Of a stretch of 64,000 bases of DNA, positions 1-64,000 are shown one piece after another; position 1 is the first letter of the stretch; the number at the start of each line of letters is the position of its first letter. The DNA comes from Neofusicoccum parvum. Lineage: Eukaryota > Ascomycota > Dothideomycetes > Botryosphaeriales > Botryosphaeriaceae. The position numbers were made by a program, and so were the translations under genes. The notes under the pieces are model-generated. The model saw nothing but the letters and a program-made list of their open reading frames with translations, was not told the origin of the DNA and made no database searches. The stretch is taken from NCBI GenBank assembly GCA_020912385.1, contig CP087206.1:3658001-3722000 (forward strand), read 5' to 3'.

Positions 1-2034
1 GCTTCACCAGCTCCCCGCCATCTCCGATCTCCTCCGCCCCACTCACGTGTACCACTGCACTCCTAAACGCCCTCGTCGGCGTGCCCCTCTCAAACAGCGC
101 ATCCAGCTCCTCCAAACTCCTCCCCTTCATCTCCGGCACGAACAACCAGCACAGCACCGTCACGCACACAGTCGTACTACCATACAGGAAGCCGACGCGA
201 GCGCCCAGGCCGGCGTAGTCGGCGTTGACCAGGTACGGCACGGTGAAGGAGATGACAAAGGCGCAGGTGATGGAGATGCTGTTGGCCAGCATGCTGGTCT
301 TCTCCGCGACGCGGCGGGCCGGCGACTCGGCCATGGTAATGTACGACAGCGGTGCCCAGGTCAGGCCGAAGAAGACGCCGAACAGCATCAGGCCGGCGAC
401 GAGCGTGTCCTTGGCTGCACTGTTGGGGTGCGCGATGGTGCCCAGGCCGCCGACCAGGTAGAGGAAGGTCGCTTGCGCGACGCCGCCGCCGAGCAGGAGC
501 GGCCGGCGGCCGACTTTGTCGACGATGAAGGATGTTAAGAGCGCGGTGGCAAATTGGAGGGCGGTGTAGATGATACCGAGCGCGAAACTGTTGCCGTAGC
601 CTTGTTGTTGGTAGAAGAGAACGCCGTATTGGGAGGTAAAGATTTGGCCCGAGAGTTGTTGGCAGAGCATGCCGAGGATAGCGACGCCGGCACGGCGCTG
701 GGGGAGTGATCGGTCAGTATGGAATGCAGCGTTGCTCACGAAGAGGGCATTTACCTTGTTAGTGCCGGTCATCACTTCTGCCCATCCTCCTTTTCCGTCG
801 TTGGTCTTGGCGTACAGCATGATGCTCAGCTCTTCGTTCAGAGTCTGCGGGTCAGTATTCTTGCGGAGCTTTCGCAGCGCAGCGGACGCCGCTTCGGTAT
901 CACCACGACTAATGAGCCTGATTTTTACGGTCAGCTATTACGAAAGATCATATGCGATGGTGTATAACTGCTTACCATCTTGGAGATTCGACTAAGAAGG
1001 GGTATGCTGCGATGAGAATCGCGGGCATAACGAATTGGATTCCTGCTCCTGTCAACGAACAGAACCATCAGTAGAGGCTGCGGACAGCTTACCAAGAGGG
1101 ATCATCCAGCAAGCATCAGTGTCCAATTGCTTGGTGCCATAGTTGATAAGGTTGGCGACGACCTGAGAGAACATGATCTGGATTTGGATCTGTCCTCCAA
1201 TGAGTCCACGCAGTTGTTGCGGTGCCGTCTCAGCGAGATATGAGGGGATCATCAGCATGCAGATGCCTGATCTTGTCAGCGATATGACCGTACGACTGTG
1301 GCATGGCGTGTCTTACCAGTCATGAAGTAGCAAGTAATTCGACCGACGGTAAATTGTGCGGCTGTGGTGGCAGAAATCTGGAGTATAGTGCCACTATCAC
1401 AACGTACATCAGTCAATCGAACAGGCGGTCGGGCTGGAAGACTTACATGATGGAGCAGATGGCAATGAACATCAAGCTCTTCTTTCTGCCGAAACGCTCT
1501 GCTAGTGGAGCCGCGACCCATGTGCCCTGACCCAACATCATTAGCAACGAACAGTCCAGCCAAGACCTTGGGTTGCATTACAAGAAGCTTTCCCAAGTAA
1601 GGTGTAGAGTTCATTATGGAGGAAAGATAGGACGGTATGGCGCAAGTACCGTCCGAATCGCACGTGCCGAACCTCTTCTTGAAGGCTTCGCGCTGTCAGT
1701 TCCTCGCCAACTTATGGTGCACAGTTCTGTCACTCACGGGTCATGGCTTGAAGACCGCCGAAGACGCCAACCTGTGACTGTCAGAATGCATGGAGGTTAT
1801 TAGGGTCAAATGAGGCGTACGTCGTATCCGAAGTTGAACATGGCAGCGCTGGTGTATCTGCAAACGACAAAACATGCACGGTCAGGACTTGCAGATAGTG
1901 AAGGTTGAGTGTCTGCCCGTCCAGGCTTACATGGTGACGAAGGCTACAGCAGGTGTAAACAAGGCCATGCGCTGTCTGAACGACATGGCGCTGGCCTTGT
2001 CAGCCGCATGGCTCTTGAAGATGCGTGGGCTCAT
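1..2034 (-). CDS. MFS sugar transporter (partial, 3' end outside window)
   Basis: Proton-coupled hexose or quinate-type transporter of the major facilitator superfamily, acting in the plasma membrane. Read on the minus strand from ATG 2032-2034 through many small exons (1931-2034, 1821-1857, 1738-1771, 1582-1685, 1447-1526, 1317-1393, 1093-1266 and more). Exons 2 and 3 join to YTSAAMFNFGYDVGVFGG, the first-helix signature of the family. Then follow RFGRKKSLM (the loop 2-3 MFS motif) and PSYLAETAPQQLRGLIGG (the mid-protein sugar-transporter motif). Near the window edge FVPEMKGRSLEELD matches the family's C-terminal PETKGRSLEE motif, so only the cytosolic tail is missing. Family assignment is firm; the substrate cannot be read from sequence. 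Introns are about 45-75 nt, several exons are under 40 nt, and some splice choices rest on frame alone. Confidence 0.88.
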
Positions 2035-3709
2035 CACGAAGGCTGGGAGACGCGCTGGAAAAAGGAACAGGAAGCAGAGGGGAAACAGCAGCAAGACGAG
2101 GCAGACAAGCTAGCCATTATGAACAGACAGACGCGCCAGCGGAAAAATGTCCGCCCTAGGAAGTGCGTTGATCCCCTCCCTGCACGATGCGCGCCGTCCC
2201 ATCTCGTTCCAAGATTTGGGGGCAGCGTCTGCAGCTGCGATGGTCGGCAATTGGCGATGGAGTTTAGGCGACAGATGCCCCGAAGCAGGCGGCCGGTTAG
2301 GGAAATAATGCGAGCAGGTCAGTCCACATCGGAGGCCGACCCCGGGCTTGCGGGGAAGCGTGACGGTGCAGTTGCAACGAAACGCGGAGAACTGGGGTCT
2401 GGCGTGGGCCGCTGCGTAAGTCCGGGGGCACCTCCGGGGAAATTTTCGGCGCATTGCTGCAGGCGGCAAGACATGGCTGCGCGGCTGTCGGCACCGGGGG
2501 CGGGTGAGCATCGCGCAGCGGCTGCGCAGACGGCGGTTTGGCTGGGCGTCTGGCGTCGTTGAGCTCGCGGCGGCGTCGTCGGCTGGCTGCGCGATATGCC
2601 GGCGGCGGCGGTCGGCCTTTGGTCGGCACATGCCCCGCTGACTCAGCCTCGCTTGCCGCTAGCGCCGTCGCGCTGCTATAAAACTCTGCCGCGCCTTGGA
2701 TCCTCCTTCTCTCGCCAGTCGACTTTACTCATAGGATCATTTCTATAGTAAACGTCCTCTTCTGAGCTCCTTACCAGAGCCACAGAATCTCCAACCTGGC
2801 TGATGATTCGTTACCCCGACGCCCTAGAGTGAGGCCACTGTGCACCGGCTTCGGCTGGCGCGGCGATGATCTCGACCCTTCCGGGTGCCTGACTTCGGTC
2901 GGCCTGGCTGGGTGGGCGTTGGCGGTCGTCTGACAGGCTCTGCTTTCTTACGGTTTCTTATGTGCGAGACCGCTGGCAGGATTCGAGGCTTCTGGAACGA
3001 GCGCAACGAGGCTAATGCAGATATCCATTGAGAATGAAATTTATTTTGCGAACAAATTTTTCTTGCACTGCACTGCGACGTGACTAGAGCCGCGCGACAC
3101 TGACGCGGGAACACGCGTCGAGGCTTAGAAAAAAAATCCAGGTCAAGACGCGCATGTTGTAGACGCCCATGCTCCTGCCGCCAACCACTCACCGGGAAGC
3201 CTTGAACGCCGAACCGCGACATCAGAGAATAGGACAAGAGGACATGCACGCCGCGTACCGGAGGTTGCTATGGCTTGCGAGAGAAGCTTCGCCATTGAGA
3301 GTCCAAGCATTTGGCTGGACAGCTTGGCATATATTCCACAGGGCTTTGGCATCCCATCCAGATGACTACTCCGGCTCCTTATGCAGTGATACTCGGGGGA
3401 AACAGTCTGTGCCCGCTCTGTCTTCACTGGCTCTTGGAGTTCCGATGTTCCGGTCGGATTCACAACTGCAGGTGCCATTCATTTGCACCATCATGCCGTC
3501 ACGACAGCGCCACAGGCCGAAGTGTGGCTAACCCCGCTATGACGTTCAACCGCGATAAAGCTCCCTCGAGCTCTCACGACTCACGACACCACATAACCTC
3601 ACCTTTGTCCGCAATCCACTGACGGTGCTTGCTTGCTGTTGGTTCTTGTTGAGCTTGCCAGAGACCATCTGCCTCAATCTATTTGCCACCAAACACCCAT
3701 CCTCTCATC
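2035..3709. other. Intergenic, divergent promoter region
   Basis: Upstream of both the sugar transporter and the NAD(P)HX dehydratase. The part near 2100-2640 is GC-rich; a TATAAAA stands at 2677-2683 on the plus strand, about 1 kb before the next start codon. Short ORFs on both strands show no recognisable domain and I could not build a convincing spliced gene downstream of the TATA box. Confidence 0.5.
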
Positions 3710-4820
3710 ATGGCGAACGCGTCGAGGAAGGAGATCCTCTCCAAGGTCTACAAGATGGTGCCGCCCATGCTTGAGAGCTTCCACAAGGGCAAGCCACGAC
3801 CACACCAAGCCTCCAACCGCAGACACTGCAGTGCTAACCGCTCTGTCCAGGTCAATTGGGCCGCGTAGCCGTCATCGGCGGCAGCGAAGACTACACCGGC
3901 GCACCCTACTTCTCCGCCATGGCCTCCGCAAAGCTCGGCGCCGACATGGTACCTACCCTCCTACCCTTCTCATCGCAAACACCACCACTAACCCCATCCG
4001 CCTCCTTCCACAGAGCCACGTCATCTGCGAGCCCGGCGCGGGCGCCGTGATCAAGACGTACTCGCCCAACCTGATGGTGCACCCCTACATGCGGCAATCC
4101 AAGAACCTGGCCTCGCACGAATCGGCCGACACCGTCGCGGACGAGGTGGTCGGCATGCTCGGCCGCCTGCACGTCATCGTGGTCGGGCCCGGCCTGGGCC
4201 GCGACGAGCTGATGCAGGCGACGGCGGCGCGCGTCCTCCGGGAAGCTCGCAAGCGGAACATCCCGTTCGTGCTGGACGCCGACGGCCTGATGATCGCGAC
4301 GACGCAGCCCGAGATCGTGCACGGCTACTCCGAGTGCATCCTCACGCCCAACGTCGTCGAGTTTGGGCGCCTGGCCAAGGCAAAGGGCGTGGATGTGGAG
4401 GGTGGTGACCCGACGACGGTGTGCGCGCGGCTGGCCGAGGCGTTCGGCGGTATAACTATCATTCAGAAGGGCGCGAAGGATTACATTTCGAATGGCGAGC
4501 ATACGCTCGTTAGTGATGGCGAGGGCGGGCTGAAGCGATCGGGTGGCCAGGGCGATACGTTGACGGGTAGTTTGGCGACGATGCTGGCGTACCGGAAGGC
4601 GTATCTGGATGGTCTGTGGGATCATGACAATGACCTGAGCCCGAGCGAATTGCTGGCGTTGGCGGCGTATGGCGGTAGTGCGATTACACGTGAGTGCTCG
4701 CGGCTGGCGTTCAAGGAGAAGGGCAGGTCGTTGCAGGCAGGCGATTTGACGGAACACGTGCATGAGGCATTCCTGAATATCGTTGGCGACCCCGGAACGA
4801 AGCCGCCGTCGAAGATTTGA
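3710..4820 (+). CDS. ATP-dependent (S)-NAD(P)H-hydrate dehydratase
   Basis: Metabolite-repair enzyme (NAXD, carbohydrate-kinase-like YjeF C-terminal family) that uses ATP or ADP to turn damaged NADHX/NADPHX back into NADH/NADPH. Three exons (3710-3788, 3851-3948, 4014-4820) give 327 residues, the usual length for the single-domain fungal enzyme. Visible motifs: [20 protein letters not shown] near the N-terminus, [44 protein letters not shown] and the nucleotide-binding and catalytic stretch [10 protein letters not shown]. The first intron must start with GC (GCAAGC...CAG) to give KGQLGR; the second is an ordinary GT-AG intron. Location is likely cytosol or mitochondria; no strong targeting signal is visible. 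A divergent promoter is shared with the transporter to the left. Confidence 0.93.
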
Positions 4821-5358
4821 GGTGGCCACCAGTTGACTCTTTGTGTGGACGGTAGCGGTTTGGGAGCACGGGATTTAGGCATAGCGAAGATGTGATGAGA
4901 ACACGAAGCTTACGATGTAATTGTACGCACTAGGGTTTTCAAGCGTGAAGCGTATGTTTGGATTCAAGTTTGTGGATTCTCTTGTGAAAATACCGGTACT
5001 TTCTCTGATGATATTGTGTAGCAAAAAGACCTTATATATGAAGTCCTATCGTTTGGAATAATCCTACCTTGTCCCTCTGTAGGTTAACCGCTTACGAAAT
5101 CGTCTGAGCTTTAGTGATATGATGGAAGCATAGTACAGACTAAAATATGCTCTGCATGCTCCCCTTGATTTTTTTCTTCGAATACAGCTACTTCGAGCCA
5201 CTCCATATCACCAAACCATTCCCTGAAAAACGGACGTAACCCTGATGCGCCAGTGCCATGCCATTTCATGCCAAATAATGCTCGCCTAATCACTCCGAAC
5301 CAACCGAGAAACCAGTCAATATCAGGCATCCACAACCCAGTCAGCCCGTGTCATCCCC
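4821..5358. other. Convergent 3' flanks
   Basis: AT-richer spacer between the 3' ends of the dehydratase gene and TAF7. It probably holds both 3' UTRs and polyadenylation signals. A 74-codon minus-strand ORF (5111-5335) has no recognisable feature. Confidence 0.5.
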
Positions 5359-7053
5359 TCACTCGTCATCATCATCACCCAAGCTCGCCTTCTTGAGCTC
5401 GAGATCGCTCTGCAAGCTCTTGAACTTGGCCATCAGCCTCTGCTTCAGCAGCGGGTTGTTCTGGCGCTCCATCTGCTGCTTTGCGTTCTCGACCTCGCGC
5501 TCGAGGTCAGTCACCTCCTCGCGCAGTTGCGCCTTCATCTCCTGCGCCGCGGCCGCCGCCTCATCAATCTCATCCTCGTCGTCGTCATCGTCATCGTCGT
5601 CTTCGTCGTCCTGCTCTGTCTCTGGCTCGGCTGAGGCGGACGCGCCGGGCGTGCCGACAGGCGTTTCGACGAGAGGGGAACCGACGATGGCGCTGGACGG
5701 GATACCCGAGTCGGCGAGGGCGTGCTGAGCCAGGGCGTGGGCAGCGTCGATTATGCCCGAGCCGGGCGGCGCCTCGATGCTGGTGATGGGCTGGTCTTCG
5801 TCGTTGAATTCCATCTCCATCATACGCGCCAACTCGTCTGCATCGATCTCACCGTCGGCATCGGCGTCCGCGTCGGCGTAGCCTTCTGCGTCCACCAGCT
5901 CTCCCATGGCGTCCTCATCCCCGACCTGCGAGCTAGCCTCGTCGCGGTCCTGGCGGTTCAGGTCGGCGAGTTCGTAGTTGCAGCTGCCGCCTTGCTCGAC
6001 GGCCTTCTCGTCCAAGGCGAGCAGACGCTCGACTTCCTCCTCGACAGCCTCAATGGTGCGGGTGCTGACGCGCTTGCGGAAACGACGCTTGCGGACGTAG
6101 TGCATTGGGGGTGTCAGGCCGTGAGGGTACTGCCATGTCTTGTCGTCAACCTCCCGAGGCAGCGGAGCATCTTTCGCCTTCTCCTCGCTGTCCACCTTGG
6201 TATGCACCAGCAGCATCTGGCATATGTCTGCCGTCTTGTACCAGCCGCTCTTCTTCTCCCAGCTCTTCATGCCTTCAACGATACACGGTAGGTCGACCAT
6301 GCATGCCGCGTAATGATGCCCTTGGATGGTGACGCAGGCGCGCCGGCCCTCCTTGTCGAAGAAGCGGAAGTGGATATCTGCGCCACCCTCCTTCAAAGAT
6401 AAGCCTACCCTCTTCTCCGTAATCGCCTTGTGTAGGTAGTCGCAGTCGGGGCCAGGAGCCATGCGAAGGACGAACTGGTGCTCGATTGTGGGATCCACCT
6501 CCGCATCCTCGGCCTCGCTGTCGTAGCCCACGCCTAGCTCGCGCTTCGGCGGCTGGCCCACATGCTTCACCTTGATCCGCTGCGGGACGCTGGGAGTCTT
6601 GGGTGTTCCGGTCTTGAGCTTGAGGGAGATAGAGTGCGTCCGCTGGGGAGCGAGTGGCGCGCCGGCATTGGACGTCTTGAGGGAAAGCGAGGGCTTTGAC
6701 TTCTTCGTTGTCGACGGCGCCCCTCCGACTTCGTCTTCGCGCGCGCGCTTCTTCGACTGCTTGGGTGCCGCAGGCCCGGCGGCGGCGCTGCTGCCCTGGC
6801 CAGCCTTCTCCTTCTTCGTGTACTTGCGCTTCTTCGTCTGCGTGGGCGATGTGGTTGCGGGTCCGGCGGGGGCTGGTAAGGCTGGGGCGGTCTCGGTGAC
6901 GGGCGTGTTCGCGGCCGACTTGGGTTTGAAGCTGAGCTTGAGGCCGCTGCCGCCGGGCGTGGTGGCAGCAGGCGACTGAGCGGAAGCGTCAGCGGGCGGC
7001 TTGGGCGCGCCGAACTTGAGCTTCATGACGGGCGGTTTCGGTTTGTCGGACAT
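5359..7053 (-). CDS. TAF7: Transcription initiation factor TFIID subunit 7
   Basis: Subunit of TFIID, acting in the nucleus in preinitiation-complex assembly. Intronless, 564 residues from MSDKPKPPVMKLKFG; the open frame continues 52 codons further upstream but that leader is not conserved-looking. Residues about 1-170 are a Lys/Ser/Pro-rich linker. The TAFII55 domain follows, with EHQFVLRMAPG, DIHFRFFDKEGRRACVTIQG, CMVDLPCIVEGMKSWEKKSG, ICQMLLVHTKV and YPHGLTPPMHYVRKRRFRKR, all in the family order. The C-terminal part is acidic, with a run of eight Asp (near 5575-5610) and a final coiled-coil stretch (REEVTDLEREVENAKQQMER). Longer than human TAF7 but in the range of fungal forms. It stands head-to-head with TAF3, another TFIID subunit. 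Confidence 0.95.
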   Translation of the reverse strand: MSDKPKPPVMKLKFGAPKPPADASAQSPAATTPGGSGLKLSFKPKSAANTPVTETAPALPAPAGPATTSPTQTKKRKYTKKEKAGQGSSAAAGPAAPKQSKKRAREDEVGGAPSTTKKSKPSLSLKTSNAGAPLAPQRTHSISLKLKTGTPKTPSVPQRIKVKHVGQPPKRELGVGYDSEAEDAEVDPTIEHQFVLRMAPGPDCDYLHKAITEKRVGLSLKEGGADIHFRFFDKEGRRACVTIQGHHYAACMVDLPCIVEGMKSWEKKSGWYKTADICQMLLVHTKVDSEEKAKDAPLPREVDDKTWQYPHGLTPPMHYVRKRRFRKRVSTRTIEAVEEEVERLLALDEKAVEQGGSCNYELADLNRQDRDEASSQVGDEDAMGELVDAEGYADADADADGEIDADELARMMEMEFNDEDQPITSIEAPPGSGIIDAAHALAQHALADSGIPSSAIVGSPLVETPVGTPGASASAEPETEQDDEDDDDDDDDEDEIDEAAAAAQEMKAQLREEVTDLEREVENAKQQMERQNNPLLKQRLMAKFKSLQSDLELKKASLGDDDDE

Positions 7054-7351
7054 GGCGAAGGGCGGCCGGGCCCGCGAAAGATATAGGAGCGCTGCGCGAG
7101 ACAGGCGCGTGGTGGAGGTGAGCGCGGGCAGCGAAAGTGAGGACGCGAGTGACGTGCCTGAGGCGGCGCGCCAAGAGTTGGAGCATCGCTGGGAGCTGCA
7201 GCTTTCCACCGCGCCAGCAGCACCGCATCAACCGCGCATCCCAAGCCCTCCCGCGCGTCGCCGCCCGCTCCCCTCGCTTCCAAGCCCAGTCGCAGCCGCA
7301 GCATGTCCGCTCAATGATCGTTCTACCATCTCCGCCTCCGCCAACGTCGCC
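7054..7351. promoter_or_regulatory. Bidirectional promoter of TAF7 and TAF3
   Basis: The only 298 bp between the two divergent start codons must contain both promoters and both 5' UTRs. It is GC-rich and I see no TATA box. Co-regulation of two subunits of one complex is an inference from the arrangement. Confidence 0.6.
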
Positions 7352-8186
7352 ATGTCCGCCCAAGAGCTGCACGCCGCCCTCCTCCGCCCGGCCATCCTGC
7401 ACATCCTGCGCGCCGCCGGCTACCACAGCGCGCGCCCGTCCGTGGTCGACGCCGTGTCGGACATAGCCGCGCGCTACATGCTGCTGCTGGCCCAGCGCAC
7501 CTCCTACCACGCCTGGTCGAACCACAACGATGCCGTGCCCACCATCGCCGACGTTCGCATGGCCCTGACCGACGCGGGCCTTCTAGTCCCCTCGATGACG
7601 GGCGCCGAGGAGGCGTGGAAGGAAATCCTGCGCAAACCGCTCGACGAGTTCCCGGAGCGCAACGGCCTGCGCCTCAAGGAGCAACGTCGCCGCGACCTTG
7701 AGGACACGGCCGACGTGCGCGAGTTTGTCGACTGGATCACTGGCCCTGCCAATAGAGAAATCATGCGCATTGCCGGTCTGGAGCGCGATGCCGCGTCTAG
7801 TAGCAAGGGACTTGATGCAGCCGCTGACGCGAACGCCGTGAAAGAGGATTATCTAACTGGTGAGTTTCTGTGGGTTATGTTATGCTGGGATGTAGATAGC
7901 TAATCAGGCACCAATCGCAGCACTCAAGAAGAAGCATAGCAAGACTGGCGAGGAGTCGCGGTATCAGGGTACCGTCCTGGGAATTCCCGCTGAAGACAGA
8001 CCCATACGGATTGAAGGCGGCCCCCCGGAATCCATCACCGACTGGATCAAACAGACTGAGGAGAGAGCTGCTGCCATGGCGAAGCTGGAAGGCGCGAAAT
8101 CTACAAGCAATGGTCATGGCGCGGCGCCGACATCACCACCGGCAGAGAAAGAAGACGATGTGGATGAGATGGATGTGGAAAGCTGA
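7352..8186 (+). CDS. TAF3: TFIID subunit 3-like protein with BTP histone-fold domain
   Basis: Two exons (7352-7859 and 7921-8186, intron 61 nt) encode 257 residues. The N-terminal 85 residues form the bromodomain-associated (BTP) histone fold: ELHAALLRPAILHILRAAGY, RPSVVDAVSDIAARYMLLLA, then VPTIADVRMALTDAGLL. This is the arrangement of fungal TAF3, which pairs with TAF10 in TFIID. The middle region has EFVDWITGPANREIMRIAGL; the second exon carries TALKKKHSKTGEESRYQGTV and ends in an acidic tail EKEDDVDEMDVES. There is no PHD finger, as in other fungal TAF3 proteins. TAF8 also has a BTP domain, so the subunit number is slightly less certain than the family. Start at MSAQELH; earlier in-frame codons belong to the shared promoter. 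Confidence 0.85.
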
Positions 8187-8870
8187 AGTGCTTTCTACTC
8201 CTATTTTTTTTGCAAACATAAAATATGCATAGCGGTGGAGTTTTGGGGAATTACAAGCACTGCAGTGCGCGAACACTGGAACAAAAAAAGTCAACAACCT
8301 CAGCGGAGTCCGTAGATTCTTTTCTACGGATTTCAACCGATACACCAAGGCCATCGAGAGGAGATTCGCTAGCCGAAGATGTTGGAAGCGAGAGATATAT
8401 GGCCTCGTCTCCAAATTCCAGAGATACCCTATCTGCTCCGACTTTTGTGTAAACAGAAGTCAGGTTGTGTCAAGCGTAGAAGAGGACGTCACCACTCGAG
8501 AGCAGGTAACGAGAACGACTGGCCCTGTAATCACGACACCTAGGACGACAGTGGAGCAGTATTGGAAGGGCGATGGAGATACAGGGCGTGAGGATGTATG
8601 CCCCAAAGTTATACGTGCTGTAACCCACGTGGGTCAATCATCCAGGAAGAAGTCCATGATGCGTTAGGGCAGCAGCCGGAAAGGTCGTTCAGACCGGGCA
8701 CACAAAGCATCAAACGTGCTCAAATCCAATGTGCTCTTATTCAATATTTCTACAAGCAGAAAGTGATGCCGTCTTTTTCGTACCTCATATCCTTCTCCAA
8801 TATTTTTGCTTCGTGACCGCATCACTACCGTCAAATATACTGCATTCCCCACGGCTTCTCTAGCCTAGCA
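8187..8870. other. Convergent 3' flanks
   Basis: Between the 3' ends of TAF3 and the next minus-strand gene. Only short unsupported ORFs; nothing else seen. Confidence 0.5.
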
Positions 8871-9486
8871 TTAAGCATTCGGATAGTTGTCCTTGCCCAC
8901 CGGGTTTGCCGGTCCACCCGTCTGTCCCAGCACACCTCCAACATCGACATTATGCTGCCTCTCCTCCTTTACCGCTTCCCTCAGCGGCGCCTGCTCCGCC
9001 TTCTTCCTACAGGCCGAACAGACAACCGTTAGCCGTTGCGTCCCTATTGTCACGATATTACCGCCGCCGAACACAGTCAACTTACCTATCCAAATCCATC
9101 TCCAACCCCCTCTCCCCGCCACTCGCCCCGGGCTTCCTATCCACCGCGCTCGCCACCCTCCCCTCCCCCGGCGCCGCCATCTGCTCCTTCGCATCCAGCT
9201 CCGTATGCCTGCCCACGTCCTCCTCGCGCAGCCCCTTCGCCTCCTCGCCACTCGCACCCGGCGCACGCACTCCGCGCCCCAGCGACGACGGCGTCGCCTC
9301 GTCGACCGAGCTGGTCTGCTTCGTCGGGATGCGCTGGTCGACGGCCGGCGAGTGTTGGGTCTGACGCGACGTGGCGGCCGCGGCCGCGTCTTCGGCGGGG
9401 TTGGAGGTGGCGGGGTTTCCGGGCGTGGTGTAGGCTTGTGTTTGGGTGGGCTGGGAGGGCCCGGTGGGGTTGAGGGAGTCGGCCAT
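8871..9486 (-). CDS. Uncharacterised small fungal protein
   Basis: Two exons (9086-9486 and 8871-9006) separated by a 79-nt GT-AG intron that joins the frame as LDR-KKAEQAP. The 178-residue product starts at MADSLNPTGPSQPTQTQAYT. It is hydrophilic and low in complexity (Pro, Thr, Ala, Gly), with no signal peptide or membrane helix. The most family-like part is the C-terminus: EERQHNVDVGGVLGQTGGPA followed by NPVGKDNYPNA, a type of Gly-rich tail found in small conserved ascomycete proteins of unknown role (from memory, not checked). The open frame extends 26 codons upstream without another ATG that looks better. I do not assign a function. The exon join and the conserved-looking tail support a real gene. 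Confidence 0.7.
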
Positions 9487-10261
9487 CGTTGCGGTTCGGC
9501 TGGCGGAGGTGAGGTGGTGGGCGCCGTGTGGCGGTTCGTTTGTCTGTAGTTGGTAGGAGGGCAATTGAACGTTGTAGAGTCTGATTAGCAGATGAAGTGG
9601 TTGCGTTTGAGGGTGTGGTAAAAGAATCGCTGGAGGAAGGATCGTTTGGAAGTGAAGTGAGGAGGGAGTGATGATGCGGCTTGGAACGAAATCGGGCGAT
9701 GACGTATGCGGGGCGTAGACAGCCCCTCCGCTCCACAGGTAAAGAAAGCGCGGCTAGTTGGCTAGAACGTAGAACGCTATCCTAATCGAATGTCTATTTG
9801 ACATGTCTATTTGTCCATAATGATTGTCTGGCCCACCAGTAGATCGGTTTTTGCTTTTCCTTACACTATGCGCTCTCGTACCATCATGAATCCTTTTTTA
9901 TGAACCACCAATCCAATGAGACCCCAAAGAAGAAGAAAAAACTAGGCCTATGAACACCGCTCGCTGATGCCATGCCGCTGAGAACAAAATTTTTATCCCT
10001 CCTAACACCAAGCCGCTATGCAAAGAAATCAGTCATGAAAGTCTCCCTTTCACCGGATTAAGCCCCTCGTAACTTCTGCAACTCCTTCTCCTTATCATTG
10101 TCTGTGCCCTCACGATCGCAAACGCTGCTAACTCAAATGTCTAGACTAGTCTGATCGTTGGTGTCGAATCCGAAATCGGACTTAGTCCCACGGTTGTCGA
10201 AGAGGACGTGAGCCTGACTGGGTAGAACTAGGTCGCTGCAAAGGTAGTGAGATCCACACCA
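9487..10261. other. Intergenic
   Basis: Promoter of the small gene to the left and 3' flank of the coiled-coil gene to the right. The part near 9780-10100 is AT-rich with no coding signal. Confidence 0.5.
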
Positions 10262-11332
10262 TTACCCGAACCGGGGCGGCACATCTGTCAGGCTGGTGAA
10301 CACAGGCTTGTGCTTGTGTGTGTTGACCTCCTCGACCAACTTCCTGATATCCTCCCTCAGCGCATTCACGTTGCGATCCATGGCCTGCACCAGGCGCTCC
10401 AGCTCATCCCCAGTGATCGCGCGAGCCCCGCTGACGCCCAGACGAGCGTGGCTCTCGGAGTGGCTCTTGACGTGGCCCTTCTTGCGAAGAACGTTGGGGG
10501 CGCCGGGGCTAGTTCTGGGCTGTTGTGGGCGCTCATCAGGAGGAAGTGTCGGCGACGGATGGCCAGAGAATCCGTACATTCGCGCCATCTCAGCGGCACC
10601 GCCAGGTGATACAACGCCATCGGCATGCGCCTGGGTCTTTTCCTTCTCCTTGTCTTTCCCGTCCTTCTTCCCCAGCCCGATCTTCCTCATCAGCGAATCC
10701 CTCCTTCTGGCCCTCAGCGGTTGCTGCAGTTCTTCCTTTTCCTTCTCCTTCTCCCCAGCCTCCGCTGCCGCCGTGGCGCTGTCCTGCACACGCCTCACCT
10801 CCAGACATACTTCCCACTCTCGCCGATGCGCATCCTCGAGCATGTCCAACGTCAGCCTCGCTAAGCTCTTCAGCTCCTCGACGCGATCGCGGTAGCGGTC
10901 GCGGTCGTCGCGCATGCTGTCGACGTGCTCGTGCAAGAACCGAATGACCGAATTCGCCGTGCTGAGCTGGGAGCGCATGTGCTGGATGAGGGATTCCGGG
11001 TCCGTGGTTTTCTTCTCACCGCCAGCGCCAAAATTCGACGAGTCGTTCTGCGCCTCAGCCATGCCGTTGACGATGGCTCCGTCAGCGGGTTCCTCGTGGA
11101 TGCCGTCAGAAGTAGTGAGCGCCGCCGCCGACAACAGCCTTGAGGAGCAGTGGCGCGGCTCCAGGCCGCTGGGCGCGAGCGACGAGTGCAACGTGGATGT
11201 GTCGATTTCGCGCGGAGGGAGAGGCATGGCGCCAGCAGGCGCGGTCCGCGGCCGCTGCTGTAGCGGCAGAAGCGACTGCGGCGAGGAGGATTTCCTCCGC
11301 GCCTTGCTGCCTCGTAACCTCGGAAAAGCCAT
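10262..11332 (-). CDS. Uncharacterised coiled-coil protein
   Basis: Single open frame; the first ATG in it is at 11330-11332 (MAFPRLRGSKARRKSSSPQS), giving 356 residues. The N-terminal third is Ser/Pro/Arg-rich and probably disordered. The centre has a long helical segment (SLIQHMRSQLSTANSVIRFL, then HEHVDSMRDDRDRYRDRVEE and ARLTLDMLEDAHRREWEVCL) that looks like a coiled coil. After a Lys/Glu-rich stretch and a Pro-rich linker a second helix follows (ITGDELERLVQAMDRNVNAL, then REDIRKLVEEVNTHKHK). The end FTSLTDVPPRFG looks conserved. There is no catalytic motif or membrane segment. It resembles scaffolding or cytoskeleton-associated fungal proteins only in general build; no function is assigned. 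Confidence 0.75.
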   Translation of the reverse strand: MAFPRLRGSKARRKSSSPQSLLPLQQRPRTAPAGAMPLPPREIDTSTLHSSLAPSGLEPRHCSSRLLSAAALTTSDGIHEEPADGAIVNGMAEAQNDSSNFGAGGEKKTTDPESLIQHMRSQLSTANSVIRFLHEHVDSMRDDRDRYRDRVEELKSLARLTLDMLEDAHRREWEVCLEVRRVQDSATAAAEAGEKEKEKEELQQPLRARRRDSLMRKIGLGKKDGKDKEKEKTQAHADGVVSPGGAAEMARMYGFSGHPSPTLPPDERPQQPRTSPGAPNVLRKKGHVKSHSESHARLGVSGARAITGDELERLVQAMDRNVNALREDIRKLVEEVNTHKHKPVFTSLTDVPPRFG

Positions 11333-12295
11333 GGCCGGTTTGCTCGTAGGTCGCCACGGAAGGAAATGAGAGGAGTTGTTTTGTTTCGGCAATCCTTCAA
11401 GAAAAAGAGGCCGCCCGGCAAAAGGCGGTTTGGGTCTCTGTTCTGGGTTTGGAGTGAACGAAGAGGAAGGCAATGGAAGGTGACGGCCACGTCAAAGAGA
11501 TCCCGCTCATGAAAGTAGCACCGGGAACCTCACCGGGCCTGCTGCTCGCAAGTGAACGCCCTCGTGGACGCTCGGCCAGCGCGTCCAGCAGACGCGTTCA
11601 CGTGAAGCTATCGGCGAGGACCGGAGATGGGCAATGCGCTTTGGGGCTTCGCCTGGGGGCTTAGCGTCGGGCCTTTTCGTCGAGATTGGGCTCTGGGAGG
11701 GAAGGCTGCTCCCGGCTTTAGAGGAAAGTGGGAAGAAGTAGTCGTGGAGCGGTGAAGTAGATTTAAGCGCGCGAGGCGCTGCGAAGGACCGACTGATTTA
11801 GAAATGTTCGCTTAGTGTGGATGATCGTTTTTCTTTTCTAGCTCGTGGGCGCGTACAGCTGTGGATTATACATGCGCTCAACTAGGAAATGCTCGCTGCC
11901 ACCCTAGTTGGTTGCGGCGGTTGTTTGGCGTGGTCCTGGCCCTCCCGTAGGATTGTTAGCTGGCAGTCAAAGCGTTGAAATTTCACCGGGCAAACGCAGG
12001 GTTCTTTTTTGTGAACTGGAAATGAAATTGCGCTTAAATACATTGGCCCCATTGACAGCCCCCAATTCCGCCGCCATGAGACCAAGGAGCCGAGCCGGTG
12101 TATCAACTGCGGAAACAAAGGAAAAAGGTCGCGCAGCGATGAGGTGGTCTCGAGAATGCACTAGAGTTTTCCCATTTGAAATCGCCGTTTTTGGAGGTCA
12201 CGCATGCTCTATTATACATCTCTAAAAACGTCACCATCATCAGCGACGCTCTAATCAACGGGATAGATTAGAACGTACTCCCTCGGTTCCCCTGC
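11333..12295. other. Intergenic
   Basis: 5' flank of the coiled-coil gene and 3' flank of ATP1. Short ORFs only; no RNA gene or repeat recognised. Confidence 0.5.
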
Positions 12296-13363
12296 TTACA
12301 AGAAGCTCTTGGTGAAAGTCTGGACAACGTCCTTGAGCTTGCCCTCGAGCTCCTTGCTCAGAGCACCCTCACGCTCGATCTGGGCGAGGAGCTCAGACTC
12401 GTTGCTCTTGAGGTGAGCAAGGAAGTCAGACTCCCACTGGAGAATCTTGGCGACGGGAACGTTGTCAAGGAAACCGTTGACACCAGCGTAGATGAGGGGA
12501 ACCATCTCGTTGACGGCCATGGGAGAGTACTGCTTCTGCTTGAGCAGCTCAGTCAGACGCTCACCACGGTTGAGGGTCTGCTTGGTGGCGGCGTCCAGAT
12601 CGGAACCGAACTGAGCGAAAGCAGCGACCTCACGGTACTGGGCCAAGAAGAGCTTCAGAGAACCAGCGACTTGCTTCATGGCCTTGAGCTGGGCAGCGGA
12701 ACCGACACGGGAGACGGAAAGACCGACGTTGATGGCGGGGCGGACACCCTTGTAGAAGAGCTCGGACTCCAAGAAGATCTGGCCGTCGGTGATGGAAATG
12801 ACGTTGGTGGGAATGTAGGCAGACACATCACCACCCTGGGTCTCAATGATGGGAAGGGCGGTCAGGGAACCACCGCCGTGCTTGTCGCTCATCTTGGCAG
12901 CACGCTCAAGAAGACGAGAGTGAAGGTAGAAGACACTGGTGCTTGTCAGTTTTAGGTCCTTGTGAACGGGGTTCAGATATACTCACTCGCCGGGGTAGGC
13001 CTCACGACCGGGGGGACGACGGAGCAGAAGCGACATCTGACGGTAGGCAACGGCCTGCTTGGACAGGTCGTCGTAGACAATGACAGCGTGCTTGCCGTTG
13101 TCACGGAACCACTCACCCATGGAGCAGCCAGTGAAGGGAGCAATGTACTGCAGGGGAGCGGCCTCGGAGGCAGTGGCAGCGACGATGATGGAGTACTTCA
13201 TGGCGTCGTTCTCCTCGAGGGTCTTGACGAGCTGGGCGACGGTGGAACGCTTCTGACCGACGGCGACGTAGACGCAGTAAAGCTTCTTGGTCTCGTCGTT
13301 GGTGTTGTTCCACCTCTTCTGGTTGAGCATGGCGTCGAGAGCGACGGCAGTCTTGCCGGTCTG

Positions 13364-13396
<33 letters not shown>

Positions 13397-14353
13397 GCCA
13401 ATGGGGACCATGGCGTCGACGGACTTGAGACCGGTCTGGACGGGCTGGTTGACAGAGCGACGGGGCAGGATACCGGGGGCCTTGAGCTGAGCACGGCGCT
13501 TCTCGGTGGTCTTGATGGGGCCCTTGCCATCGATGGGGTTACCGAGGGCATCGACCACACGGCCAAGAAGGGCCTCGCCGACGGGAACGTCGACCTGATC
13601 GCTGTCAGTTGTGGTCCAGAGATCGCCATTGAAGCCTTGGAATACGCACAATCTCGCCGGTACGCTTGACGGTCTCACCCTCCTTGACGAGACGGTCGGA
13701 ACCGAAAAGCACAACACCGACCTGGCCGGCCTCAAGGTTCATGCACATGCCCTTGACGCCAGAGGCGAACCTGGATAGAGGTTAGAAGGCGAAGCTTGAG
13801 AAGCGCCGATTTCGGACAACTTACTCGACCAGCTCCTCGGCCTGGACATTGCTCATGCCATGGACACGGGCGATACCGTCACTAGACACCAATTATCAGA
13901 TAAACCGTTTCCTGCTGCCATTGCGACGTCATGGAGTCGTCCAGAGCAACGTACCCAACTGACAAAACTTTGCCCGTCTCCGCAAGGGAAATTTCTTGGC
14001 TTTGTCCGCGAATGCGCTGCTCGAGGATGGAGGAAACCTCGGTGGGTTGGGCCTTGGCGTCGGCGGCATAGTTGCGGAGCTGGTTGGCGACGGCGGGCGA
14101 GCGGGCAGCCTGCGGAAAACCTCGTCAGCCGGTGTTCGGCAATAGCTTCACAACATCGCAACGCAGACCGCAGCGCTGCATTTCATCGAGGCAATCCGAG
14201 AAGCAGCTCGGCACAGGTCGATGCGACAACGGTAGATGCAGACTGCGATGAACAATGGCGGCAGAGGTCGATGGAAAGACTTACAGCGAACCTGGTCGTC
14301 GAAGCGACAGCGCCTGCGCGCTTCGCTGACTGTCTGAGAGCCGTGCGGAACAT
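12296..14353 (-). CDS. ATP1: Mitochondrial F1Fo-ATP synthase subunit alpha
   Basis: Non-catalytic alpha subunit of the F1 head of ATP synthase in the mitochondrial matrix. Six exons on the minus strand. Exon 1 (14285-14353) encodes the start of a basic presequence ([20 protein letters not shown]); a 175-nt intron follows. Later exons give [60 protein letters not shown], the P-loop [14 protein letters not shown], the strand [20 protein letters not shown] and [20 protein letters not shown]. The last exon (12296-12935) carries [20 protein letters not shown] and [20 protein letters not shown] and runs to the conserved helical C-terminus. Length is the usual roughly 550 residues. All introns have GT-AG ends. 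Highly conserved; identification is secure. A foldback repeat lies about 470 bp upstream of the start. Confidence 0.97.
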
Positions 14354-16078
14354 CTTGGTACTTCAGAAAGCTCCTTTCGATAGCTCCGCTACCAATTGAG
14401 ATTGAAGCAGGAGGGGGAGAGGGGAGATGGTGATGGCGAAGCTGGTGGTAGAAGAGCGTGTCGCCGGCAGGTGGAAACTCCTCCCGTCAAGTTCGGAAGT
14501 TGCGCTAACCGAACTTGCAGCTAGGTCACGGGGCGCCAAGCCAGGCATTCGCGCGCCGCAAGTGCCGCAGCCTGTTGCTCCCTTCTGCCCATGCTCTCAA
14601 CTGTATCAGCCGCTTCCTCAGTGCTCGGACGGTGTTGCACGACAAGTGCTGCCGCAATGCCTTCACTCTGTGCTCTCTCAACCACGCCGAGCAGCGCAGT
14701 GTTCTCCTGCCCAACTTCCGCGGTCCTCCACTCGCCCGTTCTGCCGCCGAGATTTCCCGGCCCCAGGTTCGCGCATGCATGTACCTCGTACTGCCGCTCC
14801 GCTCCGCGATTGGCAACATACGAGGCCGGTTCGGATGGAATTGCAACACGTCCCTTTCACACATGGGCAGTTGAAGCATTCGTCCGGACGCAGATGTGCA
14901 GTGAAAGGAAAGCCAACTACGTCCGGATGAATGCTTCAAATGCCCACGAAGGTAGGCACGTGTTGCAATACTACCCGAACCGACCTCCAATAATCATCCT
15001 CGCAAGCTTCTTATCCTTATGTGCCTTATGCCGCAGCCGCGCCATGGCATATGATCCATAGCTGTCGAAGTAGATGAAAAGCATTGCCTTGTCCGCTTCG
15101 CATTAACAGTAGCTATTTCAGGTTGCGAGTTCGCCTTCAATGCAATGGAAATGCAATTCGCACGCAGTATCATAACTGGCTACGCGCCCACAAAGCAAGC
15201 TAAATAAAGCAGTATCTCATATCTGCGGAAGCAACCCATAGCTATCAGCCATAGCCATCAGTCACGGCTGGTATTGACTTTTCTTCAGAATCCCTCTCCA
15301 GCTTGAGCACAGCCCCCCACCCAATTATCCTCACCTTAGATACGTCTTGTTAGCTTTGGCTCTGTTATATATCCATCGTTCTTTTCGTGAAGCTTTATAT
15401 CTTGCATTCTTTCACACATCCAATGCATACCGCAGCCTCGCCGTGGCCTATGTGGAAATGATTTGATTCAATCACTAAAGCTATCCGAAGGAATCCTTAA
15501 ATCTCCACATAGGTAGCTTGCAACGGAGAACACCTCTCTGAACGCGGTGGTGGAGTGGCCTGATAGATCACTAAATTCACCAAGAGCTTGAAGCGAGGTG
15601 CCGTAAAGCTAGGAATATCCCCATACCCGACGAGATGGATGAGGATCTTTGATCTCGTAAGATAGTGGGGCACGGGCTGGGGGAACAGTCTCCAATCGTG
15701 GAACACAGCGGCTAAAGTGCAAGTTGACACCCCATGCAGCACGCATGCGCTTGTACGCACTTCGCATGAGACCACCTGTACACTGTCACACGACGTATAT
15801 TTCGAGCGGCTTTATTCGTATACAGCTATCTACACGTTTGCCACGGCGCTTTGCACATTCAATTTCGACCGTCTTGCTCTTCGGGTAGTTCTGTAACAGC
15901 TTCAGATCCATACTAATGAGTGGAAAGCCAACGCATTTCCTCGCACTGCGGTTCGCACATCACCTAGGTGCCGATGTTTGGGATATTCTTGGTGGATTTG
16001 TTGAGCACATACGCGCCCTTCAAGCAGTGCGCAGCCCACGATCGTTCCGGGTGGGTCGGGCACTGCGAGCATTTGCAC
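14354..16078. other. Intergenic with one foldback element
   Basis: Promoter region of ATP1 and 3' flank of the Mpo1-like gene. Apart from the 170-bp foldback repeat at 14821-14990 only unsupported short ORFs are present. Confidence 0.5.
14821..14990. mobile_element. MITE-like foldback element, copy A
   Basis: About 72-bp imperfect inverted repeats flank a short centre. The left arm begins CGAGGCCGGTTCGGATGG and ends GTCCGGACGCAG; the right arm, read in reverse complement, begins GGAGGTCGGTTCGGG and carries the same ATTGCAACACGT and TTTGAAGCATTCATCCGGAC blocks. TA stands directly left (14819-14820) and right (14991-14992), compatible with a TA target duplication. No ORF. This is the best-preserved copy in the window. 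Confidence 0.8.
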
Positions 16079-16835
16079 TCAGTGCGCGTTGCCATTTGCG
16101 CCACCGTTGGCTGCCTTCTTCTTCGCCTTCTCGTCCTTGAACTTCTTGAGGTTTACTTGGACGGCCGAGTCAATCCTGCTCTTGAGCTCTGGGCGGTAGC
16201 CAAAGTGGAAGAGAACCTCGAGCCAGACAAAAAACGGTGCCAGGAACAGAGCCTGGACGATGTTGTCCAGCAGTGCGGGCGCGCGACCCTCAAACTTTCC
16301 GTGTCCGATGAACTGCGCGATCCATGCAACGACGTGAACCCCTATGGCGTAGTGGTTGGCCGTCGCGCCATACGTTGCGAGTAGATGCTGGACGGTTGCA
16401 GTGCCAGCAAAGATCAACGGGGCTAGAAGACCTCCAGCTACAGGCTCCATCAGGATATAGAGGACGGAATAGAGTGCCGCGAAGATGGTTCCAGCGTTTA
16501 GCGGGAGATTGGGGATCGAGAGGGCATCGGGAACGGTGATCGCCGGAGTGTTCGCAAGCTGTGCACAGTGGTCAGACACTGCCGGTGCAGCGACGGTAAC
16601 CAAGTCCTTACAAACAGGAAGGCGGTCATCATAATCAGAGGCACGCAGGTGATGTGAACACCGATGTTCACCTAGGATGCGCCGTCAGCACGGACACGGG
16701 GGCTTGTGCCTGATCCGGGGAGAAACCATACGGGATTGTGGTGGTAGCTCCCATACTGCAAAAGTCAGCGCAAGCGCGGGGCGTGGTGTGACAGCAACGT
16801 ACGAAGGTGAGCTGCTTCTCGAGATTCAGAGCCAT
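16079..16835 (-). CDS. Mpo1-like 2-hydroxy fatty acid dioxygenase (DUF962)
   Basis: Member of the Mpo1/YGL010w family. The yeast enzyme is an Fe(II)-dependent ER-membrane dioxygenase in the alpha-oxidation step of phytosphingosine breakdown. Four exons (16803-16835, 16732-16755, 16612-16671, 16079-16558) give 198 residues. The N-terminus reads MALNLEKQLTFYGSYHHNPV, then NIGVHITCVPLIMMTAFLFL; the His-rich HHNP...NIGVH motif is the family hallmark and probable metal site. A second His cluster appears as HYAIGVHVVAWIAQFIGHG. Several hydrophobic helices fit a multi-pass ER protein. The C-terminus is Lys-rich (KKFKDEKAKKKAANGG), a possible ER-retention type tail. Exon 2 is only 24 nt and codes for YGSYHHNP. 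The gene is divergent from RPB7. Confidence 0.88.
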
Positions 16836-17588
16836 GGTGTAGTTGGGCGAGTTGCGCCGGATGCGGGGAGGAGAGGTGCACAAAGAGACAAACCTCGGCG
16901 GGTTTAATAGATGGCTACATCAAGCAGATCCAAGGCCGACGGTCCCGAGGTAGGATACACGCTGGGAGACGAGAAGAGGAGTGATCTCGCGACGTTCCAG
17001 GCAGGTGGAGGGGAAGCAACGTCAAGCGAGGCCGAGCAGCTCATCCGGCGAATTCCACGGGCCCCGGCCGCCCACTCCCAGCCGTCCTTCGCCGCCCGCC
17101 CACAGCCCGTCACATGTGCTCGCGACTCGCGCAAAGCTTTCCCGTTGCAGCGCAGCGCAACACCGAGCATCGCTGCCCGAGCCTGTGATCGTTCCCTGCC
17201 GCACCACCACCGCCATCCGGTGCGCGTCGCGAACAGTCTTGCTATTCACTTGTCGGAGGGAGTCTCGCGTCGCCGTCGCAGCGCACGCACCGGCGTTGGA
17301 GGTCGTAGGGGCACGGCCTGCGCGCATGGAATATCGGTAGCTCGAAGCTCGACAACCGCGACTTGGAGCACCACGCACACCCTAACACCCGCAGCCCACA
17401 CTCGCTCCTCGCCGCGCACCAACACCTCCGGCCTGTAACCAACCCGGGTGCGTCGCATTGCCATTGGACACACCCCGCCAGCGCCGTCGCTCCGCCCCGC
17501 CGCGCGCCGCAGACCACCTCGCTACGAATAGCCTCACGCCTCACAGCCGGAGCGAGACTCATCGACCGCCCTACGCAATACACCCACC
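16836..17588. promoter_or_regulatory. Divergent promoter region, Mpo1-like / RPB7
   Basis: 753 bp between two divergent start codons, GC-rich with many short spurious ORFs. I see no TATA box or other clear element. Confidence 0.45.
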
Positions 17589-18263
17589 ATGTTCTTCCTC
17601 CACGAACTCGAGCGCACCATTACGCTCCACCCGTCATTCCTAGGCCCGAACGTGCACGAGTACATCGAGGACCGCCTAAAGCAGGATGTCGAGGGCATTC
17701 AGATCGAGAACTACTACATCATCTGCGTGATGGACTCTCAAGACAAGTCGGAGGGTCGCGTGCTGCCGGGTACCGGATACATAGAGTACAATGTCCACTT
17801 CAAGGCCATTGTCTGGCGTCCGTTCAAGGGAGAGATCGTAAGTTGCAGGCCGGCCCCCGGGCTCTAGGCAGCATTGACCCTGGATTTTAGCTGGACGGCG
17901 TAGTGTCCGCGGTTGTCGACTCCGGCTTCTTCGTGGATGTTGGGCCTCTGAATGTCTTTGTTGCTTCTAGTGTGCGTAACCAAAGCCTCCACGGACAAAG
18001 GCGGGCGCTGACGTGCGGTAGATGATCCCTAGCTCGATCAAGTACGACGGTAACGCCACGCCGCCGCAGTGGACGGACAACGCGGACCAAGTCATCGAGA
18101 AGGGCACGCACATCCGCGTCAAGATCAAGGGTATCCGTACCGAGCTGGGCAACATGTACGCGATTGCGACGATCAAGGAGGATTACCTTGGGTAAGTCAA
18201 CCCCCCACCGCCTGCAGGATTACATGGTTCTAAGAAGCATCTGCTAGACCCCTCGGCGGCTGA
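17589..18263 (+). CDS. RPB7: DNA-directed RNA polymerase II subunit Rpb7
   Basis: Stalk subunit of RNA polymerase II (with Rpb4), nuclear, also linked to mRNA export and decay. Four exons (17589-17837, 17891-17971, 18022-18191, 18248-18263) give exactly 171 residues, the same length as yeast Rpb7. N-terminal RNP domain: MFFLHELERTITLHPSFLGP, GYIEYNVHFKAIVWRPFKGE; C-terminal S1/OB domain: LDGVVSAVVDSGFFVDVGPL, QVIEKGTHIRVKIKGIRTEL and MYAIATIKEDYLG. The last exon contributes only 16 nt (end of LGPLGG and the stop). All three introns are GT-AG and 50-56 nt. Identification rests on match over the whole length and correct domain order. Confidence 0.96.
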
Positions 18264-18916
18264 GGTTATCGGGCGAGGCATGGGAAGGTCGAGTTTCTGG
18301 TCAAGTCTATACCCGGCGGGGATGGTGTAGGGCTTTGCGCAAGGCAGGATGGAAGGTGGCGTCCCTTCTCAGTGGTCCTGCCACGATGGATGATCAATGA
18401 AAGCGGCCATGTGGAGCACTCGGCATCACAGCTGCCGGACCCCGCGGAGCACTTATTTTCTGCAAGATCCACGCTGGTGGCCGCAACTTTGATCAACGTG
18501 GCAATCTGTAGAATACGAGTTTAGCACGAGCAGGTGGCCTGAGCTGCAGAGTTCACGGCGACTTGCGGCAAAAGTCAAAACGGCAGCGCGGAGTCTTTGG
18601 TCCAAACAAGAAATGGGCGAGTCGCCGCATGAAGTGGTCAATAGCGGTCTGGTGGTCAGCCCCAATAAAGCATTTTCTTGGCGGCGCTCACACCCCGGAG
18701 CTAGTTGAGACCGGAGGATCCAGCATCCTTCGAGCGTGACAAGGACTGGTCTGCTGAAACGTGTCTGCGCCCTCGCCTGCTCGCTCGACAAAAACACGCC
18801 GAGTCCGCCGCGGTCGCCTTCAGTTTGGTAGTGCCAACGGACGCTACTTCGGAATGCTGCACGTCGCCAACGCCCCCGTCTGAGCTCCTCCACGTACCCC
18901 ACACACCCGCGCCGCC
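18264..18916. other. Intergenic
   Basis: 3' flank of RPB7 and promoter of the dipeptidyl aminopeptidase gene. No TATA box or RNA gene seen. Confidence 0.45.
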
Positions 18917-21740
18917 ATGTCGAAGGAGCGCGCCATCAACGACGAGGAGACCCAGCCTCTCACCAAGGAGGGCGCCGCCTTCAGGCAGTCGCAAGACGAC
19001 GCGCGCCGTTCCGCCGACTCCGACTCGACCACTTCGCTCGTTTTCGAGGGCATCAATAGTGCCTACGCAAAGGACCAGCTCCCCGAAGCCTACTCCGACT
19101 TCAACTCCACGTCGCGCCGCCCGCAGGGGGAGGAATTCGACGTCGAGGATGGACCATACTACGGTGTGAGGCCCGCCGACAAGAAGCTTCGCCGTTGGCT
19201 GTGGATACTCGGTGTCGTGTGCATCGCTGGCTGGGTGTTCGCCTTGTTCGCCTTCCTGTCGAAGGGTGCCTACAAGCACTCCTCCAGCAAGCCGCACGAC
19301 CCGCTCGCTACATCATCTAGGGGTTCGGGGAAAAAGGTCACACTGGATCAGGTGTTGAAGGGAGAATGGAGCGCACAGCGGCATGATCTGTCTTGGATTC
19401 CTGGTCCGAACGGGGAGGATGGGCTGCTGTTGGAGAAGGGCGGTTCGACAAAGGGTTTCCTGGTCGTGGAAGACGTCCGTAATCGCGAAGGAAAGGAGCT
19501 CTCGGCAAATGCGACGGTTCTGATGAAGAAGGGTGGTTTCTACGTCGGCGAGCGTTGGGTGGCTCCGTACGACGTCTGGCCGAGCCCGGATTTCAAGAAG
19601 GTGCTGGTCATGTCGGAGAAGGAGCACAACTGGAGGCATTCTTTCTATGGACACTACTGGATCTTTGATGTCGATTCACAAAGTGCTCAGGCGTTGGACC
19701 CCATGGATCCAGAGGGAAGGATCCAGTTGGCTTCGTGGTCTCCGAAATCGGATGCTATTGTCTTCACGAGGGACAACAACATGTTCTTGCGTAGACTGGA
19801 TACAAAGACTGTCACAAGGATTACGGACGACGGAGGCGAAAACCTCTTCTACGGTGTCCCGGACTGGGTTTACGAAGAGGAGGTCTTTGGTGACAACAGC
19901 GCTACGTGGTGGTCCAACGATGGCAAGTACATCGCATTCCTCCGGACAAACGAGTCGATGGTTCCTACATACCCGGTTCAGTACTTTATCTCCCGGCCCA
20001 GCGGAACGCAGCCAGCGCCTGGCGAGGAGAACTACCCTGAAGTACGAGAGATCAAGTACCCCAAGGCCGGAGCACCCAACCCTATCGTCAACCTGCAATT
20101 TTTCGACATCGCCAAGAATGAAGTCTTCTCAGTCAACATCACAGACGACTTTGTTGATGACGATCGCCTGATTACAGAAGTTGTTTGGGCTGACGGCAAG
20201 CAAGTCCTCGTCCGTGGAACAAACCGCGAGAGCGATTTGCTTCAGATGACCCTGATTGATGTCGAGACGCGGAAAGGTGGGATCGTGCGGAGAACTGATG
20301 TGAAAGGTCTCGACGGAGGATGGATGGAGGTCTCCCACACTACTACTTTCATCCCAGCGGACCCTGAAAACGGCCGCCCGCATGACGGATATATCGACAC
20401 TGTTATCCACAACGGCTATGACCATATTGGTTACTTCACACCCATGGATGCTAAGGATCCAATCTTGCTTACGGAAGGAAACTGGGAGGTTGTCGAAGCT
20501 CCATCCGCCGTTGACCTCAAAAAGAACTACGTCTATTACGTGTCGACCAAGGAAAGCTCCATCCAGAGACATGTTTACCGTGTGAAGCTCGACGGTAGTG
20601 GAACCGAGGCTCTCACAGATACTAGCAAGGAAGGATATTATGACGCCAAGTTTTCGACCGGTGGAAGCTACGCGTTGCTTTCCTACCAGGGCCCCGATAT
20701 TCCGTGGCAGAAGGTCATCAGCACGCCGAGCGCCTCGGAGCCATATGAGAGTCTCGTCGAGGATAACCCGCTACTCAAGAAGAAGGCAAGCCAACACGAG
20801 TTGCCCATTATGGTCTACTCCACCATGACTGTCGACGACACGGAGTTGAACATTGTAGAGTATCGCCCACCACACTTCGACAAGCACAAGAAGTACCCCG
20901 TTCTATTCCACATGTACAACGGACCCGGAAGCCAGCAGGTAACCAAGAAGTTCTCTGTCGATTTCTCCTCGTACATTGCCTCCTCTCTCGGCTACATTGT
21001 CGTCACAGTCGACGGGCGCGGCACAGGCTTCATCGGACGTGATGCACGCGTGATTGTGCGTGGCAACCTGGGTTATTACGAAGCGCACGACCAAATCAGC
21101 GCAGCCAAGATGTGGGCTGCTAAGCCGTATGTCGACGAGAAGAAGATGTCCATCTGGGGCTGGAGCTATGGCGGCTTCATGACACTCAAAGTCCTCGAGC
21201 GCGACGCGGGAGAGACGTTCAAATACGGTATGGCCGTAGCGCCCGTCACCGACTGGCACTACTACGACTCCATCTACACTGAGCGCTACATGCACACGCC
21301 GCAAAACAACCCGGATGGCTACCGCGATTCCACCATCTCCAACGCCACCGCTCTCGCTCAGAACGTGCGGTTCCTGCTCATGCACGGTGTCGCGGATGAC
21401 AACGTTCACATGCAGAACAGCCTTTGGCTTCTAGATCGTCTAGACTTGGCGGGCGTGGAGAATTACGACGTTCACGTCTTCCCAGACTCGGATCACAGTA
21501 TCTACTTCCACAATGCGAACAGGATCGTCTATGATAGTAAGTGTCCCCTCTCCCGTCTCCTCCCACATGCCATATCTTTGGGGAACAACCGCATTGACCA
21601 AACGCGCAGAATTAAGTACCTGGCTTATCAACGCTTTCAACGGTGAGTGGCTCCGCACGGAGGACCCATGGCCGATTCAGCAGAAGGGGGATGTGGTGCT
21701 TGAGAGAGATGAGAATGAGCTGCCCTACGTGAAAATGTAG
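18917..21740 (+). CDS. dapB: Dipeptidyl aminopeptidase B (type II vacuolar membrane serine peptidase)
   Basis: Peptidase family S9B: removes X-Pro or X-Ala dipeptides; the fungal enzyme sits in the vacuolar membrane. Two exons (18917-21536, 21610-21740) give 916 residues. Residues 1-92 are a hydrophilic cytosolic tail, followed by one membrane anchor at about 93-115 ([20 protein letters not shown]). A lumenal beta-propeller with [20 protein letters not shown] (the Glu pair that binds the substrate N-terminus) precedes the alpha/beta-hydrolase domain. Catalytic triad by spacing and motif: Ser750 in GWSYGGF, Asp828 in GVADDNVH, His860 in [10 protein letters not shown]; spacings of 78 and 32 residues equal those of DPP IV. 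The second exon gives [14 protein letters not shown] and the end. Many Asn-X-Ser/Thr sites fit a lumenal glycoprotein. Confidence 0.95.
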
Positions 21741-24700
21741 GGAGGGGGTGTGTTGTGAAGAATTGCTGTGTACGTTTAACGGGGAATGGCGTTTTGCTTG
21801 CTTTTTTCCTTCTCGCAAGAGAAAGGAAAGTGATGTATTGCCGGAGCTTTTCGTTGTAGAGAATCCATGGACGTGGTCTGGCGAATGGTTGGCTGCCCTC
21901 TTTCTTATGTAAGAGGAGAGGTTGCTTTTATAGACTTGCGACATGAGCTATGAGGGTCATGCTGCTGCATTAGTTCAAGATACAGCTGCTTGAAGCGCTG
22001 CCACAATCAAGTAGTCCCGAGTATTCCCGGTGGCCCACCTAAGATCACTCACGGACAGTTGAAGCATTCATCTGGATGGGGTTGGCATCTGTCACTACTA
22101 CACACTTGCCTCCGGACGAATGATTCAACTGCCCACACGCGAAGAACATGTAACAATATTGCACGGTTTCCACATGTGCGATGGGCTTGAGACGTCGACA
22201 TCGCCACAGTGACACAGACACTCAGTGGAACATAAGTCATGTAAGAAATGTTGTATTCTTTGTCTAACGAGGACTCGTCTTGGCTTCACCATCTCCCAAT
22301 CAGTCTCCCTCTTCCGAGAGAGAGCAATTGCAACGGCTACTAGTCACCAGCACTGCGCAGAAGTGCGAGCCTCATCATCGCTGGTGTTCCTCCTCTTGCC
22401 ATCCACTCGGGGTGGACGCTTCTTATAACCTTTTATTTTATCTTTCTCCATAATCCAGGACGCCGGACATCCCAACATGCGTGAAACCAGTTTTTTTTCA
22501 CTTTTCCGAAAAGGCAGGTGAAACCCCAGAATAATCCAGAAACCGATTGCCAGAAGTCCGCCAAGCCAGGAACAAGTAAACGTCAGGAATCAAGTAACCA
22601 GATAACCCCAAGAGAATCAAGAAACCGGAACCGCTGATACGGTGAAGTCCAAATGGCTATATCCAGAAAACTCGCTGAAGCGCAATTTGCAGTCAATGAG
22701 GTAATAAAGTAAATCCAGAAGGCGAAGTAAAACTCAAAACGCTGAGATTTTGAACTGTGATAACCCGGTAAAATAGAAAGCCTAAGGTATCCGTAACGTC
22801 GGTGTGAAGTCGGTGGTTATGCGTTGTCAGTGAATCGTCAAAGACAGGTCCATACAAGAAGATCCATGAATCCCAGTGCCTAGTTACGCGCGGCGAGGTC
22901 AAGTGAAGGGCGGAAATTAGGAGGCTCTGTGGCCAGAAGATTGCGTTCCGTTGATTAAAGGGTAGGCGTGGAAAGGTGGAGCCGCCACACGAGGACGGAG
23001 TCTTCGGGAGAAATCAGGAAAGAGGGCGCTGAGGCCAAGAACGGAGCTTTTAGAGTAACGTGAAGTGCGGGAACGGGAGGTTGTAGTCATATGCGTTTTT
23101 TCTCGAGTGGTACTGAGGGAGCTGTTAGGAGCTTTACCTCGTGCAGGAGTAGAAGGCCGTAGAGGGCAGTAGGAATGTCGTCAGGGGAGCTCGGAGGCCA
23201 CGTGCGCGATGGCGAAGATTGAAGAGCCTTTGGAGACTGTGTTGATGTCCTGGGAGCAACACGGAGGATTGGCTGGACCTGCGCATGTGAGCAACGAAAA
23301 GGGGGATCGTGTCAGCAGCAGCAAGTCAGTGTTCCGAGGGCAATATCGCTAGCTTGAGAGAGTCGGCACGTGGGGCAGCGAGGACGGCGATCGTAATGAG
23401 GTAGCACAGCAACGGTCGACCGGCGGGGTGCACGACGGTGGTTCGAAGGGAAGGAAAAGGAGCGAAGTCCAGGCGCGAAGCTAAAGGCGCGAAGGGAAGG
23501 TGAAGGTGGAGGGAGTAGGAGGTGGTGGCAGCAGAATGTGCGGTGCGCAGCGTTCAAGGGTAGGCAGTCTTAACGTTATCCATGGCGAAGGACCAAACCC
23601 GAAAGGAAGGACTGGCGTAACTAAAAAGTGGTAGGGAGAGAGAAGAAGCTCAGGCTTGGTGGCAAAGGACGAGCGCATATATATGCAAGGCGGGGGTCCG
23701 TGCGCCGAACGTTGACTGGTCATATGCCTGGTACGTACCGTGGCGCCACCTCCGCATGACGTTTCATGACTAGCATGCAGCTACAGTCAGAGTACTTGGA
23801 GAGGTCACCGATTCTCAGCAGGTGTGCTGGCGCCTATTCCAACGAAGACTCACGAAGTGTGTCACAGTGCTGCCTCGCGACGGTTTTACTTCCCTTTCTA
23901 GGAAGCGCGTGGAGGACTTGCAAGAAAGAAGATATTATGAGTTGGCTCGAGACTGCATCGGGCTCAGCCTACAGGCCATAATAGTCACAGGTTGGGACAC
24001 TGCTGGTGGGTACGTGAAAGGATTGCTGGACTGAACAACAAAGGCCCACACTTTGTTGAGAGGCTCAAGGGTTCGTTATCTCTTCGAGTCCTGTCAGATT
24101 TCTTCAGTTCTTCGGTCTGATTTTTGCTTTCTGCGGCGGAAAAGAGCCAAAGGAAAAGTGACCAGAACGTAAGAGGTTTGAACAATCTCGCGATGTGAAT
24201 CTCCTCCCCCATTCCTTTCTGCAAGGGAGAGTGCATTCCCATATTGCGGTGGCTGCCGTGCGGAGGACAGTGCAGCTGCGAAGTAGCGTCGATGTCCACC
24301 ACGTTCCCAAGACGAAAGGGGCCAAATCCATCGTTCTCTCTTCCGCTTCAGGAATGATGATAATTGGTTGGCGGCAGCGACGGTCGAATGCAGGGTGCAA
24401 TGGCGTGGTGGCGTGTCGTCAGCCGTGGTGGTCAAGAAGTCTTCCCCGCACGCCTGGATCGACCCATGGTTCAATTTATCAACCCACATATTCAGCCTTG
24501 TCCCCAGATAGACTGGCTTCTCGGCATGTAGAGTGATGCTGCAGCCGACAGCTGGAGCGAAAATGACAAGATTTTCTCGCAAGTCTGGCCTCCGTCGAAG
24601 CATAATTAGCCATGCCTGGTGGAATGACTTTGGTTAGCTGCAGCACAGAGAATGCAAAGCAGAGGGGCTCGTGTTACGTTATCGTCTCGACCTTGCGAAT

Positions 24701-24887
24701 CAATTTCACTAGCCCCTCTCCTATGACAATCAGCTGAACACCCACAGCTGGACCCTCTACCCTGCCTGTTGCGTCCGACCGCGCATGCACGAGAGCGCGC
24801 AGAAAGTTTGAAGTATATATACATTAAATGCTACATTCCCCCCATCCATCACCGGTAAAGACTCTGTCTTTCTGTGTCTCCAAGCCT
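21741..24887. other. Long gene-poor interval with one foldback element
   Basis: Over 3 kb without a gene I can support. It holds the foldback copy at about 22045-22175. The segment 22430-22950 is purine-biased on the plus strand and nearly free of ORFs; 23300-23720 is purine-rich (GGA/GAA/GAG). ORFs near 24094-24603 show no domain. A non-coding transcript is possible but not shown. Confidence 0.45.
22045..22175. mobile_element. MITE-like foldback element, copy B
   Basis: Shares the core with copy A: left arm GGACAGTTGAAGCATTCATC (from 22052) and right arm TCCGGACGAATGATTCAACT (from 22111), reverse complements apart from a few changes. Outer right sequence AACATGTAACAATATTGCAC matches the outer arm of copy A loosely; the outer left arm is decayed, so the borders are approximate. 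Lies about 300 bp past the dapB stop codon. Confidence 0.65.
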
Positions 24888-24960
24888 GCCCGGCTAGCTC
24901 AATCGGTAGAGCGTGAGACTCTTAATCTCAAGGCTGCGGGTTCGACCCCCGCGTTGGGCT
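24888..24960 (+). tRNA. tRNA-Lys (anticodon CTT)
   Basis: 73-nt intronless cloverleaf. Acceptor GCCCGGC pairs with GTTGGGC; D-arm GCTCAATCGGTAGAGC; anticodon arm TGAGA-CTCTTAA-TCTCA gives CTT, decoding AAG; T-arm GCGGG-TTCGACC-CCCGC. The internal A and B boxes are both intact. A run of nine to ten T follows from 24970, the pol III terminator. Confidence 0.96.
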
Positions 24961-25442
24961 CAATTCCCATATTTTTTTTTTGTTTTGCGAATGCTGGGGA
25001 GGAGGTGGTGGTGGCTGCGGCTGCGGCTGCGGCGGGCTAAAGCAAAATTTTTACGCGGCGGGAGGATTGACGTGGCCCGAGCGCGGTCCCTTGTCGGAAG
25101 ACGAGGCGTGTGCATTATTTGTTTGCTTTTCGGTCGCCGAGGGGCGTGGTGGCACATCCCGGACTGCACGGACAGTGACGACGCTGCGTGTTCTCATTGC
25201 CGCAGTCTGAGCTATCTAGCGAAGGAGACACGGCGTCTGATAAGATACGGGCCTCCGACGGCGACGGCGCCCTGCCGAAACTCCCCGGCGTCTCTGTCGT
25301 CATCGCGGGGTACGATGTGCCATCCATAGCCTATGGCCCATAGCCTCTGCACGTAGATATCGCAGCGGCCTCACGTCCTTCGCGCTCTTGTCTCTTCGTG
25401 CCCCCTTTCACCTGAAGCCCGTACCAAGAGCATATCAGCAAC
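24961..25442. other. Intergenic
   Basis: After the tRNA terminator there is a short GGCTGC repeat run (about 25013-25036), then the promoter of the DsbA-like gene. No clear TATA box. Confidence 0.45.
24968..24980 (+). terminator. RNA polymerase III terminator of tRNA-Lys
   Basis: Uninterrupted T run starting about 9 nt after the tRNA 3' end, far longer than the four T needed for fungal pol III termination. Confidence 0.8.
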
Positions 25443-26228
25443 ATGGCATTGGCACCCAAATTCGCTGGCCAGAAGCTTGCTTCCGGCGTGAAGACGGTCC
25501 ACACTCTCGAGCTCTGTATAGACCCCGCCGCTACGTCCACCAGCCAGAGCTGACCATTGCTTCCTTCAATTGAGACCTTGACTATGTCTGCCCGGTCCGT
25601 GTCTGCCCGTGGCCCTTGGTGAGCGTACCCGCTGACATCCGCCGCGCAGTTCTCCAAGAAGATGTTCACCACGCTCTACGACCACGTCCTCCCCACCATC
25701 AAGTCGACCTACGAGTCCAAGCTCCAGATCATCTTCCGCCAGCAGATCCAGCCCTGGCACCCGTCGTCCACGCTCGTCCACGAAGCCGGCGCCGCCGTCC
25801 TGCGCCTCGCGCCCGGCAAGTTCTACGACTTCAGCAAGGCGCTGTTCGACCAGCAGACCGAGTTCTTCGACGTCAACGTCGTCAACGAGACGCGCAACTC
25901 GACCTACAAGCGGCTCGCCAAGATTGCGGGAGGCGTGGGTTTGGACGAGCAAGAGGTCTACGGGCTGCTGGAGATCTCCGACAAGCCGGGTCCGGACGGG
26001 AGTCTGAACAGTGGGAACAAGGTCACGGACGACGTCAAGGTGATGGTCAAGACGAATCGCCTTGTCGGCATCCACGTCACGCCGACCGTGGTCTTCAACG
26101 TAAGCTTCCAGCCGTTTCCCCTGCAATTCGGGCACTGATTCTCGCCACAGGGCGTCGTCGAGAACGGCATTTCCAGCAGCTTCACCAAGGAGCAGTGGGA
26201 GGAGTGGCTCAAGAAGAACGTGGTCTGA
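25443..26228 (+). CDS. DsbA-like thioredoxin-fold protein
   Basis: Four exons (25443-25515, 25575-25594, 25650-26099, 26151-26228) give 206 residues with no signal peptide. The thioredoxin fold starts VHTLELYLDYVCPFSKKMFT: the active-site motif is C-P-F-S, so the second Cys of a CxxC site is replaced by Ser. Next comes IIFRQQIQPWHPSSTLVHEA, a helical insertion as in DsbA/2-hydroxychromene isomerase-like proteins, and the cis-Pro loop GIHVTPTVVFN, before VVENGISSSFTKEQWEEWLK at the end. Known relatives in ascomycetes are annotated only as thioredoxin-like or DSBA-family proteins. A monothiol site suggests glutathione-dependent chemistry or binding rather than disulfide formation; this is inference. 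The 20-nt second exon carries the active-site Cys. Confidence 0.82.
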
Positions 26229-27344
26229 ACGAACCGATTGCCTGCTCCAGCTTGACGAAGCCACAGCTGATCGGGCTACTTGCCGTCGTCGAACAGGCAG
26301 GCCCACCCGTGTCCGTAGATTTACTTCAATCGATATCTCCAACCCCACGTCTATGAAGGAGCTGAGCTGGCCACGACCGGCGTGAAGGAATAGCCTTATA
26401 ATGCAATGTCACACATGCTCTTAAGAGTCGGTTTTCAGATATTGCATGAGGCAACCGTCCACAATTGAGGCTTTCACCCGGACACCGATTCTCCTGCTGG
26501 TACAACACAGATGAAAGAGCATCTCCTGATATTACTCCACAAAGTGCGCCGATGCAGAAGATCCGAAAAGCTTTCACGCAGCCACAGTGACATCAAAAAG
26601 CCATAGGTGTAGCAACTTCGCTCGACTGAAAGAAAAAAAAAAGCGCGCACCCGATACGACCGCGCCCACTTTCCCGCATCCCCCCATCCCGTCACCCACG
26701 CAATCTACGCGGCTCTACTCTTGGCGATGCGAATCAAGCCTCCACTCCCCCCCTTCCCTGCACACCAGCCAATCACTCGCCGCAAGCCAGGAACGTTCCC
26801 GCCCCTCAACCCCACAGTCTCGCTGGCGAGCCCGGCAACAAGCAACCCAAGCGCGGCAGAGCGGCAGCGGCAGGGGGGAGAAGAGACGCACACGTCTCTT
26901 GCGGCTCAGCAGGCACGCGATCAAGGCGGGCCATCCTACTCGCCCGTAAGATAACCGGCGGGCCCGACGCCAAGGCGCTTGGCGGACAGGGCTGGCGGGC
27001 AACCCAGTCAGGCAATTCATTCAGAGCTTGGGCGAGCGCGGGCGGGGGCGCGCCGTCCGTCTTACCTTAGTCGTGCAGACGGAAGGATGGCGCACAAGCT
27101 GCGGGCTGAATGATGCTTGCCAACGGCGTCGAATTGGTATACACGGCCGCGATAAGGCCAGCATTGGCGGAGCGGCGGAGGAAGAGCGGGGGGGCAGAGC
27201 GTACATATAAATGAGGGCCGGGGCGCCGTTGAGTTTGGAGGCTGTACGCTAAATTGCCACGGCAGCCCTCGACTTCCTTCGTCTCCCGGTCCCCTCTCGC
27301 CGTTTGCTTCGTGACGCCGCTGTCCGTTGCGATCTCCGTCCAGA
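26229..27344. other. Intergenic, promoter of the phosphodiesterase gene
   Basis: 3' flank of the DsbA-like gene, then a GC-rich promoter region with a candidate TATA box near its end. Long minus-strand ORFs here (27067-28002) overlap the next gene and are shadows. Confidence 0.5.
27206..27211 (+). promoter_or_regulatory. Candidate TATA box
   Basis: TATAAA in the context GTACATATAAATGAGG, about 139 bp before the start codon of the glycerophosphodiesterase gene; spacing is suitable for a short 5' UTR. Confidence 0.45.
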
Positions 27345-28621
27345 ATGGCTTCGTCCATGGCTCTTGTTGCGCTTGCGGCCGCCGTCGGCAACGTCGCGGC
27401 GTACCCCACCCCCTTCCATGACTTGACCGGCCGCATTGAGGTGCAGGCGCATCGGGGCGGCATTGGGATGAGGAACGAGGAGTCTCTCTGGGTAAGCAAT
27501 CAATCAAAGCACACGCGCCTTGGCGGATGGCTGGAAGCGGTGGGGCGCTAACTCGTTTGGGTAGGCGTTTGCGTATGCGATGGTGAGCTCCAACAACACC
27601 CGGAAGTCTCGGGGAAAGCCCGTTGCTGAGCAGGCTGCAGGAAATCGGCGCCGATACGCTGGAGATGGATACCGTCTTTACGAAGGATGGCGTGCCTGTG
27701 ATCTGGCATGATGTGAGTAATCCAATACCACCGGTTTTTGAGAACTCCAAAGCTGAATGACCAAGCACTACATCTACGAGACCAAGTGTACCGGTGACTA
27801 TGTTGGGGACTACATCAACAACTTGACGCTGGCTCAGGTGAAGTCGCTGGACTGCGATCTCCAGCTGGAGGACCACGTCCAACAAGAGAGTACGCCACTT
27901 CTCCGCGCCGGAAAGAAAAGGAAAGCGGAATACTGACCGCAAGCCCCCAGCCCACCCCGGCACCAAAATCGCCACGCTCGAAGAAGTCCTCGAGCTGGTC
28001 AACTGCTACGGTGACTCGGGCGTCACCATCAACCTCGAGACCAAGCTCGACCCCACCACGCCCGAGCAGACCTGGCCGGTCGAGAAGTACCTGGAGCTGA
28101 TCCCGATCCTCTCGAAGCACGGCCTCCTCGAGCGCACCACCATCCAATCCTTCGACTGGCGCACCCTCATCGCCATCCACGCGCAGTACCCCGACGTCCC
28201 CATCGTCGCGCTGCTCGACGAGACGACCGTCGTCCCCGACGCCAACGGCACGTACCCCTGGCTCGGCGGCCTCGACCTCGCCGACTACGACGGCGACTGG
28301 GTGGCCGCGGCCGCGGCGATCGGGTCGTCGGTGCTCAGCCCGGTCCACGGCGTCCCGTCGAACTTGACGGTGAACTCGCCGGGCTACACACTCTTCACGA
28401 CCAAGGAGGTTGTGGACGAGGCGCACGAGCTGGGCATGCAGGTCATTCCCTGGACCGTCGACTACGAGGTTACCGTTAGCAAGATGATTGACGTCGGCGT
28501 GGATGCCATCATCAGCAACTACCCGGAGCGCGTCTTGGCTGTGGCTAGGCAGAGGGGGCTGTCGGTGGGGCGCGCCAGGAATCCCAGCAAGCCGGAGTGC
28601 CTTGCGAAGGCGAGTGAGTGA
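27345..28621 (+). CDS. Secreted glycerophosphodiester phosphodiesterase
   Basis: GDPD-family enzyme that cleaves deacylated phospholipids (glycerophosphodiesters) to glycerol-3-phosphate and an alcohol. Five exons (27345-27491, 27565-27582, 27641-27712, 27766-27889, 27951-28621) give 343 residues. An N-terminal signal peptide MASSMALVALAAAVGNVAAY leads into RIEVQAHRGGIGMRNEESLW (HRG catalytic His and the N-E pair), then EIGADTLEMDTVFTKDGVPV and IWHD, the metal-binding E-x-D and second catalytic His. Further family blocks: THPGTKIATLEEVLELV, INLETK, TIQSFDWRTL and QVIPWTVDYEVTVSKMIDVG. Exon 2 is only 18 nt (AFAYAM). Two Asn-X-Ser/Thr sites fit a secreted protein. Probably scavenges phosphate or phospholipid head groups outside the cell. 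Confidence 0.92.
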
Positions 28622-28726
28622 GGAGAGGCGGAAGATGATGTCTGGAATCCGAAACGTAATGTATACTGCAAATAAATGTAAAGAGTAATGCAAGGAATAT
28701 GAGTAACATTCTATGCATGCAATTGC

Positions 28727-30134
28727 TCAAGCGGTTCCGACTCTGTCTGCTGGAACGATTTCCTCGGCGTCAACTGTACTAGTCGTCGAGAGTTCGCGTT
28801 GTATCGGAACGGCCCCGGCTTCTTCATCAACGCGGCCGTTTTCGTCGAGGGTGCGCATGGTAATGGCGACCTCGTCCTCCTTGAGCGTCGTGTCCCCTTC
28901 CAAAGAGGTCCACCACCCGCGCGCCTCCCTCTCCCTTTCCTCGCGGGATTTGCTCCCGCCGTCGACGATTTCCACCTGGCCTCGGCGAGCGCGGGCCTCC
29001 TTCCAGCGGAGTAGCGGGTGGAAGAGCTTGACGAGGATGGGCCTGCAGGCGGGAAGGCAGCCACAGACGATTCCAAGATTCGTTTCAGAGACCGGGAGAA
29101 TGAAGATCCAGACGCCGTCCCAAAACTTGTCGTCGGCGTCGAACCACACGGTGAAGTACCATATGCGGACAATGCCGGCAATGCAGATCCTGGTGCAGAA
29201 TTCAGTAACGGAAGCACACCTGCGCTGGCAATTGTGAAGAGAACGAAATTCCAAGAGATTCCAGGGACGCCATCGACAACATGAAAAGGATTCTTACAAG
29301 CATCCAATGCAGAATAAGCCAATGAGTCCCAATCGCCGCTCCTTCGGAAGCTGAATGTCCCACAGGTATCGAGCAGGCCACAGAAAGACGACGAAGTCAC
29401 TGAAGCTGTTGAGAGCAGCAGCCGCAATGACGAGGTCTCCCCGGTTGATGCAGAATGTCTTGTTCTCTCCTTGTCCCCACGCGGTCGACTCAGGACAGAG
29501 CGCAGCGTTCGCCGCCTGTATCGATACTATACAGATGCAATAGCATGTCGAGTACAGTATTGCCATCCAGCAGAACCACTTGTTGGAATTGACATGTGAG
29601 AAGACGCGCAGATACGTGAGGCACACTGAAATCTTGTTCAGTGACATGCTTGGGTAGACTGTTCTTTCAAAAGCAGTGTTCAACTGTAGGGTACACGCCA
29701 CGTCAGCACCTGGGACCCAGTTGGCGCATTGGCAGAAAAGCAAGTCGCAAGAGTCAATACCTTCATGATCTCTGGAATGAGTTTAGGGTCCACATCTCGG
29801 GTGTGCCTTCCATACCCAAATTTCGTCATGTAGAGGACAAGAACCGTTGTACACAGAGTGAATCCCTGTTGTCACCGAAAACAGAGTAACCATTGAGGTT
29901 AGCAGATCCCGCCTTTGTGTATTTCGAATAAGAAGGTTTCTGCTCTGAATGCCTTACCCAAGCAAGTAACATGATCCAATCATCCCATCCGAGCACACGG
30001 CGAATGATCCCCCGAATGTAGAACCGAGCACCTATTGTGAGCGTCATGAGTACCGCAAAAGGTACCAGAAAAGCGAACAGAAGACCGGCTCTTGTAGGGG
30101 GATCGACGTAGTTGGGTGTATGCCCTGAATCCAT
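28727..30134 (-). CDS. Fungal rhodopsin-like seven-helix membrane protein
   Basis: Four exons (29958-30134, 29761-29865, 29298-29683, 28727-29219) give 386 residues. The build is the Pezizomycotina 'rhodopsin domain' family (related to Pth11/SAT4-type proteins), not microbial retinal rhodopsin. Helix 1 LLFAFLVPFAVLMTLTIGAR; GWDDWIMLLAW in the first loop and helix 2; GFTLCTTVLVLYMTKFGYGR HTRDVDP, the typical G-x-G-R-H loop; helix 4 KWFCWMAILYSTCYCICIVS; NRGDLVIAAAALNSFSDFVV; then LGLIGLFCIGCLC and the last helix VWIFILPVSETNLGIVCGCL. The cytosolic tail is charged and Ser/Thr-rich. Family members are proposed receptors in host or nutrient sensing, but most have no known ligand. The third acceptor (29219/29220) is chosen by frame. 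Confidence 0.85.
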
Positions 30135-31086
30135 GGCGGCTGTCGTGAGGCGTTTTGCTAATTAGCAGGTCACAATGCCCGTTAATTCGTGGATTTGACA
30201 ATAGAAATTACGGCCAAATGCTGGCTGGTGAGCGGTCTTGTTCTCCCCCTTCGAGGGGCTGTTGGAGGACATGCAGAAGCACTAAGAACGGCCCATTGTA
30301 AAGCTGTGAGGAGCTGCGCAAAGAGCAGTGAAGATTACTGCGGGTATTTCGGTGAACTGATCAGGCCCGACACTGTTTCAATGCGGCCGTGTTTGAGCTG
30401 ACGCAACGTGAGCAATGCGCTAGAAGAAAAAGTTCTTGAGGAAACACAGAGTTCTCGGGTCTTCTTTTACGGGACCTGTTAGAGTTGCCGCACCACGAGG
30501 GTCCAATCTCAGTTTACTCGAACTGGAAACCCAAGACTGTAGCGAGATATCATGATTCATGGGAGGGACGGCAGGCCCATGTTGGCCATTGAGGGCATTT
30601 GGACCATGGGAGGAGACACGGAGAGTTCCAGAGGAGATTAAAATGCACACAGTTCCGAAGGACCCAAAGAAGCTTCGTTGGGTAGGTCAGACCGATAGAG
30701 AACGGAGCTCACACACCGACACGGCGAACACAGCGGGGTCGTGCAGGGTGCTGTCGAAGTATAAAAACGCCCTATCGGACCGTCGAACAACCTTAAACGG
30801 TTGTTCGGGTGTTAGCTGAGCCCGGTGATCCGAATGCCGCATGCTTCGATTCTCGCATATCGGACTTGCACGCGAGGGTGATCAATCGGCGGCAGATCCT
30901 CCGGGTTCTTGGAACGAGCTTGACCCGGATAAGGGCTGCCAGAGTGTATGTACTGATAGACGCCAGCTCGGAACGCTCTGGGTATAAATAGCTACCTGGA
31001 ATGCCTCACTAGCATCTCTCGTCTCAGGGATGCAAGCCTTATGCTGGCAACATAGTCGTACAGGAATCCATTGGGGAGTCTGCCCG
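30135..31086. other. Intergenic with hairpin and two TATA-like sites
   Basis: Promoter of the rhodopsin-like gene and 3' flank of the Pex20-like gene. TATAAAAA near 30762 and TATAAATA near 30985 stand on the plus strand without a recognisable gene after them. A perfect 9-bp inverted repeat lies at 30784-30807. Confidence 0.45.
30784..30807. repeat. Perfect 9-bp inverted repeat
   Basis: CGAACAACC and GGTTGTTCG separated by six bases; could be a hairpin or a palindromic protein-binding site. It lies about 20 bp after a TATAAAAA sequence. Confidence 0.5.
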
Positions 31087-31850
31087 CTACAATCTTTCCC
31101 GCAGAATCCGATCCAGTGTCCTCCCTTCATATGTGCTCCTGACGCGCTCTCCACGCATCTGCTGCCCGTCGAGGACCTGCACCACGGTGTTAGACACACG
31201 CCTGCAGTATTCTCTGTACCCGTCTGGCCCATCGTAGTGGACCGGATTTGGCACTAGCAGGTCATCTGTAATGTACGTGTCCCTCGGCCAGTCGTTCCGC
31301 AAGCGAATGTAGCGCTGGTATACATGTAACGCGGCCTGGAAGGGGTAGTCATCCTTCTCCAAGTGAGCGGCAAAGATGTCCTGAACTGGCACGCTGAAAA
31401 AGTTCTCGGCCATGGCGCAGGACTTGAGCAGGCGGTCGAGGTGGTGGGCGCGCAAGGCACCCGAGCCGTAGCAGAAGGCTTTGTCCACGAAGATCTGGTC
31501 CCGGAGAGACGATGGCGTGAGCGAATTGCGCAGCCGTCGGGCGTCGTCCTGTGCGCAGCTGGGCGGAGGAGCGGCGGTCTGTAGCGGCGGAGGCGCAGGC
31601 TGGTGGGACTCGCCGGCTAGGAAGGACTCGAAGTCATCAGTGAGACTCGCAGGGCGGGCTGTTGAACGGAAGCCCTACAGCAGAACTGAGTTGGTAAGGG
31701 CCTGGCGTGGGAGCTGCGTGGTGTGGCCGCTCATACCTGCTGCGGCGATTGGATCCGAACCAGCCGGTCCTGCTGCAGGGCGCGGTCAACGGAGGCAAAC
31801 TTCTGGAAGTCGTGGAGGGCACTCGAGGGGCCGCATTGAGTGTCGGCCAT
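31087..31850 (-). CDS. Short protein with Pex20/Pex5-type N-terminus
   Basis: Two exons (31737-31850, 31087-31674; 62-nt GT-AG intron) encode 233 residues. The N-terminus has MADTQCGPSSALHDFQKF, ASVDRALQQDRL and, across the intron, SPQQGFRS. This matches the conserved start of the PTS2 co-receptor Pex20 (Cys-Gly-Pro-Ser...ALQ, DRxLQxDR, GFRS), where the Cys is the ubiquitination site used for receptor recycling from the peroxisome. The rest differs: after a Pro-rich linker, residues about 95-233 (FFSVPVQDIFAAHLEKDDYP, ALHVYQRYIRLRNDWPRDTY, EGRTLDRILRERL) form a compact helical region that I do not recognise. Known Pex20 proteins are longer (about 300-430 residues) with WxxxF/Y-like motifs and a Pex7-binding C-terminus. 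A role in peroxisomal import is inferred from the N-terminus only. Confidence 0.72.
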
Positions 31851-32683
31851 GGCGTGGGCAGCACACAAGCTGCGGCGGGAGAGAGTCTACCGGCGCAAGA
31901 TGAAGGCGCAGCGTCGGCGGCGCGACCCCGCCAGCACGAGTCCCGGCTCAGGCGAGGCAGCCGCTAGCTCCGGAAATCCGAGTCGACCCTGCGTCGCAGC
32001 GACGGAACAAGAATAATAACGCGGCGGCTGCTGTTCGTCGGGGCGATGGGGAGGAGCAGCGTCATCGCCAGTCAGCCCATCTTTTATTCGCCTCGGCTCC
32101 GCGCGCCGACAAGCGGCCGCCCAGCCGGCACAGGCAGCCCAGGCAACACCTACCGCTTTTGTTTCCCCCGCCGTCGCCGACCAAGACACCGACTCTCGCG
32201 CCTGCAAACGTCTGCGTCGCACCCCCCAGCGGATGCCCGCGCCGTGCTGGGCCTTCCGCCGGGGCGCTGGGCCATGCTGCTCGACTGCTGCACGCCGGCG
32301 CCCGAAACAGCTGAGGCGCTGCTGCACGCCGCTTTCTCCAATTGACCGCAGAAAGAACCAGCGTCGACTGGCCTGGAACGGGCTGACGGAAGATGAGATG
32401 CCAGTGTTGTGAGCGGATGCTGCCCGGGCGGCCACGTCTTGTTCGACTCACACGCTCTGGCCCGTGGATAGCCGTCTCCATCTCCCTCCACCTTCCCCAC
32501 CCCGACTTCGCACTCCATGCCCCCCTCCAGTGCAGTTTTGCGAGCGACGCCGCCGGGAAGGCCAGCACCGTCTCGCGTTTTGTTCCCACTGTCTGAGTCG
32601 ACTTTGCCGCCCACCAGCCCCCGGGACCTGCCTCTGCAAAGCGCGGCTTAGCTCCGACCATCGGAGGCCCTTCCTCGGCAGAA
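31851..32683. other. Divergent promoter region
   Basis: Between the start codons of the Pex20-like gene (-) and the first F-box-like gene (+). GC-rich; overlapping ORFs up to 199 codons on both strands look like composition artefacts. Confidence 0.45.
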
Positions 32684-33688
32684 ATGGCAGCATCGCAGCG
32701 GCGCGCCCACGCCCGGCAGGGCCATTGGGAGCAGGAACTTCCGGAAGAGCTTTGGCATATGATCCTCTCGCACGTCCAGGAAGAGAAGGAGTCTCGCTTT
32801 TCGGCGCTGAAGAATCTCCGCCTGTCTTGTCCGCGGCTTTCTCGGATCGCTGCCGCCTATCTGTTCCGTGATGTATCGTTTATGCTCTATGACAGACCCG
32901 AGCGCATCAATGGGATCATATGGAACTCCACCATCCAAGCACACGTGAGAGCCCTGAAGATCACCGACAAGTGCTCTCCCCATTCGTTTGCCAGCGAGGC
33001 CGGCTCTGTCCACAATCCTTTCGTAAACGTCACCGCTCTGCAGTGGATTTTTGCGTCCGAAAATAGCGAGAGATTGGCCGACGTCATTGGTAAATTCGTT
33101 TACAGAGCCGGCGGGTTGCAATGGCTGTATCTCGCACGATCCGACGACTGTAGAACAGATTGGGTGCGACGTGATCAGCTGCGCGGCCTCGCAAACACCG
33201 GGACCAAAGATCACTGGAGAAACCTCCATACCTTGGAACTGCGCAACTGTATGACTGGCGCATCTCTGGAGGCCTTCTTGTCTCACGTCGCTCCGTCATT
33301 ACGCGACCTCACGCTCCACGGATGCGAGTTGGTTGGCGCCAACGACTCCTGGCCCCTTGTCGTGGACAATTTTCGGAGCCTCCTAAGGCTGAAAAAGGCG
33401 TCCTTGGGAGATTTGAGTGACCCTCATTGGTACTGTTATCTCAGTCTTTGGAGTTCGGAGTGCCAGCCAATGACCGACAAGCGCCGGGGGGTCTTGGATT
33501 ACCTCCTCAGAAAGACCGACACAAGACCGGAATGGGACGATCCATGGAAGGAGCAGATCGAGGATTTCGTGAAGTTGGGTCGAAGGCCACCCTCGGGAAG
33601 CCACATCAAGGAATGCGACTACCACATCCGCGTCTACAGGGATCTTTTCCGGGCCCATAGGAGGAGGAAAGGGAAAAGGCTCGACTGA
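32684..33688 (+). CDS. F-box-like protein 1
   Basis: Intronless, 334 residues. The N-terminus has an F-box-like helix set: QELPEELWHMILSHVQEEKE, KNLRLSCPRLSRIAAAYLFR, the usual LPxEL...I...L...RLVC...R...LFR pattern of fungal F-box proteins, which bind Skp1 in SCF ubiquitin ligases. The rest is a Leu-rich, weakly repeated region (NLHTLELRNCMTGASLEAFL, SLRDLTLHGCEL, LLRLKKASLGDLSDP) that may form irregular leucine-rich repeats for target binding. The C-terminus is basic (HRRRKGKRLD). The next gene is a diverged paralogue in the same orientation, sharing PFVNVT and the CELx...WP block. Substrate unknown; F-box assignment is by pattern. Confidence 0.75.
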   Translation: MAASQRRAHARQGHWEQELPEELWHMILSHVQEEKESRFSALKNLRLSCPRLSRIAAAYLFRDVSFMLYDRPERINGIIWNSTIQAHVRALKITDKCSPHSFASEAGSVHNPFVNVTALQWIFASENSERLADVIGKFVYRAGGLQWLYLARSDDCRTDWVRRDQLRGLANTGTKDHWRNLHTLELRNCMTGASLEAFLSHVAPSLRDLTLHGCELVGANDSWPLVVDNFRSLLRLKKASLGDLSDPHWYCYLSLWSSECQPMTDKRRGVLDYLLRKTDTRPEWDDPWKEQIEDFVKLGRRPPSGSHIKECDYHIRVYRDLFRAHRRRKGKRLD

Positions 33689-34438
33689 CGTCTGAGGAAA
33701 ACTAAGGGGATCTTCAAGAAGTGTGCGCGAGATTTCAAGCTGGCTATAGAACATATCTCAACGCTATTTCAGACACTTTGTATGCGGGTAGATGAAATAT
33801 TTGTATAGAGGGGTCCTGCGACGAAGTTCCTCAGACGGATCCTGCAAGGAAGCTTCCCAGCTATTGAGCTGGGCTGGCTTGTGGAAGGTTGTTCCGCTGC
33901 TTCACAGTAGTGACTCTTGATGCCAGTAACTCAGACATCTTGGTCGAAAATGAGAAAGCCTGGATGTCAGCACCGACTTTAGGTCTCGCTCGTATGGCAC
34001 ATGGCCGGAGCTAGTGGATCTCTGGAAATGAGTGACCCGGGCAGAAGAGGACAGAACGAAATGATAGTCCTCATTCACGGCTTGTCCAGCTTCTCCAACC
34101 CAGTGCCCGTGACGACGGCAGCTCGAAAGTCGCCCTGTCTCCCTGAGAGTACCTGTCACTATAGAAAGCGCGTTCCAGATGGCATCTCCTCCCGCTTTGA
34201 ATTCAGCCTGACCGTGCTGATCACAAACGCGACTTCTTCCTGGTATACCTACCACTTTCCCAATTCTGCAACATCCCCCATTCAACCTTGCTCCGACCCC
34301 AACCTCCCCTTGACCACACTCCGCCCATCGTGGCTTGCAGTCTCCCAACTTCTGGCTCAACGTTGACGGCCCCCACCTACGCAAAGAAGCTGTGATCGGA
34401 CCTCCATTGATATTAGCATCTCACCCTCATTCTTCCCA
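33689..34438. other. Intergenic between the F-box-like pair
   Basis: No gene or RNA recognised; contains the promoter of the second F-box-like gene. Confidence 0.45.
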
Positions 34439-35431
34439 ATGTCTTCACAAGCCTCGCCCTCGAGTGAGCCATTACCGCGCAGGGACCCCGAAAGGGTCTG
34501 CGACAGAATTTCCTTTCATGCAAACCAACGCACGCGCAAGAACCTTCGCCTTGTTTCCCGGAAATTTTACGAGATCTCCTCTGAGCACCTATTCAGACGC
34601 CTCAACGTACTTTCCGATGCCGAACTCTTGAAAAGCATCAAGGAGTCAAACATTCCGGGGAATGTGAGGGAGCTCAACATGTGGCAAAACAAGATGATCA
34701 AACACTTCATTAGTCGCTCTGGCAATGTCAATCATCCATTTGTGAACGTCACTACGGTATTTTTAGGGTTCTGCAGGCCACCCACAGCCGCTGAAACAAG
34801 AGATGCTTGGAAGTTCCTTTTCTCATTCCCAATGCTCGAACACTTGAGCTTCTCGATACAAGACCACAGAACCCGGGACTACAGAACACGGGAGTACAGA
34901 GCCTGGGACTACAGGACCTGGGCGCTCCACAGCGCGGCAGATATGCTTCAACCTGTGCAGGCCACCTGGCATCAGCCGAGGAGGCTTTGCTATTTGAAAC
35001 TGACCGGGACCATGGCCGGTGTATCTTTGTCGATGTTTCTACTCAGCATCCAATCGACCTTGCGCGGGCTTGAGCTCTACCGTTGCGAGCTTTTAAATCC
35101 TCAAGACCACTGGCCCACTGTTCTGAACGCGGTACGGGGGATGCAGTCGCTGCGAAAGCTGGAACTTGACGAACTCAAGGACCCACAGGACGTGTATCTT
35201 CCCAAGAGACTCAGAAAATGCAAGCTCTTCGATGACTTCAGGCAGAACGTTTGCGACTACCTGCTCCGAAGGACAGGTACGGTGGTATGGAATGACGTAG
35301 AGATAGTGAAACTCCACATGAATCAGCAAAACTGTCTCAAGGCAAGCAAGCATGGCATGAATTGCATCTGGGATCCGCTTTACCTTAGGAAAGCCGAAAG
35401 AATCTTGCAGGAGAATACCGCACAGCAATGA
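34439..35431 (+). CDS. F-box-like protein 2 (tandem paralogue)
   Basis: Intronless, 330 residues. It aligns with the upstream neighbour: TRKNLRLVSRKFYEISSEHL (F-box second half), VNHPFVNVTTVF, LKLTGTMAGVSLSMFLLSIQ, TLRGLELYRCELLNPQDHWP, SLRKLELDELKDPQDVYLP and DYLLRRTGT. The first F-box helix (LPxEL) is not evident in the N-terminal 25 residues, so Skp1 binding may be weakened or the start may lie in unrecognised upstream sequence. Residues 142-161 consist of four copies of a five-residue unit (DHRTR, DYRTR, EYRAW, DYRTW) encoded by a 15-bp tandem repeat at 34862-34921 that is absent from the paralogue. Function unknown. Confidence 0.75.
   Translation: MSSQASPSSEPLPRRDPERVCDRISFHANQRTRKNLRLVSRKFYEISSEHLFRRLNVLSDAELLKSIKESNIPGNVRELNMWQNKMIKHFISRSGNVNHPFVNVTTVFLGFCRPPTAAETRDAWKFLFSFPMLEHLSFSIQDHRTRDYRTREYRAWDYRTWALHSAADMLQPVQATWHQPRRLCYLKLTGTMAGVSLSMFLLSIQSTLRGLELYRCELLNPQDHWPTVLNAVRGMQSLRKLELDELKDPQDVYLPKRLRKCKLFDDFRQNVCDYLLRRTGTVVWNDVEIVKLHMNQQNCLKASKHGMNCIWDPLYLRKAERILQENTAQQ
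34862..34921 (+). repeat. In-frame 15-bp tandem repeat, four units
   Basis: Units GACCACAGAACCCGG, GACTACAGAACACGG, GAGTACAGAGCCTGG and GACTACAGGACCTGG are head to tail inside the second F-box-like gene. A length of 15 keeps the frame, so copy number can change without breaking the protein. Confidence 0.9.
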
Positions 35432-35782
35432 GTAGGTGCTACAGAAAGCCGCGTGTGGAGGTAAGAGCTCTGACAGACCAACCTCCAAAGTCAGCTTTCG
35501 TTTAACACTAGCTTCTGACAGAAGCTTATTGATTGCTATCAGGGCTTTCTCACATTCGAGCACGCCTTCCCACACCCTCCGGACAACATTCCTTCGGAAC
35601 CCGCATAGTCTCGTTAACAACACAATGCGACTTTTCTGGGAAACGGTACATGGTGGGTGACCTCAGTCTGTTTCAACTTTAATGCTGCGGGCCCATCATT
35701 CCTACATGAGAGACAAAAAGTGGCAGACCATAAGGCGTTTTTTTCTTTCAAGACCGAAGACGATCATTGCTTGATTGATACT
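35432..35782. other. Convergent 3' flanks
   Basis: Spacer between the second F-box-like gene and the peroxidase gene; nothing recognised. Confidence 0.5.
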
Positions 35783-37674
35783 TTAAATGAAACTGAGTTT
35801 ATTATACTCATCCCGAATGACAGATCCATCCTCGAACGTGACTACTATATCAATGCTGGCCTGCGAGTTGACCGTGCCGTCTCCACCAATGCTTCCCTTG
35901 AAAAGCAAGTATGGGCCGACGTCTTCATACCTCTGAAGAGGCACCTCAAGCTCCACCACTTTGGGAGCCAGCGTTCCCATCTGCGGGCTTGGGATGGAAA
36001 GGACTGCTGCGACATTCTTCACTGCCGATGCCGTGCCGTTGAAGACTGCAGCGCCGATCGTCGTTGCGGATGTGCCGACGGAAGAGATTGAGGGGACGAA
36101 AAATGCCTCTGGCTGCAAGGCAAATGTCTGTGGGGAGGGCGTCGCAACGCGAAGCTTCGAGGGCAAGTTGTCAGCGGAAGAGAGCTCGTCGACACTGAGC
36201 TCAAACCGCGTAGGATAAAAAGTCGTCGTGCCCCATAGGTTACTGCCACTGTCAGAAGCAGCCGTGGCCTTGTGAGATGCTATCGATTCATTCCCAGCGT
36301 TTCCGAGCGAGATGTTGATGGAGGCCGGCGCAGTCCCGTCCGGAGAAAGGCTCTGTGAACGATTCGTCAGCCGGGCACCAAAAACGCACTACGAGGCCGA
36401 TTCGGATAGTGTTTCAACATATGCTTGCCTTCACGGGCAGTTGAATCATTTGTCCGGGCGCGGATGTGCAACGAGAGCACCGCCAAACCCATCCGCACGA
36501 ATGCTTCAACTGCTCACGTGTGAAGAGCATGTTCTTCTTGCAATGCTTCACGAGCTGACCGCGCGAAAGACTCCATAACTCACCCTGATCGTCCCCGAGA
36601 GCGCAAGCATCCCACCACCCGTGATATCGAACGTGAAATTCACCGGCTTGACAGGCACCGGCTCAACCACCTCCGACAGCACCACCCCCCTCGGCACCGT
36701 GTTAATCATCCTCTCGAACAAGCCCCCGCACGTCTCAAAAAACCCCTCCGCCGACGCCCCCAGCGCCTCCATCGTCGCATTCCCATCGCTCTCGTACAGC
36801 CGCAGGTCGCTCCTCACCGTCACGTTCTCGCTCGTCACCAGCGGGCCGCCCCTCTGGCCGTACCCGCCCAGATACTCCCTGACGACGTCGACGTCGAAGC
36901 TGGCGCGCGTCGAGTCCAGGTCGACGCCGCCGCCCGTGTTGTCGGGCGTCACGGCCGACGCGGGCACGACGTTGGGGAAGCCGCCGTGGTGCACGCGGCC
37001 GAGCGAGTGCCCGCACGCCGTCAGCCCGACGGCGTCGCGCGCGTCGAAGCCGGCGCCTGCGAACTCGGCCAGCGTCTCGTCCAGCCCGGACTCGGGCTCG
37101 GGCACGCCGAGCGGGCCCTCGGCCGCGGCGTCCACGCGCCCGCCGCGGAGGGGGACCCGCAGGCCGCCGCAGTTGCCGAGCGAGACGACGACGGAGAGCG
37201 CGACGAGGTCGGCCACTGTTGGTTGCCGCGTGTGAGATGGGTGCTGGGGATTGTTTGGGGGGCGGGGCGGGAGGCGGGAGGAGGCTTACTCGACGTCTGC
37301 GCGTCGACGAACGGCGCGAAGAACGCGAAGCTGTCGTTGAACGCGCTGCCGGAGTCCTCGGCGCGGAGCGTTTCGAATCCAATGGAGGCGTCGATGCCGC
37401 CGGTGCCTTCGTCCACGTGGGCGGTGACGAAGTCGTGGAAGGCCACTCGGAGCCACTGCGCAGAGGTTTGGCGCCCCAGCGTTTGTGCCCCCGAGACGTA
37501 GTTTGTGCAGGGGGTGATGGCGTCTTTGAAGCCGGCTCTGAAGGCGCCGTCGGTGTCAACGAGCAGGTGCTCCAGGCGCGAGATCAGTGCATTCGGGTAG
37601 TGCAGCGCGGCTTGCGCGAGATCTGTGAGTTGAGCGAGGGCAAGCCATGTGTAAATGTTTCCGGGTGTCAACAT
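35783..37674 (-). CDS. Secreted heme peroxidase (plant/fungal peroxidase superfamily)
   Basis: Three exons (37290-37674, 36584-37215, 35783-36352) give 528 residues. N-terminal signal-like segment MLTPGNIYTWLALAQLTDLA. Distal heme pocket QWLRVAFHDF carries the catalytic Arg and His; GTGGIDASIGFETLRAED fits the distal calcium site. MADLVALSVVVSLGNCGG follows across the first intron, and the proximal heme ligand is the His of LTACGHSLGRVHHGGF. The block FCxR-like LYESDGNATMEALGASAEGF is followed by a C-terminal extension of about 250 residues rich in beta and Asn-glycosylation sites, absent from short class II enzymes. Catalyses peroxide-driven oxidation; substrate unknown. The second intron is 231 nt because it holds a foldback element (copy C). 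Confidence 0.85.
36392..36566. mobile_element. MITE-like foldback element, copy C (inside a peroxidase intron)
   Basis: The left end CGAGGCCGATTCGGATAG directly follows TA (36390-36391), exactly as in copy A. Inner arms GGGCAGTTGAATCATTTGTC and, on the other side, ATCCGCACGAATGCTTCAAC are reverse complements with few changes; the outer right arm TTGCAATGCTTCACGAGCTGA aligns to copy A. The right border is approximate. The element lies wholly within the 36353-36583 intron. Confidence 0.75.
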
Positions 37675-38872
37675 CTTGGTCGGAATGAGTTCAAGCAGGC
37701 GCTGCTGAAAGCGAACTCGAGTTTTGCCTGCGCCCTCATATATACTGCTGCTTCGATGCTAGCGGGGTGCATGTACGCACGACAGGGGTCGGGACGACTA
37801 CCCTGCTGACACACATTAGCCTACCAAATGAGAGCCATGCCAGTCCCAATGCTGCATTCTATCCCGAGAAGCTTAAGCAAGCTAAGAACTCTTGCCCACA
37901 GGGGCTTAAATCCCCCGTTGCCAAAGGAAGCGTAAGCGAGGTTTATGCATAGATCGGGGACCAGTCAGCACGCCCTAATTGATCAGCAGGCGCCTTCAAT
38001 AAGCTCCCATGTCCGTGGCAAACTCATTTGATAGGGAGGGCTTTTAGACCGAACAGCGCTATTTCTCGTTCGAAAGCCGTCAGTGTGCCAGCGGATTTTT
38101 CCATGTGGCGAAGTGATCCGTTGAGTGGAACATGCGCGATACAGGGGTTTGGTTCAGATCATGCGCCAAACCTATCCGGAATAATACTCGAGTTCCCAAT
38201 GCAGTGGTGAAAGTTGAAAGCATCTTCATGCTGCAGTATCTCCTAATAGGCTTTTAGGCGTAGACGGTTGAAGCGCAAGGTAGAGGCACAAGGAGATCGA
38301 GAGTCTGCGAGATATCTCATCCTGTGAGGCAGTAAAAATACGGATCAAGGAGGATAGCAGAATGCCTATACACCTGATAAACTTCTTCTTCATTAAGTCA
38401 GTCCGAAATGGAGGTGTAAGGTCCATGGCGATGAATGAGTCCTAAGAGATGTCCTTCGTTCTGGGCAAAGATTTCCAAGACCGACTGGAGAGAAATATCC
38501 AGCAAGCATGATGCGTCAAATCTGTGAATCGGAGTTCAGTTATTCGGCAGGCATGTTTCTTACCGTGACTAATGCCTCTGCCCGCTAGAGCATTTGTGAT
38601 ACGAAGCTTGAACAAAGCCGCGCATGTCGCAGAACTGCTTAGCTCCCCTAAGCTCCACTGCACAGACTTCTTGCAACAGTAAAGATGAAATCCTAGTCTA
38701 TATTCTGTTTCCCTTCGGTTTAGACTTTCTCCGTCTCAAGGAAGAGAAAGGAGGAGGAAATCAGTGCACTCCGTCAGCAGGCAACCGTGGTCTGTGCAAA
38801 ACCGCAACAGTCAGATGGACAACAAAGGAAACCAGGAGCAACAAAACGAAAGCACAAAAGTTAAAAGGATGA
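37675..38872. other. Intergenic
   Basis: Promoter of the peroxidase gene and 3' flank of tRNA-Trp. TATATACT near 37738-37745 (both strands readable) lies about 65 bp upstream of the peroxidase start and may be its TATA box. T runs after the tRNA (seen on the minus strand just below 38868) can serve as pol III terminators. Confidence 0.45.
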
Positions 38873-39021
38873 TGAGGACGGTGCGATTTGAACGCACAGC
38901 CTTCAGGAAACTCCAGGGTTGATTACTGGAATCTGACGCTATAAGGGGTGTTAGTATGTTGTTTGTGTGTGGATGACGAAGTGCGAGTGGAAACCTACCG
39001 CTACCATTGCGCCACGCCCCC
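38873..39021 (-). tRNA. tRNA-Trp (anticodon CCA) with two interruptions
   Basis: On the minus strand: acceptor GGGGGCG (39021-39015) pairs with CGTCCTC (38880-38874) with two G-U pairs; discriminator A. The A box TGGCGCAATGG and T-arm GTGCG-TTCAAAT-CGCAC (B box) are intact. Anticodon stem TCAGA, loop TTCCAGT, anticodon CCA. A canonical intron of 17 nt (38909-38925) follows position 37 and contains CTGGA, complementary to the anticodon region TCCAG. A second insertion of 60 nt (38939-38998) breaks the D-stem after GGTAGCG; it starts GTAGGT, contains TACTAAC 11 nt before its end and ends TTATAG. Removing both leaves a 72-nt tRNA with a complete GCGC/GCGC D-stem. The bottom pair of the anticodon stem is A-C. 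Confidence 0.85.
38939..38998 (-). other. Spliceosomal-type intron candidate inside tRNA-Trp
   Basis: 60 nt, 5' GTAGGT, branch-like TACTAAC, 3' TATAG: the pattern and length of protein-gene introns in this window. Sits between tRNA positions 24 and 25. The pentamer TAGCG occurs at both edges. Confidence 0.65.
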
Positions 39022-39371
39022 AATTTGTGAACGATACAGTGGCTGTTTCTCGTCTCATAACCTTGCCCCTGTGCCTTCTTAGCTTTCAAGAAGTGTATCG
39101 GTGCTGCTTGTAGGCTACTCCGGAACCAACGTAACTTTCTTGAGAGCAGCAAACAGAGACCCGCTACTTCGTTCCTGCGCTAGGACGACAGTCATGGCCA
39201 ACCATCTTGAGACTACGAGAACTCGCTGAGAAATACTTCAATGATGAGAAAGGGGAAGAAAGAAAGGTACCTGGGGCAAGCATAACACATGACACAGCAA
39301 TTAGACGACGCGAGCACCAGCAACAAATGCTACGGGAGAAAGAGTTCATTCATCACACACACACACCGCCA
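39022..39371. other. Short intergenic region
   Basis: 5' flank of tRNA-Trp and 3' flank of the Sec20 gene; contains a short CA dinucleotide run at 39354-39367. Confidence 0.5.
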
Positions 39372-40729
39372 TTACAGCTCATCCCTCTGCCGTTGCTGCT
39401 CTTCCTGTTGTTGCGCCTCATACTTCGCCCTCTCCGCATTCTCATCCCACATCCTCTTCTTTGGGTTCCGCGGCTTGTCCGACTCGACCAAGGGCTCGCC
39501 ATCACCTCTCCTGGGCACGTCCTCTCCCTGGCTCGGGGCATCACCACCGGATGCTGCTGCCGCTTCTGCCATCTGACCAACCTGCTGAGACACGCTTCCC
39601 GGCTGGCTGGGGTCCTCCTGCTGCTGGGGGTCGCCGCGTTTGACGCCGGCGCCGCCGGCACCTGCGGGCACGAAGTGGGGTTGCTGGTCGGGCATTCTGC
39701 GGTGAGCTTGGTTCGAAGCGCTGGGTTGGACTATTAGACTCGACGACGAAAGGGTGGCCGCCTGTGATGAGAGGGCGTGTGTGGGTGCTGCGCCGCCGGC
39801 TAGACCGACTGCTGCGAGGATGCTGAAGAGGAATTTGTACGCGAACTTGAGGGGGAGCCAGGCGAACCACCAGAGCGGGCCGTAGAGAAGGCGGCGGAAG
39901 AGGAGCCAGGTGATGGTGGTGAGGAGGATGTAGAGTGTGGTCTCGAGGTACCAGGTGTCGCTCTTGTTCGACCGAAGCAGCGAGTTGACAAGAGTCTTGG
40001 AATTCGCGAGGAGGGAGCTGAGATCCGTGTATTTCTCTCCGAGCTCTGCGAGCGCTGCCGTTGACTGATCAAGCGTTTCTTGTGCGAATCGTGACCGGGA
40101 TAGCTCAGAGGTCATCAACTGGTGTGTACGCCTTAGAGCAGCAGTAACGTCGCTGGATGCGTTGGCGACGATCTCGTCCTGAGTGAGCTTCTCGGTGCCT
40201 CCGCGACGCCGTCCTGCGGTAGTAGTGGTGTTGCCTTCTTGAATGCCGGCGAAGAGGAGCTCGCGCTCTTTCTGTTTTGCGGCCTCGGCGTTGCGCTTAG
40301 CTTGTAGTTGGGCTTTTCGGAACTGGCTTCGTGCTCTGTGGCGCTGGGATTAGTATCTTCGCCATTGATGCGCCACGGACAGCGCACCACCTACTGCTTG
40401 AAGTCCTCGCCCAGACGCGCAACTTGAATGCTCAGCCTGCTTTTGTCGCGTTCCCTCTCGCTGTCTTTCGTCTTGCTACCAAGCGCGCCGCCGGTGGTGA
40501 TCTCGTCGACCTCTTGTCTCAGGAGTTCAAGCTCTTCCTCCTGGAGCTTCAAGCTGTCGTGGATCTCGGAGCTAAGCTCAACGCGCACGTCGCCCTCTTC
40601 GCCGTCGAGCGGGGTGGAGCCGGGTTGGAACTGGAGTTTCGCAAGGCGGTGGATGAGCTGGACGGTCTGCTTGTTCTGGTCGGACAGGCTCGCGAGGCGC
40701 GTGGCGAGGGAGGAGGTCGGGGATGTCAT
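39372..40729 (-). CDS. SEC20: SNARE protein Sec20
   Basis: ER t-SNARE for COPI vesicles returning from the Golgi, partner of Ufe1, Use1 and Tip20. Two exons (40395-40729, 39372-40335; 59-nt intron) give 432 residues. The N-terminal half is helical and charged (SSEIHDSLKLQEEELELLRQ). The Sec20 domain follows: LTQDEIVANASSDVTAALRR, THQLMTSELSRSRFAQETLD and LGEKYTDLSSLLANSKTLVN, then the membrane anchor WYLETTLYILLTTITWLLFR. After the anchor comes FRRLLYGPLWWFAWLPLKFA, typical of fungal Sec20, and a lumenal tail of about 150 residues rich in Gln, Gly and Ser that ends in RDEL. Yeast Sec20 ends in HDEL, so the tail carries an ER-retrieval signal. Shares a 314-bp divergent promoter region with mL53. 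Confidence 0.92.
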
Positions 40730-41043
40730 GTTCGTGACAAGGCCACGGTGGGACATACCAGGGAAGATGCGTTGCGAGCAAGGGCAGCCCGATGTCATCG
40801 GAACCGTCGAAGTCGTGGCCGCTGCGGGAAGTCCCGACTCCCGCGCCGACAATTTCCAGAGCAGCGGCGTGAGCGCGTCGCCGCGAGCTCTTGTCCCTCC
40901 ATCGCCGCAGCCAGACCCCTCCGCCCGTAAGTCTCCAGTCGTTTCTGCACCCGGCCCGCGTCTGATGATCAGCGTTCAGGTCGAGACCGTTTCCCTGGCA
41001 GCCCAGCGTCCCCGTGTCTGCCCACCAGCAACCGCCGTCCACC
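40730..41043. promoter_or_regulatory. Divergent promoter region, SEC20 / mL53
   Basis: 314 bp between the two start codons hold both promoters; GC-rich, no TATA box seen. Confidence 0.5.
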
Positions 41044-41467
41044 ATGATCACCCGCTTCCTGACCGAGGTGAACACCAAGTTCAACCCCTTCTCGCGCAAT
41101 GCAAAGACTGCACGGAATTTCCTGGCACTGTTGCCTCCCAATGCCCGCATAGAGATGAAGATCAACGCGAAGATGTTGCCGAGATACAGCAAGGACCCGA
41201 CGACGTTGGAATTGAAGTTCAGTACGTACAATCACGCTTGGATGTTTTGATGGGAGAAATAGCTTCACTGGAAGAGACTGGCTGCAGTTCCCCTTTGGCC
41301 GGATGTTGTCTGAAATCGTTGGGGACCCATGGCTGATTTGAAACTTCCCCGCAGAGGACGGCAAGCAGATGAACTTGGATCTGGAGAAGCTGAAGATTAG
41401 GGAGATTGAGGAGGAAGTCAACAGGCATTCGCGCCTGCTAGCAAGACAGGAGGAGCTGGCAGGATAG
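41044..41467 (+). CDS. Mitochondrial large-subunit ribosomal protein mL53 (yeast Mrpl44 type)
   Basis: Two exons (41044-41221, 41355-41467; intron 133 nt) give 96 residues, the usual length of the family. The start MITRFLTEVNTKFNPFSRNA is characteristic: yeast Mrpl44 begins in the same way with a K/R-F-NPF block. ARNFLALLPPNARIEMKINA and KMLPRYSKDPTTLELKFKDG make up the thioredoxin-like core of mL53, and the C-terminal helix KLKIREIEEEVNRHSRLLAR closes the protein. It belongs to the mitochondrial ribosome large subunit. The N-terminal region doubles as a likely import signal (basic, amphipathic). The 3' end faces IPP1 with a spacer of 227 bp. Confidence 0.9.
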
Positions 41468-41694
41468 TTATCACAGGGTCACGACGATTGCTTTGGGGAC
41501 ATTGCATTTCACGGAGTTTCATGTCACTGGGATGCCAGCAGGGATGCGAGGAACCTCGATGTTCATCACATTGGTTCAATTGTTCTTTTGTCTATTCCAT
41601 CTCCACGGCAGCTATGTAAAGTGTTTCAACTTTGTACCGTCTGGGCCCTGCTCTTCTAGCGCTATCACACGCCTAGAGCTTGGACACAGGTGAT

Positions 41695-42774
41695 TTACTG
41701 GGTGGGGGCACCCGAGATGAAGAACCACTTGTCAATGCTGGGGTCGATGGGCGCCGGGTACTGGTTCTCGCCGGCAGGAATGTTGAGGCTCGAGGGGTCG
41801 ACGCGGTCGGGGGACTGGCCGAGGGTGGTGTTGGTACTGCAGGCAGACAATCAGTTCAAGAAGACACATGCACCATGATGGCTAGGAAAACTTACAGAGC
41901 GACCTCGCCCCTGGGGGTCTTGCCAGAGATCAAACGCTCCCAAGCCTCAGCACACTCGCGGACGATGTCCATGGCGTACTTCTTGTTCTTGCACTCGCCG
42001 GAGAAGGCGAACTGGTTCTCGGGCTTGCCGTCGGGGATCTTGTAGATGCGGAACCACTCGTTGGTGGCCCTCAGAAGGCCGGGCAGGTGCCTCTCGACAT
42101 CCTCGACGTCGTTGAGCTTGGGGGCAAGCGGGTCGTTGACGTCGATAACGATGATCTTCCAGTCGGTCTCCTCCTCGTCGAGCAGGGCCATGACACCGAG
42201 GACCTTGACCTGCTTGATCTCACCGGGCTTGCCGACGAGCTCGCCAATCTCGCAGACATCGAGAGGGTCGTTGTCGCCCTTGGCCTTGGTCTCGGGGTGG
42301 ACGACGTTGGGGTCCTCCCAGGTCTACGGCCGTTTGTCAGTGTGCCGATCTCCTGATGGCGGGGCTGCTCGAGAGCAGGTGCGGGGCATACCTGGGGGAA
42401 GGCACCGTAGTTCCAGAGGTAGCCCTTGTGGGGGAAGCAGTTGCGGACGAAGCGAAGCTTGCCCTTCTTGGTGTCCTGCTTGATGGGGTTGAGGGTCTCC
42501 TCCTTGGAGATCTGGAGGGGGCAGCAGGTCAGCGGCGGGGAGGCCAACAGTGGCGGCGGGCAGCACTCACCTCCATCTTCGCATTGGTCCAGCGAGGGAC
42601 CTCGACGATCATGTTGAGGATGGTCTGCTGCTCATTGGCATACAGGGGGACGTCGTGGAAGGGCGAGACGGGGACGCCATCCTTCTCGAGGTAGACGCGG
42701 TGCTCGAGGGTGTTGGGCGCGCCCACCCTGCGGGCAGTGAACTGCTTGGGGGCGTTGGTCGAAACGGAGGCCAT
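41695..42774 (-). CDS. IPP1: Inorganic pyrophosphatase (cytosolic family I)
   Basis: Hydrolyses pyrophosphate released in biosynthesis, Mg-dependent, cytosol. Four exons on the minus strand give about 300 residues. Start [20 protein letters not shown], a little longer than the yeast enzyme. Conserved blocks in order: [70 protein letters not shown], then the metal-binding signature [52 protein letters not shown] and [20 protein letters not shown]. The last exon encodes [20 protein letters not shown] and ends [11 protein letters not shown]. Introns are GT-AG and 55-70 nt. Identification is secure from the signature and the full-length match. Confidence 0.96.
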
Positions 42775-43222
42775 GGTGGTGGTTGATGGGTGTGAGGGGG
42801 TGAAGTGTCCCGCTACCTGCTGCGTGCGAGATTGAATTTTGTCGAGGCTGGTGGGGTAGCGGGAGGCGGCCAGCTTGCGTGGATTATTAGGAGCAGCCAG
42901 CGTTGCGAACGTCAGGGCAGGCGGTCTGCGCGAGACAGCCCGCCGACAGCAGCCAAGGTCGGTCGCAAGGAATAATTTGCCCGCGAGGGTCGCCGTCCGT
43001 CTGCACGAGTGCTGCAGCCCGCTCATACAGCCAGCACGTCACGTCAGTGGCCCAGAGTGGCAGATAGCTAGTCTTCAGCTGGTCGATGGCCGAGGCTCTG
43101 CGTCGGGAAAGCGATGGCAGATGGGCAGCACCCAGCCCTCCAACGCCGACCGCCGCCCGTCTCCGCCGCGTTTTCGTCCAGACAGGGGGCCCGTGAAACG
43201 GGCGGACGGAGTGTTTTCACCG
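42775..43222. other. Promoter region of IPP1
   Basis: 5' flank of IPP1 and 3' flank of the next minus-strand gene; nothing further recognised. Confidence 0.5.
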
Positions 43223-45473
43223 CTAATACAGCTTATGTGGACGCCAGAAGCCCGCCAATGTCTCTGCAGGCCCCTCCCTCTCCCTCTCCTGCCGCCCGCC
43301 GTTCCGTCCACTAGTGCCGTGCGCCCTCGCTCCGTAGCTGTCTCCTGCCATATCGTAGCCCACGTCCACATCCCACTCGCTCCGATCTCGGGCAACGTAG
43401 ACACCTGCCAGTTCGTCCAGATATTCAAACTCCCCGTCGTTAATCGCGTCTCCTTCCACGTCAGGCACAAGCATCTCCCCAACAACTGCGTACCCGTCAC
43501 CGCGGTCATCGTGGCCATCGAACGTAGCCGCATCAGGCACTTGCATCTGATAAAATCCCGGATGGTTCGGCGCAATGCTGCCCACCCAACGCCGTGGCAC
43601 CGATGGACGATGCGCCTCTTCTTGGCCTGCAGCGCGGTCAATCTCAACAGACTTTTCGAGGTGCCCCATGTCCGCGGTGCTAGACTGTCTCCATACAGGC
43701 GCGCTATGCGCTGGCGGCGGATCATGACAAGCATCATCGCACTGGCGCAGCAGCCTACTAAGCGGAGACGACGATCTCTGAGGGGCTCGCCCTTTTGTCG
43801 CGTCAGTGGTCCCCTCAATTGCATCTTGTCCCATCTTCACATTCCTCTTCTGGCTTCCGCAAACGTTAGAACCTCCAGCGGATGACCGCTGGGACTGACT
43901 TCCCTTTTTTGATTGGGTTGTGCGCCTTTCCTGCTGCTCGTTGACGTCAATTTCTGTAGCATTCTCCTCAATCTGCACGCGTGGTTGGTGAGGCACTGGA
44001 CGTGGTGACTCTTGACGATCTTTTGCTGTCCGATGTTTATGGGACGACGGAGGCACTGGGCTTTTGATCTGCGACGCGTCTGTCCGGATGCGGGCATCAT
44101 TTTGCACCTGCAATTGACGAAACGTTGCGGTGTCAGAACTGGCGGTGTCGTTTTCTGCTCGCCAATGATGTCGCCTGGCAGAGTCCAATGGCACATTCTC
44201 AGGAGTTTCCTGCCACGTTCGCCCATGGACGGGCCTTTTTGAAATATCTGAAGTGTAGTCTTGGGTGTCGCGTTGCCCCACACCTTCAATTCGCGGCAAC
44301 ATTGGATGCTCCGGAGATCTCTGAGATGCAGCGCCACCAGTATTCCGAACAGATTCGGACCAAGGCATGTGGTAGCTGGTATCTGAGCTGGTCATGGGGT
44401 CTGCGCAGCTTGTGGGATCCCCGCCGCGTGTGCCAAAGCCCAAGTAGGGTTTATCAGGTAGCTCGACGGGACGTTCGGTAGACATAGGGTTGTTGGTGGA
44501 CGGGGACGCTTGACGGGATTTGCGCATTTTGCTCCTCGACAGGTGTTCCGACCGCTTCCTGCTTGGAATGTTGACATCTTTGTCCGCAAGCGCAGGCCGT
44601 TTGGAAGCAAAATATGCCGAAATCTCCTCCTGCCCCACATCCTTGTCATTCTTCCTGCGCTTCCTTCGAACTTCTTCCACTGACTGGCTGTCCTTAGGGT
44701 CGCTCCGCTTCTGCAAGAAACGCATCTCAGAGAATACTAGGTCAGGTACTACTTGCAAGGTTAGAGGAGTGATGCGGGAGCACAAAGCACAACGGAGTAG
44801 GCAGGCTCACATCCGCGTCCTCTGACGGGTGACGATGCGCGACCCTTCTTGAACAACCCAAGACCCTCCTTCGGCTTGAGCTGTAGCCAACAGCCGGCTG
44901 CGTCAGTCCCTAACAATTTGCGGGACGTGCAGGCCGTCTTACCGTCAGTCTGTCCTTCGCCACATTCTTGGCGTGGAAGGCATGCGCCGGATCTGGTTGC
45001 CTGTGTTTGGTTCGCCGGCGTTCTTTCTGCTTCGTTGGCGCAATATCCTTCTTCTTTCTCCCGTGGTCCTCTCTGCTCCGCCTTTTGTCTGCTTTTGGCT
45101 CATATATCTCAGGACGTGTCCTGCGGCGGGGTCTGCGGGTGTAGAGCTCAGATTCGCCGCGATCAGCCGACCCGGATAGCTCAGAAGAACAGCGACTAGC
45201 CGGTTTATCCGATGCAGTGTGCTGCCGCGCGCGATCTTCATTCCCTGCCTTCCGCATCACCGGCTGACCGAAGCCATTGGCTCGATCGAAGCGGAGCAGC
45301 GAACTGTCTGAAGAGGTGTGCCTCTGCGGCCGCTTGCGCTTGCGGGAGTGGTGGGATGACCGTTTACCCGCGTCGCGGGCAGCGCGTTCCCTTGCGTGCT
45401 GACCTGCCGGTAAGCCCAACGACGCAGGAGAGCCCGGGGTCTTCGTCTCTTCTAGCCATCTGCGGATGTCCAT
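43223..45473 (-). CDS. Uncharacterised basic, probably nuclear protein
   Basis: Three exons (44943-45473, 44811-44880, 43223-44751) join in frame to 709 residues. The N-terminus MDIRRWLEETKTPGSPAS is followed by a strongly basic, Ser/Arg/Lys-rich region with several nuclear-localisation-like clusters (RKRKRPQRH, RRPRRRTRPEIYEP, KADKRRSREDHGRKKKDIAP). The short middle exon gives LKPKEGLGLFKKGRASSPVR. Exon 3 starts LVPDLVFSEMRFLQKR and contains EEISAYFASKRPAL, then a long disordered stretch. The C-terminus is acidic and aromatic (PNHPGFYQMQVPDAATFDGH, DGEFEYLDELAGVYVARDRS) and ends LAGFWRPHKLY, a motif that looks conserved. No enzyme domain. I cannot name it; a chromatin or RNA-related role would be a guess. 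Confidence 0.75.
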
Positions 45474-47391
45474 GTGCGGTAGTGGCTGGCTGCAGCAGCA
45501 GCAGCTGGCGGACGCGGTCCAGCCAGGACTAGACTCTGATGCGGCAGGACCCGTTCACCGACTCTCTGAGGCCCGCGGGAGGGAGTTGTACAGCATGGAG
45601 TGGAGCGCGGTGGTCGAGGCTAGTATGATGTTGGGAAGGACATGACGCGGGAGCGAGGCGGGAAGGCCTATGGGCAGCGCAGCGCCGTGTAACGACGGCT
45701 CAGTTTGGGGACAACAGTGCGTCTCGACGATGTGACAGCGGTGATCGGAGGCAGGCAGAGGGTGAGGGCGTAGATTGAGGCTGAAGGAGACGGGATCGAT
45801 TGGCCGGGGCAGAGGGGAAGATGGAGAGGGCGCGGTTGACGCAGCAGCTTGGTTTTCCTGGAAGGCGCGAGGCAGTGAGTGCCCAGCAGCTCTGGAAGGG
45901 GCCTACCGGCGCATGCGGTACAGAGAACAGACTGATCATATCAACGCTGCTGCTGCATCAACCATGTCAATTAATCACTCATCATAAGAGCGGCGGTGGG
46001 CGCTGTGCGGCCGCAGCTGCGGGCTCTCTGGCTCTGGCACCGGCGGCGGCGGCGGCGGCGGCGGGCTGCTGCACCCGCGGACGTCCCCAAGAGACCCGCC
46101 GTCCCGCGCAGCGCTCGCGGCCGCGGAGGCCGGTCGTGGGAGACGCACGGCGGACGTCCTGCTGGCGGAGCGGCCAGCCACCAGCGGACGTTCCGTGGCC
46201 AGTAGGGCGTGGGGCCGGCGTTGCACAGAGCGGACCAGAGCGTCCAGACGCTGCGGGGGATCCCCGTTATCGCAGGGCAGGCGGGACGCCCGTTCGACGC
46301 GGGCAGCAATTATGTAAAGAGGACGTAGGAGACACGCACGGGCGGCTGTGATGTGCAAGAACGCGGTGTTGTATATGCGGGCCATATGCCGGCTGGCCGT
46401 TATTCCAGGTGCTCGGATAGCGCACTACGCACGCCCGACAGCTGATCGCTCGCAGCGCAGCGCCTCAGGGCTCAGGGCCAGCGTTGCTCTGGAAGCACGA
46501 GCCTCCACGCGTGCAGCGACGCGATAAGCTTGAATCCGCGCGGTGGCCACTCATCCGCCGCCGCGACGCTGGGCGCCAGCAGCGCGTAGGGATGCCCGTC
46601 GTGCGCGCGCCCTCACCACCACGCGCTGCCAGCCGCGCCCGCCAATCGCGCCCGGCGTCCGCGCTCGCTGCGGGGGCTGCGCGAGGGCGGGCGCTGGTGC
46701 TTGACTCCTGCCATTGGGCCTTATAGGGCCAGGCTAGCGATGGGCCGCATGATCTTTTGAACACGGGATGTCGACGCCAGAGCCCTCGACGCTTTCGGGA
46801 TGGCCGCCACAGGCTGCCTTCGCACGCGTGTCCAATAACGCGCGCGAGAGGCCCCGATCCGCCCCAGGGCCCATCCATAATACGGACAAGCCCCATTCCG
46901 GCTGCTCACCTTTCCCTGCCATTCTCCCACCAGGCCTTCGCCGCTGAGAGTGTGAGGGCGATTGTTCGATCTTCCTACCGGCTAGCGCAAATTGCAGACG
47001 TGCTGCTGCCCCGCGCCGCCGTTGCTGACTCCCATCCCACCTCTTGCGTCCGTCTGACTCTGAACACCAACCTTTTTCTGCGACCAGACACCCCCCAGTG
47101 CGCCCGCCTGCTCCACGCTGCTCGCTCAGTCAACCCACGAACACTGCTCGCAAGTCCGTACCTCTCTCCCGTGTTTGCTCGCACTCATCATGGCCCGCCG
47201 CCGCGTTCAGCCGCGCGTCGCTCCTGCCTGTTTTTCTGCTGCGCCTGCCTTGCTGTGCTTTCCTTTATCGTCCGCCGCAGCGCGCTCCACAGCATTCTGT
47301 CTTCGTCGTTTTCCGCGTCGTTGCCGCGCCGCGCCTGAGAGCATTCCATTAAAACATTCCACATAGGACCCAGCATTGCGCGCGCGTTGAG
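45474..47391. other. Long GC-rich intergenic region
   Basis: 1.9 kb between divergent genes. It contains a (GGC)n run at 46042-46065 and a short CAG run near 45493-45505. ORFs up to 193 codons overlap on both strands with biased Ala/Arg/Pro composition and no domain; I take them as products of high GC. Confidence 0.45.
46042..46065. repeat. (GGC)n microsatellite
   Basis: About eight GGC units in a row within the promoter region of the glycine-rich RNA-binding gene. Confidence 0.8.
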
Positions 47392-48337
47392 ATGTCGAAA
47401 CTCTTCATAGGGTAAGCTGCCTGTCCGTGTCGCCATGGCAAGCGCACACGCTGACGTGTTTTCAGCGGCCTTGCTTGGCACACCGACGATGCTACCCTTC
47501 GTCAGAAGTTCGAGGAATTCGGCCAGGTCGAGGAAGCGGTGCGTAACCGCGCGCCAGCGAAATCTCTGCCCCGCGTGCTAATCTCGGGCTCGGCCAGGTC
47601 GTCGTGAAGGACCGCGATACTGGACGCAGCCGTGGCTTCGGCTTCGTGCGCTTCACCCAGGAGTCCGACGCCGAAGCAGCCATTCAGTCCATGAACAACG
47701 TCGAGTAAGTCGCAGGACGTCCTGGAAGGCGGTGAAGCGTCTCAGCTATGACCGCCACTGTATTTGCGACGGACCTTGTTCCGTTATTTTGAATCATTCT
47801 CATCGCTAACTTCACTGCAGGTTCGATGGCCGCACCATCCGTGTTGACAAAGCCTCTGACCGCTCTGGAGGCGGTGGCGGCGGCGGTTTCCGTGGTGGAT
47901 ACAATGCTCCGCGCGGTGGTGGCTATGGTGGAGGTTACGGTGGTGAGTTGCTTCCATTTACCCCCTCCCCCATTGCAGAACGACAAGAGCCTCCTAGAGT
48001 GCTCCTTGCATTCGCCGCTCGTCTAGCACGTGCTACAGTCTTTGTTTTCAAATATTCCTCCACGTCGTCCCCTGCAAAAGGTTTCCTTGCTCTTCCTCGC
48101 TAATATATCTCGTTCAGGTGGAGGTTTCGGCGGAGGCCGCGGCGGTGAGTCGACGCAACCTCACTGGCGCACGTGAAAGGGGATTCTTACATGCTCGCAG
48201 GTTTCGGTGGTGCTGGCGGTGCTGGCGGTGGAAACTGGGGCCCTAGCCAGGGTGGCTACGGTGGACAGCAACAGTACGGAGGAGCTCCTCAGGGTGGCTG
48301 GGATCCGAACCAGGGCCAGGGCCAGGGCCAGTGGTGA
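47392..48337 (+). CDS. Glycine-rich RNA-binding protein (single RRM)
   Basis: Six exons (47392-47411, 47466-47538, 47598-47704, 47821-47942, 48118-48144, 48201-48337) give 161 residues. The RRM fills the first 80 residues: RNP2 [32 protein letters not shown]1 [36 protein letters not shown]. The rest is Gly-rich ([37 protein letters not shown]) and ends in GQGQGQGQW. This is the layout of plant GRP7/GRP8 and animal CIRBP, small proteins that bind RNA and respond to cold or stress, often forming condensates. Three exons are under 30 nt or near it (20, 27 nt), and an intron cuts the RNP2 motif and two cut the Gly-rich tail, giving room for alternative splicing. Confidence 0.92.
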
Positions 48338-49307
48338 TCAGGATCCCCTCTTGTGTTCTCTTCTCTTCATCTTATCTGCGGCAGCCCTCTGGGCTCACTA
48401 AAACACTGGTCTGGAGGAATACCCATAGCTACACTCTTTGCGGGCGTCAGGACACTGGCTCTTGGCGCAGGATGGGGACTTCAAGAAGATTGAGGACACG
48501 GAATGGTCAGCTTTCCTATTTGCTTTGAAAGGTCGGAACAGGTACAACAGACACCGGAACTTGCATTTCTTTGCCCGTACCTAGGGATGATACCCCCCAT
48601 GGAATCATGCATACTGTCTGGGCTCTATCAACATGTCCCTTCGCACCAGTGACGCCGATTGCGTGATGCGGCCAGTCAAAGGCGGCGGCTTGTCGAGCGG
48701 AGTCTCATGACCTGGCACGCAAAGGTCTAGTAGGAGCTACGGGGCCAGGCGGGAGGTCGCAAATGTAACACGTCGCACGGCAGCGTTTGCGCGCGGGCAT
48801 AGGGCGACAAGGCTGCGAGCGCACAGTAGCGCCGGTACATAACGGGTGCGGGCGATTAAGGGAAACGCGCACCCGCTGCGCAGCTCGGAGGTGAAGGATC
48901 ATGGCTTTGAGATGGTCCGCCTTGCGCCGCCGGACGCTGCGAAAGCCAAAACATCGGAAAATCATTTCATCAAACGCACACGACTCGGGCGGCGCACGTG
49001 ACTGAAGGCGCCCCGAGTGGCAGCGCGCGGAGACGGAGCCTGCGCCTGCGCCTGCGCCTGTGCCGTGGCCGTGACCGTGGCCGTCGCCGTCGCCGCGGAC
49101 AGCAGCCCGCCAGCCAACCGCGGCGGCCACAGTCAGCAGCCCAATGACCCCAGCCAGCAGCACCCCGCCACGGCCACGGGGCTTATCGCGTATCTGGACA
49201 GCCGCGATATGATACGCCCTTTACATACCGCTCGTGTGCCTGCTGGGCGCCCGCCACCTCTCTCGCGGACTCCTGCTTCCCATCCCGGTACTAACGCGTC
49301 GACCATA
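48338..49307. other. Intergenic with hexanucleotide repeat
   Basis: 3' flank of the RNA-binding gene and promoter of the hydrolase gene. A degenerate repeat of GCCTGC then GCCGTG/GCCGTC units runs from 49038 to 49094. Confidence 0.5.
49038..49094 (+). repeat. Degenerate GC-rich hexamer repeat
   Basis: Units GCCTGC (four) pass into GCCGTG, ACCGTG and GCCGTC units, about 57 bp in all. Confidence 0.75.
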
Positions 49308-51678
49308 ATGAAAGCGCCAGCGACGGCCGAGCGGCCCATAGTCGCCCAGCCGGCTGCCGTGCGGCCGGCGGCAGCCACCCGGACCGCCCTCGTCCTGCTC
49401 GTTGTTCTGTATTTTGCCGTCGCCGCGTTCGACCGCCTGGTGGGGCTCGTGAGCACGCAGCTGGAGCAGCGCGCGCGCGAGCAGGCCGGGTCGTCCAAAC
49501 CACCGAGCTTCTCGTGGGATGCTGTAAGCCGTTCCTGCAGTCATGGCGCAATGCAGAGCCTGCCTGAGACCCTGGTTTTGAGCCGTGCAGACCGACTCCA
49601 TTCCCTTTCCGCTCGTCATCTTATCTGATTCCTCTTCCCCTCACCCAGCGCCGTGGACGACGCCGAACCGACACTGACGGACCGCGCAGATTCCCACCGC
49701 AAAACACCTGGAGTTTCAGCCATGCTACCGCGATTTCCGCTGTGCGCGCGTTCAGCTGCCGCTCGACTGGTGGAACGGCACCTTCCCAGACCGGTCCATC
49801 AGCCTGGCTGTTACGATGCTCCCGGCCAAGGTCCCTGTCACCGACCCGCGCTACGGTGGCCCAATTCTGCTGAACCCAGGCGGTCCAGGCGGCTCTGGAG
49901 TCGACCTTGTCACAGCGAGAGGACTCGCAATCCAGACCATCGTCGATTCGCCCATTGACCCGGGATCGGAGTCGCCAGAGACCTCCGCCGCCAAGTACTA
50001 CGACGTTGTTGGCTTCGACCCGCGCGGCATTGGGCAGACGGTGCCCGGCGCCCACTGCTTCCAAGCTGCCTCCATCCGAGAATCTTGGAATTTGCGCTTG
50101 GACTCCCAGGGAATCCTGGGCAGCTCTGATGCCGTGCTTGGCCGCCGCTGGTCCATGGTTAATGCACTCGGAGCGTCATGCGCAGGACTGGCTGAGGAAG
50201 GCGACGTGAAACACTACGTCACCACCGCGTCAGTTGCTCGCGACATGCTGGAACTTGCCGAGCTCTTTGGCCAATACCGTGAGGCCGAAACTTGGCGTAT
50301 CCTAACAGAGGATGCGGTCCAGAAGTGCGACAAATACGGCGTATGCGCGTCTATGAAACTGCCAGAGATCTACGTGCCGGGAACAGAGAAGCTCCAATAC
50401 TGGGGCTTTTCATACGGCACCCTACTGGGAAGCACTTTTGCGTCAATGTTCCCAGACCGCGTTGGAAGACTCGTTTTGGATGGCGTGGTTCACGGCTCAA
50501 ACTATATGAAGACGCTCTGGTCGGACAACTTGCACGATACGGAAAAGACAATGCGACATTTCTACGACCGTTGCGCTGAAGTCGGCCCAAATGTCTGCCC
50601 GCTTGCTGATCACAATTCGACGGCAGCTGATCTTGAGGCTAAGGCGAAAGCTATCCTCGCCAAAATGTATCACAACCCGATCCAGGTCAAAGGCGAGTTC
50701 CCGGAGGTCGTTACCTGGAGCGACGTCAGGCTCTTCATGTTCATGGCGCTGTACGAACCACTGCACGCCTTCCCACTCATGGCAGAAATGCTTGCTGCCA
50801 TGAGTCGCGGAGACGAAGATGGGGAGATGGAACGGTATCTGACAGGCAAGCACTTCTTCGCCTGTGCCGCAAGCGGAAATGATACAAACGTCGCTCAAGT
50901 AGACGGTGAGGCTTCTATGGCCATCATGTGCAGTGATGGTGACCCACAGGACTACCTGGATATTGATGGTATGGACGAGCACTGGCGCAAGCTCGATGCT
51001 ATTTCGCCCACTGTAGGCGCCATGTGGGCCGGGCACAGGATGAACTGCGCAGGTTGGACAATCCGACCCAAGTACAGATTCACGGATTACAAACCGGAGT
51101 TTGGCGGCAACACGTCCAATCCAATTCTTTGGGTTGGTAACACTGCAGACCCGGTTACACCGCTTGTTAAGTAAGACCCCTATTTCCCGGGCTGTTGGGT
51201 CGCCATGATCCTGGACCGCCCTACTCTTGTGGCAGGTTACTGACGTTGCACCAGTGCGCACAAGATGAAATCCTTGTTCCCCGGCTCCGAAGTGCTGGCA
51301 CAGAACTCTCCAGGTGTAAGTATCTCTTCCGGTGGGCTGGCACGGTCCTGCCAACATGGCTCAACAAGAAACGCTAAGCAGTTGGACCTGTAGCACTGTT
51401 CCCTAGCAGCATTCTCGCCCTGTACGGTTGGACACATTCGCACTTACTTCAACAACGGCACGGTGCCTGCTCCGGACACCATGTGTGAGCCAGTTGAGAT
51501 ACCGTTTATCAATCCCAGCCCGAAGCTTCACCTACTCTCCGCCGATGACATCCGAGACATGGATGCGCACAAGAGCCTGAGCCGCTCCTTCGCAAAGAAC
51601 GCTTGGGGGTTGGGCAAGTCGATGCTGCCGAGAGGAGAGAGTGGGTTGGCCATGAAGCTTCAAATCGACGACGCATAG
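49308..51678 (+). CDS. Membrane-anchored TAP-like alpha/beta-hydrolase (peptidase family S33)
   Basis: Four exons (49308-49523, 49690-51170, 51255-51315, 51394-51678) give 680 residues. A short cytosolic N-terminus leads into one hydrophobic segment (ATRTALVLLVVLYFAVAAFD), then a lumenal or extracellular hydrolase. Family blocks: EFQPCYRDFRCARVQLPLDW, ILLNPGGPGGSGVDL (oxyanion-type loop), YYDVVGFDPRGIGQT, and the nucleophile YWGFSYGTLLGSTFASMFPD (G-F-S-Y-G). The C-terminal TAP-like domain has NPILWVGNTADPVTPL (catalytic Asp) and NSPGHCSLA (catalytic His). Relatives cleave short N-terminal peptides from substrates, but many fungal members are untested. The 61-nt third exon and neighbouring introns are fixed by the need to join VNAHKMKSLFPGSEVLAQNS to PGHCS. 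Confidence 0.88.
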
Positions 51679-52525
51679 CTGGTCCGCTCTTAACACTACG
51701 GACATGAGCAAGAGGGGGACGATGGCGAATATCCGAGACGTGTGGATACTGGAGCTCCAGTGCGGCTACGACTGACTAGATGCATTAGATCGCTCCACAG
51801 TGAATTGTTCGGGTTGTTGGTGTTGGGTAGACGGGGTGCGTTGCAGAGCACGATTCTGATTCTGTCATGTCTTCAGTTCACTTGTATCGTTTGATTTCGG
51901 ACTTGCAACAAATTGGGTAAGCATGAGGACGAGACATGAGCTATGAATACCCGTGGGCCAGACGTGGGTTGCGGCAATGCAGCGCTGCATTTGTGTCATT
52001 CTTTTGGTACTAAATTGCTTCGGGGTGGGCCAATGCCCGGCCGTCTGACGGAATCGCGGGCATATAGATCCAGTTCCCGCTTCCCTTCTCGCGCTCTCTC
52101 TCACACGGCGTGCCAGTGGGATCAATAAACCCATGTTAAGCCTGGCTGGATGGCCCAAGCTCGGCGCCGAAACAGGAAAACACACGGCCAGGATCTAAAC
52201 TCTAACCGGCACTTCATGTCAGCACACTCTGACCTCTCCCGCGCTGCCGCATCGTCGAACATCCATCTGCTTGGTGAATCGCGTGCCTTCCGCCGCTCTC
52301 CGCCACGCCTGCTGCCTGCTGCCTGTCGCCCGCTGCCCGTTCCGTCGTCCCCCCAATCTCGGGCCGCGGCGCGCGTGCATGTGATTGCCGCGCGATTGCA
52401 TCATTAAACGCGTCTCTCGAACGCACGCACACACCTCCTCCCAACCCTCCGCCATCCCGACACACCAACCAACGGGCCCGATAAGCGAACGACCAAGCCA
52501 TCCGACGAACCACAAAAAGCAAGCC
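51679..52525. other. Intergenic
   Basis: 3' flank of the hydrolase gene and promoter of the dehydrogenase gene; nothing recognised. Confidence 0.5.
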
Positions 52526-54066
52526 ATGCTCCAGCGCGCCCGCAACATCGCCAGCCAGTCGGCTTGGATCGCCAACCCCCCCTTCACCGAGCGCGAGCTC
52601 GCCGACCAGCGGGGCAAGGTGAGTCTCCAGCTCCTGCACCGCCCGGGGACCTTATCAACGCCATCCCACCACCACCACGGCCACCCAATGATAAACCGCT
52701 ACTCGCCCTAGGTCCACATCGTCACGGGCGGCTACTCGGGCGTCGGCCTCGAGCTGGTCAAGCTGCTGCACGCCGCCCACGCGACCGTCTACGTCGCCGG
52801 CCGCAGCGCCGATAAGGCCGCCCAGGCCATCGACGCCGTGAAGAAGGCCCAGCCGGACGGCGGCCGTGTCGAGTTCCTGCAGCTGGACCTCGCGCACCTG
52901 GCGAGCATCAAGAAGAGCGCCGACGAGTTTGTGGCCAAGGAGGAGAGGCTGGACGTGCTGACGAACAATGCGGGCGTCATGTTCCCGCCGAAGGGCAGCG
53001 TGACGGAAGAAGTAGGTGGTCTCTTCCCCCCCACAACCATCTCCGCCCACGACCTCTCAAGCTCTCTTTTTTTCCTTCCTACCTTTTTCTCTCTCTCTCC
53101 CCTGTTTGCCTTTCTCCCCTGACTCAAGCTCACGTCAACACACCCCCAGGGCCATGAGCTCCAAATGGGCACCAACTGCCTGGGCCCCTTCCTCTTCACG
53201 CAGCTGCTCCTCCCCCTCCTGCGCAAGACGGCCGTCGCGTCCCCTCCCGGCTCCGTCCGCGTCACCTGGGCCGCGTCCCTGGCCACGGACCTCCTGTCGC
53301 CCGCGCACGGCGTCGACCTCGACGAGGCGACCGGCGCGCCCAAGGTGCTCGGCCTCCCCCAGCAGAACTACGGGCAGAGCAAGTCCGGGAACGTGCTGCT
53401 GGGCGCCGAGTTCGCGAGGAGGCATCGCGAGGATGGCATTGTCAGCACGGTGAGCAGCGCCACCTGATCTCCGCCTGTCCTCATCTGTGAGGTGTGCTGA
53501 TGCGTTGTGAGCAGTCGTGGAATCCGGGGAATTTGTACACGGAGCTCTACAGGCATACGAGTCCGGTCGAGCGCTTGGTGGCTGTGAGTCCTCCTCCTCC
53601 CCTTGTCAGCACGCAACTTCTTTCGCGCGTGGCCGGGTTTGCTTGGTGCCGCAACGGCGCCGGGGGTTGAGCCATGCGTCCGGATGTGAAAATGCCATGA
53701 TAAATGCGCCGACTTCATCCGGACGAATTTTTCAGCTCCCTTTGCTATTTTGGTCCGAGTTGACAAGCTGAACCACACGTTTTCAATCCCTGAGCATGCT
53801 TCCGGGACGTTATTACTAACGGAACACTCTGAACGCAGCGCACCATGCTGTATCCCGCAATCAAGGGTGCTTACACCGAGCTCTATGCTGGTTGGTCCCC
53901 CGACATTAGCCTTGAGAACAGCGGTTGCTACGTCGTTCCTTGGGGCCGCATTCAGACGCCAAGAAGCGGCATTGAAGAGGCGATCAAGCGGAAGGATGAG
54001 GGCGGGGCGGGTGTTGCGGAGAAGTTTTGGGGGTGGTGCGAGAAGGAGACGAAGGCATTCATGTGA
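52526..54066 (+). CDS. Short-chain dehydrogenase/reductase
   Basis: NAD(P)-dependent oxidoreductase of the SDR family. Five exons (52526-52618, 52712-53011, 53150-53449, 53515-53583, 53839-54066) give 329 residues. N-terminal MLQRARNIASQSAWIANPPF then the cofactor loop VTGGYSGVGLELVKLL (TGxxxGxG), VYVAGRS, FLQLDLAHLASIKKSADEFV, DVLTNNAGVM (NNAG), the strand with WAASLA, and the active site YGQSKSGN (Tyr-x-x-x-Lys). The build resembles WW-domain oxidoreductase/retinol-dehydrogenase-like fungal SDRs; substrate unknown. The Ser of the triad is probably in the WAAS segment. The last intron is 255 nt, four times the others, and contains foldback copy D. Exons 2 and 3 are both exactly 300 nt. Confidence 0.9.
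53660..53745. mobile_element. MITE-like foldback element, copy D (inside an SDR intron)
   Basis: Inner arms only are clear: CGGGGGTTGAGCCATGCGTC plus CGGATG on the left (from 53661) and CATCCGGACGAATTTTTCAG on the right (53716-53735), matching the family core with a few changes and one deletion. Outer arms are decayed, so borders are approximate. Lies within the 53584-53838 intron. Confidence 0.65.
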
Positions 54067-54539
54067 GTGATGAAGACAGTGTGAGAATTTGAAATGGGGC
54101 AAATTGGTCACGGGTGGGGGATGGTAAGTGTAATCCTACCAGGCGTCGAAGGCTTGAAGCTGTGAGTTCTGTCTTATTCTGTTTTCTCATGCGGTACGAC
54201 TCCCACAATTTGAAGTAGTGTGTAGATGGAACGTATGATTGGTTACTGATAAACTCGATTGAGATATTGGTCTCATTACAATGAACCACGTCGCAAAGCG
54301 AGATAGATGTCTAATTTGAATATGTTGGCGACCGGAAAACACCACAAAACGACCAAATGGAGGACCCAGTGACAAACGAGGACCAAAGAAGTTCTTCAGG
54401 TGCAAAGACAAGGAAAGCGTGATTGGTTATTGGGAAAGAAACAACAAATAGGAGGAAATGACAGAATTTGCGTGTAAAGAGGAGGCAGAGACCTAAAATC
54501 CTCGAAGAATTGGTGGTCTGGCCTTGGACGACCCGTCAA
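54067..54539. other. Convergent 3' flanks
   Basis: AT-richer spacer between the dehydrogenase and zinc-finger genes; nothing recognised. Confidence 0.5.
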
Positions 54540-56821
54540 TTACTGCTGTTGATGAGGGCTGGTGCCAGCACCGCTGAAGTCGGAAGGAGAGTTGTTGTTA
54601 TTTGCTTGCGCCATGGTTTCTAGCAAAGGATCGTTCCAGCCGCCGAAACTCAAGGGGCCAAAATCGGGTACGTGGTAGGCCGGTGGGCCCATGGCTTCGT
54701 TTGTCATGCCGCCGAATTGAGTGGGATTCAAGAAAGGGCCTGCGGGAAACGCTGCCGGACTCGCACCAATTACAGCATTCTCGGGAGAAGGCATGAAATC
54801 ATAGTTCGGAAGGGTCGGCTCAAGGTTCGCGTTCATGTTGCCCATTGGCGTGGGTTGTTGGAACTGCATGTTGTTCCTGTGGTTGTTGGTGGCTGGCATC
54901 CGATGAGGCAGGCCGCGTGGTACGAATTGGGGATCTTGGCTGGAGCCCAATCGCTCCGGTGGACAGATTTGTGGAATCATGCTCTGTCTTGCATTGACTT
55001 GGGGAGAGTGGTAGTACCCAGCCTCCATGCCGGCACTCGCGACTGAGGACTGCTCGGTCTCCGGTGCGGATCTAAGGCCGGCTTCCGGATCAGACGTTGC
55101 AGCATCAGATGGCTGCGTCCAATATTCAGACGTATTGTAGGAAGAGCCATCGTTTCGGCTCCCTGAACCGCTGAATGACAACCCTGAACGTCTTCGGGGT
55201 GCTCTGTGGGATACTGGCGCCCGCGGAAGCATGTTTGGATTTCCATAAGGTGAAGCTCCCACCAAAGATCTCTCAGTATTGACTGGCACATCCAAAGTAG
55301 CAGCCTCGGTGTCCTCCGGTCGGTCAACGAAGAAGTTTCTGACTCCAGGGTAGTTTGATGCAATGTTGGCCTGCTCTGACCGGATGATGCTTGGGAGCTG
55401 ACGAATGAGGGCCTCGGCAATGTTGGGCCACTGGGCTGTGATCCTGTCCTGAACGCGTCTGGGAAGTTGCGTCTGCACGGCACGTTCATAATTGGTAATG
55501 CTCTCAAAATCTGGAGAGGTGGAACGGTTAAAAGGAGGCTCGTAATCTGTTCTCTATTAGCCATCATACTAATGAGGGCAACATCAGTAGCGTGTGGGCA
55601 ACTCACAGGGGTCCGGGATCTCCTCGTCTTCCTGGAACAGGATTCGCCAGACTGCATTCCACTTCTCTTCCTCGGACGTTTGCCTCTCCTGCCGTCTTCT
55701 CAGTGCCATCGCCTCCTGCTCCCCGCGAGCGACGCCCAACTCAGTCTGGGTGCCAGTCCTTGGGCATTCACCCCTGACGTGATGTGCAGTCAAGCCTCTG
55801 TCATTGTCAAATGTCTGGAAGCACTCTGAACATTGGGTTGGCAGAATATGAGTCCTGAAAATATGCTCCCTGGGATTATCAGCAAGACTTTCATCGTCTG
55901 GAAAGTGAATATCACTTACTTCACCCGGTGAACTGTATCGAATCCTCCGTGGATGCATGAGCGGCGTAATCTGCTATCTCCACGGTACTTCTTGGAGTAA
56001 TGGCAAGCAAATCTTCTCCCATTGCGTTCAGCCGGTCCTGAAACTGCAGTTGACTTATGGCGCTTGCTGTCTCCTTCGCCATCCCCCTCATTGGGGTCGT
56101 AAGGAATCCTTCCACGCTTAGGGTTCGCTGCTTGGCTGGGTCTCTGGCTTTGTCTGGCATTTGGTGTTCCTCGCGAGCTCCTTTCGACCTGTCCTTCGCC
56201 GGCATCCGAAGGATCTCGCTCACTGCTGTACTCAGATCCCAACTCTGTGAACGAGTCTTCTGTGAGCGGCAAGTCATCTTGGAAAGCACCATGTTGTCCA
56301 ACCATGTCCCGGTACGCATCCATGACCATTCTCATGACTTCTTGCTCGCCAGAGAGTATGAGTTGCCGGACAAGCTCGTACTCAGTCAATTGTGCAGGGG
56401 GGCCATCTTCTTGCGGAGTGTTCTCCAGAACATCAGCATCGTCCGGGAACTCCTCGTCCATGTCGCAGTCTTGCTCATCCAACGGAGGCATTGAACGCAG
56501 CTCGAAAAGTTGTGACGAGTCAAGACTCTCCTCCGTCAGTCGAGGCGATTCTATGGAGCCTATTATAGAGTATGCCGTGCTCCCTCTTGTGTCCTCGGTA
56601 ACGCTGTCCGGTCGGTTTGGGTCGGTTCCGTAGGTCGAGTCAGCCTCAACTTTGTCTGATATTGCCCTGATTGGATTTCCAGGAGCGTGGCTAGGCTTCA
56701 GGTCGTAAGGCTGCGGCCTACAGCGGTCGAGACTGTCAAAGTCAACGATGTGCGCAGTGTGTGCATCAGTTCGAAGCGCACGCACCTTGAAACCGCGCCA
56801 CTCTCCCCGGACAGTCGACAT
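54540..56821 (-). CDS. C2H2-like zinc-finger protein
   Basis: Three exons (55920-56821, 55607-55869, 54540-55510) give 711 residues. The first 270 residues are hydrophilic and acidic, with a Ser/Arg/Pro-rich segment before the finger region. The zinc region spans the first intron: FACHYSKKYRGDSRLRRSCI, HGGFDTVHRVKEHIFRTHIL, then QCSECFQTFDNDRGLTAHHV and the closing Cys. This C-x(n)-C...H-x3-5-H / C-x2-C...H-x-C layout recurs in many Pezizomycotina proteins (consensus CP...RSC...W..VHRVKEHLYR.H...) of unknown role. A helical part follows (EKWNAVWRILFQEDEEIPDP, RRVQDRITAQWPNIAEALIR), then a long Pro/Asn/Gly-rich tail ending SPHQQQ. Possibly a transcription regulator; this is inference. An earlier start is conceivable since the upstream region is open in another frame. 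Confidence 0.82.
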
Positions 56822-58594
56822 TTTGCGTATTCACCCCGGTGGCTGTCATTTCTCCGCGTGGAGCGGCTCAGCCGCTGGTCGGTGCAGGCAGCAGATTCAG
56901 AGGAGGCTGGCGCGAGTAGTAACTTTGGTGAGAGTGGGGTTTGAGTCGAGTCCGTAACATAGTCAGAAGGCTCCCTTCGCCGCCCCACTGCGCCATGGTG
57001 ACTCATGCCCAAATTTGCAACAGTTATCAGCGCGAAGATGAGCAAGGCAAAGTTGGGCGAACCCGAGAATTGCTGGTACGGAGGGGGAGAAAGCACGGCG
57101 ATGCAAGTGACTGAGGAGCTATTGCCCAAGAAGAGATTCAGGCTGGATGCCATGATCGGTGACGCTTTCCAAGAGTATTTGAGTGACTGATTTCTTTATG
57201 AAATTTGGAACGAGGAATGAATTCGGGCGTGGCAGGGGGAGCGGCAGCTGCAGCTGCAGCCGCGCGCTGCAACTGCGCATCTGCGCAAAAGCCCGGATCT
57301 GCGCAAAATGCGCAAACCACCACATTTGCGCAGAAAGCCTTCCAGCAGCAACACAGGGGAACCCGCCTTCAGAGACGCCCGTAAGCCATAAGAACGAACG
57401 CGCAGAAGATAAGACAGATATGTAACGGCTGAAATCACGTCCCTGGACGCTGGAGGCATTCGAGCTCCGCGCCGTATGCGGCCCCCAAGACGATGCAAGG
57501 CGTGAGGAGCGCCTCGTTTGCTTTGGGATAGCAGCACGGCCAGCTGGGCTAGCCTTCTGGTGGGCGCAGCACAGCCTTGCCGCCATCCCACGAATCCGAG
57601 TGGGTCACGCATGCCGGGCGGGCCGTGACGGGCTATCCCTGGTTTGATGGCTGCGTCTGTTCGAGGCCTTCTTGACTCTGTATGTGCAGAGCCGATCAAA
57701 AGAGATGCTCCGATACCTTTCCAGTGAAGGCATACAGCGAGACACAACGCATCCGGAGCGGTGAGCAGAGTCCGACACGCACATGGGTTACGTGACTGTC
57801 TTCCGTTTGGGCTGCGTGCTGCGGACTGCGGACTGCAGCAACGCGTGGTTGTCGGCGCGGCTGGGTGCAAGGCGTGGTGTTTGATGTGCAGAAGACAGGA
57901 CGGCGTTGGTTTCGCGTTGTTGCGCATCGGACAGCCCCGCCTGCCGCTGCGGCACCGCGGCCTCCTGCCCCAAAGCGAGCGATGACGCAAGCGGGTAGCG
58001 GCTTCTGCGCTTCACACCACTCTTCGCGCAGCTTCGTCTGTGAGTAACCTGAGGTCATCGGATCTCATGCTGTCATGGCCCGGCATGTGCTTCTCCTTTC
58101 GAAGCCACGCCGATTTGGTCGCAAGCCCTTCACACCATCAGCTGCTCTTCAAGCTGAAGTCTTCTGGGATGCTACCACTCCTCGTCGTCAATCCCAGGCA
58201 GGCAACACGGTAGGCAACACGGGAGCCACCTGTCCTCTAGGCGTCCTTGGCCCTAGAGTCAGAGGGATCGATGCTGCAACCGACGAACATTTGTCCCGTG
58301 CGCGGAAGTTTCAATCGCTCATCTGAACGCAGAATTCCCTCTGAACTTTTGCCGAAGCTCTCTAGCCAGATGAATGCTTCAAATCACCATAGCTAAGCAA
58401 GGAGTTCAGGAGAGCCTCACGGTCATTCGCTCTCCCTTACCTTCTTCTCCCTCAGGCAATTGAAGCCGGCCTCCGAGAGTTAGAATAGACCAAAATGTGC
58501 AACATCCAGAAACCTATTTCTGAGCTCGAGGACACCATTTCTCCAGTTGAGAAGACCCTTTTTAAAATATGGCTGGACTTGATCTTCTTGTTCA
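56822..58594. other. Intergenic with a decayed foldback element
   Basis: Promoter of the zinc-finger gene and 3' flank of the small membrane-protein candidate. 57235-57340 is a compositional patch of CAGCTG units and TGCGCAAA direct repeats. A decayed foldback copy lies at about 58300-58390. Confidence 0.45.
58304..58390. mobile_element. MITE-like foldback element, copy E (decayed)
   Basis: Right inner arm CCAGATGAATGCTTCAAATC (58366-58385) fits the family core well; the left arm GAAGTTTCAATCGCTCATCT plus GAACGCAGA fits it weakly. Treated as a remnant. Confidence 0.4.
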
Positions 58595-58966
58595 TTATAG
58601 TGCCAGACTACGATCCCAAACCAGGGGGATGGCGTCAGTAGTCAAGATGAACAAGGCGAAGAACACGCCGTAGGACGCAGACTGAATGAAGAATTTCATA
58701 GTCGTTTCGAATACAAAAGCGCCGACCATGTTGAGGTCTTAGAGCTCTGAAGAGAAGCGAAGGAGGGACAGACATCTTGTGTAACATGATCTACGCGCCG
58801 TAAATTACATGTGCAATTCAAGTCGTTAAATGTGTTGTCACTCACCACGGGCAAAAATGATCCATGCGGCGAACACACCACCCGAGATCACGGCAATAAT
58901 GTGTTCAATCCGGCTTCTACGCCATGTCAATGCGGGGGACAGACGTGCGGTATCTTGGTTGCGCAT
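58595..58966 (-). CDS. Candidate small two-helix membrane protein
   Basis: Two short open segments (58846-58966 and 58595-58737) joined by a 108-nt GT-AG intron give 87 residues. Start MRNQDTARLSPALTWRRSRI, then a first hydrophobic helix IIAVISGGVFAAWIIFARDL across the intron, and a second FIQSASYGVFFALFILTTDA before IPLVWDRSLAL and the stop. Hydrophobic spacing on both sides of the junction is coherent, which argues for a real gene or the remnant of one. The acceptor (CTAAG) is chosen because other nearby AG sites give stops. No homologue comes to mind. Could equally be a fragment of a larger decayed membrane-protein gene, because the surroundings are gene-poor. Confidence 0.45.
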
Positions 58967-61900
58967 AGAATCACTTCTTCAAGAAGCAGGCACAGCTGTG
59001 GAGATTGAAAGCAGTGTGTGGACTTGCACCAGTGACGAGATGAAGTGAAATTTATCAGCAAAAGGACTCTAGAATGCACCATCACGTAGCGCGGATACTC
59101 GACATGTGACTGGAATTTCTCAGAGAAGCTTTTCTGTTGTTCTCTCTATGTTTCGAACAGAAAAATCTTGCTAGGCGAGCCTCAAAGGCTTCTGTCTCTA
59201 TGCACTCCTGGGAGAGGCTCGCCCCCCGAAATCTACTTGAGACGTCCCAACGTGCAGGTCCTGCGTTCTGTGTTAATTTTTCGTCATGGCCACGGCGCTA
59301 TCGCCTTCATCTATTAAGTGATCACTATGGGCATCATCTTATAGTTTTGCTGTCCATGATCCTTACTATTCAGAAACACCATCATGAACTTGCATTCCCA
59401 TCTGGTATTGGATTCCCAGAGCATAAAAGCCCCACAAGCAAAGGCAGAGTGTTTCTGTAATCTCGCGGAAGAGTGGTAATCTCGTGGTGCTGCAAAGCCT
59501 CGAATTCTCGAGGAACCGTGACGGGCCTGCTGGCGTAGGCCAGAACCAGCAAAGAAGCCTTATGACTGCCGGCTCACGTTTGCTCTCCCACGTGGCACAC
59601 CGCCCACGAGACGCCTCGCCGCAAGCCGCACGTGTCGGAACCGGGTCTCGCCTCCCCCAGACAGCACAAAAGCGCCTCAACGCCTCCGGGCATCCGAATG
59701 GAGTTTACGGCTGGTTGTCGACCTTTGAAGATCTCCGATGCTCTGAATGCAAGGACTGTTCTGGTGCGCTCGTCGTCCGCACACTTGGACTTCCGCCTTG
59801 GACTTCCGCCGCCGAGGAGGCGAAGACACACGCCTGCTGCGGTCCGGGCGATGGCTGATGATGAACACCAGCATCATCTCATCTGCCGCAGTCCACGATC
59901 AGTAGCCTTGTCGACTCCTCACCACGATCTGGCGTGCCGCCCCCCTGCGAACAGCCACCGCATACACATACACAGATCAACCGCGCAAGACGCAAGGCGC
60001 AAGCAAGACGCGCGCGACCCATCCACCGTGCAGCCCGCAGCCCTCCCTCGACGATCTCCTTCCGTCAATAAATCTCTTCCGCTCTTGCATCGCAGCGCTC
60101 AGATCACGAGAGAAAGCGGGTCAGCTGGTACAGATACGTACCTGCGCCGCGCCCACTGCCCACAAGCGGACGGGAAAAGGGAAGAAGGCAGAAAAAAAAG
60201 CAAGCAGCAATCTCGGCGAGCCATGCATGCGCGCGCGGAGCATGCGTGCAACGACGCCAACCGAGCGCGGGCCCCTCCCAATACCCTTCCTGTGCGACGC
60301 CGTTGAGTTACACGCATGTGGGAAGGAAAAACGGCAACCGCCCAACCGCACGTCTCAGGGGCCGGCCTCTCTCCTTCCGTGCATCTGGCTGCCCCAGCCG
60401 CACGCGAGCGCGGTCAATGCCGCATTCAGCTGCAAATAAAAAAAAATGCACAGGATGAGCGTCTGTGCCTTCAGCCCCGGACGGGAAGCCGCCGTGCGTG
60501 GAAGCGCAAGCGTTATGTTTCTCCGCCCCGGCCGCCCTTTTCCAAATCCCCTCCTCCAATGCCAACCGGACCCGCGAGGTGTGCGAAGCCACGCAAGGCA
60601 CGAACCGGCGCCGGTGGGTGGGGGGCAAAGTCTCAGAGTCAGACGAGGAGGATCTCCGCAGCGCACGCATTCGGACGGTCCAACATGCACGAGAAAAATA
60701 AAAATAAACGGCAGGACGCGCGCTTTCAGCCTCACGGACGGGAGGCGGCATGGCAAAGGTCGAACCCAATCCTCCAAAGCAGGGGTCCTTTGCTCACTTG
60801 CAGCGCTTCCCCCTCCACGAGGCAGCCACGAGCAAAAAGGCAGAGCTCAGGTCTCAGAACCAGGCGACAGCGTCCCACAGGGCTCGCGCGTATTCGGCCG
60901 CGCGTTATCATGCCCACGAGAAACGAGGCGCGAGGCGGCATGAAAGCTCAAGGGCGCATCCACGCACCTTCAGCCTCGCTCACGCGAACCCCAAACCCAC
61001 GAGGCAGCCACGCCGGTTCGCAACCACATTACGTGAATCAACAGGTTTCAGAAACAGGGGGGAGGCCGGCAGTGTGTCTGCAAGTTTTCGACGATTTGGT
61101 GGACTATGCTGAGCGCGCAGTAAAGAAAAAAAAACACACATGTACGATTCGCCTTCCTCCCTTCTCCCCAACCGGCTTCTCACCCCCGCCCCGCTCCCTT
61201 TCCGACTTCGAAGTTTGCTGTGCTAGCGATAGCACCCCCTATGAATACGTTGTTCCCCTTAACCTTCGAAATCCATTTCTACGCAGAGAGTACCGGGTTT
61301 CAACTTTGAAAAAGGGAAGAAAGCCACACAAAGGTGGAGAGGGACCGCACGGGGCCGCAGGGTATACAAGCAACGGGAAAGAAAATCCAAGGAACACATT
61401 AAGCAACGTCAGCGACAGTTCGTTTGACGGGAAGCAGGGGGGATAAAGAAAGCTGAGAATGCAGAGATGAACGGAAGAAGAATCCGGAAGAGAAGGATCA
61501 AATTCGAGAGAAGAACGGCAGAATATTAGTCACAAGAATTCGAGAAAGCAAGACAGCACTACCCCAAGGTATCTGACAAAATCGAAACTGAGTGACCAAA
61601 AAGGCGCAAGCAGATAAAGCTTAGCAACAAGAAGTTGAAGAGCCACCTGAGAAAACCCAGGTGGAAGAAGCTACAGGGATGCTGAAGCAAGAAGGCCTTC
61701 AGTCACAAGCAAGCAAGCAAGCAAGCTAGCTAGCAAGCCGAGAAAAAGAGACGCAGGAGAAGAACGCCACCATGCTGTCCACACGTGGTGGCTCTGCGAG
61801 ACAAAAGTAGAGCCGCCGAAAAAAAAAATAGGAGGAAAAAGAAAGTGTTTTCGCTTCCGAAATTGAAAGACTCAAAAGTTGCCACACCGCTTTCGCTACG

Positions 61901-62054
61901 TCTCGGTCGTTGTTCGTCGTCGCTGCGTGAGATAAATCCCGTCCTGGACGAGTAGTTGATGCAGTGATAAGACAAATGTAAGGCATCGAGGCCACATGAA
62001 GATGTGGCCCTGGTAGGGATATGCGTGCTGAAAGATATCGGAAGGAGTGCTTGT
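58967..62054. other. Long gene-poor interval
   Basis: Over 3 kb without a supported gene. A 376-codon plus-strand ORF (60316-61446) has basic, low-complexity composition and no domain. Several A-rich tracts (about 60430, 60695, 61123, 61820) and an (AAGC)n repeat at 61707-61738 occur. Part may be a long 3' UTR of the WD40 gene or non-coding RNA. Confidence 0.4.
61707..61738 (+). repeat. (AAGC)n microsatellite
   Basis: Five AAGC units pass into TAGC units, then AAGC again; about 320 bp past the WD40 gene's stop codon. Confidence 0.85.
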
Positions 62055-63980
62055 CTACACCACGAGCTCACCCAGGCCTAGTCCCCTTCTCCTGCGCGCC
62101 TTGGCGACCAGTCTTGTCCGCGCATCGGCGTCCACGTCGAAGTCATTCGCCCACTCCGTCTGCCTGGCGTAGCCGGCGGCGCGGCCCAACCGCCTGGTAG
62201 CCTGGCTCAAGCTGGGTCTCTCGCGTCGATGCACCTCTTCCTCTGTCAGGACGCCGGCGCGCTCGCCCCAGCTGGCGCGTTCGAACTCCATGATGCCGCC
62301 AAACTTCCCGTCGCTGTTCGCAACGAAGAAGCTGGAGCCGTCGGGTACGAAGCTGACACCGCTGACGGAGCCAAAGAAGTCCAGTGTCTGGGCACGGTCG
62401 AAGGTCTGCCCGTCGATAACGCTGACCACGTCGTCTGCCTCCGCCGATAGCAGCACGCGCCGTCCACCACCAACGGGGCTGAAGTGCAGGCTGCGTGGGC
62501 ATGCCATGGTTGAGGCAATGATAGACAGTGGCTGCCGCCACCAACGTGCGTCGTATACCACGACCTTTGAGTCCTGGGCGCCGGTGGCAAGATGGATGCC
62601 GTCATCAGCCCAGGCGCAGGCAAATGTGTGCTCGTCGTGTGCAGGGAGGCGTTCGAACGGACGGCCGGTTTCAGCGTCGGTGATGAGTGTTTCGTGGAAG
62701 TCGCCGACGACCATGCGCATGCGGCCATTGGGCGAGGTGGCGGAGCAGTTGATGGCTTCTTCATAACCGAAATCGTAGACAAAGCTGTTCGTGGAGCAGT
62801 CCAGAACGCGAAGGCGTTTGTCGTTGGACGAGAACGCTGCCATGTTGCCGCCCGTGCCACGGTTGGCAAAGGTGTGCACGTGGTTGGTGATGCCGTTGGG
62901 CTCGTGCGTAATGAAGCCTTGCGTAGGCTTGCTGCCGTATTCCGAATGCAAGTCGACGAGTGCGTATTCGCCGTGGAAGCCACCTGCGATAAGAATATTC
63001 TCCGAAGCGGTCATGGATGTTATATCGAATGTGGCCGAATGCAGGGAATCAAAGTGGGACCTGGTCAGATCCATGACACAGCTGGTCGAGTTGCCCAACG
63101 AATCCGTGCGCATCACTCTCGACCGGCCTGCATAGAATATGTCGTTTCGCGACGTCGCAGCGATGAGGTTGCGCAGCTGGAAATGGGCGATCAAGGCCTG
63201 GTGATTGGTGTTCATTCTCCGAAAGCGGAAGAAGCTTTCGGAACTGGGCAGTTTCCTGGCAACCCTGGGCGGAAGCACGCCGACGCGACCTATCGAGAGC
63301 TGATAGAGCCGGGTGCGGGCGTCCCTGGCAGCCTCCCGAGCTGTCTCGAGCTTGTCCCAGTTGATGCCTTGGATGTCGTACCGGTTGCCTTGGAGGTCTT
63401 CTCTTGAAATAGACCGAGGGCGGTCCCAGTGCTTGACTCTTGAGGCCTCCTGCCCGATCTTGCTTAGCCCATACTCTGGTCTGCCGCCGGCCACTCTCCA
63501 GGTGTCCATGAATTTGCAGATATCTGACTTGAAGTTGTAGTCGTCAACAGAAGGCGTGTTCACCTCGTAGTCCTCCCAGTAAGGCGGTATTGCAAACTGC
63601 GAGTTCCCGAGGTTGAATGACGTTGGCTGGAGGTTCATAGGAATATAGGGTGTAGAGATGCCGTTGCCACCTACGGCTGTCAGAGTCGTCAGCATCCCTC
63701 CTTGCACGGGGAAGGTCTGAGCCCATGTGGGCTCTGGCTCCTCGGCCGTCGAGGAGGAAGTGTCGTCCATGGGTTGCTGAGGTGCCGAGGGCAGCAGCTG
63801 TGAGAAGGGTGGGATGGTGGGCTGGAGACCGAAGTCGAAGCCCAGGAAGGCCTCGCCTGACGGGATGGGGACGCCACCGGGCTGGGTGTCCTCCATATCG
63901 GAGTCGGGGTCCTCAGGCAGGCCGTCCATGTCTTGCTCGGTGTCGCCGTGGTACGCGGAGTCCTGGGAGGAGGGATCCAT
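62055..63980 (-). CDS. WD40-repeat protein
   Basis: Intronless in the window, 641 residues from MDPSSQDSAYHGDTEQDMDG. The first 130 residues are acidic and Pro-rich (disordered). The middle part has helices (DNFKSD-type KSDICKFMDTWRVAGGRPEY, GINWDKLETAREAARDARTR). From about residue 255 a beta-propeller begins: LRNLIAATSRNDIFYAG, FDITSMTASENILIAGGFHG, NMAAFSSNDKRLRVLDCSTN, MRMVVGDFHETLITDAETGR, FACAWADDGIHLATGAQDSK VVVYDARWW, VLLSAEADDVVSVIDGQTFD, VSFVPDGSSFFVANSDGKFG. The basic C-terminus ends in GLGLGELVV. The set-up resembles uncharacterised fungal WD proteins (relatives of yeast YDR-type WD ORFs); partners unknown. The start codon lies 20 bp from the window edge, so upstream exons cannot be excluded. 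Confidence 0.85.
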   Translation of the reverse strand: MDPSSQDSAYHGDTEQDMDGLPEDPDSDMEDTQPGGVPIPSGEAFLGFDFGLQPTIPPFSQLLPSAPQQPMDDTSSSTAEEPEPTWAQTFPVQGGMLTTLTAVGGNGISTPYIPMNLQPTSFNLGNSQFAIPPYWEDYEVNTPSVDDYNFKSDICKFMDTWRVAGGRPEYGLSKIGQEASRVKHWDRPRSISREDLQGNRYDIQGINWDKLETAREAARDARTRLYQLSIGRVGVLPPRVARKLPSSESFFRFRRMNTNHQALIAHFQLRNLIAATSRNDIFYAGRSRVMRTDSLGNSTSCVMDLTRSHFDSLHSATFDITSMTASENILIAGGFHGEYALVDLHSEYGSKPTQGFITHEPNGITNHVHTFANRGTGGNMAAFSSNDKRLRVLDCSTNSFVYDFGYEEAINCSATSPNGRMRMVVGDFHETLITDAETGRPFERLPAHDEHTFACAWADDGIHLATGAQDSKVVVYDARWWRQPLSIIASTMACPRSLHFSPVGGGRRVLLSAEADDVVSVIDGQTFDRAQTLDFFGSVSGVSFVPDGSSFFVANSDGKFGGIMEFERASWGERAGVLTEEEVHRRERPSLSQATRRLGRAAGYARQTEWANDFDVDADARTRLVAKARRRRGLGLGELVV

Positions 63981-64000
63981 CTGGAGGTGGGAGGACGGCG

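Follow-up and report, generated by a model that had tools for sequence, protein, structure and literature searches.

Can a nuclear tRNA gene be interrupted by an intron of the mRNA type and still give rise to a tRNA? This question is raised by a tRNA-Trp(CCA) gene in the window, a stretch of 64,000 nucleotides of the Neofusicoccum parvum genome (contig CP087206.1, positions 3,658,001 to 3,722,000), the D-arm of which is split by 60 nt. Introns of tRNA genes and those cut out by the spliceosome are regarded as two distinct kinds, a division that would not hold for a genome in which many tRNA genes contain spliceosomal introns. Judged from sequence comparison, the 60-nt insertion very probably is a spliceosomal intron of the U2 type, and the tRNA gene that hosts it a functional one transcribed by RNA polymerase III (Pol III); the genome has at least 22 such introns.

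The original prediction had located the gene at 39021-38873 on the minus strand, and the insertion, with the motif TACTAAC, at 38998-38939; rereading of the sequence reproduced coordinates and letters and placed the motif at 38956-38950. The gene, designated Trp A, has the following features.

38873..39021, minus strand: tRNA-Trp(CCA) gene, copy A, with two introns (window sequence, paralogue search, ARAGORN)
38999..39021, minus strand: exon part 1, 23 nt, Sprinzl positions 1-24 with no base 17 (sequence)
38939..38998, minus strand: 60-nt GT-AG intron at 24/25 (sequence; same site in paralogue B, absent from paralogue C)
38993..38998, minus strand: 5' splice site GTAGGT (sequence)
38950..38956, minus strand: branch-site heptamer TACTAAC, with the A at 38951, located 12 nt from the intron's 3' end, as presumed branch point (sequence)
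38939..38944, minus strand: 3' splice site TTATAG (sequence)
38926..38938, minus strand: exon part 2, positions 25-37, anticodon CCA at 38929-38927 (sequence)
38909..38925, minus strand: 17-nt canonical intron at 37/38, one-base slide possible (ARAGORN; 4/4 central pairs of a bulge-helix-bulge, BHB)
38873..38908, minus strand: exon part 3, positions 38-73 (ARAGORN, sequence)
39004..39014, minus strand: A-box TGGCGCAATGG, unbroken (sequence; consensus from general knowledge)
38885..38893, minus strand: B-box core GTTCAAATC, unbroken (sequence; consensus from general knowledge)
38856..38866, minus strand: two T4 runs (38866-38863 and 38859-38856), possible weak Pol III terminator (sequence)

Upon removal of the 60 nt, ARAGORN reported a tRNA-Trp(CCA) with a 17-nt intron at 37/38, in agreement with the predicted anticodon-loop intron containing CTGGA, and the mature tRNA has the predicted length of 72 nt. 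The unspliced gene was miscalled as Gly(CCC), and Trp A was reported neither by ARAGORN nor by the Rfam tRNA model in the intact window; mRNA-type introns would hide tRNA genes from tRNA finders. A mismatch in the anticodon stem, A31-C39, is common to all three Trp genes found and is therefore no mark of decay in copy A. Additionally, the window harbors an ordinary intronless tRNA-Lys(CTT) at 24888-24961 and a fungal U3 snoRNA of 221 nt at 2718-2938, which matched its model end to end and is hence without an intron.

The insertion had been likened to mRNA introns of the window. Three of these interrupt an inorganic pyrophosphatase gene (about 41.8-42.8 kb), which among the best 120 of 5763 matches showed 90% identity to Lojkania enalia and 88% to Lentithecium fluviatile and Phyllosticta capitalensis; two of these genera, Lojkania and Phyllosticta, belong to the Dothideomycetes.

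42512..42570, minus strand: pyrophosphatase mRNA intron 1, 59 nt, CTGAC 17 nt from the end
42324..42391, minus strand: pyrophosphatase mRNA intron 2, 68 nt, CTGAC 13 nt from the end
41837..41895, minus strand: pyrophosphatase mRNA intron 3, 59 nt, CTGAT 14 nt from the end

The likeness extended to the architecture, but not to the exact TACTAAC, which none of the three carries. Six mRNA-type introns of the same genome served as yardstick and are 52-68 nt long, with a branch-site match 11-17 nt from the end. Besides the pyrophosphatase introns, these include three met through the pattern GTTCGGTAAGT and judged coding by our own reading; the donor of the latter is therefore selected.

Two further Trp genes, 0.7 kb apart, were found by a T-arm pattern and with the Trp A gene as query.

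C4:1075717-1075861: Trp copy B, 58-nt insertion GTAAGT...GTACTAAT...CATAG at the same point as in A
C4:1074918-1075010: Trp copy C, no insertion, uninterrupted ...GCGCGTCAG...

Copy C represents an empty site, and its sequence marks the exact junction for the insertion in A and B. Compared with C, the exons of A and B show one compensated change of an acceptor pair, and A has one altered D-loop base as well. Outside the signals, 24 of 33 intron positions are identical between A and B (shuffled sequences: 0.60 +- 0.08); the signals themselves are kept.

Trp A is not an isolated case. The genome (43,992,428 bases, 18 contigs) contains 22 GT-AG-type introns in 21 tRNA genes of 11 isoacceptors, namely Trp, Leu-CAG, iMet, Ser-AGA, Ala-TGC, Ala-AGC, His, Glu-TTC, Pro-AGG, Pro-CGG, and Arg-CCT. 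They occupy eight cloverleaf positions (9/10, 17/18, 19/20, 20/21, 24/25, 25/26, 30/31, and 57/58, own numbering), never the canonical 37/38, and are 52-60 nt long. The donor dinucleotide is GT in 21 and GC in one of them, the full donors being GTAAGT (13), GTGAGT (2), GTAAGC (2), and GTAGGT, GTTAGT, GTAAGA, GTACGT, and GCAAGT (one each). Acceptors are CAG in 14 and TAG in eight introns, and the branch-site match, 9-14 nt from the 3' end, is CTRAY in 21 and TTAAC in one. The set thus shows a GT (rarely GC) donor, a YAG acceptor, CTRAY near the 3' end, and exact removal that restores the host RNA, as expected for the U2 type. Among 127,880 random 57-nt segments of the window, a strict signal criterion selected 1 and a loose one 48; for the first 18 tRNA introns the numbers were 12 and 18. 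One Ala-AGC gene, at C4:464511, combines a D-loop intron, a T-loop intron and an anticodon intron.

The signals were in part used for finding the introns. Trp A was given, six introns came from a pattern demanding branch site and acceptor (CTAAY and YAG), four from a pattern demanding the donor GTAAGT, and 11 were found without any intron signal. The latter are Trp B, both Leu introns, iMet, Ser, the D-loop introns of two Ala-AGC genes, and four Pro-AGG introns; all 11 carry donor, branch-site match, and acceptor, one of them with TTAAC instead of CTRAY. An Rfam tRNA search of the genome, in which 63 of 860 candidates were scored, gave 49 matches. All 49 were read; no tRNA-Pro was among them, and a Leu-CAG gene on C5 showed GTAAGT...TCTAAC...AATAG after position 25. 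Of the 15 sites that matched the pattern of branch site, acceptor, and B-box (control 25), seven lay at tRNA genes, namely four Ala-AGC loci, including one truncated piece, and Ala-TGC, His, and Glu-TTC. By querying with tRNA exons of the same genome and with fungal baits, we further obtained a Leu-CAG gene on C17, the initiator Met, Ser-AGA, one Ala-AGC, and four Pro-AGG genes. A split T-loop pattern with 21 matches (control 41) hit seven tRNA T-loops, three known and four new (two Pro-CGG and two Arg-CCT genes), and 14 sites elsewhere; a D-arm pattern with five matches (reversed control 6) hit two known genes and three non-tRNA sites. All genome locus counts are lower bounds, and these searches, read as lower bounds, did not reveal Asn, Asp, Phe, Tyr, Val-AAC, Gln-CTG, elongator Met or Pro-TGG. 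A search for relatives by exact patterns gave no match in collections of viral and of genome contigs, and conservation was judged on paralogues within one genome. Three Gly-GCC genes (L042, L043, L044) have anticodon-loop introns of 66-68 nt according to ARAGORN, which are not of the GT-AG type. At two loci (L111, C14:522157; L112, C8:1083663) a truncated Ala-AGC consists of the 3' part of a T-loop intron and the 3' exon, with no 5' half in the stretch read.

The original prediction had offered the spliceosome or an unusual endonuclease cut as alternatives. The recurrence in 21 genes, the mRNA-like spacing of the signals, their retention in Trp B, and the junction given by Trp C all argue for the spliceosome. 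Pol III would then transcribe Trp A by way of the internal A- and B-boxes, GTAGGT would be recognized by the spliceosome, branching would occur at TACTAAC, and G24 would be joined to C25. From the resulting normal pre-tRNA, the anticodon intron would subsequently be removed by tRNA endonuclease and ligase.

The spliceosome normally acts on RNA made by Pol II, and the tRNAs might therefore originate from capped Pol II transcripts although their introns are spliceosomal. The introns at 57/58, 11 in number, split the B-box (GGTTCG/ANTCC); furthermore, upstream exons outside this T-loop class comprise only 9-30 nt of tRNA and would be uncapped if made by Pol III, which counts against our reading. 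Against Pol II, a TTTT run follows within 45 nt downstream in all 21 genes, and TTTT occurs inside none of the 22 introns as compared to 1776 of 18,270 segments, although this absence is only suggestive. Moreover, T-loop introns contain a B-box-like motif which probably replaces the split B-box. TTCGR or GTTCNANTC was found at offsets 8-24 in 11/11 T-loop introns, in 1/11 other introns, and in 1026 of 42,647 random segments, the form GTTCNANTC having been added after two Arg-CCT introns were seen. With TTCGR alone, the motif is present in 7/7 T-loop introns of Ala-AGC and Pro-AGG versus 2/11 others and 1088 of 12,789 segments, and in 9/11 when Pro-CGG and Arg-CCT are included; the 11 introns are not independent, since four belong to Pro-AGG, two to Pro-CGG, two to Arg-CCT, and three to Ala-AGC. 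At six Ala-AGC loci (L058, L062, L111 (two), L112, L113), a B-box-like GGTTCAATTCCGG lies 8-9 nt past the tRNA 3' end, in L112 as the variant GGGTTTAATTCCGG. It is absent from the intronless Ala-AGC gene L046, and L113 has it though its own B-box is intact. A- and B-boxes were identified by eye. These T runs and B-box-like motifs fit transcription by Pol III. An mRNA-type intron is also present in U6 of fission yeast, a Pol III RNA (Tani and Ohshima, cited in PMC10484740, as far as excerpted); hence, RNA made by Pol III can be a substrate of the spliceosome, and an origin from Pol II transcripts appears very unlikely.

Spliceosomal introns in working genes have further to be distinguished from introns that landed in surplus, disused tRNA genes. 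Other intact Trp genes together with lack of expression of Trp A had been named as marks of a pseudogene. The first of these was found, as copy C lacks the insertion, and the window's own gene may therefore not be indispensable. An mRNA-type intron is missing from at least one copy in six of the 11 isoacceptors (Trp, iMet, Ser-AGA, Ala-AGC, Glu-TTC, His), and the truncated Ala-AGC 3' pieces (C14:522157, C8:1083663) point in the same direction. Three partial or decayed tRNA loci recognized by exon similarity (Thr-CGT, C3:2801502; Cys, C6:1444720; Leu, C7:253219) are without an mRNA-type intron and were also counted against working genes. Two inverted-repeat pairs each join an intact tRNA gene with a decayed sister (Thr-CGT, L105, C3:2801289-2801541; Cys-GCA, L106, C6:1444720-1444975).

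Against disuse, the exons are intact and base changes are compensated. Spliced Ala-AGC (four genes) and Glu-TTC are identical to their intronless sisters over 72 and 73 nt, respectively; iMet differs from its sister by six bases that form three pairs, all still paired, and Ser by one base. Acceptor stems are fully paired, with G-U counted, in 20/21 genes, Ala-TGC keeping a T6-T67 mismatch. ARAGORN recognized a tRNA in all 21 spliced genes, with the right anticodon in 18 and a wrong one in three, as compared to 6/21 unspliced genes, none with the right anticodon. Signals are kept while intron bodies drift: in the four Pro-AGG genes, exons and 37/38 intron are identical (87/87, pairs compared), whereas the GT-AG introns have diverged to between 28/30 and 18/29 identical positions inside. 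Finally, Pro-AGG (4/4), Pro-CGG (2/2), and Leu-CAG (2/2) are interrupted at every locus found. No uninterrupted copy of these three was detected in the genome searches, which give lower bounds, so that this is not a proof. Disused genes are thus an extremely improbable explanation, and we continue to regard the interrupted genes as probably functional.

If the introns were ectopic ones cut by the tRNA-splicing endonuclease, such as those of Cyanidioschyzon or archaea, GT...AG would be a coincidence. Ectopic and multiple tRNA introns of 11-69 bp are described for a red alga and a nucleomorph, many of the nucleomorph ones without a defined BHB (excerpts of PMC3978253 and PMC4090602). Examination of the insertion borders for a BHB had been proposed to decide between the two machineries: a 4-bp central helix between two 3-nt bulges, with a 3-bp outer helix, was found in none of the 22 introns, 18 of which were analyzed with all equivalent borders and four at the assigned borders. 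Trp A and Ala-TGC can form the central helix, the outer helix being absent, and Trp B lacks the 4-bp helix of Trp A. This result favors the spliceosome, with the qualification that the yardstick was mixed: the canonical Trp A intron showed 4/4 central pairs, other canonical introns with hand-set borders 0-4, and the BHB test is therefore not perfect. Furthermore, the 60-nt insertion has hardly any structure (-1.1 kcal/mol, z 0.40), and the endonuclease pathway has no role for donor, branch site, and acceptor. Excision by the endonuclease hence retains next to no probability, and splicing by the spliceosome is preferred. Group I and group II introns possess a catalytic core and measure hundreds of nucleotides, as opposed to the 60 nt found here, and no such Rfam match was obtained in the window at gathering thresholds; an assembly error was rejected because independent diverged copies exist.

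If the introns are spliceosomal, translation would be coupled to the spliceosome, and the making of some tRNAs, including those for proline, would need the mRNA-splicing machine besides the tRNA enzymes. We consider it rather probable that the spliceosome has become obligatory for tRNA maturation in this lineage: as every Pro-AGG and Pro-CGG gene found is interrupted, most proline decoding would need spliceosomal splicing. Within this extended reading, T-loop introns would carry their own Pol III B-box and therefore represent promoter and intron in one unit, which may have spread between tRNA genes, a proposal based on the 57/58 site and the B-box-like motif shared by Pro, Ala, and Arg genes. 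Such genes would offer a natural test of the spliceosome on a short Pol III RNA, and of the entry of introns into structured, essential RNAs.

In titles and abstracts of the open-licence literature, preprints excluded, no spliceosomal intron in a nuclear tRNA gene was reported among the matches listed. Both the splicing machine and the intron type are known in themselves. Canonical 37/38 introns, which depend on endonuclease and ligase, occur in many of the same genes. The GT-AG introns differ from them in position, length, the lack of anticodon pairing and of a BHB, the GT-AG ends, and the branch-site match. A displaced Pol III promoter box is also known from yeast SNR6, where the B-box lies downstream; here, in contrast, the B-box-like motif lies within the spliced-out intron, at Ala-AGC loci downstream as well. 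Introns of the endonuclease type in eukaryotic tRNA genes are the subject of PMC4090602, PMC3978253, and PMC13149111, as far as excerpted, and non-canonical introns in archaea are treated by tRNAscan-SE 2.0 (PMC8450103, in excerpt). Cyanidioschyzon merolae and nucleomorphs resemble our case in having several introns per tRNA gene at varied positions with an interrupted internal promoter; the excerpts treat those introns as BHB/endonuclease type and do not mention a GT-branch-AG arrangement, and a text search for 'spliceosom' in PMC4090602 gave no hit. Two of three U6 matches in the genome studied here were read and have no intron; one intronless U6 (L157, C16:1152130-1152229) is followed by a T7 run and then by GCGTTCGATCCC, which resembles a downstream B-box. 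Among the closest known cases is U6 of fission yeast, likewise a spliceosomal intron in a non-coding Pol III RNA of a fungus. U6 is itself part of the spliceosome, and its intron is thought to have arisen by reverse splicing near the catalytic site (PMC10484740, in excerpt), whereas here many tRNA genes are interrupted at eight sites.
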